Source: Chitinophagales bacterium
GTDB taxonomy: Bacteria; Bacteroidota; Bacteroidia; Chitinophagales; UBA2359
NCBI GenBank assembly: GCA_020629205.1
Contig: JAHDDV010000003.1
Coordinates: forward strand, 2,274 to 54,767
Direction: 5' to 3'
Length of the DNA: 52,494 nt
Position 1 is the stretch's first letter. Each line of letters starts with the position of its first letter. The notes below the pieces were generated by a model. The model was not told the origin of the DNA. It ran no database searches and saw only the letters and a list, made by a program, of their open reading frames with translations. Positions 1 through 52,494 of the stretch are shown piece after piece. Made by a program: the position numbers and the translations under genes.

Positions 1-523
1 GAGTCTTGTCATGTTGCTCTCCTTCTACCTCCACGAATCCTCCACCGATTGAATAGTAGGTGTGTTTTAAGATTGACTTTTGCTGAGAGATCAGATGGCA
101 AGTCAAGGCATTGGCGTGGCGTGGATGAAAAGTGTCGTAATCAAAAAAGATATCGGAGTTATTCAGTGGGATACTTGTACCGGCGAAGTCGATATGATGT
201 GTTTTATCTGCTGGCAGCCAAACATTGGAGAGCCAATATACATCAACTGTCTCCGGCTGAAAACCGAACAGGCCTCCTACCAATGCCCGATCTGTACCGT
301 GACCATGGCCGGTAGCGGCGAGAGAGCCGAAGAGCTCTATTCGAATACTGAGACCCTTTCGATCAGACACTTCCAAAGGCTTGATGGCCTCGATGCACTT
401 CTTTCTGAAATGCAGCGTAGCCAACATCGGACCAACAGTGTGCGAAGAAGAGGGGCCGGGGCCAATCTTGAACAATTCGAAAAAGGAAGTGGTGATCATA
501 GTAGTGAGCCTGATTGGGATCAT
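1..523 (-). CDS. sdaA: L-serine ammonia-lyase (iron-sulfur type), N-terminal part, truncated by the window edge
   Basis: Absent from the ORF track. Manual minus-strand translation from ATG at 523 (alternative ATG at 499): MIPIRLTTMITTSFFELFKIGPGPSSSHTVGPMLATLHFRKKCIEAIKPLEVSDRKGLSIRIELFGSLAATGHGHGTDRALVGGLFG... The GPSSSHTVGPM and FGSLAATGHGHGTD motifs are typical of the family. The frame is open to base 1. Confidence 0.9.
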   Translation of the reverse strand, partial: MIPIRLTTMITTSFFELFKIGPGPSSSHTVGPMLATLHFRKKCIEAIKPLEVSDRKGLSIRIELFGSLAATGHGHGTDRALVGGLFGFQPETVDVYWLSNVWLPADKTHHIDFAGTSIPLNNSDIFFDYDTFHPRHANALTCHLISQQKSILKHTYYSIGGGFVEVEGEQHDKT

Positions 524-645
524 TCAATTTATGATTAATTGGGCAGAGAAAGGCAGTTTTCCAGTGAATCGTCTGGCAAGTGTCATTGATTTTAATAGCT
601 TTTGGACTCTATTAATTCTGTATTTTTGGCTTATAAACAACAAGT

Positions 646-1812
646 ATGAGTTCATTGCTTCCTTTGGAGATTAATAGCAAGCTATCGAATGTAGGAACAT
701 CGATCTTCACGGTCATGTCGGCCCTTTCGAACAAGCACGGCGCAATCAATCTTTCTCAGGGCTTTCCTGATTTTGATGTCGATCCCCTGCTAGTGTCTTT
801 GGTAGAGAAGCATATGAAGGCTCAGCGCAACCAATATGCCCCGATGGCGGGAGTTCCGTCCCTTCGTGCCTCTATCGCCGCCAAGGTGAAGAAAATGTAT
901 CAGCGCGACTTGCATCCGGACACGGAGATCACCGTTACCTCTGGCGCAACACAGGCCATCAATAGTGCTATTTCTGCGCTGATTTCGCCAGGTGATGAGG
1001 TGATGATCTTTGAGCCCGCCTATGATAGCTATGTGCCTTCAATCCAACTGATGGGTGGCATTGTGAATCCAGTGGTGTTGGAAGGTCCAGACTTTCGGGT
1101 GGATTGGGATAAGGTACGACAGCAGTTTTCTCCACGCGTTAAGATGGTCATCATCAACACACCGCACAATCCCAGTGGTACTATTTGGACCGAGCATGAT
1201 CTGGAGCAATTGAAGGACCTGGCCCGAGAATTCTCCTTTGTGATTCTTTCTGATGAAGTGTACGAACATTTGGTCTATGATGGGCATCATCACTTGAGTA
1301 TTCTGGGAGATGAGGAGCTGTTTTCCCGAAGTCTGGTTTGCTTTTCTTTTGGCAAGACATTGCATGTGACTGGTTGGAAGCTGGGCTATTGTATTGCTCC
1401 TCCTCAGCTGACCAAAGAGTTCAGAAAGGCCCATCAGTTTCAAGTCTTTTCTGCAAATTCACCCATGCAGTATGCCATTGGTGAATATCTTGAAGACGAA
1501 GCAAAATGGACCGGCTTAGGGACATTCTTTCAGGCGAAACGAGATTTGTTTCTACAGTATCTGAGCCAGACGGACTTTGCTTTTGATCCCTGTGCAGGAA
1601 CCTACTTTCAGGTAGCCGATTATTCTGCCATTTCGAATGAGCCTGATATAGACTTTGCTAATTGGATGACCAAAGAAATTGGCGTAGCCGTGATTCCAAT
1701 ATCGCCATTTAGCGAGGCTGCTTCTGAACAGCGATTGGTCCGTTTTTGTTTTGCCAAGAAGGATCAGACACTCATTGAGGCTGGTGAGCGTCTGCAGGCC
1801 TTATCGAAATAA
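646..1812 (+). CDS. PLP-dependent aminotransferase, methionine/glutamine transaminase type (YbdL/KAT-like)
   Basis: Fold-type I aminotransferase: INLSQGFPDFDVDPLL, NQYAPMAGVPSLR, SDEVYEHLVYDG, SFGKTLHVTGWKLGY. Confidence 0.88.
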   Translation: MSSLLPLEINSKLSNVGTSIFTVMSALSNKHGAINLSQGFPDFDVDPLLVSLVEKHMKAQRNQYAPMAGVPSLRASIAAKVKKMYQRDLHPDTEITVTSGATQAINSAISALISPGDEVMIFEPAYDSYVPSIQLMGGIVNPVVLEGPDFRVDWDKVRQQFSPRVKMVIINTPHNPSGTIWTEHDLEQLKDLAREFSFVILSDEVYEHLVYDGHHHLSILGDEELFSRSLVCFSFGKTLHVTGWKLGYCIAPPQLTKEFRKAHQFQVFSANSPMQYAIGEYLEDEAKWTGLGTFFQAKRDLFLQYLSQTDFAFDPCAGTYFQVADYSAISNEPDIDFANWMTKEIGVAVIPISPFSEAASEQRLVRFCFAKKDQTLIEAGERLQALSK

Positions 1813-1839
1813 ATTTACTCTTAGGTAGTGTATGGTAGT

Positions 1840-2643
1840 CTACCGAATAGTGAACTCATCTGCGTCGAGATGGGCAGGAAACTTTGCTCTGAAGTTATCA
1901 AGACTTTCTTTGTTTAGGCATAGACAACGTACAGCCTGCTCTTCTACTATCTCACAAAGGGCATCGCCCTTGAAGTCAAAGAGTGCGGATCTGCCGGAGT
2001 AGGTCAGCCCATTTCCGTCTACCCCTACCCTATTGACTGCGGCTACATAGCTCAGGTTTTCAATGGCTCGGGCTTGTAGCAACCTTGACCATGCAGATTC
2101 TCTTACTTTCGGCCAATTTGCCACATAGATCAGGCAATCATAGTCTTGCCTGTTTCGGCTCCAAACCGGGAAGCGAAGATCATAGCAGATCATTGGACAG
2201 ATTTTCCAGCCTTTGTAATTGATAATCAATCTGGATTGTCCAGGGGCGTATTGCTGATGCTCTCCGGCCATTCGAAACAAATGACGTTTATCGTAGGCGT
2301 AGCTTTCGCCAGCGGGGCCGATGAAATAAAAACGATTGTAATACTGCCCTTCATCGAATACTGCTACGGAAGCACAGAAGGCCTGCTGTCGATGGGCGGC
2401 CATTTCTTTTAGCCAGTTCAATGCCGGGCCAGGTTCCTTTTCGGCAATCTTCTTAGGCTCCATCGAAAAGCCGGTGTTGAACATCTCGGGCAAAATGACG
2501 ATGTCGGCATCTTGCGCCTGATTGTGCAGAAGCCTGTCATAATTCTCGAGGCTTTCCTGTGGATTCTCCCAGACAATATTTGCCTGCACTAATGCTATTT
2601 TGAGATCTTGTGACACGGTAAATCTTTGTCTATTAGTATTCAA
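1840..2643 (-). CDS. Nitrilase-superfamily omega-amidase (YafV-like)
   Basis: LPEMFNTGFSM, KRHLFRMAGEH, ICPMICYDLRFPVWSRN (Glu-Lys-Cys nitrilase signatures). Confidence 0.87.
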   Translation of the reverse strand: MNTNRQRFTVSQDLKIALVQANIVWENPQESLENYDRLLHNQAQDADIVILPEMFNTGFSMEPKKIAEKEPGPALNWLKEMAAHRQQAFCASVAVFDEGQYYNRFYFIGPAGESYAYDKRHLFRMAGEHQQYAPGQSRLIINYKGWKICPMICYDLRFPVWSRNRQDYDCLIYVANWPKVRESAWSRLLQARAIENLSYVAAVNRVGVDGNGLTYSGRSALFDFKGDALCEIVEEQAVRCLCLNKESLDNFRAKFPAHLDADEFTIR

Positions 2644-3019
2644 AGTCGCAGGAATACACTTCAGCTCTCACGATTTTTGCGGAGAGATTTCTCACCTTAG
2701 TTCTAAGGTGGACGTCTTTTTCCACAAAATCACCCAATTTGAGCGGTTCATGAATAGTGATCGTTTTGTAGAATCGATCACCGTGTTCTGCTTCCATTCC
2801 TAGAATTTCCAATTTAACATTTTCGAAACACTCTCCATCAGAAGTATTCATGAGCATGACCTCTAGCTTTGTGTTACGCGACTCATTTGTGATTAGACTG
2901 ACGATGATGGGAAGTTCTAATTCCTTTTCTTTGGGCTCACAAGTCGAGCACAAGCTTAGTATGCCTATAATCAGGGTAAGAGCAAATGCACATCTTTGTT
3001 TGCGAAAGGATAAAGTCAT
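2633..3019 (-). CDS. Hypothetical exported or lipoprotein-like protein
   Basis: 128 aa; N-terminal hydrophobic segment followed by Cys (LTLIIGILSLCSTC); 3' end overlaps the neighbour by 11 bp. Confidence 0.55.
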   Translation of the reverse strand: MTLSFRKQRCAFALTLIIGILSLCSTCEPKEKELELPIIVSLITNESRNTKLEVMLMNTSDGECFENVKLEILGMEAEHGDRFYKTITIHEPLKLGDFVEKDVHLRTKVRNLSAKIVRAEVYSCDFEY

Positions 3020-3031
3020 GGGAGCTTTGTT

Positions 3032-4090
3032 TTAGTCATAGTCCGCATCAAGATCGAGATCATTAGCCATCAGTTCTTGAAGACCTATGCGAAGATCTTT
3101 ATCTTCAAATAACACTTCATGCAGCATATTTAGTATCGGAGTGTCAAGATTATAGGTATTTGAGAGTGCATTTGCAATTCTTGTGGTATTAATACCCTCT
3201 ACGACCTCTTCCATATCGTCCATGATCTCTGATAGTGTTTCGCCTTGAGAGAGTCGAAAACCGACCGTGAAATTACGACTGAGTTTGGAAGAGCAAGTGG
3301 CTATGAGGTCTCCGATACCTGCTAATCCAAAAAATGCCTGAGATTCTGAGCCGAGCATTTTGCCGATCTTCACCATCTCCCGCAGTCCTCTTGTGATGAG
3401 CATGGCTTTGGCATTTTCGCCGAAGCCCATGCCATTTAACATACCAGATGCAATAGCCAGGCAATTTTTCAGCACGCCGGCCAATTCAACACCAAGCACA
3501 TCATGACTCCCATAGACTCTAAACCTTGGAGACTGCAAGGCTTCTTTGCCCACTCTAATCACTTCATCAAAGCGGCTTGCAATTACAGTGGCTGCTGGTT
3601 GTCCTTTGGCGATCTCTTTGGAAAGATTTGGGCCGGAGAGGCATCCTAATCTCGGAACGATGCTTTCTTCCATCATTACCTGAGTCATGGTGCGCAGCTG
3701 CTCCCTTTGCAATTGTTCGATCTCCAGTAGCTTCTTTCCTTCGGGTAAATCGATGTTAAATCCCTTAGTAGCGTGAATCAGGATATGCTCCGGATTGAGA
3801 TGTGGGGAGAAGGTTCTCATCATGCTTCTAAAACCAGCGGAAGTAACGGCGGGAACAATCAAGGTACAATTCCTGCAAATCTCTTCTTTGTCCAAGGTGA
3901 TATTTACTTTGGGACTGATCTTTTGGTTCTTGTGGAAGCCCTTTTCACGAACTTGCTCGTAGACGGATTGCCTTCTGGTGTATAATAGCACATCACCATT
4001 TTCTGCCAGGAGATTGGATAAAGCGACGCCAAAACTCCCAGAACCGATCACGCCGTATGGCTTTTTGTTAGAGGAGTTCGATGATTCCAT
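3032..4090 (-). CDS. gpsA: NAD(P)-dependent glycerol-3-phosphate dehydrogenase
   Basis: GVIGSGSFGVALSNLLAENG, ATKGF, LSGPNLSKEIAKGQPAA, GVELAGVLKNCLAIASGM, GLAGIGDLIATCSS. Start taken at internal MESSNSSNKK; the ORF itself extends to 4153. Confidence 0.92.
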   Translation of the reverse strand: MESSNSSNKKPYGVIGSGSFGVALSNLLAENGDVLLYTRRQSVYEQVREKGFHKNQKISPKVNITLDKEEICRNCTLIVPAVTSAGFRSMMRTFSPHLNPEHILIHATKGFNIDLPEGKKLLEIEQLQREQLRTMTQVMMEESIVPRLGCLSGPNLSKEIAKGQPAATVIASRFDEVIRVGKEALQSPRFRVYGSHDVLGVELAGVLKNCLAIASGMLNGMGFGENAKAMLITRGLREMVKIGKMLGSESQAFFGLAGIGDLIATCSSKLSRNFTVGFRLSQGETLSEIMDDMEEVVEGINTTRIANALSNTYNLDTPILNMLHEVLFEDKDLRIGLQELMANDLDLDADYD

Positions 4091-5768
4091 ATCCGTTGAG
4101 TCTATTGTGGTAATAGTATAGTAGGTTGAGATCCTGACTGCTAATGTCTCCATCCTTGTTTATGAACAAAGGTTTTTTGGCATGATACACACCGATGTTG
4201 TCGATTCCGTGTCTGATCAGTCGATCAGTATCTCCGTGCATATGATCTGCAAGTTTTATCTTGTTCTGTTCGACCATGCTCTTTAGGACGGCTCTGGTGC
4301 GTTCTACCATGCTGTGAAACTGTTGGTAGGGGATTACACGCTCATCTTCCGGCAATCTGAGTAAGCCATACACATCCAGTCGTCTGTGTTTTTTATTGAG
4401 CATTTCCATTGCGACATATGCCACCAGATGACTGGACATGACTCTATTGTTGATATGCAGCTTTTCAATCACCTTGGTTGCCAGCATTTTTGTGTATTCT
4501 GAGTCTCTTTGCTCATCGGCAATGAGCTTGCCTCCGGAAAGGAAGTAGCTACTCAAGTCGATGTGATTGCCATTGGGGCCCACACTTTCTCCTTTTTCAT
4601 CTACGGGATTCCCGAAGAGGTCCATTGGCTCGCCAAAGGATAGTACAATCTCAGATTTGGCAGAAAAGAACTTCCAAAGGAATTCAGCAAGTTTTTTGGA
4701 ACTCGGGAAAGGATCTTTATCTATGAAGTACTTCTCCTTGCCCTGACGGCTTAGGTGTTGATCGATCAGCCCTGCTGCCTCAAGAACAAAATGGTATCCC
4801 AGGACTAGAGGAACGACAAAGATCTTCTTTGAGCGTCCTGGATCTTGATCTGCTTCGAATCGCATACGTTGTGCGTCAATCATCGTAGATAAGAGACCCA
4901 GTTTTAGTTTCGATTCAATTTCTCCAGATCGGGAGCGAGTGCCACCTGGAAAAAACAGTGTATGGCAGCCCTGATGAATAGTCATACGACTATAGTTCTT
5001 TAGGGTCTGCAAATAAAGTAGGTTTTTCTTTCTACGATCAATGGTATAGGCCCCTAGTCGTCCCATGAAGTAACCCAAGGTCTTGCTGTTGAACAGATTC
5101 AGACCTGCTCCGTAAGTAACGGCGGGTAGGCCGAGGGTGTGAATGCTCCAACCCACCAAAATGGAATCGAGGTTGCTAAAGTGGGTCGGAAGAATGAGCA
5201 CTGTTCCTTCCAGTGAAAGTTCCCTAATCTTCTCTAGTGGGCCGGAGAGCTTAAGTCGATCACCGATTTGAAACTGGTTGCTCCAGATTCTCTTTACGTT
5301 TCTGCCAGAAGCGGTATTGAGCAGTCTGGCAAAACCTATTGGAAGCAGCCTTTTGGCTACATTATAGGTTGAAGGTTGAAAATCTCCAGCAATCTCGTTG
5401 GCATATGAATGGATGATCTCCTGCAAAAGTCGTTCATCTGGTCCTGAGTCCTCTTCAGAGCCCTTTTGCAAGGAGGAGCGAATCATCCGTTTCTTCACCT
5501 TGGCCCAAAAATTCTTTTCTTCCTTCGGGTCGACTGCCCAAGGTTCGGTCCTCATTCTGATTTTCTCCAGATAGTATGCCTTTGCAATCTCTTCTCTCAG
5601 CCCCAGCTCATCTCCTGTCATGCTCAATACTCGGCGGACCGTGTCATCGGTTAGCTGTTCGATAAATTGCTCACGTTGCTTCCCTATCCGAAAGATGGGC
5701 CAGTCTTCCATATTGGGAAGTACCGGCTCGTAAAGACCTTTCTTATTTTTCCGATGGGATATGCTCAT
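4068..5768 (-). CDS. Glycerol-3-phosphate / 1-acylglycerol-3-phosphate acyltransferase family protein (PlsB-like)
   Basis: PTHFSNLDSILVGW (H-x4-D block), LFFPGGTRSRSGEIESKLKLG acyltransferase blocks; adjacent to gpsA. Confidence 0.85.
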   Translation of the reverse strand: MSISHRKNKKGLYEPVLPNMEDWPIFRIGKQREQFIEQLTDDTVRRVLSMTGDELGLREEIAKAYYLEKIRMRTEPWAVDPKEEKNFWAKVKKRMIRSSLQKGSEEDSGPDERLLQEIIHSYANEIAGDFQPSTYNVAKRLLPIGFARLLNTASGRNVKRIWSNQFQIGDRLKLSGPLEKIRELSLEGTVLILPTHFSNLDSILVGWSIHTLGLPAVTYGAGLNLFNSKTLGYFMGRLGAYTIDRRKKNLLYLQTLKNYSRMTIHQGCHTLFFPGGTRSRSGEIESKLKLGLLSTMIDAQRMRFEADQDPGRSKKIFVVPLVLGYHFVLEAAGLIDQHLSRQGKEKYFIDKDPFPSSKKLAEFLWKFFSAKSEIVLSFGEPMDLFGNPVDEKGESVGPNGNHIDLSSYFLSGGKLIADEQRDSEYTKMLATKVIEKLHINNRVMSSHLVAYVAMEMLNKKHRRLDVYGLLRLPEDERVIPYQQFHSMVERTRAVLKSMVEQNKIKLADHMHGDTDRLIRHGIDNIGVYHAKKPLFINKDGDISSQDLNLLYYYHNRLNGYGIIELL

Positions 5769-5786
5769 TGATAGATGTATCTGGGA

Positions 5787-7190
5787 CTAGTTGACTTTGT
5801 AAAATTCGAAGTCTTCGAAACGTAGGATGTGCACGTACTTGTTTTCGTAGTGGTTAATTCCGAAGTGCTCCCCTTCCATGTCATTACTTACACCTGAAAA
5901 CTGGTATTTGGAATAAATGCCCGAATCGTCAGTGAATCCAAATTTCAGGGGAAAATTCTTGCCATGTTCTTTTAGTTGACGACCGAAGTACATCATCATG
6001 TCATAGCCTCTACAAGCATTTTCGGAGGGCAATGTATTGGTTCGGCGATAGTAGGCATCTCTGAATCTCTTGACTGATGGCTGTCGCTCATCCTCCCAGA
6101 ATACCGAGGTAATGTGACATTTGAGATCACTCAAATAATCGAGGTTTGCCGATTTAAATTTGACCCAGTTAGGCATGCCGAAGAGTAAGATTGGATATCG
6201 TTTATGTTCCAGATGTAATTCGCTAAGCACCTTCTGCGCAAATACCCCATCAAATGAGGGGCAGACAATGACATTTTCGGCACCAGATTCCAGGTAAGGC
6301 CTGAAGTCAAATGGCTCCTCTTCATCGACAATTAGTGGTACCATTTCTACACCTGCAAACTCCCCAACGAGTGTCCCCGACTCCACCCATGACTGTATCC
6401 TATCTGCCAAGGCAAGCTCACTTTGATTGGAGCGAGTTACTACGATTATTCGTCTCACCCTGCGATTGTGCAAAAGATAGTTTGCTATCGCGTCTACATG
6501 GCTGGCAGCTGAAGGGGTTGCCTGCAAAAAGTATGGATTATCGCTTACCAGGTCATCGGATGGCGACAGAGGGGATACTTGAAATATTTGTCTGGAAAAG
6601 GAGAAACGCGATAAGGCTGTAATATTCTTGTTGAACATCGGACCGATGATCAAATCTGCATTGGAAACCCGGGGGTCACGGCTTATTTGCTCCACCTTGA
6701 AGGGACTGTTTTCCGTATCGTGGACAGTCACATTGAGGGACAGACCCTCCATCTTCAAGTCATCGAGAGCAATCAACAAGCCCTGATAAAACTCCACCGC
6801 CATCAAGGATTTTCTTGGGATTGATTCCCCTGTCGTATCAGCATTAAAGGCTCTGCCCACATCAAAAGGAAGCATGACTGCTAGATCATGTACTTCGTAT
6901 GGGTTGTGCCCCCAATCATTAGTCTCTTCTGATTCAATCTCTTCGACCTCTGTCTTCAAAAGATCTTCTTCCAGAGTGCCTACTTTTACTTCCTCCTTGA
7001 TAGGAGTACGGTCTGTGTAATCTTCTTGGTAGATCACTCCTGTCCCTGTGTCAGGCTGTGCCTGAGCCTTCTTGAACAAGGAGCAGGAGCTAAAACTGAT
7101 TGCCAGCACCAGGTATAGCCAAAGTAAAACCAGGTGGACGGCAGACCTATTTTTCCCATTTCTCTTCATGTATATTAATTGCATAAACAA
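5787..7190 (-). CDS. Periplasmic-binding-protein type 1 fold protein (ABC substrate-binding / LppC-like)
   Basis: Lipoprotein-like N-terminus (LAISFSSCSLFKKA), GLLIALDDLKMEGLSLNVTVHDTENS, DLIIGPMFNKNITALSRFSFSRQIFQVSPLSPSDDL. Confidence 0.75.
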   Translation of the reverse strand: MFMQLIYMKRNGKNRSAVHLVLLWLYLVLAISFSSCSLFKKAQAQPDTGTGVIYQEDYTDRTPIKEEVKVGTLEEDLLKTEVEEIESEETNDWGHNPYEVHDLAVMLPFDVGRAFNADTTGESIPRKSLMAVEFYQGLLIALDDLKMEGLSLNVTVHDTENSPFKVEQISRDPRVSNADLIIGPMFNKNITALSRFSFSRQIFQVSPLSPSDDLVSDNPYFLQATPSAASHVDAIANYLLHNRRVRRIIVVTRSNQSELALADRIQSWVESGTLVGEFAGVEMVPLIVDEEEPFDFRPYLESGAENVIVCPSFDGVFAQKVLSELHLEHKRYPILLFGMPNWVKFKSANLDYLSDLKCHITSVFWEDERQPSVKRFRDAYYRRTNTLPSENACRGYDMMMYFGRQLKEHGKNFPLKFGFTDDSGIYSKYQFSGVSNDMEGEHFGINHYENKYVHILRFEDFEFYKVN

Positions 7191-7319
7191 GGGGGTGTAG
7201 TTCTTTTCGAGCTAGTAAATTTAAGAGAATATACTTAATAATTACCTAAGTGCAATAACTGCCAGATTCTGCACCATATTGTCTATCTCAATTTGCTATT
7301 TTAGACACAAATCTCTGAT

Positions 7320-7327
7320 TATCTTTG
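7320..7327 (+). promoter_or_regulatory. Candidate Bacteroidota -7 box (TATCTTTG) upstream of the GNAT gene
   Basis: Matches the TAnnTTTG consensus; no TTG at canonical spacing was found. Confidence 0.35.
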
Positions 7328-7394
7328 TATCATTTGCAAGGTTCCGCCTGATAACAGGCCAGAAATAGTTCATTCAAATCGCAAAATTACAGAA

Positions 7395-7847
7395 ATGCAA
7401 AGTCCTGAATTCAAGATTGTCCCACATGGCTCAGATACTTACTGGGATGCTGTCAGCTTGAGAGACGAAATTCTACGAAAGCCCTTGAATCTCGAATTTA
7501 CTGAAGAGCAACTCGCTGCGGAGCACGATCAGATACATATTGTATCTCATGCAGATCAAGAAATTGCCGCTTGTTTGGTCCTTCAGAATACAGAGCCCGA
7601 CAAGATGAAGATGAGGCAAGTAGCAGTAAGGGAGTCACTTCAAAGGCAGGGCTTTGGCCGAAAGATATGCCAATATGCGGAACAATACTGTGCCGCTCAA
7701 GGCAAGTCGCTGCTCTATTGCCATGCCAGAGATGTCGCCGTTCCATTTTACAAAAAACTAGGATGGAAAGTCGTTGGAGAGGAGTTTACAGAGGTTAACA
7801 TCAAGCATTATCGCATGGAGAGATCCCTCTCAAAACCGGTAGAGTAA
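7395..7847 (+). CDS. GNAT family N-acetyltransferase
   Basis: MRQVAVRESLQRQGFGRKICQYAEQYC (acetyl-CoA motif), CHARDVAVPFYKKLGWKVVGEEF. Confidence 0.88.
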   Translation: MQSPEFKIVPHGSDTYWDAVSLRDEILRKPLNLEFTEEQLAAEHDQIHIVSHADQEIAACLVLQNTEPDKMKMRQVAVRESLQRQGFGRKICQYAEQYCAAQGKSLLYCHARDVAVPFYKKLGWKVVGEEFTEVNIKHYRMERSLSKPVE

Positions 7848-7849
7848 AC

Positions 7850-8950
7850 TCAATCATAGTAGTTGGAAATTACCGACTCTACTGGCTTATTCTGCGGAGT
7901 ATAATCCCGATTTGTAATTCCACCAGAAGCTATATAGTTGTGGTACCATTTCCAGATAAAGCCTCCGGCCACCCAGTCTTTGTCCCAAAACTGCTGGTAG
8001 AAGGCTTCAAAGCAGTTTACTTGTGCCTGCATATTTATGGGCGTTGCATCTAATTGTGATTCCAAAACCCAATTTTGCCAGCCTGCACCATCGACGCTTA
8101 GATATCCATATTCGGTAAACAGAATTTGCTTGTCATACTGATTGCTAATAGCCTCCAAATCTTGGGATATCGGTTGCCAGGCAGCAAGTAGATCGGATAC
8201 CTTGGGCGTGGATGCCTCTACCAGAGGAAAGTAAGAATCAACACCTATGTAGTCCAGCTCAGTCCAAAAGCCGATATTTTGATAGTGATCCCAATTGGAG
8301 GCATAGACCAATTCACCATCATAGATTGCTCTAACCTCATCGATCAGGTTAAACCAAAAATTTTGCCTTCTTATTGCAGCTATCTTGTACTCGGTTCCAA
8401 TGCAGAATATCTCACTGTCCAATTCCTGCGCAAGTTCCGCATAATAGAGTATGAAGTCACGATAGTCCTTTTCCCAGGCCGTCCAGCCTTCCTCAGTTAG
8501 TGCGTCGTACTCTCCGACCCAGCCACCACTGGGAATCCACACTTGGGGCTTAATCATCACTTTGAGATTATTGCTACGAGCATATGAACTTATAGTGGTG
8601 ACGCCCTCCCCGGTTTCTCCCCACCATTGTCCTTCGGTATTGAAAAGAACTTGGGGATCATTGTTGTTATAGGAAAAGCCAAAAGGAGAAATGGCTATCC
8701 AATCTCCGCTCACCGCTGATTCCACGTAGGACATAAATTCTTCAGGAAACTCATTAGGTGGAGAGACAAAACTCAGTCCATTGATTTTCGTGGATTGACT
8801 TAGGGTATCAGGCGGATCGACAATTGTTGTATCGGGAGTATTGGTATCGTCCGGGTTGGATTCGACTGGATCAATGAGTGGTGGATCGTCCGCACATGCG
8901 AGCATCAACAGCACTGCAACAAAGTAAAAGTACTTTAGGGAAGAGAGCAT
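7850..8950 (-). CDS. Glycoside hydrolase-like TIM-barrel lipoprotein (GH113-like)
   Basis: Lipoprotein signal (VAVLLMLACADD); GTEYK, ASNWDHYQNIGFWTELDYIGVDSYFPL, ILFTEYGYLS, GGFIWKWY. Confidence 0.75.
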   Translation of the reverse strand: MLSSLKYFYFVAVLLMLACADDPPLIDPVESNPDDTNTPDTTIVDPPDTLSQSTKINGLSFVSPPNEFPEEFMSYVESAVSGDWIAISPFGFSYNNNDPQVLFNTEGQWWGETGEGVTTISSYARSNNLKVMIKPQVWIPSGGWVGEYDALTEEGWTAWEKDYRDFILYYAELAQELDSEIFCIGTEYKIAAIRRQNFWFNLIDEVRAIYDGELVYASNWDHYQNIGFWTELDYIGVDSYFPLVEASTPKVSDLLAAWQPISQDLEAISNQYDKQILFTEYGYLSVDGAGWQNWVLESQLDATPINMQAQVNCFEAFYQQFWDKDWVAGGFIWKWYHNYIASGGITNRDYTPQNKPVESVISNYYD

Positions 8951-8986
8951 AGGAAGAAAGATTTACTTCAAGATAAGCAAAATCCC

Positions 8987-9535
8987 TCAAAATGGGCTCT
9001 CAATTTCGGACAGCAAAGGAAGCTTTTGGTCCTTTTCGGATAGAATTCTCTGTTGCACAGGGACTTGCCAATCAATCGCAAGACCTGGATCATCCAGACG
9101 AATTCCAGCATCATGCTCGGCCGAGTAGAATTGGTCACATTTGTAGAAGAATACGGAAGACTCACTTAGCACAGAATAACCATGAGCAAAGCCAGCTGGG
9201 ATCAACAATTGTCGTTGGTTTTCCGCACTCAGTATGACGCTGTAAGATTTGCCAAAGCTGGCAGATTCCCTGCGAAGATCTACCACAACATCCAATACTT
9301 GTCCAGTCCAAACCCTCACAAGTTTCGCTTGACTGAAAGGAGGCCGTTGAAAATGCAGGCCGCGAACAACGCCAAAACTTGATTTGGCTGCATTGTCTTG
9401 TACCCAGTGATAGTCTTGATTATTTTTCGCAAAAACAAGCTCATTATATGCTTCCAAAAAGTACCCTCGACTATCGGCAAATACTTTGGGCTTCAATAAG
9501 AAGAGACCTTCGAATCCTGTTTCTAAAAATTCCAT
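8987..9535 (-). CDS. rfbC: dTDP-4-dehydrorhamnose 3,5-epimerase
   Basis: FLETGFEGLFLLKPKVFADSRGYFLEAYN, VVRGLHFQRPPFSQAKLVRV, LDVVVDLRRESASFGKSYSVILS, LLIPAGFAHGYSVLSE. Confidence 0.95.
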   Translation of the reverse strand: MEFLETGFEGLFLLKPKVFADSRGYFLEAYNELVFAKNNQDYHWVQDNAAKSSFGVVRGLHFQRPPFSQAKLVRVWTGQVLDVVVDLRRESASFGKSYSVILSAENQRQLLIPAGFAHGYSVLSESSVFFYKCDQFYSAEHDAGIRLDDPGLAIDWQVPVQQRILSEKDQKLPLLSEIESPF

Positions 9536-9581
9536 TGTTGTGTTAAGTGCAATACGTGAGCCAATCGACGGTCATATAATA

Positions 9582-10613
9582 TTATTCGCTAAGTGCGTCT
9601 TTGACCAATTTTCTGATAATTAGAAAAAATGACAGCAAAACTACTGCCATAAAGATCGCACAGCCATAATATACCCAGGGAATCTTCTGGTGTACATCCA
9701 GCGGATACTTGGGAGGATCGATTATCTGGAGAACCGGTGTATGCATGAGAAGGTTCATCTGTGCAAATTCCGCATTTCGAATCGCCTCTTCATATGCCAC
9801 ACCTAGAAAGTCAATTTTTCTCTGGAGCTTTTGACTTTCCAACTGCAATTGAGGGCTAATTGTCGTGCGAGCCCTAATCTTAGAAAGATTCTTATCGTAC
9901 CACGATTTAAGTGCAAAATCTGCATTGTCCAATGCGCGTTTTACTGAGTCCTTTCGAGTTTCGATATAGGTCAAAGCCTGTCTCTGCTGTGCAGAGGATT
10001 TATCAACATAATAGTCGATCACATGATCAATAAGCTCCTCAAGAAACACAAAAGAGAATTCCTCCGACTTTGTGTTCATACCTGTTCGAATAATTCCGTT
10101 CTTTCTGGGATCAGATGCGGAAAGCGAACGTCTTACTTCTTCATATATGGCCTTGGACTTGTAGGCTTCTTTTGTATCAACCTCACTGTATTTTGTGGCG
10201 ACAAAGCTGTAATCTGATTCTTTCACTAAGCGATTATAGTGATTGATCAGTTTATCTTGCTTTCCTGCCACCTCCGCCTGCTTAAATAGTACCTGCATCA
10301 GCATAGATCTGGAGGAAAGCAACTCTATTACTTTTTCGGAGTCCAGTCCACCTCCAGAGCTCCCTCCCCCTAGTCCAAACTGTCCAGCAAACTGCTGAAG
10401 GGCAGACATGGTACTAGATGACTCATTGTTTATCATGATGGTACAGCTAGACTGGTAGCTCGGTTTTTGCAAAGACAGATAGAAAAATGTGAGACCGCAA
10501 AATAGCCCGATGGCTAGCAGATACAACCACCATTTACGCAGCAGCATAGCTGCGTAATCCCAAACTGTCAATATGGCCTTCTTTAGTGTCGGTCCCGAAT
10601 GTTGTTTTTGCAT
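9582..10613 (-). CDS. Wzz-type chain-length determinant / polysaccharide co-polymerase
   Basis: Two terminal TM segments around a coiled region; TPVLQIIDPPKYPLDVHQKIPW near the C-terminal TM. Confidence 0.85.
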   Translation of the reverse strand: MQKQHSGPTLKKAILTVWDYAAMLLRKWWLYLLAIGLFCGLTFFYLSLQKPSYQSSCTIMINNESSSTMSALQQFAGQFGLGGGSSGGGLDSEKVIELLSSRSMLMQVLFKQAEVAGKQDKLINHYNRLVKESDYSFVATKYSEVDTKEAYKSKAIYEEVRRSLSASDPRKNGIIRTGMNTKSEEFSFVFLEELIDHVIDYYVDKSSAQQRQALTYIETRKDSVKRALDNADFALKSWYDKNLSKIRARTTISPQLQLESQKLQRKIDFLGVAYEEAIRNAEFAQMNLLMHTPVLQIIDPPKYPLDVHQKIPWVYYGCAIFMAVVLLSFFLIIRKLVKDALSE

Positions 10614-10631
10614 AATGATGCGTGATTGGGC

Positions 10632-13154
10632 CTAGTCTCGCCTGGCTTGTTGTACCAGTACCAAAATGGTTAGAATTGTGGCAATTTTAGAAGAGAAGCT
10701 GTCGAAGGCATCATTCCAGTTTCGATCCTTTCTTCTCATTGCTCGCTCCTCTTCGTTCTTCTTTCGATCTGTGAGGTCAACAAAGATAGTGGAGCCACTC
10801 TGTACTCTTGGAAAAGTATTGAAGACTAAGAAGTTTCGAGACTTCAATATCTTGCCGTTTGGCTGTTCAACATAAGTTCGTTTTCTCTTACCAAATCGAC
10901 TAAAACCTGCACCATAACGATTGATATAATACCTGGCTCTTTTTTTGGGAATGTATGGGGCACTGACTTGAACCATAGAATCTACATCAAACCGTCCCAT
11001 TGCTCCTTTCAGCAGGATCAGATCTTTATGCTTTGGAATGTATAGCGAGTCACCATCTGTCAGGATGTAGTTGTACTTTGACTTTTGTGGCTTGCGAAGT
11101 GCTTCCCTTAGGTCTACAAGCACGTAGCCTGTGCTATCCACCTCCCTGTACAATCTTGCTCCTTCACCAAAGGAGTATTTGGTCATTCCTCCGGCTCGAT
11201 CGATAACACTTGAAATCCTTTCTTCCTTGCTTGTAAGCGCATAATCTCCAGGATACAGCACCTCTCCGGCAATCTTGATATTCTGCTGCAGTTCAAAATC
11301 TGGCGAAGTGCGAATGTAAACATGATCATAAGGCTTGATATCGTAAACTTCAGCATTTCGATTTACACTGAGATCTGAGCCGATCTCTACTCGCTTCACA
11401 ATGACTCGTTCATTCTTTTTCAGTCCAGACTTCTCGTCCATATAGCTCACCAGTCTCGATATTTCGATCCGATTATTGGCTGCTTCTGTCTTCATTCCTC
11501 CAGATATATATAGTAGATCTTCTAATGTCAAACCCTCAGCAAATTCATACTCACCGGGTTGCCGTACTGCACCGTAGACACGAACATAGAAGTCCTGCCG
11601 AAAGCTGCGTTTAGACACCACCTTGATCGTATCCAAATTCTGTAGCGAGATGTTTTCCGGAGAGCTTTCGTTGTCAATCATCTTACCTAAGTTAAAAGGT
11701 AATATCTGCTTAGATTGGTCATCCTTTCTGCGAATCACGTATGCTCGTCCCATATCGGCGTCTTCCAGGATGCCTTCGGTTTTGAAAAGGATATCAGAAA
11801 CCTGATCTCCATCCCTCAATTCGTATCGTCCTGGCACCTTTACGGCCCCAACAACCTCTACATAGTTGCGCAGTGTCATCGGCACTCTGTACACGAAGAT
11901 GCTATCACCATCAAGCAGCGGAAAGTCCGTCTTTAGCAAACGCAGGCTGTCTACATTTACATCCACAAGCACTTCCTGATTATTGGAGTACCGCTTTACA
12001 TTAATGGTCTTGGTAAAGGCTTCTGGTTTTAGTCCTCCTGCGTATTTGATTGCGTCAAGCAATCCTTCACCTTCCATTAGCTCATAATTGTGCTCACGCT
12101 TTACCTCCCCGGAAAGATTCACCACAGTACCCACAGGAGGGACAAATACATAGTCATTGTTTTCCAGAAAAAAGTCGGTCTCCGCTGTTGGGTCCAAAAG
12201 GTATTCATATACGTCGAGATTGCGAATCGTCTTGCCATCCCGTTTGATGAAAAGCTTTCGTACAGAACCCAGCTGATTGGGTCCATCTATGGCGACCAAA
12301 GCATTGAAGACAGAATTCGAAGCCGGGAACTCATAAGTCCCGGGATTAAACAACTCACCAACAAGATTGACCTTTATCACACGGGTGTATACCAGTGAAA
12401 CATCTATCTGATTTAGATTCGGATCGTAAACCCTGGCAAACTTACTTTTGATTTGCTCTTGCGCCACACCATATTCAAGACCTCGAAGATAGATTCTACC
12501 CACCTGTTCTGGCTGGATATAACCATTCTTGTCTACAACAAATTTTTCCGAAAAGTCATCAACTCCCCAAACGGTCACTTGTATTTCATCACCAAAACCT
12601 ATCACATAGTTGGCTCCAGGATTGACATCTACTTCCTGCTCAAAGAGTCGCAGCATATTGCGGCGAAAAAATTCATGGCCATAGAGTTGAGATTCAGGAA
12701 GAGATAGAGCTTTCTTCACCAGGAGTTCTTTCTGAAAACCAATAAGGCTTTCAATCATGTCGAGAGATATACTATCGTTTCCTTCCTCCTGCGCTCTACT
12801 TCTTAAGACATCCTTCTTTAAGGTGGCAATGCTATCCATCTCGTAATTGAGCCTTTCCAATTCCTCGATAAACTCCTCAGAAGCGCCAAGCTTTCGAAGC
12901 TCTTCCGGATCCGCAATTACTTTCTCTCGTACATCAAGAGAATCCCGCAGCAGCTCTTCATCAATGCTATAGTAGTCATAGTCGTATTCCTCAAACATTC
13001 GTCGACGAAGTTCTTCGTCATACTCCTCCCCTGATTTTACGCCTGACTTTTTGTTACGATTCTTATCGTAAATATTGTATCCATACTGCGCAGATAATGG
13101 TGCAGCGTACAGAACAGCTAACAATAAGAAGACAATTAGCCTAATGAATGGCAT
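10632..13154 (-). CDS. SLBB-domain polysaccharide export outer-membrane protein (Wza-like)
   Basis: YVIGFGDEIQVTVWG polysaccharide-export motif and multiple SLBB repeats (VEVVGAVKVPGRYELRDGD, VYGAVRQPGEYEFAEG, IKIAGEVLYPGDYAL). Confidence 0.93.
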   Translation of the reverse strand: MPFIRLIVFLLLAVLYAAPLSAQYGYNIYDKNRNKKSGVKSGEEYDEELRRRMFEEYDYDYYSIDEELLRDSLDVREKVIADPEELRKLGASEEFIEELERLNYEMDSIATLKKDVLRSRAQEEGNDSISLDMIESLIGFQKELLVKKALSLPESQLYGHEFFRRNMLRLFEQEVDVNPGANYVIGFGDEIQVTVWGVDDFSEKFVVDKNGYIQPEQVGRIYLRGLEYGVAQEQIKSKFARVYDPNLNQIDVSLVYTRVIKVNLVGELFNPGTYEFPASNSVFNALVAIDGPNQLGSVRKLFIKRDGKTIRNLDVYEYLLDPTAETDFFLENNDYVFVPPVGTVVNLSGEVKREHNYELMEGEGLLDAIKYAGGLKPEAFTKTINVKRYSNNQEVLVDVNVDSLRLLKTDFPLLDGDSIFVYRVPMTLRNYVEVVGAVKVPGRYELRDGDQVSDILFKTEGILEDADMGRAYVIRRKDDQSKQILPFNLGKMIDNESSPENISLQNLDTIKVVSKRSFRQDFYVRVYGAVRQPGEYEFAEGLTLEDLLYISGGMKTEAANNRIEISRLVSYMDEKSGLKKNERVIVKRVEIGSDLSVNRNAEVYDIKPYDHVYIRTSPDFELQQNIKIAGEVLYPGDYALTSKEERISSVIDRAGGMTKYSFGEGARLYREVDSTGYVLVDLREALRKPQKSKYNYILTDGDSLYIPKHKDLILLKGAMGRFDVDSMVQVSAPYIPKKRARYYINRYGAGFSRFGKRKRTYVEQPNGKILKSRNFLVFNTFPRVQSGSTIFVDLTDRKKNEEERAMRRKDRNWNDAFDSFSSKIATILTILVLVQQARRD

Positions 13155-13315
13155 ATAAAGATATTTGGACGTAAAAATAGAGATTCGCGCCTAATTAGAA
13201 AACTATTGCGCTATATATGACAGGCTTGTTGGCCTGCCGGTTGGCAAGTATGCAGAAATACCTCCAAATCAGTCCAATTTAGCGTGAAAATGGCAGGAAT
13301 TCGCAGCAAGGAGGA

Positions 13316-15013
13316 TTACTGCTTGTAGACACTAGTCGTCAATGTACGATCCGAACCGATCATACGTATGGCGTAGAATCCGGGGCTCAGGTGATCCATG
13401 TCTTCAAAGCCAGCTTCCACCGTGCCGGTCCTTGGGCAAACAAACCGGAAGGTACCATGAATTCGACCAGTCAGGTCGTACAATTCGAAAAAGATCTCCT
13501 CTCCTTCTGTGCCTTCAAACATCAGACGTATTTGATCAGTCATAGGATTGGGAAATGCGGTCATGCGATCCGTATTTTTGGACCAGTTGAGCAGGCGATG
13601 AGCAAGGCAAAAGTTGGGTACTCCATAACCCAAAGAATCGCTGGGGCTAAAGTAGTGGTCGCAAGATCTTTCTATTGCCGCAAAAATTTCCATGTTACTC
13701 TTATTCGGATTAGCCTGCATTAAACAGGCGGCCATTCCAGCAATTACGGGAGATGCATAGGAGGTCCCGTTTCCTCGTTCCACCTCTCCAGAGGCATTCA
13801 AATAGGCAGTTTGACCACCCCAGGCCATTACATTGGGTTTCACTCTACCATCTACAGTAGGGCCAAAGCTGCTAAAACCCATCTTCACCCGATTGTAGTC
13901 AACGGCCCCAACAGCCAGGACAGAATCTCCATCTGCAGGCGCTGTGACATAACGCCAGGAACCGTTTCCTTCATTACCAGCGGAATTGACCACCAACACC
14001 CCTTTTGAAGCAGCCATATCGGCAGCCTTGGTAATCAATGCAGTATTACCATCCAGATCTGCATAAGTATAGCTGTTTTGTCCGTCATCAAATTCGCTAT
14101 AGCCCAATGAAGTATTGAATATATCAGCTCCTATCGATTCAGCTTCTTCTGCCGCTGCAATCCAATTATCTTCCTCCAAATTCTTTTCAGTCGCAACATC
14201 CTCTGTCCTATATAGCACATAACTTGCATCTGGAGCAGCCCCAATTAGCTTCCCAGGTAGATCAGCCGCCATGATACTGAAGACGTTTCTACCATGTTTA
14301 TGGTCTTCGTAGATAGTATTATCATTGTCTACGAAGTCAAAGCCTTCTATTAGACGTCCTTGAGCAAGCAGATTTTCGTAAAAGTCGAAATTCTCCAAAT
14401 TTGGAAATCCAGCATCCATTACAGCGATCAACACTCCTTCACCTGTATATCCTCGCAGTTGAAACTCAGTGCCACAAACCATTTCCAATTGGCCAAAGCC
14501 TTCTCCAAAGTAGGTTTGTCCTTCTGGCAAAGCCTCATCTACCAATTCGAGAGACATTACCGATTCCATGGCAGCAAGGGGCTCTTCTGCTTCCCCAATG
14601 TGACGGCCAACCGGTCTCACTGAAGTGACAAAATCCAGTTCGAGAATTGCCTGGACCTGATCGGGGTTTTGAACAACCACAGAGCTCGCATTTAACCATT
14701 TGCTTGGATGACCTAACTGCAGATTTAGATCAGAAAGTGCAGATAGATAACGTTGATTGACCGGCAAATCAGATTCTGTCAAGGCAATGCCGAAACGCGC
14801 TCGTCTCTCCAAAGCACGTTTGGAAAGAAATGCCTCTGGTTTATCTAAAGAGTAGGCAGAATCTTGCTTGTCTTTGAAGAAGACCCAGTACTTTTCTCCT
14901 TCTGCATTTTGTGCTTCAAGAGACAAGCTGAAGCAGAGAAAAGAGAATACCGCTGCGCAGTAAGCAAGCAGTAAGCTATGTCGGGAGTAAGAGAAAAACT
15001 GGGTTATCACCAT
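13316..15013 (-). CDS. S8 (subtilisin-like) serine peptidase with T9SS C-terminal sorting domain
   Basis: VLIAVMDAGFPNLENFDF, DHKHGRNVFSIMA, NSAGNEGNGSW, NGTSYASPVIAGMAACL; C-terminal FPNPMTDQIRL...LSPGFYAIRMIGSDRTLTTSVYKQ. The ORF extends to 15055; the start was chosen so the signal peptide follows. Confidence 0.92.
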   Translation of the reverse strand: MVITQFFSYSRHSLLLAYCAAVFSFLCFSLSLEAQNAEGEKYWVFFKDKQDSAYSLDKPEAFLSKRALERRARFGIALTESDLPVNQRYLSALSDLNLQLGHPSKWLNASSVVVQNPDQVQAILELDFVTSVRPVGRHIGEAEEPLAAMESVMSLELVDEALPEGQTYFGEGFGQLEMVCGTEFQLRGYTGEGVLIAVMDAGFPNLENFDFYENLLAQGRLIEGFDFVDNDNTIYEDHKHGRNVFSIMAADLPGKLIGAAPDASYVLYRTEDVATEKNLEEDNWIAAAEEAESIGADIFNTSLGYSEFDDGQNSYTYADLDGNTALITKAADMAASKGVLVVNSAGNEGNGSWRYVTAPADGDSVLAVGAVDYNRVKMGFSSFGPTVDGRVKPNVMAWGGQTAYLNASGEVERGNGTSYASPVIAGMAACLMQANPNKSNMEIFAAIERSCDHYFSPSDSLGYGVPNFCLAHRLLNWSKNTDRMTAFPNPMTDQIRLMFEGTEGEEIFFELYDLTGRIHGTFRFVCPRTGTVEAGFEDMDHLSPGFYAIRMIGSDRTLTTSVYKQ

Positions 15014-15120
15014 TTCATTGAAGCATTTAAACTCCAACAAGATAAAGCAATTCAATGTTTTGACAAGAGCATTATCCCTTTAAGTCTTTTGTGGAGCAAA
15101 TTCTATTGGATGCGAATAAA

Positions 15121-15153
15121 CTAGTGCTGCGCAAACAAAGTTCGCAGCACTAG
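15121..15153. repeat. 33-bp palindromic repeat, copy 1: CTAGTGCTGCG-CAAACAAAGTT-CGCAGCACTAG
   Basis: Perfect 11-bp inverted arms around an 11-nt loop; a second copy occurs in inverted orientation at 21252-21284. Confidence 0.9.
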
Positions 15154-15174
15154 CGCTGTATCAAGGTGTTTTGC

Positions 15175-15918
15175 TTAGTTCCCAGAGTCCAATGCCCACA
15201 TTTTGATCTGTATCCCACTATTTGCCCTGCCAGGCCATGGATCATCGGCTAGCAAGGTAGGAGCAGACGTAACCAAACTTAGGTCCCAAAATTCTTTGTA
15301 GACCAAACCTACATCACGAGCGTATTGCTCTTTAGCGTAGATTCGTTGAATAAGATTATCAGCGCCGTAGTCATTCTGAACTACCGTCAGCATATCCTGA
15401 TAGGTCTGACCCTCGACCGCACCTGACAAACCAACGTCCTCGTAAGTGTACTGCCAATCGGCCAGTGAAGCTGTTCCCGGGATATCCATGTCGATTTTGG
15501 CATTTCCCGCCCAGGCTCTACCGTCGTTCACTGGAAAGATCAACTTGATAAAACGGAGATTTTCTTCCACCTTTTCCAGTTTATCGTCGTAGATCGTAGC
15601 ATACCAAGCCCCCAAGGCCTCCCAGGATTGCGCATCTTCATTTAGCACATATCTATTGATGCGAACGGCATCATTGCCCTCTTCATCAACGAAGCGCTCC
15701 CCGATTTCCTCTTTGATGGTGCTAGACAGCGTGATCACTGAATCCGAGAAGGCGTCATAGATGATGCTATCCAGTCGATAAGAAACCCAATGACCTTCAT
15801 TCACTGGATAGTATTCGGTTCCGCTATCCAGATCTGCCGGATCGATGTAGGATTCGCCACAGGCAGATAAAAGCATGATCGCTGCTAGAAGCGCAAAAAA
15901 GGGGCTCATTGTATTCAT
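15175..15918 (-). CDS. Hypothetical lipoprotein
   Basis: MNTMSPFFALLAAIMLLSACGESYIDP lipobox; no family recognised. Confidence 0.75.
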   Translation of the reverse strand: MNTMSPFFALLAAIMLLSACGESYIDPADLDSGTEYYPVNEGHWVSYRLDSIIYDAFSDSVITLSSTIKEEIGERFVDEEGNDAVRINRYVLNEDAQSWEALGAWYATIYDDKLEKVEENLRFIKLIFPVNDGRAWAGNAKIDMDIPGTASLADWQYTYEDVGLSGAVEGQTYQDMLTVVQNDYGADNLIQRIYAKEQYARDVGLVYKEFWDLSLVTSAPTLLADDPWPGRANSGIQIKMWALDSGN

Positions 15919-15981
15919 CTATTCTTGTTTATCATTCGCTTGTCCTCTAATGAGGCTATTTGGCCGCTGGAAGTTGCAAGT

Positions 15982-17091
15982 TCAGGACCTCTCTTCTTCA
16001 AAAGAAGAAGCAATCATCCCTCCGCCTACCACATCATCGCCTTCATAAAAGACAGCAGATTGGCCAGGGGCAATGGCTTCTACATAATCATGAAACACTG
16101 CCTTGATCGTGTCTCCTTGCATTTCATAATCAGCCATGACTCCTTTATGCTGCGACCGGATCTTTGCAATGCCCTGCATAGGTTGTTCAAGAGACCCATA
16201 CTTGATCATATTCAAGTCCTTGACCACCATACCGTTGCGATATAACTCTGAAAGTTCTCCAAGAACTACTGTATTGGACTCCGGTCGAATCTCAGTAACA
16301 TACATTGGCTTGCCAAAGGCTTTACCCAATCCACGTCTTTGGCCAATGGTGTAGAATGGATAACCCTGATGTTGGCCCAGAAATTCTCCATCGGCAGAAA
16401 CAAATGTTCCACCAGCCACTTGCTCTTCCAGACCTGAAACCTTTCGCTTCAAAAAGCCGCGGTAATCGTTATCGGGAATGAAGCAGATTTCATAGCTCTC
16501 TGCCTTCTTAGCTAATTCCGCATAGCCGGCATCGTAGGCCATCTGACGAATATCCGTCTTCTTGAATCCACCGATAGGAAACATATTTCTCGCGAGGTTT
16601 TCCTGACTCAGGCCCCAGAGCACATAGGACTGATCCTTATCGCGATCCACTCCTTTGTAGATCACATAGCGATCGTTTTCCTTTCTTGTTTGCGCATAAT
16701 GGCCTGTTGCGATATACTCGCAACCCATTGCATCTGCTCGTTTGAGCAGGGCAGTCCATTTGATATGTGTATTGCACATCACACAGGGATTCGGTGTACG
16801 ACCGGCCACATACTCCTCTACAAAGTAGTCAATGACACTGTCTCCAAATTCTTCCCGAATGTCTACGATGAAATGGGGAAAACCAAAATCCACGGCGACT
16901 TGCCTGGCATCGTTGATTGAATCAAGACTGCAGCAACCGGTTTCCTTCTTGCTTCCGCCAGCTGTAGCATAATCCCAGGTCTTCATGGTGATGCCAATCA
17001 CCTCATAGCCTTGCTCATGCAAAAGCATAGCTGCAACGGTACTGTCGATACCGCCACTCATGGCTACCAATATTTTTCCTCTCTTGCTCAT
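15982..17091 (-). CDS. mnmA: tRNA-specific 2-thiouridylase MnmA
   Basis: VAMSGGIDSTVAAMLL, GCCSLDSINDARQVA, TPNPCVMCNTHIKW, ATGHYAQ, KDQSYVLWGL, EICFIPDNDYRGFL. Confidence 0.97.
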   Translation of the reverse strand: MSKRGKILVAMSGGIDSTVAAMLLHEQGYEVIGITMKTWDYATAGGSKKETGCCSLDSINDARQVAVDFGFPHFIVDIREEFGDSVIDYFVEEYVAGRTPNPCVMCNTHIKWTALLKRADAMGCEYIATGHYAQTRKENDRYVIYKGVDRDKDQSYVLWGLSQENLARNMFPIGGFKKTDIRQMAYDAGYAELAKKAESYEICFIPDNDYRGFLKRKVSGLEEQVAGGTFVSADGEFLGQHQGYPFYTIGQRRGLGKAFGKPMYVTEIRPESNTVVLGELSELYRNGMVVKDLNMIKYGSLEQPMQGIAKIRSQHKGVMADYEMQGDTIKAVFHDYVEAIAPGQSAVFYEGDDVVGGGMIASSFEEERS

Positions 17092-17175
17092 AATGTACCT
17101 GCCTAAACGCAGCGCAAAGATAAAGGTTTTGTGCGATTGGTCTCGAATGCATAGTATTTATGACCGCCATAGGGC

Positions 17176-17203
17176 AAAAAAAAGTGCGGGAAAATTCCCG
17201 CAC
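17176..17203 (-). terminator. Rho-independent terminator on the minus strand
   Basis: Minus strand GTGCGGGAATTTTCCCGCAC followed by T8. Confidence 0.85.
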
Positions 17204-17545
17204 CCCAAAAATTCAAATAAGGTAATTCACTGTATTAAGTACCTACTCTCTAGGACCATGATCTTTAACCTCGGTTCATAAACTCATCATGTCCATGCCA
17301 CATATCATTCCTGGCTACTTCTTGACCGGGGTACTCTCCCACCCTGGTCCTCCACAAACTCTCTCTACAACATTTGGAGTAGCCCACTCGTCGATACTTT
17401 AGCGTACGGTTGCCCTATCTGTCTCTTTTCGTTAATAAACTGACCCATAGTCTTGAATACTCTAAATCCTCATAAAAAGCATTGCGACTACTGGTACTCT
17501 TAGGGCAAGCACCAAGCCAAGCAAAGGCTGGATACCACTAAAAAT
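17184..17545 (-). ncRNA. Candidate small RNA or short-peptide transcription unit of unknown family
   Basis: Minus-strand TTGACA (17571-17576) - 17 nt - TATAGC (17548-17553), then about 360 nt without an ORF of 60 aa or more, ending in the terminator at 17176-17203. No hallmarks of tmRNA, RNase P RNA or SRP RNA were seen. Confidence 0.4.
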
Positions 17546-17860
17546 TTGCTATAGATGCTAGCAGCTTGATTGTCAACACATAGAGGATTACAGACCATCT
17601 GTCTGCTCGTTTTGGAAAGTGAATTACAGTACGAAGTTGGACAAAATCAAAAACAAATGACCTTCCCATCGACCTTCAACAAGCTGGTAGCTTAACATGA
17701 AGAATAGGGGCTGGCGCTCACAATGGCTAAGGAGGAAAATCACCTTTCAGAAAGGTAGATACCTGGATATGAGAAATATGCGAATTAACATCTCAACTTA
17801 TGAAATGCATATGCGAAGTCGTAGTTTTGCACTATCTCCTAAACTAATCTAAACCTAGGC

Positions 17861-20773
17861 ATGTACAATATCAAGACTTATCTCCTGAGAACCTATCTGC
17901 TAATCGGCCTTTCTTGCTTTCTGGGAACAAGCATTTTTGCCCAAGATGATTACAATAATCCCCCTGCTTGGGAAAACATCACGCTCTTTGGTGGAGACGG
18001 CCGTGACCAAGTCACTGATGTAGCTGCCAACAGCACTGGTTCTATTTTCGTTGCCGGACATTTTGCCGGAGTCATCGGAGAAGGCACTGTCGAAAACGTA
18101 TCACTGGGCATTTTTGATGGGTTCCTCGTCCGAATTGAGGAGGAAAACGGAAGCCCAATTTGGTATCATACAATTAGCGGCGATAAGGCAACTTCATCTA
18201 TAAAAGGGCTTCGGGTCTGCAGCGATGAGCAAGGGATGGTTTATGTTGCTGGCACATACACCGATTGTGAAGCCATCACTATAAATGAACTCGAAGTTAG
18301 TACAGACAGTCCTCAAGGGTATTTTATTGCAAAGTTAGATCAAGATGGCAACACTGTTTATATTCAAGGCCGAGAGGACGCGAGTATTAATACTGTAGCT
18401 AGCATAGCGGCCAATTCAAACTTCGCCTATTTGGTCCTTTCGCAAAATGATGACACGGGGCTGGGAATCGTACATAATAATCAAGGTAATTTTCTCAATA
18501 ACATTACTTCCTCATCCATTTTTGTGGATGTAAAGGCTTCACAAAACGCGGTCTACTGGGGAATCAATTTGCCAGCCGATGATGTCTTTGAAGGGACTAG
18601 CATTCCAAGTCAAAACGCCTACCGGGAAGCCATGGTCGTAAAGACCGACATTAGCGCTTCAAATGTAAACTGGACACAAAGAATGGGCAGTCTTCTTAAT
18701 GGAGCAGTAGTGGTCTTGCAAACAATTGCACTTGACAATGAGGAAAATGTATACATGAGTGGATACACTAGAAGCAGCATTTACCTCGACAATGGAGATA
18801 TCATTGGTGCTGATGGACAAGACAATCTTTTTGTCGCGAAAATTAACTCACCGGGAGAAACAGGCTGGGCGCTTGCTTCAACTGCTGACAGTGATACAAG
18901 AGTCTATGGACAAAAGCTGGCCTGCACTGACTATGAAGAGGTACTATTGTATTATTCCACGCGTGGCCTAAACTACTTCATCGATAACTATACAAGCGAT
19001 TCAGAAAACAACGTGCTTTCCCTCTCCCCTGAGGGCGAAGTTCAGGCAATTTATAGCCTGCCTTATGCTACCGCAGTGCTGGAAGGCACGGATCAATTTT
19101 ACGTGAGCAATACCACGACAACGGGTGTCGAGCTAAGCCAAATTGACCTCGATGGTCAAGTCAATTGGGAATGGGACACTTATCACGAATCCGGCACTAC
19201 TCGCCCCTCAGGAGGATTGATTAGTGACAGCCAGGGCAATATCTTCTCGCTCGGTACAGGTTCCGGATTCATGGAGGTCGGTGGCGAAACCCTCACACTG
19301 GGAGATGATAACTCCGTCTTGCTGGTTAAACATGCCTCGGATGGCTCAGCAGTCGAAGCCTACCATGCCGTTTGTACCGGCGAGGCTAGAGTTGAAAACT
19401 ATGGACAGGCTCTTGCCACAGACCATGAAGACAATATCCTCATTTCCGCCAACTTCGTGGGCACTTTGGACTTGGGAAATGGCCAGATTTTGGACAGCGA
19501 AGATGGGCGCAGTGTTTTGATAAAGCTTAATCAGAACCTATTTCCCATTTGGCACAAACAATTTATCTCCGAAGACGTGCAGGGTTTAGTCAGCAATAGC
19601 CAAGGGGAGATCTTCATGTCTGGTCGCTATGATGATAAAGGCTTTACTTACCAAAATCAGAGTTTCGAAGCAGCTGAAGGAAGCTTCAACAATTTCCTCA
19701 TCAAGATAGATCAGGATGGCAACCTGCTCTGGGCAAAGGATATAGAAGGTAGCAGTGTAGAATACATCACTCTTATAGACCTGGATGAAGATGGCAATCT
19801 GTACTCATTTGGGGAATATGTGTCTCAGTATATCAATATTGGCGGCACAGAATTCGACAGTGGAATTGAGGACAGCAAATTAGTGCAATGCAAGTTCAAC
19901 CCGCAAGGAGATTTGCTTTGGACAAAAATACCTGGCTCCGGAGCCTCTGCGGGATATTGGCCTACTGCTGCAAAGACAGATGAAGATGGCAACTGCTATG
20001 TCATTGGATCTGCCAGCAATGGACTTAGCATGGGAGGTGTGACCTTTACCCATCCAGATCCTGAAAACACAAATTACTTCCACCACTTTCTAGCAAAATT
20101 CAACAGTGATGGGGAAGTGCTTTGGTTAAATCCTATCTACCAAGACAACTACTATTTCATGGCCAGCCAGATAGCACTGGATGCAGAGGGTAATGCTTAC
20201 ATCGGTGGTCAATACGGCAGTCAAATTAATTTCAATAGCTTACATATTCTTGAAGGCTCAGCTACTACCCGATCCCTATATTACATGAGTTGCAGTCCTG
20301 AGGGAGAAGTGAAGTGGATCAAGAATGTCCCTAATGTTGGGAGTTCTCCTGCCTTTGGTCGCGGTTGTTTGGTCATTGACAACAAGTCCTACTTCGCTGG
20401 ATCGTCTTCCGCCAATTTGGAGTTTGATCAGCAGACCCGCTACTTCCCGGCCTTAAATGGTTTTATCGCTCGGGTGGACAACAGTCTGGAAATCATCAAC
20501 ATATCCAACTTAGAGACAACAAAAGATGCCCAACTTGCCCCAAATCCAGCCCTCGATCAGACACAGATTTCATTTACTTTGACTGAGTCTAAACACACCC
20601 AGTTACGAATTCTGGCCGCAGACGGGCAGTTGGTTCAAAGCCATTCACTCGGCGTTCTGACTGCCGGGGCACAACAGCATTCCATCGACACGGAGCACTT
20701 GAGTCCAGGCATCTATGTGATCGAGCTGATCGCTGGACAAGACCTGATGCGTGCAAAACTATCCAAGCAGTAA
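17861..20773 (+). CDS. Large secreted SBBP/beta-propeller repeat protein with T9SS sorting domain
   Basis: Signal peptide (LIGLSCFLGTSIFAQD), repeated DEDGNxYxxG / DxxGNxxxS units, C-terminal LAPNPALDQTQISF...LSPGIYVIELIAGQDLMRAKLSKQ. Confidence 0.9.
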   Translation: MYNIKTYLLRTYLLIGLSCFLGTSIFAQDDYNNPPAWENITLFGGDGRDQVTDVAANSTGSIFVAGHFAGVIGEGTVENVSLGIFDGFLVRIEEENGSPIWYHTISGDKATSSIKGLRVCSDEQGMVYVAGTYTDCEAITINELEVSTDSPQGYFIAKLDQDGNTVYIQGREDASINTVASIAANSNFAYLVLSQNDDTGLGIVHNNQGNFLNNITSSSIFVDVKASQNAVYWGINLPADDVFEGTSIPSQNAYREAMVVKTDISASNVNWTQRMGSLLNGAVVVLQTIALDNEENVYMSGYTRSSIYLDNGDIIGADGQDNLFVAKINSPGETGWALASTADSDTRVYGQKLACTDYEEVLLYYSTRGLNYFIDNYTSDSENNVLSLSPEGEVQAIYSLPYATAVLEGTDQFYVSNTTTTGVELSQIDLDGQVNWEWDTYHESGTTRPSGGLISDSQGNIFSLGTGSGFMEVGGETLTLGDDNSVLLVKHASDGSAVEAYHAVCTGEARVENYGQALATDHEDNILISANFVGTLDLGNGQILDSEDGRSVLIKLNQNLFPIWHKQFISEDVQGLVSNSQGEIFMSGRYDDKGFTYQNQSFEAAEGSFNNFLIKIDQDGNLLWAKDIEGSSVEYITLIDLDEDGNLYSFGEYVSQYINIGGTEFDSGIEDSKLVQCKFNPQGDLLWTKIPGSGASAGYWPTAAKTDEDGNCYVIGSASNGLSMGGVTFTHPDPENTNYFHHFLAKFNSDGEVLWLNPIYQDNYYFMASQIALDAEGNAYIGGQYGSQINFNSLHILEGSATTRSLYYMSCSPEGEVKWIKNVPNVGSSPAFGRGCLVIDNKSYFAGSSSANLEFDQQTRYFPALNGFIARVDNSLEIINISNLETTKDAQLAPNPALDQTQISFTLTESKHTQLRILAADGQLVQSHSLGVLTAGAQQHSIDTEHLSPGIYVIELIAGQDLMRAKLSKQ

Positions 20774-20800
20774 ACATCGCCAGGAGTCAGGATCGGTGAA

Positions 20801-20960
20801 AACTAGCCCCGATCGCAGCGGTATGGATGGCTCAGCGCCCGTCAGCGAAAGCCGGCCAGTGGTGGCTCGACGTAAGGAGAGACGCCAATGGCCGAGCTGA
20901 AGCAGGGCGCTGGGCCATCCATTTTAGCGTAGAGCGGGACGGAAGATGAAAGGAGCAAAA
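20801..20960 (+). repeat. Structured intergenic element, copy A
   Basis: AACTAGCCCCGATCGCAGCGG-[stem]-TAGCGTAGAGCGGGACGG...GGAGCAAAA. Stem arm ATGGATGGCTCAGCGCCC (20823-20840) pairs with GGGCGCTGGGCCATCCAT (20905-20922), 17 Watson-Crick pairs plus one mispair. Shares base and apical-loop motifs with copies B and C. Confidence 0.8.
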
Positions 20961-21017
20961 CTGCTGGGCTACAAAAAATTACAACATAACGAATTGCCCA
21001 TATCTAATTTAATTATT

Positions 21018-21210
21018 TCTTTTTTTGGAGCAAACCAGTATTCGGTCGTGGCTTCTTTCGTCCTGCTCTACGCTCCAATGAAGGCACCTCGGTACAGCTG
21101 CCTGTATCCACTAGCCGGGTCTCTCCGCCTGCGCTCCGAGCCCCGGCTAGTGGCACAGGCAGTCTGCACCGAAGCACCTTCATTTCCTCTTCGATCAGGG
21201 CTATTGATGA
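21018..21210 (-). repeat. Structured intergenic element, copy B
   Basis: Minus strand ATAGCCCTGATCGAAGAGG-[stem]-GGAGCGTAGAGCAGGACG...TTGCTCCAAAAAAA. Roughly 42-nt imperfect inverted arms at 21077-21118 and 21143-21184. Confidence 0.85.
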
Positions 21211-21251
21211 CTGACCGGACTCGTGGCGATAAGGGCAACTGGCCTTAACTA

Positions 21252-21284
21252 CTAGTGGTGCGAACTTTGTTTGCGTAGCACTAG
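21252..21284. repeat. 33-bp palindromic repeat, copy 2 (inverted relative to copy 1)
   Basis: CTAGTGGTGCG-AACTTTGTTTG-CGTAGCACTAG; the loop is the reverse complement of copy 1's loop. Overlaps the stop codon of the 21281-22558 gene. Confidence 0.85.
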
Positions 21285-22558
21285 TAAACTCCAATAAAAG
21301 CGACTTCGTAGGTAAAACGTGACTCCATCAGGAGCGTTTCCCCATCCTCTTGCACTATTTCCGCCTTGGCCAAACCAAGAATTTGATACACTGCCACTCC
21401 ATCATTTCCCAGCTGAGCAGGGAACTGCACATTGATATGGCTAAATGTTTGTTCCGAATCCTGATTAAAATCAAATGGAAGTCGAGCATTGAAGCCGTTT
21501 CCAGTGATCAGGAAATCAATGGAGGAGATTCGGGCATTTTCAAAAGTTCCTGACTTTTCCAATCCGTGCTGAAAAGACATCATGTAAGTTGCTTCCTTGT
21601 TTTCACTGCCGGCAAAACCCTTTGATGGAGGCTTACGTGGGTGGGCTCTCGGAAAGAAGGAAAATACAGCAGTCTGCTTTCCCTTATGATTGGTCTGGAG
21701 CAGCCATCGATGTGTGCCTTTCATACCATTTTCAAACTCCATTGCCACTGCTACTTCTCTGAGCCCCGGCTTCTGTTTTGCTTGCTTGAAGCTGGTCTTG
21801 AATTTCTGATTCCTTACTGGTTTTTCGCCAGATTCCTCCTCCTCTGCACAAGCAAAAGAGATCCCATTTTCAAAGAACTCGACTAGTTCCGGGCGCTTGA
21901 CGGGATTGCTCAAAAGTGGCTGAGTGGGCATTTCTTTCTTAATGGTAAACATGGCAGTACGAATACCACGGGCTCGAAGCATTGGCTGACCCACTAGATT
22001 TTGGCCGAAAGTCAGGTGAACCATTGAGCTGTATTTATAGATAAATCGAACCAGTACTATTGGTCTGCCTGAGACCTCATTGCCCATGGTATCTACAACT
22101 GACAATGATAGTCGCAGCCGATGCGCTGGAGTAAGCATTCCGTCCCTTCCAGGGCGATATCGTCGCTTCAGATTTGACGACCATCTTACCTTGAGGAATC
22201 CGAGTTTGGCACCTTCCTGCAAGCAATAAGCAAAGTCTTCCTTCTCTCCTTTCCACTTGCGAAAGACATGCTTCATCGGGAAGCCACCTTGCTTTCGTTT
22301 GAGATTCCAGTTTCCTAAGTGATCGATCACTGGATCTTCTTTACCGGGATCTGCACCTGGCCTAAATGTGACATGGTACAGCAATTCCTCGCTGACATCA
22401 TCAAGAATGCGAAGAACAATGCGGTCATCAGATCCGGGTAAATCCCCCTTTGCATTTCGCAAGTGCTCAATTAGCATGACGTATATCCCCCCTTGTCTTG
22501 CCCTTTGAATCTTTGAAGTCTCGAGTTGGGAGAAGGAGACTAATGACTTATCTATCAT
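21281..22558 (-). CDS. Hypothetical protein, no recognised family
   Basis: 425-aa uninterrupted ORF with plausible composition; the TAG stop lies in the palindromic repeat. Confidence 0.7.
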   Translation of the reverse strand: MIDKSLVSFSQLETSKIQRARQGGIYVMLIEHLRNAKGDLPGSDDRIVLRILDDVSEELLYHVTFRPGADPGKEDPVIDHLGNWNLKRKQGGFPMKHVFRKWKGEKEDFAYCLQEGAKLGFLKVRWSSNLKRRYRPGRDGMLTPAHRLRLSLSVVDTMGNEVSGRPIVLVRFIYKYSSMVHLTFGQNLVGQPMLRARGIRTAMFTIKKEMPTQPLLSNPVKRPELVEFFENGISFACAEEEESGEKPVRNQKFKTSFKQAKQKPGLREVAVAMEFENGMKGTHRWLLQTNHKGKQTAVFSFFPRAHPRKPPSKGFAGSENKEATYMMSFQHGLEKSGTFENARISSIDFLITGNGFNARLPFDFNQDSEQTFSHINVQFPAQLGNDGVAVYQILGLAKAEIVQEDGETLLMESRFTYEVAFIGVY

Positions 22559-22628
22559 GGGGATGAAGGTATCGAATAGTTACTGAGTTTCAAGGATTTT
22601 CATCTGATCCTTCGACCACAGAAACTTG

Positions 22629-24770
22629 CTAAGGCGCTGAACAGACCAAGAATCGCTCAGCTGGCAAAAGGGAATGCGGCAAATATAGCAGATACAGACC
22701 TGCGGCCAGATCAGAAACATCTACCTCCAGTTTCCCGGAATTTGTTTTGGGAAACTCCTGGGAATGCACTAGCTGCCCTTGCAGATTTCGAATCTCCAAT
22801 CCTTCAACAGGATAGGGTGACTGCCAATGTAGTTGAATACGATTAGTCGTGGGATTGGGGAAGAGTTCAAGAGATGCATTCACAGGAGATTGGTCTGTGT
22901 TGTCTACGATGATGGGATCATTACAGATGCCTGACTCATCAAGCACCAGCATTCCAGAATTGCTGGTTGCGACCAGAATATTGCCGGCAGGATCTTCGGT
23001 AACGGAATGAACCGAAGTGATATCTGCATCAAGGTATTGCTGTGCAACATTGATAAGGCCTTCTCCTTCAAGCAGGAATAGGCCTGCACTAGCTGCTACC
23101 CATATACGCCCCTGGCTGTCTCTCAGGACATCATTGATATATACCCACGTATCGGGATCATCGATCGGATAGTAACTTTGCAAGTTGTCTTGCCCGTCGA
23201 TGATATGCAATGCAGCTCTGGTGTAGAGATACAGGAGTTCCTGATCTTGCTCAATACCCCAAATCGGATCACCGGTTTCGATCTCTTCCGGAAGTGGAAA
23301 AGTCGTCCAGTTTTCACCTTGTTTATGATGCAGCTGCGAAAGACTGGCAATCCAGATATCTTGTGAATTTAGGGCTTCAATATATCTGGGCTGAGCAACT
23401 GATGGTGGAAGCGGAAAAGACTCGAGCGTATCACCCTGATAGATATGATAGTTTGCAGGATTGCTTTGCAAGAGGTATGGAATTCCTTCCTCGTCAAGGG
23501 AAAGATCGGTGTAATTGTCCATCGGAGTGACCGTCACTTCTGAATCCTGAATCTTGACTAGTCTTTGGTAGAAGCGAGCCCAGCCGGTTCCATCCGGTGC
23601 CAGATCAAACTCATACATGAAGGATTGCTCAAAGAGCTCTTGCAGGTCGTAGAAGTGTCTCTGATCCTCTTGCCAGTATCCGATGTAATCTTCTCCGGCA
23701 AACCAGCATTTCCCCTGTGAATCGCAGGAGAGCAATTCAAGCGCAGGCTCGAGTGCATAGAATTGCTCATGTATGGCGAAGTCGCAACTTTCTTCATCGA
23801 TAGAATGAGCCAGCCCGGAAGAGCTAGCTGCCATCATCTTTTGATCCTGCATAGCGAGTTTTCTGACAGAAATATGACTGTCTTGAGAATTAAGTACAGG
23901 ATGTACCTCGATATCATTTCCATCAAAAAAACAAAGGGCACCTTTGGCATTATCATTATAGACATCCTGTACACAAGAAATCCAGGCACCTTCATTCGTT
24001 ATGCATACATCGCTGATTACATCATAGGGCAAATCACTATTATAGCTGCTATACTGAATCCAATGCTCACCGTCAAAATAGAAGAAGCCCATTCCATATT
24101 CAAAAACGCCCAATATACCCAGATAGATTCGGCCATTGCCGACTTCCACCGACGAAATATAAGCCTCACCGCCAAAGATGCCAATCTGCTCAGCGCTGAA
24201 GGGTCTATGCCAGCTAGTGCCATCATAGGTGTAAAGCCCTCCGTCTGCAGCTATCCAAAGCAGACCATTGTCATCTACAGTTGCAGCATGGAAGTATTCG
24301 ATCGTTGTGGAGTCTACACCAATTGTCATCAGCTCCAAGGAGCCATTCTGGTATTGAAAAAGTTGCCCCGACCAGCTGCCAAAAAGATCGCCTGAAGCAT
24401 TCTGCAAAATGGAATGTAAGCCCCCTCCTTCATTGGGAGTCTCTACTAATTCCCATTCCATATTGAGCAAAGACAGTTTAATAAGATTGGGAGATTGCAC
24501 AATCCAGAGATTGTCTTCCGTGTCCAAATGTAGATCTGGTACATAGTTGCCAGTCAAAGGAGAGTTCATGCTTGTCCAATGCCATTCTTGTTCAAAATCA
24601 GCATTTAGTTTTTTGAGGCCTCCCCATGTAGCCACATAATAGTTGCCATCATGTTGCACAAAGTCATTGACATTATTGGTTGCAACCATATTGCACCATG
24701 GCCCTTCCTGAGCAAGGAGACTTAGATAAGGCAAGAAAGACAGTAGAAAGCAATAGCAAAACTTTTTCAT
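22629..24770 (-). CDS. Two-component-regulator-propeller-like secreted protein with T9SS sorting domain
   Basis: Signal peptide; repeats such as LDTEDNLWIVQ, VDDNGLLWIAADGGLYTYDG, DSQGRIWVAASAGLFLLEG; C-terminal LELFPNPTTNRIQLHW...DLAAGLYLLYLP. Confidence 0.88.
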   Translation of the reverse strand: MKKFCYCFLLSFLPYLSLLAQEGPWCNMVATNNVNDFVQHDGNYYVATWGGLKKLNADFEQEWHWTSMNSPLTGNYVPDLHLDTEDNLWIVQSPNLIKLSLLNMEWELVETPNEGGGLHSILQNASGDLFGSWSGQLFQYQNGSLELMTIGVDSTTIEYFHAATVDDNGLLWIAADGGLYTYDGTSWHRPFSAEQIGIFGGEAYISSVEVGNGRIYLGILGVFEYGMGFFYFDGEHWIQYSSYNSDLPYDVISDVCITNEGAWISCVQDVYNDNAKGALCFFDGNDIEVHPVLNSQDSHISVRKLAMQDQKMMAASSSGLAHSIDEESCDFAIHEQFYALEPALELLSCDSQGKCWFAGEDYIGYWQEDQRHFYDLQELFEQSFMYEFDLAPDGTGWARFYQRLVKIQDSEVTVTPMDNYTDLSLDEEGIPYLLQSNPANYHIYQGDTLESFPLPPSVAQPRYIEALNSQDIWIASLSQLHHKQGENWTTFPLPEEIETGDPIWGIEQDQELLYLYTRAALHIIDGQDNLQSYYPIDDPDTWVYINDVLRDSQGRIWVAASAGLFLLEGEGLINVAQQYLDADITSVHSVTEDPAGNILVATSNSGMLVLDESGICNDPIIVDNTDQSPVNASLELFPNPTTNRIQLHWQSPYPVEGLEIRNLQGQLVHSQEFPKTNSGKLEVDVSDLAAGLYLLYLPHSLLPAERFLVCSAP

Positions 24771-24863
24771 GGGGTCAATTTAGGCTAACATGGCTTCGGA
24801 GGACAGGGATAAATTCGTGTAAAAAGGGGAAATTTACAAGACCAGCCACTTGCCCTAAGCCCA

Positions 24864-25415
24864 TTAGACTGTCTGGACTGCATTGCTGCAGGCCTTTTCC
24901 GCTTGAAGCAGATGTCTACGTTGGTGCTCGATGGTAAAGATCAAGGTTTCGGCTATACTCAATTTGAAGAACTTCAGAAACTCGATCGGTACCAGCTTCT
25001 GGTTGATATCCATAGCCGCTGACTGCTCAATCAGCTTGCACAATTGCTCTTGATGCATAAGGAACGCTTTAACGCAGTCTTTGCTCAATTGGCTACTAAG
25101 GGGGTTCATGCGTTTTAGGGTTTTCTGGGCCTTATATGTATCGAGCGAGACAGCTTCAATGGATTTGCGACCCATGAAATGCAGTTTAATATTTTCCTGG
25201 GGATTGGACCTTGCTTTATTGATCGCTTGTTCCAAGGCCGGAAGATAATAGGCCGCATACAAGTTCAAGTGTTGTATGCATTCAAAGGCGCTCCAGCTAG
25301 ACGCTGATGCTTTCCAGTTCAGCTCCTGATCGTCCTTGCCCAAAAGCTGCTTGGCTGCTGCAATTGCCTCATCGCACTGAGCTTTGAGCTGCTTGTATTT
25401 TTGCTTAGTATTCAT
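24864..25415 (-). CDS. DinB-like (DinB_2) family protein
   Basis: WSAFECIQHLNLYAAYYLPALEQAI ... AETLIFTIEHQRRHLLQAEKA (His-containing DinB fold). Confidence 0.75.
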   Translation of the reverse strand: MNTKQKYKQLKAQCDEAIAAAKQLLGKDDQELNWKASASSWSAFECIQHLNLYAAYYLPALEQAINKARSNPQENIKLHFMGRKSIEAVSLDTYKAQKTLKRMNPLSSQLSKDCVKAFLMHQEQLCKLIEQSAAMDINQKLVPIEFLKFFKLSIAETLIFTIEHQRRHLLQAEKACSNAVQTV

Positions 25416-25491
25416 CCGTTCTTGTTTTGATTATCGATTGCGTTCTACTTACAAAAGTAGGCGAAAAGTCACTGCAAAAAATTGACCGGGA

Positions 25492-26070
25492 TCAAGAATC
25501 GAGTCGGATTCGACTCAAAGTTTCGGGACTCATTCGAAGGTAGGAGGCAATGTACTTCCTGGGAATCCACTGAAAGAGATGGGGGCTACGCTCGAGAAGT
25601 CTCTGCAGCCTTTGTTTTGGGGAAAAGGTGAGCATTTCGGATTCTCGCTCAATCTTGCCCAGCAGCGCCTCTTGCGTCATCATGAGCCAAAGATCACTAA
25701 AGGTTCTGCTATTCCGGAGCATGGCTTGGAAATCTGTCCAGGAAACGGAGAGTAGTTTTGCCTTGCTGAGGCACTGAATACAATATAGCGAAGCTTGCTT
25801 TTTGATTAGCGAGGGATAGGCACAAAGCAGAGTATTCGGATAGGCAAAACCCACACAAATCTCCTGATCATCATGCGGATAGTAAATACGGAAGGTGCCT
25901 TCAAGTACAAAATAAAGCTGGGTTTCAAATTGGCCAGGCTTTATGAGGTATTCATTGCGTCTGACTGCTCGTTCCGCTATCCAATGCCTTTGCAACAGTT
26001 CCATGTCGAACTGATTCAGCTTGCAAAAGCCGGAAAGGTATTCCAATAGTTGAGCTTGTTGATCAGGCAT
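25492..26070 (-). CDS. Crp/Fnr family transcriptional regulator
   Basis: RRNEYLIKPGQFETQLYFVLEGTFRIYY cNMP-binding fold; C-terminal IPRKYIASYLRMSPETLSRIR HTH. Confidence 0.9.
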   Translation of the reverse strand: MPDQQAQLLEYLSGFCKLNQFDMELLQRHWIAERAVRRNEYLIKPGQFETQLYFVLEGTFRIYYPHDDQEICVGFAYPNTLLCAYPSLIKKQASLYCIQCLSKAKLLSVSWTDFQAMLRNSRTFSDLWLMMTQEALLGKIERESEMLTFSPKQRLQRLLERSPHLFQWIPRKYIASYLRMSPETLSRIRLDS

Positions 26071-27514
26071 CTGCAGTCTTAGTTTTGCCCCAAAACTTGA
26101 GTTTCGACCAAATCTTTGAATACATTTCGCTGGTGAAGATCGGTGAATCGTTCATGGCCTTATAGCTAAGAAAGATACCGATCGGCAGTAGGATGAAGAG
26201 TGACATCCACATCCCTTGAAAGGGCGTGAGCACTGCATCGTCAGCCAGTTTCCGACCGATTTCGGAGAGGATATGCCAGATGATAAAAAATATGATAGCT
26301 ACCACCATTGGCATTCCCAGTCCACCTTTGCGAATGATGGCTCCCAGGGGAGCGCCGATGAAAAAGAGCACAACGCAGGCTAGTGATAGGGTGAATTTCC
26401 GATGGTACTCTATGCTGGCTTTGACAAAGCTTCTGCGTTTGTTCCTTCGATTGCTTTCCGAAGAACTGAGAAAAGTACGCACATTTCGAATCTCATTGAG
26501 TGCTCTTGAGGTGATTCGATATTGATCATTTACAGCCAGGCCATATCCTGCCAACAAAGTATCATTCTGCTCCCACGTTGGTGGGGCTTTGGATTTTGTA
26601 AAGATGGAGTCATTCTTAAGACTTAGGTAGGGTTGCATCTGTCTGAAGAAGACTTTAGGCTGTCTATCTATCTGATTTTGCATGGTATCGAGTCTTTCCT
26701 TCAATCGGGCTAAGCTCATGACCTTGTAATTGTTGCGAAGTCGGCCTTCATCAATTACTTTAAAGCCAAAACTGCTGAGATCGAAACTCAATTCATACTC
26801 TTTAAAGTAAGTACGCCTTTGCTTGAATAAGGGATCCTCCTCTTTGAGATTGGGTTCGATCTCTTCGTACTGCTTGCCATTGAATAGTTTGAAGATCAGC
26901 AATTGGCCCTGCTGTGCTGTATACATACGACCACTATCTGCCACCAGCACTGTAGTACTTTCTCTGCGATCACCAGTATGGTCATAGATCAGGATGTCCT
27001 TCATGTTTCCTGAGTCAGTATCCTTCTGACCAACTCTAATGGTGTATCCATCTATACCGTCGTAGAACACTCCTTCGTCGATACCAAAAGCAGGACGTTT
27101 TGTGTTGATGCTGGCTAGAAGTACCATGGCTTTCTTATTGCTCCAAGGCAGCACATAATTGGAAAAAGCAAAAGCCACTCCGGCAACAAGGAAGGCAATA
27201 AAAATGAGCGGGGTCATGAAGCGCATCAGGGATATTCCAGCTGCTTTTACAGCTACGAGTTCATATCGCTCGCCCAAGCCACCAAATGTCATGATAGAAG
27301 AAAGCAGGATAGCAATCGGCAAAGCCATTGGAACCAGTGTAGTCGTCCAATAGAATATTAGTTCAGCGATGACGGTCAATTCGAGCCCTTTGCCTACGAG
27401 ATCGTCGATATACTTCCAAAGCAACTGCATTACCAACACAAAAAGGGCAATGAAGAAAGTCACCAAAAAGGGACCTAGAAAAGCCTTGGTTATGAGTCTA
27501 TCAATCTTTTTCAT
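26063..27514 (-). CDS. LptF/LptG family (YjgP/YjgQ) lipopolysaccharide export permease
   Basis: MKKIDRLITKAFLGPFLVTFFIALFVLVMQLLWKYIDDLVGKGL; C-terminal membrane block GAPLGAIIRKGGLGMPMVVAIIFFIIWHILSEIGRKLADD. Confidence 0.9.
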   Translation of the reverse strand: MKKIDRLITKAFLGPFLVTFFIALFVLVMQLLWKYIDDLVGKGLELTVIAELIFYWTTTLVPMALPIAILLSSIMTFGGLGERYELVAVKAAGISLMRFMTPLIFIAFLVAGVAFAFSNYVLPWSNKKAMVLLASINTKRPAFGIDEGVFYDGIDGYTIRVGQKDTDSGNMKDILIYDHTGDRRESTTVLVADSGRMYTAQQGQLLIFKLFNGKQYEEIEPNLKEEDPLFKQRRTYFKEYELSFDLSSFGFKVIDEGRLRNNYKVMSLARLKERLDTMQNQIDRQPKVFFRQMQPYLSLKNDSIFTKSKAPPTWEQNDTLLAGYGLAVNDQYRITSRALNEIRNVRTFLSSSESNRRNKRRSFVKASIEYHRKFTLSLACVVLFFIGAPLGAIIRKGGLGMPMVVAIIFFIIWHILSEIGRKLADDAVLTPFQGMWMSLFILLPIGIFLSYKAMNDSPIFTSEMYSKIWSKLKFWGKTKTADA

Positions 27515-27601
27515 GAGCGATATGGTGCAGCAATGTGGCCAAAGCTACAATTTTGGCCTAATTTTGAGGACTATATTTGCCGACTAAAACGATCTGCGTC
27601 A

Positions 27602-28204
27602 ATGGAAGACTCCGAATTTAAAGAATATGAGTTAGAGATCATCAGGGATACCAATTTCCTGAAGACCAAGGGAGAAATTATTGCCAAGATCATGCGTGTT
27701 TTTGGGCAGCTTCGAGATACTATCAAAACGTCTAAAATCCACCAAGGGTTTCCCTATGCTCCTGGCATTGACACACTTAAGGGAAAAATTTCAAAGGGAG
27801 AAAACTACAAAAGCCTTCCCTATGTGGTCATGGACTTCCCAAAGCATTTCGACAAGCGAAATATATTCACCTTTCGATCCATGTTCTGGTGGGGTCATGA
27901 ATTTAGCTTCACATTGCATTTGGCAGGAAGTTACCTTGATCTATATAGTGAACAACTGCAGCATATTGATCGTGTCAATTCTCCGGAGGACACCTATTTC
28001 GGAATCAGCAATGATGCCTGGCAATATGATTACGGACCGGAGAACTATCAGACTGTCGCGGGAAGCACAGCCTCCCGAATTGAGGAACAGTTGGAGAGAC
28101 ATGCATTCATCAAGATCAGCCGCCGCTTATCATTGGACGGCTGGCGTGATGTTCCGGCATTTGGCTGTCAGACTCTTGAAGATTTCTTAGGTCTGCTCCA
28201 GTAA
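27602..28204 (+). CDS. Hypothetical conserved-looking protein
   Basis: Long ORF with internal start MEDSEFKEYELEIIRD; 13-nt spacing effect of the in-frame 27533 start was not resolved; no family recognised. Confidence 0.6.
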   Translation: MEDSEFKEYELEIIRDTNFLKTKGEIIAKIMRVFGQLRDTIKTSKIHQGFPYAPGIDTLKGKISKGENYKSLPYVVMDFPKHFDKRNIFTFRSMFWWGHEFSFTLHLAGSYLDLYSEQLQHIDRVNSPEDTYFGISNDAWQYDYGPENYQTVAGSTASRIEEQLERHAFIKISRRLSLDGWRDVPAFGCQTLEDFLGLLQ

Positions 28205-28246
28205 TTGGCCTCTAAATGGGCCCTTCAGGGCTTTTGCGAAGCAAAA

Positions 28247-28633
28247 CTAGTTTGCCCCTCCCACTCTACCAGTAAGTGTGGCGACCTGACTTGTCCACAG
28301 GCGCATTTGATCTTCCAGATCGATATCGTCTGCATGATCGGTAATTATTAATATGGTATCGCCTGTTATTGGCGATTTTTCGATCTTGAATTCGAAGTAA
28401 TCATCATCATCATTTTCCAACATCTTGAATCGCACGTAAGAGTTTTCTTCAAACTCTAGCAGGATCGCTTTCTCCTCAAAGCCTTCCCAAAAGAAGCTGT
28501 AGTCATTTTCTGTTCGATCGACATGGTCGGCAAACCACTGCGCCAATCCTGAAGGAGTGGACAAAAAATTGTACAAAATAGTTGGTGATGACTTTATCAC
28601 AAAATCCATGTTAAATCTCTTCCTCTGACCCAT
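28247..28633 (-). CDS. START-like / SRPBCC (AHSA1-type) domain protein
   Basis: FNMDFVIKSSPTILYNFLSTPSGLAQWFADHVDR ... FFWEGFEEKAILLEFEENSYVRFKM. Confidence 0.82.
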   Translation of the reverse strand: MGQRKRFNMDFVIKSSPTILYNFLSTPSGLAQWFADHVDRTENDYSFFWEGFEEKAILLEFEENSYVRFKMLENDDDDYFEFKIEKSPITGDTILIITDHADDIDLEDQMRLWTSQVATLTGRVGGAN

Positions 28634-29088
28634 TCTTGTCTAATTTGATAATCTACTTAAGAGGCGCAATATAACAAAATGAGCTATTATTCAAAATCTT
28701 GACCCAAAAAAATGAAAAAGCACATTTTGCGTGATTACAGCACTCATATCCTTAACCTAACTGAGAGTCAAGCGGTGAAGTTCAATACGAATAGGCAGTG
28801 GCGGGATAATAATAATTTTAACAGTCTACACCCGCAATGTGACTTTTCCACTCCATATCGTCTAATGGCTTTATTGGGTCGGATGACGACTTACAAACGT
28901 TGAATTTTCCGTGCTAGCCTGGCACTAGCACCAATAGAGCGAAGGCAAACAAGCAAATAGGGCATGGAAGGTGAACCTCTCGATAAAAGCCACGTTCTGT
29001 ACTAGAATACGTCTTTCATTTGATGTTAAAATGCGTTAAATTCGTCCTACACTATTTCGTGTAAGGGTTATTAAAGCCAGATTAATTT

Positions 29089-29958
29089 ATGAGGCAGCTA
29101 AAGATTACCAAATCGATTACTAACCGTGAAAGTCAATCTCTCGAGAAGTACTTACAAGAGATTGGCAAAGTCGATCTATTAACTCCGGAGGAGGAGGTGG
29201 ATCTTGCCAAACGGATTAAACAGGGTGACCAACTCGCACTTGAAAAATTAACCAAAGCCAACCTTCGATTTGTTGTTTCTGTAGCCAAACAATATCAAAA
29301 TCAGGGACTTTCATTGAGTGATCTTATCAATGAGGGGAATCTGGGATTGATTAAGGCAGCGCAAAGATTTGATGAAACCAGAGGATTCAAATTCATTTCG
29401 TACGCCGTTTGGTGGATTCGACAAAGCATTCTTCAAGCTCTAGCAGAGCAATCGAGAATTGTGAGACTACCACTCAACAAGGTTGGGTCCCTTAACAAGA
29501 TCAATAAGGCCTTCTCTCAACTTGAACAAGAGTATGAGCGTGAGCCTTCATCTGACGAGCTTGCCGAGCAGCTAGAAATTGCCACAGAAGAGGTCGAAAC
29601 CACTCTGGGCGTTGCTGCTAGACACGTTTCCGTCGATGCCCCATTTGTCGAAGGAGAGGACAATTCTCTGCTAGATGTACTTGAGAACGGAAATACACCT
29701 AAAACCGATACTCATTTGGATTACGCAGAATCACTCAGACGAGAGATTGAACGTAGTCTATCTACACTGACTGAACGCCAGCGCGATGTGATCAAGCTGT
29801 ATTTCGGAATTGGCGTAGAACATAGTATGTCCCTGGAAGACATTGGAGAGCGATTTGGACTTACACGTGAGCGTGTACGTCAAATTAAGGACAAGGCAAT
29901 TAACAAGCTGCGAGCGGCATCCAAGAGTAAGCTTCTTAAGGTTTACCTCGGAGCGTAA
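29089..29958 (+). CDS. rpoD: Primary RNA polymerase sigma factor (RpoD/SigA, short Bacteroidota form)
   Basis: [102 protein letters not shown]. Confidence 0.95.
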
Positions 29959-29974
29959 TCCTAAACCATTGCAG

Positions 29975-30016
29975 AAAAAAACATTGAGTTCATTCGTGAA
30001 TTCAATGTTTTTTTTT
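29975..30016. terminator. Hairpin with flanking A and T runs after rpoD
   Basis: AAAAAAACATTGAGTTCA-TTCG-TGAATTCAATGTTTTTTTTT: long stem with one G/T pair, A-tract and T-tract on either side. Confidence 0.85.
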
Positions 30017-30030
30017 GCCCTTTGCAATTA

Positions 30031-30038
30031 TATCTTTG
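30031..30038 (+). promoter_or_regulatory. Candidate Bacteroidota -7 box (TATCTTTG) for ffh
   Basis: Exact TAnnTTTG match about 26 nt upstream of the ffh ATG. Confidence 0.45.
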
Positions 30039-30063
30039 TGGGAAATAAAAAACAGTCAAAAAC

Positions 30064-31389
30064 ATGTTTGAAAGTTTACAGGACAGACTCGATCGGGCAT
30101 TTAAAAATGTACAAGGTCAAGGAACCATTACCGACCTAAACATCGCAGCAACGATTAAGGAAATCCGTCGTGCATTGGTTGACGCCGATGTGAACTATAA
30201 GATAGCCAAAGAGTTTACCGGAAGAGTGAAAGATGCTGCTCTTGGTCAGGAGGTGATCACTGCTGTGAGTCCTGGTCAGTTGATGGTAAAGATTGTAATG
30301 GATGAATTGACTGACCTAATGGGCGGTCAGGCAGCTGGTATCAACCTTGCTGATAACCCAGCAGTAATTCTCATCTCTGGATTACAAGGATCTGGTAAAA
30401 CCACTTTTTCAGCCAAACTAGCTAACTACCTCAAGACAAAAAAGCACAAACGACCACTGCTTGTAGCCTGCGATGTGTACAGACCAGCAGCAATAGAACA
30501 GCTAAAGGTACTGGCAGGCTCCATAAATGTGCCAGTATTCACCAATCCGGATACACAAATGCCCGTTACGATTGCTTCTCAGGCAATCAACTACGCAAAA
30601 GAGAACAAACACAATGTAGTGATCATCGATACAGCGGGTCGACTAGCTGTAGATGAAGAGATGATGCGCGAAATCACTGCCATCAAGCATAGTATCAATC
30701 CTGGTGAGACTTTGTTTGTTGTCGATTCAATGACAGGTCAGGATGCAGTAAATACAGCCAAAGCCTTCAATGACAAATTGGGCTTCGACGGAGTTGTACT
30801 GACCAAGCTAGATGGAGATACCAGAGGTGGTGCGGCGCTGTCTATCAAGTACACAGTGAACAAACCAATCAAGTTCATGAGTACGGGAGAAAAACTCGAT
30901 ACCATCGAGATTTTCTACCCCGACCGTATGGCTCAGCGAATCCTTGGAATGGGAGACATCGCAACGATGGTTGGAAAATTTCAGGACCAGTACGATGAGA
31001 AGAAAGCCATGGAGCTTCAGAAGAAGATCCAGAAGAATAAGTTCGACTTTGAGGACTTCCTTTCTCAGATCAAGCAGATCAAGAAAATGGGTAATATCAA
31101 GGACCTGCTAAGTATGATTCCTGGTCTCGGCAAGCAAATCCGGGATATTGATATCGACGATAATGCCTTCAAGAAGATTGAAGCGATCATAGGTTCCATG
31201 ACCACGGAAGAGAGACAAAATCCTGCTATCATAAATGGAAGCCGCAGAAAGCGCATCGCAAGAGGAAGTGGTAACTCTGTCCAGGAGATCAACCAGTTTA
31301 TGAAACAATTTCACGAAATGAAGAAGATGATGAAGACCATGACTCGTCTTCAGGGCAGCGGGAAGGGAATGAAGCTTCCTTTCAAATAG
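30064..31389 (+). CDS. ffh: Signal recognition particle protein Ffh
   Basis: GLQGSGKTTFSAKLANYL, ACDVYRPAAIEQL, IIDTAGRLAVDEEMM, LTKLDGDTRGGAALS, C-terminal M-domain. Confidence 0.97.
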   Translation: MFESLQDRLDRAFKNVQGQGTITDLNIAATIKEIRRALVDADVNYKIAKEFTGRVKDAALGQEVITAVSPGQLMVKIVMDELTDLMGGQAAGINLADNPAVILISGLQGSGKTTFSAKLANYLKTKKHKRPLLVACDVYRPAAIEQLKVLAGSINVPVFTNPDTQMPVTIASQAINYAKENKHNVVIIDTAGRLAVDEEMMREITAIKHSINPGETLFVVDSMTGQDAVNTAKAFNDKLGFDGVVLTKLDGDTRGGAALSIKYTVNKPIKFMSTGEKLDTIEIFYPDRMAQRILGMGDIATMVGKFQDQYDEKKAMELQKKIQKNKFDFEDFLSQIKQIKKMGNIKDLLSMIPGLGKQIRDIDIDDNAFKKIEAIIGSMTTEERQNPAIINGSRRKRIARGSGNSVQEINQFMKQFHEMKKMMKTMTRLQGSGKGMKLPFK

Positions 31390-31446
31390 AGCGATGTTCT
31401 GTCAATCCTTCATTTTTTCAAGAAAGAACAATAAAACACAGACAAC

Positions 31447-32670
31447 ATGTCAAAGAAGCTATTCGGCATTATCAGAGAAGAGAAGAATCCACCAGATTCA
31501 CGAGTAGCTTTACCTCCAGAACATTGTCAGTTGCTCCTAGAACGTTTTGGGGACCAGATAGACCTTGTGGTGCAAAAGTCTCCTAACAGATGTATCAAGG
31601 ACGAAGAGTATATAGCTGCTGGCATCAGAATGGTTGATAGTATTGACCACTGTGATGTCTTAATTGGAGTCAAGGAAGTTCCAATTGACTCTTTGGTTGA
31701 TGGAAAGACCTATCTCTTCTTTTCTCATACACACAAGAAACAGCCTTACAATCGAAAGCTACTTAGAGCAATGATCGAAAAACGGGTGCGCATGATCGAC
31801 TATGAGTTGCTTACCTACGACAACCTAAAGAGAGCCATTGGCTTTGGCTTTTTTGCAGGTGTAGTTGGCGCTCATAACGGGATGCAAGCCTACGGTCGGA
31901 AAACCGGAGCTTTTACATTGCCGGCGGCGCATACATGTCATGATTATGCTGCGATGGTAGAAGGCTACAAGAATGTGAGCTTGCCGGCTATGAAGATTGC
32001 TGTAACGGGTAATGGCAAAGTGGCCAAGGGTGCCCTACAGATCATGAGGGCATTCGGAATCAGGGAAGTAAAAGCCTATGACTATTGTCAAAACGAATAT
32101 CAGGAGCCTGTGTTTGTACACCTACCTAATGATCAGCTATACGAGCGAAGAGACGGAGGAGGTTATGATCAAGAGGAATTTTACGCCGATCCAGCTTTAT
32201 ATTCTTGTCCCTTCAGCAACTTGACTCGTTCCACAGACTTACTGATCAATGGAATATTTTGGCAACATCCTGCACCCGCATATTTCACTTTAGAAGATAT
32301 GCAAAAGTCGGATTTTCGAATCAAGGTCATCGCTGACGTGACATGTGACATTGCACCAGAAGCTTCGATACCTTCCACTCTACGAGCAACGGTGATCGGT
32401 GACCCGGTCTTTGGATTTGATCCACAATCAGGTCTTGAAGTTGAGCCCTACCTTTCGGGCACAGTAGACATGATGACAATTGATAATTTACCTAATGAGC
32501 TACCAAGAGATGCGTCTTACTCTTTTGGGGAGGTATTGATCAAAGATGTTTTCCCCGAGCTAATCAAGCCGGAACGCTCTTCTATGATTGCAAGAGCCAA
32601 TATCTGTAGAGATGGCGCTCTCTGTGCAGACTTTGAATACCTTTCTGATTTTGTTGCGCAAGAAGCCTAG
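31447..32670 (+). CDS. NAD(P)-dependent alanine dehydrogenase / saccharopine dehydrogenase-like oxidoreductase
   Basis: FGIIREEKNPPDSRVALPPEHCQLLLE, LIGVKEVPIDSLVDGKTYLFFSHTHKKQPYNRKLL, IAVTGNGKVAKGALQIM. Confidence 0.82.
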   Translation: MSKKLFGIIREEKNPPDSRVALPPEHCQLLLERFGDQIDLVVQKSPNRCIKDEEYIAAGIRMVDSIDHCDVLIGVKEVPIDSLVDGKTYLFFSHTHKKQPYNRKLLRAMIEKRVRMIDYELLTYDNLKRAIGFGFFAGVVGAHNGMQAYGRKTGAFTLPAAHTCHDYAAMVEGYKNVSLPAMKIAVTGNGKVAKGALQIMRAFGIREVKAYDYCQNEYQEPVFVHLPNDQLYERRDGGGYDQEEFYADPALYSCPFSNLTRSTDLLINGIFWQHPAPAYFTLEDMQKSDFRIKVIADVTCDIAPEASIPSTLRATVIGDPVFGFDPQSGLEVEPYLSGTVDMMTIDNLPNELPRDASYSFGEVLIKDVFPELIKPERSSMIARANICRDGALCADFEYLSDFVAQEA

Positions 32671-32717
32671 TGCCACAGGAACAAAGTAATGGATAACATT
32701 CTACAGACATGCAGGAC

Positions 32718-33731
32718 CTACTTACTTGAGTTAATGCTCTCACGGATACTAGTCATATAGTCAATGGTGTGCTTTAGACCATGCTCAAAAGACACGGTCG
32801 GGCTAAAATTCAGTAGATTATTTGCTTTGCAGGTATCTGCCAGCGAGTGCACTATATCTCCTTTTCTGGGTGCCTCGTAGATGGGCTTTACATCCGTGTT
32901 CATATACTCGGTCATATATGCTACCATCTTATTGACAGAGTAGTTTTGACCGCAAGCAATATTGAACATTTGTCCGAAAGCTTTTTCATTGCGAGTAGTC
33001 AATGCTTTCATATTGGCTTGCACTACATTCTCAATAAAGGTGAAGTCACGGGTTTGTTCACCATCTCCGTAAATAGTAATCTGCTCCTGGTTCTGAAGTT
33101 TGCTGATAAACTTTGGGATCACAGCTGCATAGGCTCCATCTGGATTCTGCCTTGGACCAAATACATTGAAGTACCGAAGTCCAATCACTCTCATTTCATA
33201 CACCCTATCGTATGCCAGTGCAAAACTCTCATTGGCTTGTTTTGAGGCTGCATAGGGCGAAATTGGTGCACCAGCTTCAGTTTCCCCCTTTGGCATCGCT
33301 TTGTTTTCTCCATAAATGGAAGAAGAAGAAGCAAATACCACTCGCTGAACACCTGAAATTCTAGCCCCCTCCAGTACATTGACAAAACCCATGGCATTCA
33401 CCATTGCAGTTCTGATTGGATTGCTCACAGAGCGTGGAACAGAGCCTAAAGCGGCCTGATGAGCAACCAGATGCATGCCCTCGGCAGCCTGTACGCAAGT
33501 CTCGAGATCTGTAATATCGCCTTTGACAAATTCAAAATTCGAGTACTTTTCAAAAGCCACGATATTGTCATAGCTTCCAGTGCTTAGGTCATCCAAGACC
33601 CGTACTTGCTTTGCCTTATGTTTGAGCAAGTACTCAACCAGATTGGAGCCGATGAAGCCGGCACCGCCAGTAACAAGAAAACACAGATCCTCAATGGGTT
33701 TGAGGTGAAAGGGGGTTTCATACATAAACAA
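32718..33731 (-). CDS. NAD-dependent nucleotide-sugar epimerase (UDP-N-acetylglucosamine 4-epimerase / WbpP-like)
   Basis: CFLVTGGAGFIGSNLVEYLLKH, SSSSIYGENKAMPKGE, SPYAASKQANE, GDGEQTRDFTFIENVVQANMKAL. Confidence 0.9.
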   Translation of the reverse strand: MFMYETPFHLKPIEDLCFLVTGGAGFIGSNLVEYLLKHKAKQVRVLDDLSTGSYDNIVAFEKYSNFEFVKGDITDLETCVQAAEGMHLVAHQAALGSVPRSVSNPIRTAMVNAMGFVNVLEGARISGVQRVVFASSSSIYGENKAMPKGETEAGAPISPYAASKQANESFALAYDRVYEMRVIGLRYFNVFGPRQNPDGAYAAVIPKFISKLQNQEQITIYGDGEQTRDFTFIENVVQANMKALTTRNEKAFGQMFNIACGQNYSVNKMVAYMTEYMNTDVKPIYEAPRKGDIVHSLADTCKANNLLNFSPTVSFEHGLKHTIDYMTSIRESINSSK

Positions 33732-33763
33732 GTTCTTCTGGCAAAGGTAAGCACAAACAAGCT

Positions 33764-34831
33764 TTATGCCCCCATTTTGCCGTATTGTTTTTCGTAAACA
33801 GACTTGTATTCTCCCGATCGAATTCTATCCAACCAGTCGGAATTGTCAAGATACCAGTCCACTGTTTTCTCAAGACCTTGCTCAAACTTTACCGTAGGCA
33901 TCCAACCAAGCTCTTTGTTAATTTTATCTGCGTCGATAGCATATCTTCTATCATGTCCAGCCCTGTCTTTCACATAGGTAATCAATGCGGCGGAGGTACC
34001 TGCTTCTCGATCTAATTTCTTGTCCATAATGGAACAAAGTTCATTTATCAGATCGATGTTCTTCCACTCATTAAATCCACCTATATTGTAGGTTTCTCCC
34101 GTTGTTCCCTTATGAAAGATCAAATCTATTGCCAAAGCATGATCATGAACCCATAGCCAATCTCTTGTATATTTTCCATCACCGTAAACTGGCAGTGGCT
34201 TATTGTTTACTATGTTGTCTATGAACAAGGGAATCAACTTCTCAGGAAATTGGTGTGATCCATAATTGTTGGAACAATTTGAAATCACTACAGGCATTCC
34301 ATACGTGTGCATGTAGGCTCTAACGAGATGATCTGAGCTTGCCTTTGATGCTGAATAAGGAGAACGTGGGTCGTAAGAGGTTTCTTCAGTAAAAAGCCCA
34401 GTTTCTCCCAGGGTTCCATAGACTTCATCTGTAGAGACATGGTAGAACAATTTTCCATCAAAACCGTCCTTCCAGGCGTCGCGAGCTGCATTTAGCAAGT
34501 TCATCGTTCCAAGAATGTTTGTCTTGATAAACGCCATTGGATCTTCGATAGAGCGATCGACATGTGATTCAGCAGCCAAATGGATCACTCCATCAAATTG
34601 ATATTTTAAGAACAGATCGCCAACTGCCTTTTCGTCAACAATATCGCCTCTGACAAATGCGTAGTTATTGGAATCTGCAAGATCTTTAAGATTGTCCAAA
34701 TTTCCCGCATAGGTTAACTTGTCCAGATTTACGAACAGCGTCTCAGGGTACTTTTTGACCATCAATCGCAAAACATGTGACCCAATAAATCCTGCTCCAC
34801 CTGTCACCAATAGTTTTCTTTCAAAATTCAT
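33764..34831 (-). CDS. rfbB: dTDP-glucose 4,6-dehydratase
   Basis: LLVTGGAGFIGSHVLRLMVKKYPE, NLDKLTYAGNLDNLKDL, HLAAESHVDRSIEDP, STDEVYGTLGETGLFTEETSYDPRSPYSASKASSDHLVRAY. Start set at MNFERKLL; the ORF extends to 34900. Confidence 0.95.
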   Translation of the reverse strand: MNFERKLLVTGGAGFIGSHVLRLMVKKYPETLFVNLDKLTYAGNLDNLKDLADSNNYAFVRGDIVDEKAVGDLFLKYQFDGVIHLAAESHVDRSIEDPMAFIKTNILGTMNLLNAARDAWKDGFDGKLFYHVSTDEVYGTLGETGLFTEETSYDPRSPYSASKASSDHLVRAYMHTYGMPVVISNCSNNYGSHQFPEKLIPLFIDNIVNNKPLPVYGDGKYTRDWLWVHDHALAIDLIFHKGTTGETYNIGGFNEWKNIDLINELCSIMDKKLDREAGTSAALITYVKDRAGHDRRYAIDADKINKELGWMPTVKFEQGLEKTVDWYLDNSDWLDRIRSGEYKSVYEKQYGKMGA

Positions 34832-34841
34832 ATCATGAAGT

Positions 34842-36152
34842 TTATAGCGTCCAGTATTCCAAATTATTAATCCTGTTTTTGTAGACTCCTTTAATGTCAA
34901 TCAATACTCCCTTTTCGGTGCACAGATCGAGAAAAAATTGTTCCTCTAAGTTTTTGTATTCATCGTGAGAAACTGCCACTACCACGCAGTCATATCGGGG
35001 AATAGGCTTTGACATCAGCTCCACCCCATATTCCTGCATTACTTCCGACTCACTTGCATAGGGGTCAGTCACATGAACCAGAACAGAATAACCTTCTATT
35101 TCCTTAATCAGGTCGAAAACTCTGGAGTTTCGTATATCGCTGACATTCTCTTTGAAGGTGGCGCCCATGATCAAGATACGGACATGCTTGATGTCTTTCC
35201 CCATTCTGATCATCATTTGGATAGCCTTCTTGGCAACATATGCACTCATATTGTCATTGACAGACCTTCCACTCAGGATCACATGTGGCACATAGCCTAA
35301 CTGTGTTGACTTGTATGTTAAGTAGTAGGGATCTACGCCAATGCAATGACCTCCTACCAGACCTGGAAAGAAGTTCAGGAAATTCCACTTTGTACCAGCT
35401 GCTTCAAGTACATCCCAAGTGTCGATGTCCATTTTGTCAAAAATGATTGACAGCTCATTCATGAGCGCAATATTAAGATCCCTTTGGGTATTCTCGATGA
35501 TCTTTGCTGCCTCAGCAACTTTGATTGTTGGAGCCAAATGTACACCTGCGCTGATGATCATCTCATAGACTTTGGCGATGTTCTTTCCAGATTCTTCGTC
35601 ACAACCAGAAACGACCTTTGTGATTTTGGTAATTGTATGTTTCTTATCTCCTGGATTGATTCGCTCTGGAGAATAGCCTAGCTTGAAGTCCTTTGGACAA
35701 TTGAGACCACTCACTTGTTCAAGAATCGGAAGACAATCTTCCTCGGTGCAACCTGGAAATACGGTCGATTCAAAAACAACATAGTCCCCGGATTTAAGCA
35801 CTTTCCCCACGGTTTCTGATGCAGCTTTTACGTATCGTAAGTCGGGAACCTTATGATCATCAACCGGTGTGGGTACTGCTACAATATAGAAGCAAGCTTC
35901 TGCCAGATCATCCGGATTTGCAGTAAAGATGATTGAACGCTCTTTGAACTCTTGGGCCGGGATTTCATTACTTGGATCAATCCCCTTTTTCATCAGTTCT
36001 ACCCGATCCGCCTGAATGTCAAATCCAATTACCTTGCAATGTTTAGCAAATTCCAGGGCCACTGGCAGCCCAACATAACCTAAGCCGATTACGGCCAAAG
36101 TAGCTTCTTTGCGCAAGAGTCTTTCGTTCATTAGAATTTGAGTCACAGGCAT
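34842..36152 (-). CDS. Nucleotide-sugar dehydrogenase (UDP-N-acetyl-hexosamine dehydrogenase, WbpA/TviB type)
   Basis: LAVIGLGYVGLPVALEFAKHCKVIGFDI, VFESTVFPGCTEEDCLPILE, GYSPERINPGDKKHTI, GGHCIGVDPYYLTYKS. Confidence 0.92.
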   Translation of the reverse strand: MPVTQILMNERLLRKEATLAVIGLGYVGLPVALEFAKHCKVIGFDIQADRVELMKKGIDPSNEIPAQEFKERSIIFTANPDDLAEACFYIVAVPTPVDDHKVPDLRYVKAASETVGKVLKSGDYVVFESTVFPGCTEEDCLPILEQVSGLNCPKDFKLGYSPERINPGDKKHTITKITKVVSGCDEESGKNIAKVYEMIISAGVHLAPTIKVAEAAKIIENTQRDLNIALMNELSIIFDKMDIDTWDVLEAAGTKWNFLNFFPGLVGGHCIGVDPYYLTYKSTQLGYVPHVILSGRSVNDNMSAYVAKKAIQMMIRMGKDIKHVRILIMGATFKENVSDIRNSRVFDLIKEIEGYSVLVHVTDPYASESEVMQEYGVELMSKPIPRYDCVVVAVSHDEYKNLEEQFFLDLCTEKGVLIDIKGVYKNRINNLEYWTL

Positions 36153-36180
36153 GATCTGTTACCATTGGTAAAAGGTAGTT

Positions 36181-37143
36181 CTAGGCAAAGTTACCTTTGA
36201 TCTCCTCTTTCATGATTTCTTTGAAATAAGCCAGCGTTCGGGTCAAGCCCTGTTTGCGGTCAACTTGCGGCTCCCAGCCCAAAATCTTTCTGGCCCTGCT
36301 AATATCTGGCTTTCTTTGCTTGGGGTCGTTGACAGGAAGGTCTTTATATATAAGTTCTGATTTTGAGCCTGTAATCTGAATTATTTCCTGCGCAAAATCC
36401 AATATCGATATTTCCGAGGGATTACCGAGATTCACAGGCTGCACGTAGTCACTCAGAAGCAATCCATAAATTCCTTCAATCAAATCATCAACATAACAAA
36501 AAGATCTGGTCTGCGAGCCATCTCCGTATATCGTGAGATCCTGACCCATCAGAGCCTGATACATAAAGTTGGGCAATACGCGACCATCATTGAGACGCAT
36601 GCGGGGGCCATAGGTATTGAATATTCTAACAATTCGTGTTTCTACGTTATGATAAGTATGATAGGCCATTGTGATTGCTTCCTGAAAACGCTTTGCTTCA
36701 TCATATACACCTCGAGGACCTACAGGATTTACATTTCCCCAATACTCTTCTCGCTGTGGGTGCTCCAATGGATCGCCATAGACTTCAGAGGTGGAAGCTA
36801 TCAAGATGCGCGCATTCTTGACACGAGCCAAACCCAACAAATTATGGGTACCCAAAGAACCAACTTTCAGTGTTTGGATTGGCATTTTTAGATAGTCGTC
36901 AGGGCTGGCTGGAGAGGCAAAATGCAAGATGTAATCGAGTTCACCTGGGACATGCACGAACTTGGATATGTCGTGGTTGTAAAAGTCAAAGTTGGCTTCT
37001 CTGAATAGTTCTTCCAGATTCGAAAGTGAGCCTGTAATGAGGTTATCCATTCCAGTTACCTTATACCCTTCCTTTATAAAACGGTCGCACAAGTGTGAAC
37101 CTAAAAAACCGGCAGCACCCGTAATCAATATCCTCTTTGACAT
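36181..37143 (-). CDS. UDP-glucuronic acid decarboxylase (UXS-like SDR)
   Basis: [98 protein letters not shown]. Confidence 0.94.
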
Positions 37144-37182
37144 ATAACTTAAGTTCGAAGTGATTAATCAATCTCAGTTCTC

Positions 37183-38496
37183 TTATCCTTCAATCGTGGC
37201 TCGTCCAATACTCGAATAAAAGAAACCTTTTGTAGACATTTCATCAACCGAGTATAGATTCCTCCCATCAAAAATTGCAGGATTCTTGAGAGCCTTCATA
37301 ACACGATCGAAGTCAGGAGTTCTAAACACTGACCATTCCGTGGCAATGATCAGAGCGTCACACTCTTCTAAGGCATCATATTGTCCTTCAGCAAAAGATA
37401 TCTTGTCTCCATAAAGTTGTTGAACATTCGGCATGGCTTCCGGATCGTATGCGACAACTGAAGCTCCAGCTTTCAAAAGCTCGTCGATCATGTAGAGGGC
37501 TGGAGCCTCGCGAATGTCATCGGTATTTGGCTTGAATGCAAGTCCCCAAAGTGCAACTTTCTTTCCCTTAAGATCACCCTTGAAATATTGATTGATCTTG
37601 GGCATCAAAGTTAACTTTTGCCCCTCATTCACTCTCAAGACTGAATTCAGAATCTTAAAATCATATTTTGATTCTTCCGCAGCCTTCCACAAGGCCAGTA
37701 CATCTTTTGGGAAGCAGCTTCCACCATACCCAATACCAGGAAACAAGAATCGCTTACCTATACGACTATCACTACCCATTCCTATCCGAACATTGTCCAC
37801 ATTTGCTCCAACTAACTCACAGAGATTTGCAATTTCATTCATAAATGAAATCCTTGCAGCTAGATAACTATTGGCCGCATACTTTGTCATCTCAGCAGAT
37901 CGGATGTCCATAACGTAGACAGGGTTCCCTTGTCTAACAAATGGCTCGTAGAGTTTTCTCATCTGCCTTTCAGCTTTTTCGCTAGAGGTGCCGATGACCA
38001 CGCGATCAGGCTTCATGAAGTCATCTACAGCGACCCCCTCTCTAAGAAATTCAGGATTTGAAACTACATCGATTTCTACCTCCGTTAGACGGTCAAAAAC
38101 CGCTTTCACTTTTTCTGCAGTCCCTATCGGCACCGTACTCTTGTTCACGATGACTTTGTACCCCTTGACAAGCTTAGCTATATCGGAAGCAGCTTTCAAC
38201 ACATAGGATAGATCAGCAGAGCCATCTTCACCGGGAGGAGTTGGCAAAGCCAAAAAGATAATCTCGGCATGTTCGACTGCGGTAGCGAGATCCGTAGTAA
38301 ACTCAATGCGTTCAGCCTTAACATTACGCTCAAATAAAACTTCTAATCCTGGCTCATAAATTGGAACAATACCAGCCTTAAGCTTCCTGACCTTTTCCTC
38401 ATCTATATCTACGCAAATTACTTGGTTTCCTGTTTCTGCAAAACAGGTACCCGATACCAGACCGACATAACCTGTCCCAACGACTGCTACTTTCAT
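37183..38496 (-). CDS. UDP-glucose 6-dehydrogenase
   Basis: MKVAVVGTGYVGLVSGTCFAETGNQVICVDIDEEKV, NKSTVPIGTAEKV, NPEFLREGVAVDDFMKPDRVVIG, PGIGYGGSCFPKDVLAL. Confidence 0.95.
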   Translation of the reverse strand: MKVAVVGTGYVGLVSGTCFAETGNQVICVDIDEEKVRKLKAGIVPIYEPGLEVLFERNVKAERIEFTTDLATAVEHAEIIFLALPTPPGEDGSADLSYVLKAASDIAKLVKGYKVIVNKSTVPIGTAEKVKAVFDRLTEVEIDVVSNPEFLREGVAVDDFMKPDRVVIGTSSEKAERQMRKLYEPFVRQGNPVYVMDIRSAEMTKYAANSYLAARISFMNEIANLCELVGANVDNVRIGMGSDSRIGKRFLFPGIGYGGSCFPKDVLALWKAAEESKYDFKILNSVLRVNEGQKLTLMPKINQYFKGDLKGKKVALWGLAFKPNTDDIREAPALYMIDELLKAGASVVAYDPEAMPNVQQLYGDKISFAEGQYDALEECDALIIATEWSVFRTPDFDRVMKALKNPAIFDGRNLYSVDEMSTKGFFYSSIGRATIEG

Positions 38497-38576
38497 ATAA
38501 TATTACTCTTTTCTTGCCCAATGGACACCGGCATAGAGCCAGCAACATTGATTGTTTTTGAAATGTGTGATTCGAT

Positions 38577-39710
38577 TTAGCTAAGGCATTCAATCACAGT
38601 CTTACATACCAGGTCTTGTTGTTCTCTTGTCAACTCAGTATGCATTGGTAATGAAAGACCCTGATATGCCAGACGTTCAGTAACGGGAAGGTCACCATTC
38701 GCGCCTCCCCAGTTTGAATAGGCCGGCTGCAGATGGATTGGCACTGGATAGTATACCATCGAAGGAATCCCTCTCTCAGACAGTATTCCACGAATCGCAT
38801 CGCGATCCCCTTCAACCACAATAGTGTATTGGTGAAAAACATGGCTGCTAAACGAAGAGCGCTTCGGTGTAGTAATCCCCTCCACTCCAGCGAAATGTTG
38901 GTCGTAATAATCAGCAGCTTCCCGGCGTAAACTATTGTACCTGTCCAAGTGCTTTAGTTTAGCATTCAGGACTACAGCCTGAAAGCTGTCCAATCGAGAA
39001 TTGACCCCTATACATTCGGAAGTATACTTCTGCCTTTGTCCGTGATTTACAATCTGTCGTAGCTTATTAGCCAGAGACTCATCATTTGTAAAAATAGCAC
39101 CAGCATCTCCATAAGCACCAAGATTCTTAGAGGGATAAAAGGAGGTACAACCAATATGACCAATCGTGCCAGTCTTGTGTATACTTCCGTCGCCAAAAGT
39201 CACTTCAGCACCAATAGCCTGTGCATTGTCTTCAATCACATACAGATCATGCTTGTTTGCTATTTGCATCACTGCCTCCATGTCGACAGATTGACCAAAC
39301 AGATGAACGGGAATGATACAGCGAGTCTTAACTGTCACTGCAGCCTCAAGCTGAGCGACATCCATATTGAAGGTATCTTCATGGACATCAACGAACACCG
39401 GTTTCAGTCTTAGCAAGGCTATAACCTCAGCAGTCGCCACAAAAGTGTGCGATACAGTGATCACTTCGTCACCAGGCTCCAAACCTAGAGCCATAAGCGC
39501 CACTAATAGGGCATCTGTCCCATTAGCGCAGGGAATTGCTGCTTTGACATTGAGATACTTGGAAAGCCCCTTTTCCAGGTCTTTTACAGCAGGCCCATTG
39601 ATAAACTGGCAAGTCTGCAAGACCTCTTTGATCCCTTCTTCAACTTCGTCTTGAATGGCTTTAAATTGACCCTGTAGGTCAACCATTTGAATTTTCCTGG
39701 TCGCAAGCAT
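38577..39710 (-). CDS. DegT/DnrJ/EryC1 family sugar aminotransferase
   Basis: IQMVDLQGQFKAIQDEVEEGIKEVLQTCQFINGPAVKDLEKGLSKYL, NGTDALLVALMALGLEPGDEVITVSHTFVATAE, YPSKNLGAYGDAGAIFTND. Start MLATRKIQ; upstream ORF extension to 40001 rejected. Confidence 0.94.
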   Translation of the reverse strand: MLATRKIQMVDLQGQFKAIQDEVEEGIKEVLQTCQFINGPAVKDLEKGLSKYLNVKAAIPCANGTDALLVALMALGLEPGDEVITVSHTFVATAEVIALLRLKPVFVDVHEDTFNMDVAQLEAAVTVKTRCIIPVHLFGQSVDMEAVMQIANKHDLYVIEDNAQAIGAEVTFGDGSIHKTGTIGHIGCTSFYPSKNLGAYGDAGAIFTNDESLANKLRQIVNHGQRQKYTSECIGVNSRLDSFQAVVLNAKLKHLDRYNSLRREAADYYDQHFAGVEGITTPKRSSFSSHVFHQYTIVVEGDRDAIRGILSERGIPSMVYYPVPIHLQPAYSNWGGANGDLPVTERLAYQGLSLPMHTELTREQQDLVCKTVIECLS

Positions 39711-39846
39711 CTTCAATTTTTGGTGGTGCAAATATAGTGAATTTATGACGGCATATTCAAATTGACAAGCTTTGCTGTCGGATGGTTGCAAGCACCAAAA
39801 TTGCGAGTTTTTGATTACGTATAAACAGCTCGAAACTAATTGCGGA

Positions 39847-41010
39847 TTACAGCAGGTAAGACAAGGAAGTGCGAATATCTTGAAGCAGAAGCTCGGGATC
39901 TTCCAAGCCCACATAGAACCGAATGAAGTTCCAGGGCAAAGTTGTTTCGCTATAATTCTCCGACTGATGAAGCACACACATTGGAAAGTACAACGATTCA
40001 TGACCTCCCCATGAGCAAGCAGGAAGAAAATACCGTAATCGCTCGCAAAAAGACTCCACTTCCTTTATTGATTGTGCAGCTAGTTCGATACTAAACAAGC
40101 CAGGAGCCCCACGCATTTGACTCTTTGCCAGAGCCCATTGACTGCTGTCCTCCACGAAAGGATAGTAGAGTTTAGAGATTTTTGCTTCCTTCTGCAGAGC
40201 GGAAACAACTATTTGGGTGCTTTGATTTACTCGATCCATGCGGAGAGGTAAGGTCCGCAAACTACGAATCATCAGTGCTGCATCATGAGCTGAAATGATT
40301 CCACCTAAGGTCATGTACTCCAGTTCAAATATCTGACGAATTTTCTGTTTCGTTCCACAAACAACTCCAGCCACTAGATCACTATGCCCGGCAATAAACT
40401 TTGTAGCAGAGTGCACCACCAAATCAATACCAAACTCAATCGGATTTTGAAAGTAAGGAGAGCAGTAGCTGTTGTCAATTATAGAGGTGATTGCATACCG
40501 TTTTGCAAACGCCGCGCAAGCTGCCAAATCCTGCAACTCAAAGGTCAGTGAATTGGGTGATTCCAGGTACAGAAGACGCGTATTTTCCTGTCGAGCCGCT
40601 GCAATGTTCTCAATATTGGTCCCGTCCACAAAAGTGTACTCCACGCCAAAACGACATAAGAGCTTTTCGATCAACTTGTTTGTCCAGCTATATGGCTTGT
40701 CGACGCAAATAATGTGATCGCCCGACTTCACCTGACTCATTACAGTAGTAGCAACCGCTGCACTCCCACTGGACATAACCAAACAATCCTCCGCCTTTTC
40801 AAGTGCAGCGATCTTTTTTCGCAAGATAGCGACTGTCGGATTACAGCCACGACTATAGAAAGGAACATCAAGCTCATCTTCCAAAGACCGACGCATATGC
40901 TCAATGCTCCGAAAGGTAAAATTACTCGACTGAAATACGGGAGGTGCTACCGCAAACTTATAGTTCTCCCGGTCCTCCCCTAGATGGTTGAGGATAAAGG
41001 AAAGATCCAT
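39847..41010 (-). CDS. Cys/Met metabolism PLP-dependent enzyme (cystathionine gamma-synthase/lyase family)
   Basis: PVFQSSNFTFRSIEHM, YSRGCNPTVAILRKKIAALEKAEDCLVMSSGSAAV, VVHSATKFIAGHSDLVAGVV. Start at MDLSFILNH. Confidence 0.9.
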   Translation of the reverse strand: MDLSFILNHLGEDRENYKFAVAPPVFQSSNFTFRSIEHMRRSLEDELDVPFYSRGCNPTVAILRKKIAALEKAEDCLVMSSGSAAVATTVMSQVKSGDHIICVDKPYSWTNKLIEKLLCRFGVEYTFVDGTNIENIAAARQENTRLLYLESPNSLTFELQDLAACAAFAKRYAITSIIDNSYCSPYFQNPIEFGIDLVVHSATKFIAGHSDLVAGVVCGTKQKIRQIFELEYMTLGGIISAHDAALMIRSLRTLPLRMDRVNQSTQIVVSALQKEAKISKLYYPFVEDSSQWALAKSQMRGAPGLFSIELAAQSIKEVESFCERLRYFLPACSWGGHESLYFPMCVLHQSENYSETTLPWNFIRFYVGLEDPELLLQDIRTSLSYLL

Positions 41011-41020
41011 ATTATGGTAT

Positions 41021-41266
41021 TTAATTGATTGCTTCCACTGCTGATATCTCGGGGACAGCATTGAGAATTGCCTGTTCCACCCCTGCTTTCATAGTCATTG
41101 CGCTCATTGGACAACCATCGCAATTGCCCAACAACCTAACCTTAACCACATTCTCTGAAGTAATCTCGACGACCTCGATATTACCACCGTCGATCTCCAG
41201 ATGTGGCCTAATACTATTCAGTGATTCTTCAACCCTTACTTTAAGATCTTCCTTTGATAATATCAT
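41021..41266 (-). CDS. NifU C-terminal-domain iron-sulfur scaffold protein
   Basis: IRPHLEIDGGNIEVVEI ... VRLLGNCDGCPMSAMTMKAGVEQAI (CxxC). Confidence 0.95.
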   Translation of the reverse strand: MILSKEDLKVRVEESLNSIRPHLEIDGGNIEVVEITSENVVKVRLLGNCDGCPMSAMTMKAGVEQAILNAVPEISAVEAIN

Positions 41267-42366
41267 GTGACTGAGATTTCGACCTTCTTGGTGGCTGGTA
41301 AACCGGAATTTCTAATCGCAATATTTCGTGCAGCGGTTTCTGCAAGAAACTTAAACGCCTTCGACTGTAAACCCGACTCGGTTATCGAGACAGGCTTTCC
41401 ATTGTCCCCTCCTTCTCGAATAGATTCGACTATTGGGATCTGCCCTAACAAGGGAACATCATATTCATCGGCCAAAGCTCTTCCTCCACCTTTTCCAAAG
41501 ATATGATATTTTTTGTCGGGCATATCTTCGGGACTGAAGTAGGCCATGTTTTCCACAACACCGAGGATTGGCACATTGATTTGTGGCAAGCGAAACATTC
41601 CTATAGCTTTTCGTACATCCGCTAAGGCGACCTCCTGTGGAGTTGTCACGATTATCGCACCTGTAACTGGAACCGACTGCACCAAGGTAAGATGGACATC
41701 ACCAGTCCCAGGAGGTAGATCATAAATGAGATAATCCAAATCTCCCCAAATACAATCCGTGACAAACTGCCTTAAGGCAGATGTTACCATCGGCCCTCTC
41801 CAAACAACAGCCTGATCTGGATTGACCAGAAAGCCAATTGAAAGCGTCTTCACACCATACTGCTCAACAGGCAGTATTTTCAGCTTCTCTCCTACCTTTT
41901 CAACGGCCGGTCTAGCATTATTCAGACCCATCATTTGAGGTATCGATGGACCATAGATATCCGCGTCTATCAAACCTACGCTTGCCCCTGTTTTTGCTAG
42001 TGATAAAGCCAGATTTACTGCTACAGTTGACTTCCCGACCCCTCCTTTTCCAGAGGCAACAGCAATAATATTTCTTACTCCAGGTAACACGGCTTCACTG
42101 CTACCTCGTCTACTACTTACTTCTGCAGTCATCTCTATCTGCACTTCTGCATCCTTATCCACCATGTGGTGCACAGCGTTTGTACAGGCATGGCGAATCT
42201 GCTCTTTCATGGGACAAGCCGGAGTGGTTAGTACCACTGTGAAGCTGACTTTCTTGCCATCAACTACAACATCCCTAACCATGTTCAAGGTCACAAGGTC
42301 TTTTCCAAGATCCGGATCATCTACGTAACTAAGGGCTTTGAGTACTTTCTCTGGGGTAATGGACAT
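41263..42366 (-). CDS. Mrp/NBP35 (ApbC) family Fe-S carrier P-loop ATPase
   Basis: IIAVASGKGGVGKSTVAVNLALSL, GLIDADIYGPSIPQMMG, DLPPGTGDVHLTL; N-terminal MIP18-like domain. ATGA overlap with nifU-like gene. Confidence 0.96.
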   Translation of the reverse strand: MSITPEKVLKALSYVDDPDLGKDLVTLNMVRDVVVDGKKVSFTVVLTTPACPMKEQIRHACTNAVHHMVDKDAEVQIEMTAEVSSRRGSSEAVLPGVRNIIAVASGKGGVGKSTVAVNLALSLAKTGASVGLIDADIYGPSIPQMMGLNNARPAVEKVGEKLKILPVEQYGVKTLSIGFLVNPDQAVVWRGPMVTSALRQFVTDCIWGDLDYLIYDLPPGTGDVHLTLVQSVPVTGAIIVTTPQEVALADVRKAIGMFRLPQINVPILGVVENMAYFSPEDMPDKKYHIFGKGGGRALADEYDVPLLGQIPIVESIREGGDNGKPVSITESGLQSKAFKFLAETAARNIAIRNSGLPATKKVEISVT

Positions 42367-42373
42367 GGATTGG

Positions 42374-43123
42374 TTATTCTAGATTTATTCGATTTACAAG
42401 ATTTTCAATCACGTATTCCTCCATATCTGTGTGCAAATTTTCCTCTGCTTCTTGCATATTGTGCAGGAACAGCATCATCACAATACTTAGAATCAAGGCG
42501 ACCAAAGTAGTATCAAATGCCACATACATGAATGAGGTGATCATGCTAAGCGACTCAGGATCAGCAGCTTTATCTGCTAGACCCAAAGCTTTTGCGATAC
42601 CCAAAATGGTCCCAATAAAACCGATAGATGGGATTGCCCATGCAAGATAACGCACCATTGACTGACTGCTCTCCGCTTTTGACAAATTGATTCTGATCTG
42701 CGAAGCTACCACATTCATAACATCAGAGACATTATTGTTGGCTCGAAACTTCGTGCAAGCTTTCTTGACCAAATCTGTCAGTAGGAACCGATACTGTTGT
42801 TCGTAATCGATCATCTTAATTTTCAAATCACTCACATCATCCGGCGATAAGACCCAATGCTCTTTCTCAGGAAGAATATTCAAACCGAAGCTCTGTCTTT
42901 CGTATTTGACTTTCTTATTTCTATCCATAATCTCAAACATACCCCAAAAGAAGGCGGTGAAGGTCAAGAACTGAATAATGCCCTCTGGCATCTGGCCACC
43001 AAACATTTGAAAGATTCGCTTAATCGTTGGTTGACTAACCATCGTGAATCCAAGAACCATCAGCAAAATGAGTACTACAGCGCAAAGTAGCCCCAACATT
43101 AAATTTTTACTTCTTCCTTTCAT
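42374..43123 (-). CDS. MotA/TolQ/ExbB proton-channel family protein
   Basis: MVRYLAWAIPSIGFIGTILGIAKALGLAD ... MITSFMYVAFDTTLVALILSIVMM. Confidence 0.88.
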   Translation of the reverse strand: MKGRSKNLMLGLLCAVVLILLMVLGFTMVSQPTIKRIFQMFGGQMPEGIIQFLTFTAFFWGMFEIMDRNKKVKYERQSFGLNILPEKEHWVLSPDDVSDLKIKMIDYEQQYRFLLTDLVKKACTKFRANNNVSDVMNVVASQIRINLSKAESSQSMVRYLAWAIPSIGFIGTILGIAKALGLADKAADPESLSMITSFMYVAFDTTLVALILSIVMMLFLHNMQEAEENLHTDMEEYVIENLVNRINLE

Positions 43124-43151
43124 TTGTCAATTGATTAATGGTGGGGTAGCC

Positions 43152-44054
43152 TTACTTGATATGAATTGTTTGTGTAAAATCAGTCCCTTGAACGCTTATA
43201 GCAGCAGACTGGAAATCTTCGAACTCGTCAACACTCTTGAATACCATCTTAGTCTCTCCTACCTGAACTGTGTCACCATTTTTTAGGAAGACACCTCGAT
43301 CAGAAGGGATTCTAATGGAATTGCCATTGATATAGGTACCATTTGTGCTTGGTACTCCGCCACGCTCTAGACCGTCATCAAGTAGCTCAAATCGGAATCG
43401 GTGCAAATAATCCTTCGTCACTCTTATTCGGCTATGTATTCGACTTACATAAGGATCATTCTCAATTTTAATATCGATATGATGGGGGCCATCTGGACGA
43501 CCCATTATATTATCCCCCAAGTAAAGATTGTATGTAACATGATCTCGATCTTCTGTATGTGTCACCAACCAACCAGCAACTACCTTATCCAGTTTTTCTG
43601 GATTGTGATTTTCCTTCATGATGATTCGCGAAGGAGAACTTTTGGGAAGAATTGGTTTATCGCTAATTGCCTCTCTAAGCTGATCTGCCCGGGTAAAATC
43701 CGGCTTTTCAACTTTGGGTTCCAATGCAACCACCTTCTGACCCGAGTTAATATCTATGTTGACATGATTACCAGCTGGAACCTCTCGGTCCTGAGGCGAC
43801 ACTACTGGTTCTTTGGGAGCCTCGGGGGTCTTTACAGAGTCATCAGACTTTCCGCCTTTGTTCTTGATTAACAATTCATGCAAAGTTCCTTTGCTTGCAG
43901 GATCTTCATGTTCAATATCAATCACAATCTTGCTCTTCGGCTTTTCGGGCTCAGAAGGCAGATAGTTCTTCAACGGATAGTTGCAGACCTTACATCGATA
44001 GTCTGGAGCGTTTACAATTGTTTCGCTTTTGCAATTATAGCAACGAATGGTCAT
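43152..44054 (-). CDS. FHA-domain protein with N-terminal zinc ribbon
   Basis: CYNCKSETIVNAPDYRCKVC zinc-ribbon pattern; NIMGRPDGPHHIDIKIENDPYVSRIHSRIRV...STNGTYINGNSIRI FHA core. Confidence 0.92.
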   Translation of the reverse strand: MTIRCYNCKSETIVNAPDYRCKVCNYPLKNYLPSEPEKPKSKIVIDIEHEDPASKGTLHELLIKNKGGKSDDSVKTPEAPKEPVVSPQDREVPAGNHVNIDINSGQKVVALEPKVEKPDFTRADQLREAISDKPILPKSSPSRIIMKENHNPEKLDKVVAGWLVTHTEDRDHVTYNLYLGDNIMGRPDGPHHIDIKIENDPYVSRIHSRIRVTKDYLHRFRFELLDDGLERGGVPSTNGTYINGNSIRIPSDRGVFLKNGDTVQVGETKMVFKSVDEFEDFQSAAISVQGTDFTQTIHIK

Positions 44055-44093
44055 TATTGGTAATTTGTGGTCTATTCCTTAGCAGCAATAATA

Positions 44094-45608
44094 CTAAGAT
44101 TTTAGCACGTATTTTAGCATCAGATCTAATACCATCGGACGGTTTTCCGCTTTTGCTTCTTCCATTAGCACTTTTCCGAGGGCATAGTCGTGTGCACCGC
44201 CACATTTCCCATTGAATATCATAAACCCAAGATAGAACTTTGCCTCTGTATCTAGCTCACGAACATCAATGAAAGGGCTCAGGTGCTCGTAGCTCTTGAT
44301 ATAGTCTGCACGTTGAAAAGCTTCTTTCCCACGCTCGATCGTAGATCTATGACTGCCATTGAGGTTCATCGACTTAAGTACCCGACTAGACTGAAACTGC
44401 TGTTTTTTTGATCCTTGGGTGATACTAACCCCACTGTAGTCCTTCTTAGCCGGTTCTGGTGTTGGTTCGCGAGATGGCTCAGGCCTCGTAGTGACCTTTG
44501 GTATCTGTTTGGGATCAACAGGGTCAAATACTTTGGTTTTAACAGACTTTTCCTCCTGTTTAGACTGTCCGTTTTCTTGCGGTAGGTCAGATGCATCAAA
44601 TACCCTTGTCTTGACACCTTCTTGTTTCGAATCCTTCAGGGTTTCAACAGTCTCAATAAAAGTTGGACCTGCAGATAGATCGATGTCTGTCTCTATTACG
44701 ACCGTTGCAACTCCTTGATCTTCTGCAAGCTTTTGATCGGATTCCTTCGTATTATTTCCATGATTCGCGATTATGGCCAATAACTCATCCGCAGCCAAGG
44801 CTCTCTCACCAGCATGCTTTACAAGGCATCGTTTGATTACTGAGCGAATTGGATCGGCAATTTTCTCCAATTCAAGCTCCATGTCTGAAAACAAGATGTT
44901 ATTGAGGATTTGCTCTTGAGAGATACCCTCAGATCGATTTCCAAAAGGGGTCCTCCGGGTCATCAGCTGGTGCATAATCACCCCTAAGGACCACAGGTCA
45001 ACATTGGTTGCTAATCGACCATTGATTCCGTATCGACCTGAATTGAACTGCTCGGGGGCCATATACTCAATACTTCCCAAAAGCTGAGAGCTCGCTGTAT
45101 TGCTGCTATCTGTAATTTTCTTGCTGATTCCAAAGTCTGCAATCTTAGCAACTAGATGACCATTATCATTATTGAGCAATATGTTTTTTGGCTTTAGATC
45201 CCGATGTGCCATTCCTTGTTCATGCAAATATTTTAGGCCTTCTAAAATATCGACAAGCAACTGAAGAATCAGTGTTTCATTGATCTCAACCTTGCCAAAG
45301 AATTGACTAAAATCTCCTGCATTTGCAAACTCCATAATTCCAATCTGGATTTGCTCCCTTTCGCCTAACACATTTTGACTTTCGATGATGGTTGCATCAT
45401 AGTACCGGATTAGGTTCTTGTGCACCAAATCCTCCATGCGATTGATCTCCCCAATAATGTCATATTTATTGGTCCAGGTACCTGTATAGAATTTCAATGC
45501 TACCGTCCTTTTACGGACTTGATCAAATGCCTTAAACACCTTAGCGAAACCTCCTTTTCCCACTAGGTCCTTCTTCACATCGAACTGGTATCGCTTCTTA
45601 AAATCCAT
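44094..45608 (-). CDS. Ser/Thr protein kinase with C-terminal linker and repeat-like region
   Basis: LVGKGGFAKVFKA, HRDLKPKNILL, DFGISKK, APEQF. Likely start MDFKKRYQFD; the ORF extends to 45647. Confidence 0.95.
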   Translation of the reverse strand: MDFKKRYQFDVKKDLVGKGGFAKVFKAFDQVRKRTVALKFYTGTWTNKYDIIGEINRMEDLVHKNLIRYYDATIIESQNVLGEREQIQIGIMEFANAGDFSQFFGKVEINETLILQLLVDILEGLKYLHEQGMAHRDLKPKNILLNNDNGHLVAKIADFGISKKITDSSNTASSQLLGSIEYMAPEQFNSGRYGINGRLATNVDLWSLGVIMHQLMTRRTPFGNRSEGISQEQILNNILFSDMELELEKIADPIRSVIKRCLVKHAGERALAADELLAIIANHGNNTKESDQKLAEDQGVATVVIETDIDLSAGPTFIETVETLKDSKQEGVKTRVFDASDLPQENGQSKQEEKSVKTKVFDPVDPKQIPKVTTRPEPSREPTPEPAKKDYSGVSITQGSKKQQFQSSRVLKSMNLNGSHRSTIERGKEAFQRADYIKSYEHLSPFIDVRELDTEAKFYLGFMIFNGKCGGAHDYALGKVLMEEAKAENRPMVLDLMLKYVLKS

Positions 45609-45657
45609 CTTCTTATTATCGTAATCGCCCCTCAAAATTGGGAACAATATCTCAATC

Positions 45658-45804
45658 TTACAATTCTTTCGAAATCAGACGCTGATGCATCACAACTAAT
45701 CCTGGTGTCTCTTGGTACAGTTTTCTTTTCAAAGTACCAATAAATGCACCAGAATTGTCATCATCAGTGGCCAAATAAATGACTTTGTCAGCATTGTACC
45801 CCAT
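45658..45804 (-). CDS. Small hypothetical protein (48 aa), unannotated, TAATG-coupled to the upstream kinase
   Basis: Manual translation: MGYNADKVIYLATDDDNSGAFIGTLKRKLYQETPGLVVMHQRLISKEL*. Its ATG overlaps the TAA stop of the 45804-47426 kinase; below the ORF track length cutoff. Confidence 0.55.
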   Translation of the reverse strand: MGYNADKVIYLATDDDNSGAFIGTLKRKLYQETPGLVVMHQRLISKEL

Positions 45805-47426
45805 TATCGTTTGCTTGACCAAATCGCCACTATCAAGAGAAACAGCGCTATACCTCCTTCGGCAATGATCAATTCATTCGAAGAGAGGCGATAACCGATC
45901 AGCAATGATAGCAAAAAGGATGCTGTCAGGAAAATTGGAACGACTTCAAACCATCGAATATTCTTTATCCTGGCAAGCAAATTCAAAACAAGAATTCCCA
46001 TTGCTCCTAAAACAAAGTACCAAGACATGTTCAATACGCTGGCATTGAGCGTATTGCTGTTTGGATCTCCATCATAATACAAGTAACAACGAACTAGGTA
46101 AAAGGTCAAAATTGTGAAGGAAAGAGCATAATTGAAGAACTCATACCGCTTAATATTTAACAGTATGATAGCAAAAATGTTAATGACACACAATCCTGCA
46201 AACAGGATGATTTGATAGAATAGATTCTCCTCCGAATAAGGATTAGCGCCTAATGCAAATTGCTTTAGGTGAAAAAATCCATAGCCCAATGCCGCTGTGA
46301 AAAATGGGAGCCAAAAACTCAGGCCAAATGACGCTGGTTCCCGGGCTGATTTCTTCATATCGGGCGTAAGCATCTCCGGAGGTCTATAACCGCCCTGTGC
46401 CTCTTGCCCTGCCTGATTTCCGAGAACCGGTCCAGTCGCTCCACCACCTCTCTGGTTTTCCCTCTTTCGTTGGGCAGCTAATGCTCCTACCGTTGTGGCA
46501 GATGATCCTACAACCGCTGTTGGCACCTCCGCCCCAATCATCTGAGTAGTAACAGTAGCAGCTGCTGATGTAACTGGTAGCTGCTCCGTCAATATATTGA
46601 TGAGCGGACGAAGATCCTGCACCCGCTTGTTTGCGTCTTTCACCAAACACAGCTGACAGACTTGCGCAAAGTCCAAAGGTAAGTTTGAGAAATTCAAGTC
46701 CTCTTTCTCCAAGATGTTGCGCATGACCTCATCTCGAGCAAAGCCCATCGTCGTCTTTCCAAATGGCGGTGCTTTTTCAAATGCCTCGAAAATCATCACG
46801 CCCAGCGACCAGATATCCAGATTGGTAGACAAGCTACCGTTGATGCCATATTTCCTCCCGTTGAATTGTTCTGGAGCCATGTACTCCACCGAACCAATCA
46901 CCATTGTACTGGAGTTCTTATCTTCTGTCCCAAGAACCTTACTGATACCAAAATCACAAATCTTCGGTGTAAGAGAATCACCCTCCTTCTGCATCAGAAT
47001 GTTCTCTGGCTTCAAATCACGGTGAATAATAGGATTGGGTCGAGTATGCAAATATTGCAATCCCTGCATGATTCCAATGAAAACCTCTCGAATCGAATTT
47101 AGACTAGGCTTCGTTTGTAGGAAATCATGAAGATTTCCCCCATTGATGTACTCCATCACACCAATTTGAATCTTGTCCCCAAAGGTGGTTCCAGACGCCA
47201 CTTCAAAGGCGTCATAATAACGTACAAGATTCGTATGATTAAGTCGAATGGACTTCTTGATTTCTTCAAAAAGGCTGTACTTGTCCGGCAAATCCCCAGT
47301 ATTGTAACGCTTCAATGCCACATGCATATCAAGATTTACGTCCTTGGCCTTATACACCTTTCCAAAGCCCCCTTGGCCAAGTAAATCTTTGTCAGGATTA
47401 AAATCGTAGGTTTTCTTTACTTCCAT
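45804..47426 (-). CDS. Ser/Thr protein kinase with multi-pass C-terminal membrane domain
   Basis: LLGQGGFGKVYKA, HRDLKPENILM, DFGISKV, APEQF; C-terminal hydrophobic segments (FGLSFWLPFFTAALGYGFF, IILFAGLCVINIFAIIL, YFVLGAMGILVLNLL, FLTASFLLSLLIGY, GIALFLLIVAIW). Confidence 0.95.
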   Translation of the reverse strand: MEVKKTYDFNPDKDLLGQGGFGKVYKAKDVNLDMHVALKRYNTGDLPDKYSLFEEIKKSIRLNHTNLVRYYDAFEVASGTTFGDKIQIGVMEYINGGNLHDFLQTKPSLNSIREVFIGIMQGLQYLHTRPNPIIHRDLKPENILMQKEGDSLTPKICDFGISKVLGTEDKNSSTMVIGSVEYMAPEQFNGRKYGINGSLSTNLDIWSLGVMIFEAFEKAPPFGKTTMGFARDEVMRNILEKEDLNFSNLPLDFAQVCQLCLVKDANKRVQDLRPLINILTEQLPVTSAAATVTTQMIGAEVPTAVVGSSATTVGALAAQRKRENQRGGGATGPVLGNQAGQEAQGGYRPPEMLTPDMKKSAREPASFGLSFWLPFFTAALGYGFFHLKQFALGANPYSEENLFYQIILFAGLCVINIFAIILLNIKRYEFFNYALSFTILTFYLVRCYLYYDGDPNSNTLNASVLNMSWYFVLGAMGILVLNLLARIKNIRWFEVVPIFLTASFLLSLLIGYRLSSNELIIAEGGIALFLLIVAIWSSKR

Positions 47427-47564
47427 ATTCGCCGTATAGGGTCTGCAACTGAAATGCTCTCAATAAGTGTCCAATTTCCTTGACCCTCTTTCAATGGGCT
47501 GGGACCACAAATCACAAGATACTGATTACCAGACAAGATTTAAACCAAAACGAGAGCTGCTGAA

Positions 47565-48155
47565 TTACGAACCGCTGCCATTGCCTGCTGAAGACACTAA
47601 TGCGAGTCGCTCTCTAGCAATTATTCCAAAGATCCCCCCAAGGCAAGAGCCCAATACAGCTCCAAACAAAACATCAAAAGGATAATGAACCCCTACGTAA
47701 ACCTGAGCATATGAAATACTTGCTGCCCAAAACAAAGCAAGCACATATAATACTCTCCGCCTCTCAGCAAAAGGCCACATCAAGGATACTGCCAATGCAA
47801 AGTGATTTGCAGCATGAGAGGAGGTAAAACTCTTCCCAGAACCGCACCTAACCAAAAGTCTGACTTGATCAGCAATCTCAAGGTTCTTACAAGGACGCAA
47901 GCGTTCTACGACAGGCTTAACGATCGAACTACTGATAAAATCACTTAAGCCAACAGCCGCTGCTACCAAAAGAATCAGATAAAAGCCATTTCTTCCATAT
48001 CGATAGGGAAGAAAAATCAGAAGAAAGAGATACAGAGGAATCCAGGTGGTCTTTTCACGGAGAATCGGCAAGACTGCATCAAACATCCAGTTTGCCCAAT
48101 CTTGATTGATGGCCTCAAATAACATCTGGTCGAATAGCTCAATGGACTCCAACAT
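47565..48155 (-). CDS. PAP2-family phosphatase
   Basis: KPVVERLRPC, KSFTSSHAANHFALAVSLMW, SYAQVYVGVHYPFDVLFGAVLGS (KxxxxxxRP / SxxH / SRxxxxxH-type motifs). Confidence 0.92.
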   Translation of the reverse strand: MLESIELFDQMLFEAINQDWANWMFDAVLPILREKTTWIPLYLFLLIFLPYRYGRNGFYLILLVAAAVGLSDFISSSIVKPVVERLRPCKNLEIADQVRLLVRCGSGKSFTSSHAANHFALAVSLMWPFAERRRVLYVLALFWAASISYAQVYVGVHYPFDVLFGAVLGSCLGGIFGIIARERLALVSSAGNGSGS

Positions 48156-48162
48156 AGATCAG

Positions 48163-48328
48163 TAGTGCTGCGTAAACAAAGTATTTGACTCCTCTAAGGA
48201 TCGCTGATCTTTTAGTGAGCCGAGCAGCGAGGATGGGGCAAAGTCATAACTACCTAGCTGACAAGCCAAGAAGGATGACAAAAATACAAGCCCTCAAAGG
48301 TCTCACGCACTTTGTTTGCCTAGCACTA
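48163..48328. mobile_element. MITE-like ~166-bp element with terminal inverted repeats
   Basis: Left end TAGTGCTGCGTAAACAAAGT; reverse complement of right end TAGTGCTAGGCAAACAAAGT (17/20 identical). Same core as the 33-bp palindromes; no ORF of note. Confidence 0.65.
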
Positions 48329-49024
48329 GACTTTGCTAGATCGCCAGGAAGACCAACTCCCCTTCAATGTATTGGCATTGAGGGATCGACCTAGCTCCTC
48401 CAGGAAATGCTCACGACTTATGTCAATCGCTCCAAATCGCTCCAAATGATGTGTGTGCAATTGACAATCAATCATAGTACATCCACGCTCAATCAAATCA
48501 GCAACCAAAGTGATGAAACCTGCCTTAGAGGCATTGCTGGCTTTTGTAAACATCGATTCCCCAAAAAAACAGCTTCCAAGACTAACACCATACAGGCCAC
48601 CTACAAGCTCATCGGCTTCCCATACCTCCACGGAATGAGCAAAGCCAAGTCGATGCAATTTATAGTAAGCCCCCTCTACTTCATCTGTGATCCAGGTACC
48701 ACCTTGCCCCTCTCTGTAGACCTCCTTACATCCCTTGATAACTGACTGAAAATCTTCATCATATGTCACCCTAAACTTCTTTCTGTTTAGGATATTCCGC
48801 ATACTTCGACTAACCTTTAGGTCTTCGGGATAGAGGACGAACCGGGGATTTGGCGACCACCATAGAATAGGGTCATACTCATTAAACCAAGGAAAGATGC
48901 CCTTGCTATATGCAAGCAGCAAACGGCTCGGCGAAAGGTCACCTCCTATTGCTAAGAGTCCGTCTTCGTTGGCTTGTTCTGGAGGTGGAAAATGTAGCTT
49001 TTTGTTCAAAAAGACAACTGACAA
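48326..49024 (-). CDS. aat: Leucyl/phenylalanyl-tRNA--protein transferase
   Basis: FPPPEQANEDGLLAIGGDLSPSRLLLAYSKGIFPWFNEYDPILWWSPNPRFVLYPEDLKVSRSMR, GLYGVSLGSCFFGESMFTKASNASKAGF, CQLHTHHLERFGA. Confidence 0.97.
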   Translation of the reverse strand: MSVVFLNKKLHFPPPEQANEDGLLAIGGDLSPSRLLLAYSKGIFPWFNEYDPILWWSPNPRFVLYPEDLKVSRSMRNILNRKKFRVTYDEDFQSVIKGCKEVYREGQGGTWITDEVEGAYYKLHRLGFAHSVEVWEADELVGGLYGVSLGSCFFGESMFTKASNASKAGFITLVADLIERGCTMIDCQLHTHHLERFGAIDISREHFLEELGRSLNANTLKGSWSSWRSSKV

Positions 49025-49052
49025 AAGGGGTAGTTTGACTGGTTAATGATGA

Positions 49053-49337
49053 CTAATGGCCCTCAATTGTGGCTCCAATACCACGTTCCGTGATAGAGTC
49101 TTTCATGGGTTTCAACTCCTCATAGGATCCCCTTCTTACTGCATAGCTCCCCTTCGTATGGATGATCCAGGCGCATTGTTCTGCCTGCTCAGGATAGTGA
49201 CTACAAACCTCAATCAACGCCTTTATCACCCATTCAAAGGTGTTAAACTCGTCATTATGAACAAGTAAGGAAGAAGTCTCGACAACTTTCTCTAAAACAT
49301 CCGTGTGCTCCTGATACTTGGTAATCTCCTTGGTCAT
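49053..49337 (-). CDS. clpS: ATP-dependent Clp protease adaptor ClpS
   Basis: SSLLVHNDEFNTFEWVIKALIEVCSHYPEQAEQCAWIIHTKGSYAVRRGSYEELKPMKDSITERGIGATIE. Confidence 0.93.
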   Translation of the reverse strand: MTKEITKYQEHTDVLEKVVETSSLLVHNDEFNTFEWVIKALIEVCSHYPEQAEQCAWIIHTKGSYAVRRGSYEELKPMKDSITERGIGATIEGH

Positions 49338-49447
49338 GTGTAGGTTTTACTCAATTCGTTATACAAATTTACTGAAGTCTCCTCCCGTAAACTACTACAA
49401 AAGTAGCCCATAGAACGCTAACAAGCTGCAAAAATGGACAAAAATCC

Positions 49448-51274
49448 TCAAAGATGTTTTCCCAAAAAGCTCTCTAAGGCCCGATAAAACTCAAATCTGT
49501 TTTCCTGATTCCTAAAACCATGCCCCTCATTTTCCTTAACCATATACTCTACTTGTACTCCCCGATCCCGCATAGCCTGCACTATTTGATCCGATTCACC
49601 GATGTTGACCCGCGGATCCTTCGCACCTTGTACAACAAACAATGGAGCCTGAATCTTATCAACATGAAATACCGGCGAACGAGCCGTCAGCATATCCTTA
49701 TCGTTTTCTGGATGCCCCACCATCTCGTACATCATGTCCAAAAAGGGCTTCCAATACGGAGGAATCGTCTCCATAAAGGTGAATAAATTGGAAACACCAA
49801 CATAATCCACTCCACAAGCATACAACTCAGGCGTAAATGCCATACCTGCAAGCACAGAATAACCTCCATAACTTCCACCATAAATGGCCACACGAGCTGG
49901 ATCCGCAATTCCTTCATCGACCAGGAACTGAACGCCATCACTCACATCATCCTGCATCTTTCCGCCCCATTCTTTCGCGGCAGCCATCAAAAATTTTCGA
50001 CCATAACCAACCGATCCCCGGAAATTCATCTGCAAAACCGCATATCCACGATTGGCCAAAAACTGCACCTCCGGATTAAATCCCCAGGTATCACGATACC
50101 ATGGACCACCATGAGGATTAATCACCACAGGTATCCGCTCTCCCTCTTGATAGTCAACCGGCAATGTCAGATAACCATGAATCTTCAGCCCATCCCTCGA
50201 ATCATACGAAATCGGTCGCATCTGCGCCAATTGCTTCCCTTCAAGCCATGGACTAATCTCCGCCAATTTCTCAATCGAATTGTTTTCCCAATCCAAAAAA
50301 TAATAAGCACCCAAACTCCGATCGCTATGAGAGCGAACAATCAATAGATTCTCATCACGATTGGCAGAAACCACATGAAAATCCAAATCCGGATCTATCT
50401 CCGCAATTCTAGCATAAATCTTCTCCGCAATCTCATCAAAAAAGTGCATTTCCATCTTGTCAACCACCGCCGTACAAAAAGTAATCTTTTTCCGCTTGCG
50501 CGAATACAGCAAAGCCTCCACGTCCACCGCTTCATGGGCATACAACTCTTCCACCTCCTTTCCAGTCGAAGGATCAAATATCACAATAGCTTTCTTATCC
50601 CGCCCCTCAAGATTACTAGAGGCATAAATATGTTTATTGTCAAAAGTAAAAAACAATGGATCAAACTGATCCTTAAAGGAACTAGTAAGTATGACCTCAA
50701 ATTCATCCGCTTCAGTTTCCCTATACAGCACATTGTTGTTCACACCATCACTAGCCACAGCTATTCGCAACTGCCCATCATGGTCGGTCACCCATTCAGA
50801 TACTCCACCAGGATTATCTGCAACAAGGCTGTACTCCCCTGTCTTAACATTCATGCGGTACACATCAAATAACGCCGCATTCTTCTTGTTCATACTTATC
50901 AGTACCTCCTCTTCCTGTTCATGCAAGACATCCACAAGCACAACCTTCACACCCTCAAAAGGAGTCAAATCTCGAACCTCACCAGTGGAAAGATCAATGG
51001 CATGAAGATGATGATTCTCATCTCCCCCATTATCTCGAAGAAAAAGCACAAAACTCTCCCCGGACCAAAAGTGACTTTCAATATTGCGATCTTCTACAGA
51101 AGTCAGTCGACGAGAATCTCCACTACTCAATTCTTTGATAAACACATTCATTCGATCCTTATAGGGAGCCATATATGATATGTACCGACCCTCAGGTGAA
51201 ATCTTATAATCATTACTCTGTGGATTCCGAAAGAAATCTTCAATAGCAATCTTCTCAATAACCGGTAAAGACAT
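49448..51274 (-). CDS. S9 family peptidase (prolyl oligopeptidase / acylaminoacyl-peptidase-like)
   Basis: PHGGPWYRDTWGFNPEVQFLANRGYAVLQMNFRGSVGYGRKF, IYGGSYGGYSVLAGM (GxSxGG), VVQGAKDPRVNIGESDQIV, NEGHGF. Start MSLPVIEKIAIEDFF; the ORF extends to 51358. Confidence 0.95.
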   Translation of the reverse strand: MSLPVIEKIAIEDFFRNPQSNDYKISPEGRYISYMAPYKDRMNVFIKELSSGDSRRLTSVEDRNIESHFWSGESFVLFLRDNGGDENHHLHAIDLSTGEVRDLTPFEGVKVVLVDVLHEQEEEVLISMNKKNAALFDVYRMNVKTGEYSLVADNPGGVSEWVTDHDGQLRIAVASDGVNNNVLYRETEADEFEVILTSSFKDQFDPLFFTFDNKHIYASSNLEGRDKKAIVIFDPSTGKEVEELYAHEAVDVEALLYSRKRKKITFCTAVVDKMEMHFFDEIAEKIYARIAEIDPDLDFHVVSANRDENLLIVRSHSDRSLGAYYFLDWENNSIEKLAEISPWLEGKQLAQMRPISYDSRDGLKIHGYLTLPVDYQEGERIPVVINPHGGPWYRDTWGFNPEVQFLANRGYAVLQMNFRGSVGYGRKFLMAAAKEWGGKMQDDVSDGVQFLVDEGIADPARVAIYGGSYGGYSVLAGMAFTPELYACGVDYVGVSNLFTFMETIPPYWKPFLDMMYEMVGHPENDKDMLTARSPVFHVDKIQAPLFVVQGAKDPRVNIGESDQIVQAMRDRGVQVEYMVKENEGHGFRNQENRFEFYRALESFLGKHL

Positions 51275-51367
51275 GAATAGCAATTTTGATAAATTCGATG
51301 AAAACGTCTGATTACTTCCCCAAACAAAAATAAGCAATACTTGGTGCAGCCACCACAAGGATAGATA

Positions 51368-52090
51368 TTAAATCAAGTCGGTGATTTGCTTTACGCCCAG
51401 AATTCTCCGACAGACAAATCCCTCCGCATACTGCACCTGACAATTTCTACCCATCTCCTGAGCCCGACCATATAGGGAATCATAAAACCCCTTTGAAGAA
51501 ATATAAGTAGCCGGCTCCGTGCTATCGGGATCAAAAAACTGAGTAGAATAAGCCTCAACAGCTGCCATTTTTTTATCCATAAATTCTGTAATATCAATCA
51601 CCACATCCGGGCGTAGATATCGGTCCTGCAGATAGTGCAGCAGCAGATTGGGTCTCCAGACTTCCTGTTGAATCTCATCCACCTCTGTCTCAATTTTCCG
51701 TAATCCTGCCAAAAAACAGGCATCATAGGTCAATTCACTGGCGCGCCCATGATCTGGATGACGATCATCAGGCGCATTCGTAATCACAATGTCCGGACGG
51801 TACTTCCGCAAGGCCCTTATCAGTTTACGCTGATGCTCCTCATCATTGCGAAAAAAACCATCTGCAAAACCCAAATTTTCCCGCACTGAGAGGCCCAGTA
51901 TCTCCGCCGCTTTAGCCGCTTCTACCCTTCGGGTTTCCACCGTTCCACGCGTCCCCAGTTCCCCCTCTGTCAGATCAAGCACCCCCGTCTTACTACCCTT
52001 GGCAGCCTCCAATGCAAGCACTCCACCGCAACCAAGTTCCACATCATCCGGATGCACACCAATTGCCAAAATATCCAGCTTCACACTCAT
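51368..52090 (-). CDS. bshB1: Bacillithiol biosynthesis deacetylase BshB1
   Basis: LDILAIGVHPDDVELGCGG, VLDLTEGELGTRGTVETRRVEAAKAAEILG, NAPDDRHPDHGRASEL. Confidence 0.95.
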   Translation of the reverse strand: MSVKLDILAIGVHPDDVELGCGGVLALEAAKGSKTGVLDLTEGELGTRGTVETRRVEAAKAAEILGLSVRENLGFADGFFRNDEEHQRKLIRALRKYRPDIVITNAPDDRHPDHGRASELTYDACFLAGLRKIETEVDEIQQEVWRPNLLLHYLQDRYLRPDVVIDITEFMDKKMAAVEAYSTQFFDPDSTEPATYISSKGFYDSLYGRAQEMGRNCQVQYAEGFVCRRILGVKQITDLI

Positions 52091-52273
52091 TCCGTCGTTT
52101 TATTTTCCTGCACAAGTTAAAAGAATGCAAGGCTAATTCGCCGCCCTATATATAAGAAATGACACTTCGCGATACAGCAGACAAAGAAAAAGGTCGGATT
52201 TGCCCTACACGCGCAGCATACGGGAATTTGTTCCCAGTTCAACAAGTGAGTTAGGTGGAAGATTGAAAATTCA

Positions 52274-52457
52274 TTTTTTTGGAGCAAGACAGAATTCGAG
52301 CGTGGCACCCACTGCCTGCTATCCGTTACAATGCTGGCACTCTCCAGCGACTTCGCTGCTGCACTGGTTCCGTCTCTCCGCTGCGCTGCGAGCCAGCCCC
52401 AGCACAGCGACTCAGGCGCTGTATAGCACCATCATTTTCACTTCTATCAGGGCTATG
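52274..52457 (-). repeat. Structured intergenic element, copy C
   Basis: Minus strand ATAGCCCTGATAGAAG-[imperfect stem]-TAACGGATAGCAGG...CTTGCTCCAAAAAAATGA; apical GGCTCGCAGCGCAGCGGAGAGACG shared with copies A and B. Confidence 0.7.
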
Positions 52458-52494
52458 CTTCACCGCCTTTCGCTCGTCGCAACGATGCGCTTAC

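Follow-up and report, generated by a model that had tools for sequence, protein, structure and literature searches.

Three long hairpins, here called A, B and C, lie in a 52,494-nt stretch of a Chitinophagales bacterium contig (JAHDDV010000003.1; the window), raising the question of whether they belong to a single family and, if so, of what kind of element this family is made. The first-pass annotation had described one structured family and named many genomic copies as a test. Re-reading the sequence placed the three hairpins where it had put them and returned the same base motifs, that of copy A (TAGCCCCGATCGCAG) starting at 20804 on the + strand and those of B and C lying on the - strand. 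This test came out in its favour, with 134 exact matches to the base motif TAGCCCNGATNGNAG in the 5.8-Mb window genome, while the reversed control gave 0, so that the likeness between A, B and C is not due to chance.

A family profile built from 81 extracted full copies showed conservation running from ~27 nt before TAGCCC, with the consensus CCACGAGC.AAGGACGGTGAAAA, to ~38 nt beyond the base helix (..TTGCCACGAGCGAATCTGCTGTGCTCCAAAAA), with little outside, and similarity between close copy pairs was confined to positions of roughly -24 to +39 relative to the hairpin. Because these two measures cover the same interval and the flanks are unrelated, the unit is ~205 nt long; its 3' end reads GCTCC followed by an A-run. 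The grouping of the three hairpins into one family therefore stands, but not their extent, since the unit also takes in conserved sequence outside the hairpin, ~25 nt on the 5' side and ~38 nt on the 3' side. Two further details had to be corrected: GGCT..AGACC, annotated as a constant apical loop, instead closes a small apical helix with inner pairs CTC/GAG or CTG/CAG and several loop types, and GGAGCAAAA, annotated as the tail of A, aligns where other copies have CACGAGCGAA and is thus not its tail, the true 3' end of A being GGCTACAAAAAA (20967-20978) by alignment. The features of the three copies are as follows.

20778..20978, + strand: copy A, entire unit (5' flank, hairpin, 3' flank, GGCTAC and A-run), boundaries set by the family profile and close copy pairs
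20801-20945, + strand: copy A, match to the Flavo-1 model RF01705, by covariance-model alignment
20804..20818, + strand: copy A, base 5' strand TAGCCCCGATCGCAG, by motif and covarying columns
20820..20840, + strand: copy A, 5' arm of the variable stem, by fold
20863..20883, + strand: copy A, apical helix and loop GGCTCG..GGAGAGACG, by motif and fold
20904..20922, + strand: copy A, 3' arm of the variable stem, by fold
20924..20942, + strand: copy A, base 3' strand TTAGCGTAGAGCGGGACGG, by motif and covarying columns
21020..21230, - strand: copy B, entire unit, tail-to-tail with A, by RF01705 match (21206-21055), alignment and fold
52274..52482, - strand: copy C, entire unit, by motif, alignment and fold

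Some copies depart from this plan. In L084 (G000:C365, ~4779-4879), one element carries a nested partial tandem duplication, 86 bp apart, and some copies of genome G004 (e.g. L093, L094 and L102) have extra partial 5' ends upstream, set off by a spacer rich in A and T, as well as additional 3' ends on the downstream side, as though element ends had been duplicated.

As ~207-nt units, copies A and B fold far better than shuffled sequences (z = -6.7 and -9.4, 0/200 shuffles as good), and the stem of C, annotated as imperfect, is indeed weak on its own (z = -1.8, 12/200 shuffles as good). The consensus fold of 36 copies of similar length (MAFFT and RNAalifold) has 45 base pairs, 32 of them with two-sided changes. 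Paired cells reached 95.4% in this alignment versus 76.0 when shuffled, two-sided cells 320 versus 88.2 and the covariation score 0.535 versus 0.171, with 0/500 shuffles reaching any of the three, a control that the relatedness of the copies inflates; with partners slid, the score was at most 0.118, a comparison in which the real structure has an advantage, having been derived from the same 36 copies. Helix 1 is paired in 100%, its two variable pairs showing 18 and 21 two-sided changes. The base pair GAT[N]G / GGA[N']AGC occurs as AT 24, GC 22, CG 21 and TA 1, and the base following TAGCCC pairs as TA 32, CG 26, GC 8, AT 1 and TG 1, so that two base columns use all four Watson-Crick combinations. 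Despite the caveats on the controls, we find the covariation convincing from its effect size and from these four-way changes at single pairs. The element fold is under selection, and the annotated picture of a variable stem whose pairing is kept by compensatory change agrees with this strong, helix-specific signal. What is preserved is the fold of one strand: a helix at the base, which has internal motifs of the G.A type, a second helix at the apex, conserved flanks on both the 5' and the 3' side, and a long stem that is free in sequence provided that its pairing holds.

A cruciform, or homogenised arms in duplex DNA, would yield G.T and A.C mismatches equally; a strand that folds alone, as RNA or single-stranded DNA (ssDNA), yields G.T. 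We counted isolated arm mismatches between two Watson-Crick pairs, with a scoring blind to mismatch type. The window genome gave 60 G.T versus 2 A.C, spread over ~30 sequence contexts, and a second set, drawn mostly from JAHDEE01, which is probably G001 of the same genus, gave 42 versus 1 in ~20 contexts. Since G.T far exceeds A.C in both same-genus sets, it is one strand that folds, either as RNA or as ssDNA, which is what had been proposed from the sequence. The few data from G004 showed no such bias (6 G.T and 6 A.C), so that the claim is limited to the window's genus, within which only a single strand counts for the fold.

The base had been likened to the Flavo-1 RNA motif, first described in 2010 (Weinberg 2010, PMC2864571). 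The RF01705 model aligns end to end (1-76 of 76) with copy A (34.1 bits, E 1.9e-5) and copy B (32.4 bits, E 5.2e-5), both below its gathering score of 42 bits. Copies from relatives exceed this score, several of them same-family copies; L132 in a same-genus relative reaches 43.4, L091 55.5 and L089 49.6. Two Flavobacterium copies (L153 and L154) do so as well, and their ends, GCTTC or GCTCC followed by an A-run, are close to the 3' end of the window family. Base motifs and pairing are the same in both, the long stem appearing as an insertion in the model alignments of A and B. The window family differs from the 76-nt model by a hairpin of ~140 nt with much longer stem arms, by an extra apical helix and by conserved flanks beyond the model, and its very long stem is indeed a distinct form, as had been suggested. 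Beyond the Rfam model, copies in G004 also have a perfectly covarying pair, TAG[C/A]CC with C[G/T]CTCC (CG 53, AT 22). From full-length model alignment and shared ends, we read A, B and C as a long-stem lineage of Flavo-1, the window copies scoring under the threshold.

Copy numbers are patchy: 155 in a same-genus genome, 1301 and 84 (G017) in two same-family genomes, 355 in a genome of another family of the order and close to none in most relatives. Among 198 surveyed genomes from the phylum, counts above a handful were confined to the window genome and two genera. Three G004 contigs of ~15 kb each (L099, L103 and L193) lack the element, which elsewhere in that genome occurs once per ~4-5 kb; they may be islands, contaminants or protected regions. 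Copies are intergenic and show no orientation preference relative to neighbouring genes (+E+ 11, -E- 16, +E- 13, -E+ 10), as judged from genes called by a simple coding-score script instead of a standard gene finder. Replication strand gave no consistent bias either, local GC skew on the element strand being positive for 66/102 copies in the window genome (weak, with loose matches counted) and for 39/76 in G004.

Insertion sites differ between related species. Two sites in all differed in occupancy between two species; one of them lies in the window:

32607..32820, no strand: intergenic site empty in the window genome and occupied at the matching L144 site of a same-genus relative, by site comparison

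At the other, L033 is occupied and L137, from another species, is empty within the sequence compared. Flanking genes at the compared sites are 70-76% identical, and the junctions of the empty sites could be fixed only approximately because the intergenic DNA is too diverged. Target-site duplications were not found, the longest word common to both flanks being 4.66 versus 4.72 for shuffled pairings, although old copies could have lost a duplication. Insertion solely at terminator T-tracts was considered and rejected, with few clear cases and no general pattern. In L033 (2840-2935), L085, L094, L097, L098 and L107, the A-run is continuous with the T-tract belonging to a terminator-like hairpin, a possible insertion target. 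The window also holds a second dispersed repeat of ~165 bp (48163-48329, remnant at 21250-21290) with terminal inverted repeats (..TTTGTTTGCGTAGCACTAG); it resembles an ordinary MITE. Its window copy has 43 matches in the window genome, other copies being 72-84% identical, and there are 56 exact copies of its end motif (control 0); in L052 and L036 the repeat and a Flavo-1 copy are 16-49 bp apart.

While exploring G004, we noticed that the copies are spaced by a directional rule, which was then sought in genomes outside its definition; all are draft assemblies. Neighbouring copies in G004 are opposite in 85/98 cases (P = 4e-14), and one of the 13 same-orientation neighbours is a double detection (gap -121). 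When all pairs are compared with copies placed at random along the same contigs, those of the same orientation are absent within 2 kb (0 versus 33.9 expected), tail-to-tail pairs within 2 kb are rare (3 versus 17.2) and head-to-head pairs within 500 bp are enriched (20 versus 5.7). These counts reduce to a single rule, namely that ~2 kb on the 3' side of each copy is free of other copies. The nearest same-strand spacing in G004 is regular, with a median of 5.0 kb and a CV of 0.40.

The same polarity was found elsewhere. Among the listed positions of G020, 10 pairs within 3 kb are opposite and 0 are same-orientation (P = 0.0009, shuffled strands), with 0 tail-to-tail pairs within 2 kb. In the window genome and JAHDEE01, 16/16 pairs within 3 kb are opposite once the L084 partial tandem, the sole close same-orientation pair of the window genome, is set aside, and tail-to-tail gaps span 2155-2987 bp, A/B (54 bp) being the exception and longer gaps lying out of view at most window-genome loci, which carried 3-kb flanks. 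With G017 (2 opposite, 0 same), the four genomes other than G004 sum to 28 opposite and 0 same within 3 kb. Copies thus avoid the ~2 kb that lie 3' of each other, and head-to-head neighbours are tolerated or favoured. Gene orientation was rejected as the cause of the alternation, as copies alternate even inside uniformly oriented gene arrays (e.g. L097), and we are aware of no assembly artefact sensitive to orientation over 2 kb. The spacing could arise by deletion between direct copies, by target immunity on one side or by selection for spacing, the first being insufficient alone because close tail-to-tail pairs are also rare. The pattern suggests that a directional process runs from the 3' end. 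Flavo-1 might, tentatively, be the substrate of a directional enzyme system acting over ~2 kb from this end, its one-sided exclusion arising through polarity-dependent transposition immunity or strand-specific deletion. To our knowledge, one-sided exclusion of this kind has been described for no repeat family.

We searched for proteins that could mobilise the element. The Y1_Tnp domain (PF01797) is present in G001, G004 and G020 and was not found in the window genome (90.8% complete) nor in G017 with its 84 copies; being missing from the former and not following copy number, RAYT was rejected as the mobiliser. The RAYT locus examined in G020 (L174) has no Flavo-1 copy within 1.5 kb, and one in G004 (L171) has a copy within ~0.7 kb, where density is ~1 per 4.8 kb. 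Reverse transcriptase was rejected on similar grounds, as RVT_1 (PF00078) does not track copy number and was not found in the same-genus genome with 155 copies (96% complete). Neither domain is common to all high-copy genomes, absences that fall short of proof because the assemblies are 83-97% complete. An autonomous element or cassette between copies was also rejected: ten G004 proteins encoded between head-to-head copies belong to ordinary Pfam families, including GMP synthase, chaperonin, rhomboid and MauG, with one lacking a Pfam match.

Altogether, A, B and C are probably copies of a non-autonomous, dispersing ~205-nt element of the long-stem Flavo-1 lineage that is handled in trans via its folded strand. 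The copies are dispersed, have sharp ends and are indifferent to gene orientation, and this explanation also draws on the 134 versus 0 matches, the patchy copy numbers, the covariation, the one-strand G.T excess and the occupied and empty sites; that no transposition event was seen, the empty sites placed only approximately, the missing target-site duplications, the lack of a mobiliser match and the 6:6 count of G004 weigh against it. The element would work like a parasite of the REP/MITE class, by likeness of behaviour: the folded strand may serve as a handle by which an enzyme acting in trans copies or inserts the element as ssDNA, as for REP elements. We read the element as neither a cis-acting RNA nor a terminator. 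That each copy is instead a functional structured RNA under selection (a cis-regulator, UTR element or small RNA) seems unlikely: strong covariation, one-strand tolerance of G.U pairs and the Rfam classification of Flavo-1 as an sRNA speak for it, whereas neighbouring genes show no orientation preference, copy numbers are patchy and conservation ends ~27 nt upstream, with nothing further that could serve as a promoter. In the F. psychrophilum transcriptome, some Flavo-1 matches coincide with 5' transcribed regions, which fits such an RNA, but matches lie sense or antisense indistinctly and many fall outside transcribed regions, which argues for dispersal (PMC9723704).

We also doubt that folded RNA is reverse-transcribed into DNA from the 3' A-run as priming end, in the manner of a SINE; the one-strand fold with G.U pairs, the fixed 3' end with its A-run and the dispersed copies would suit such a retroelement, but target-site duplications were not found, RVT_1 was missing from the 155-copy same-genus genome and 3' halves are not in excess (81 exact 3' versus 134 exact 5' patterns, which differ in stringency). 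Rather improbable is a chromosomal site that spread in the past, became domesticated as the binding place of a nucleoid, recombination or replication protein and is now kept for its spacing and polarity. The regular and directional same-strand spacing in G004 and the similar polarity in other genera favour such a site, yet one-sided immunity or deletion predicts the spacing equally, most related genomes lack the element and its presence differs between species within one genus. Intrinsic terminators are very improbable on anatomy, an A-run taking the place of a U-run after the hairpin in its own orientation; copies also lie between divergent genes, even if strong hairpins occur at gene ends and a few (L033, L085) abut a real terminator.

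Like REP, REPIN and BIME sequences with their RAYT (TnpA-REP), the non-autonomous element proposed here forms high-copy intergenic hairpins that are patchy across species and presumed to act as an ssDNA handle, and BIMEs are reported to alternate in orientation (PMC2817692). The window family differs by its length (~205 versus 20-40 nt), by an alternation that spans kilobases, by the lack of a Y1_Tnp match in the window genome and by the lack of a Flavo-1 copy within 1.5 kb of the RAYT locus examined in G020. With MITEs it shares short, non-coding, dispersed and sharp-ended copies and copy-number bursts; unlike them, its hairpin is strand-specific, no terminal inverted repeats were noticed at the unit ends and no target-site duplications were found. 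Integron attC sites, with a folded single strand, a conserved base and a variable stem, may also be alike; the window-family base does not read as RYYYAAC/GTTRRRY, and a gene-cassette arrangement was not seen.

Ever since 2010, Flavo-1 has stood as an orphan family of "sRNA". The data suggest that its true unit is ~200 nt long, that one folded strand is selected and that its spread resembles that of a mobile element; its annotation as sRNA genes is therefore probably misleading. The first-pass annotation had foreseen neither the larger unit, nor the independence from gene orientation, nor the directional spacing rule, and this rule, observed across several genera, gives concrete access to the mechanism and can be tested in complete genomes.
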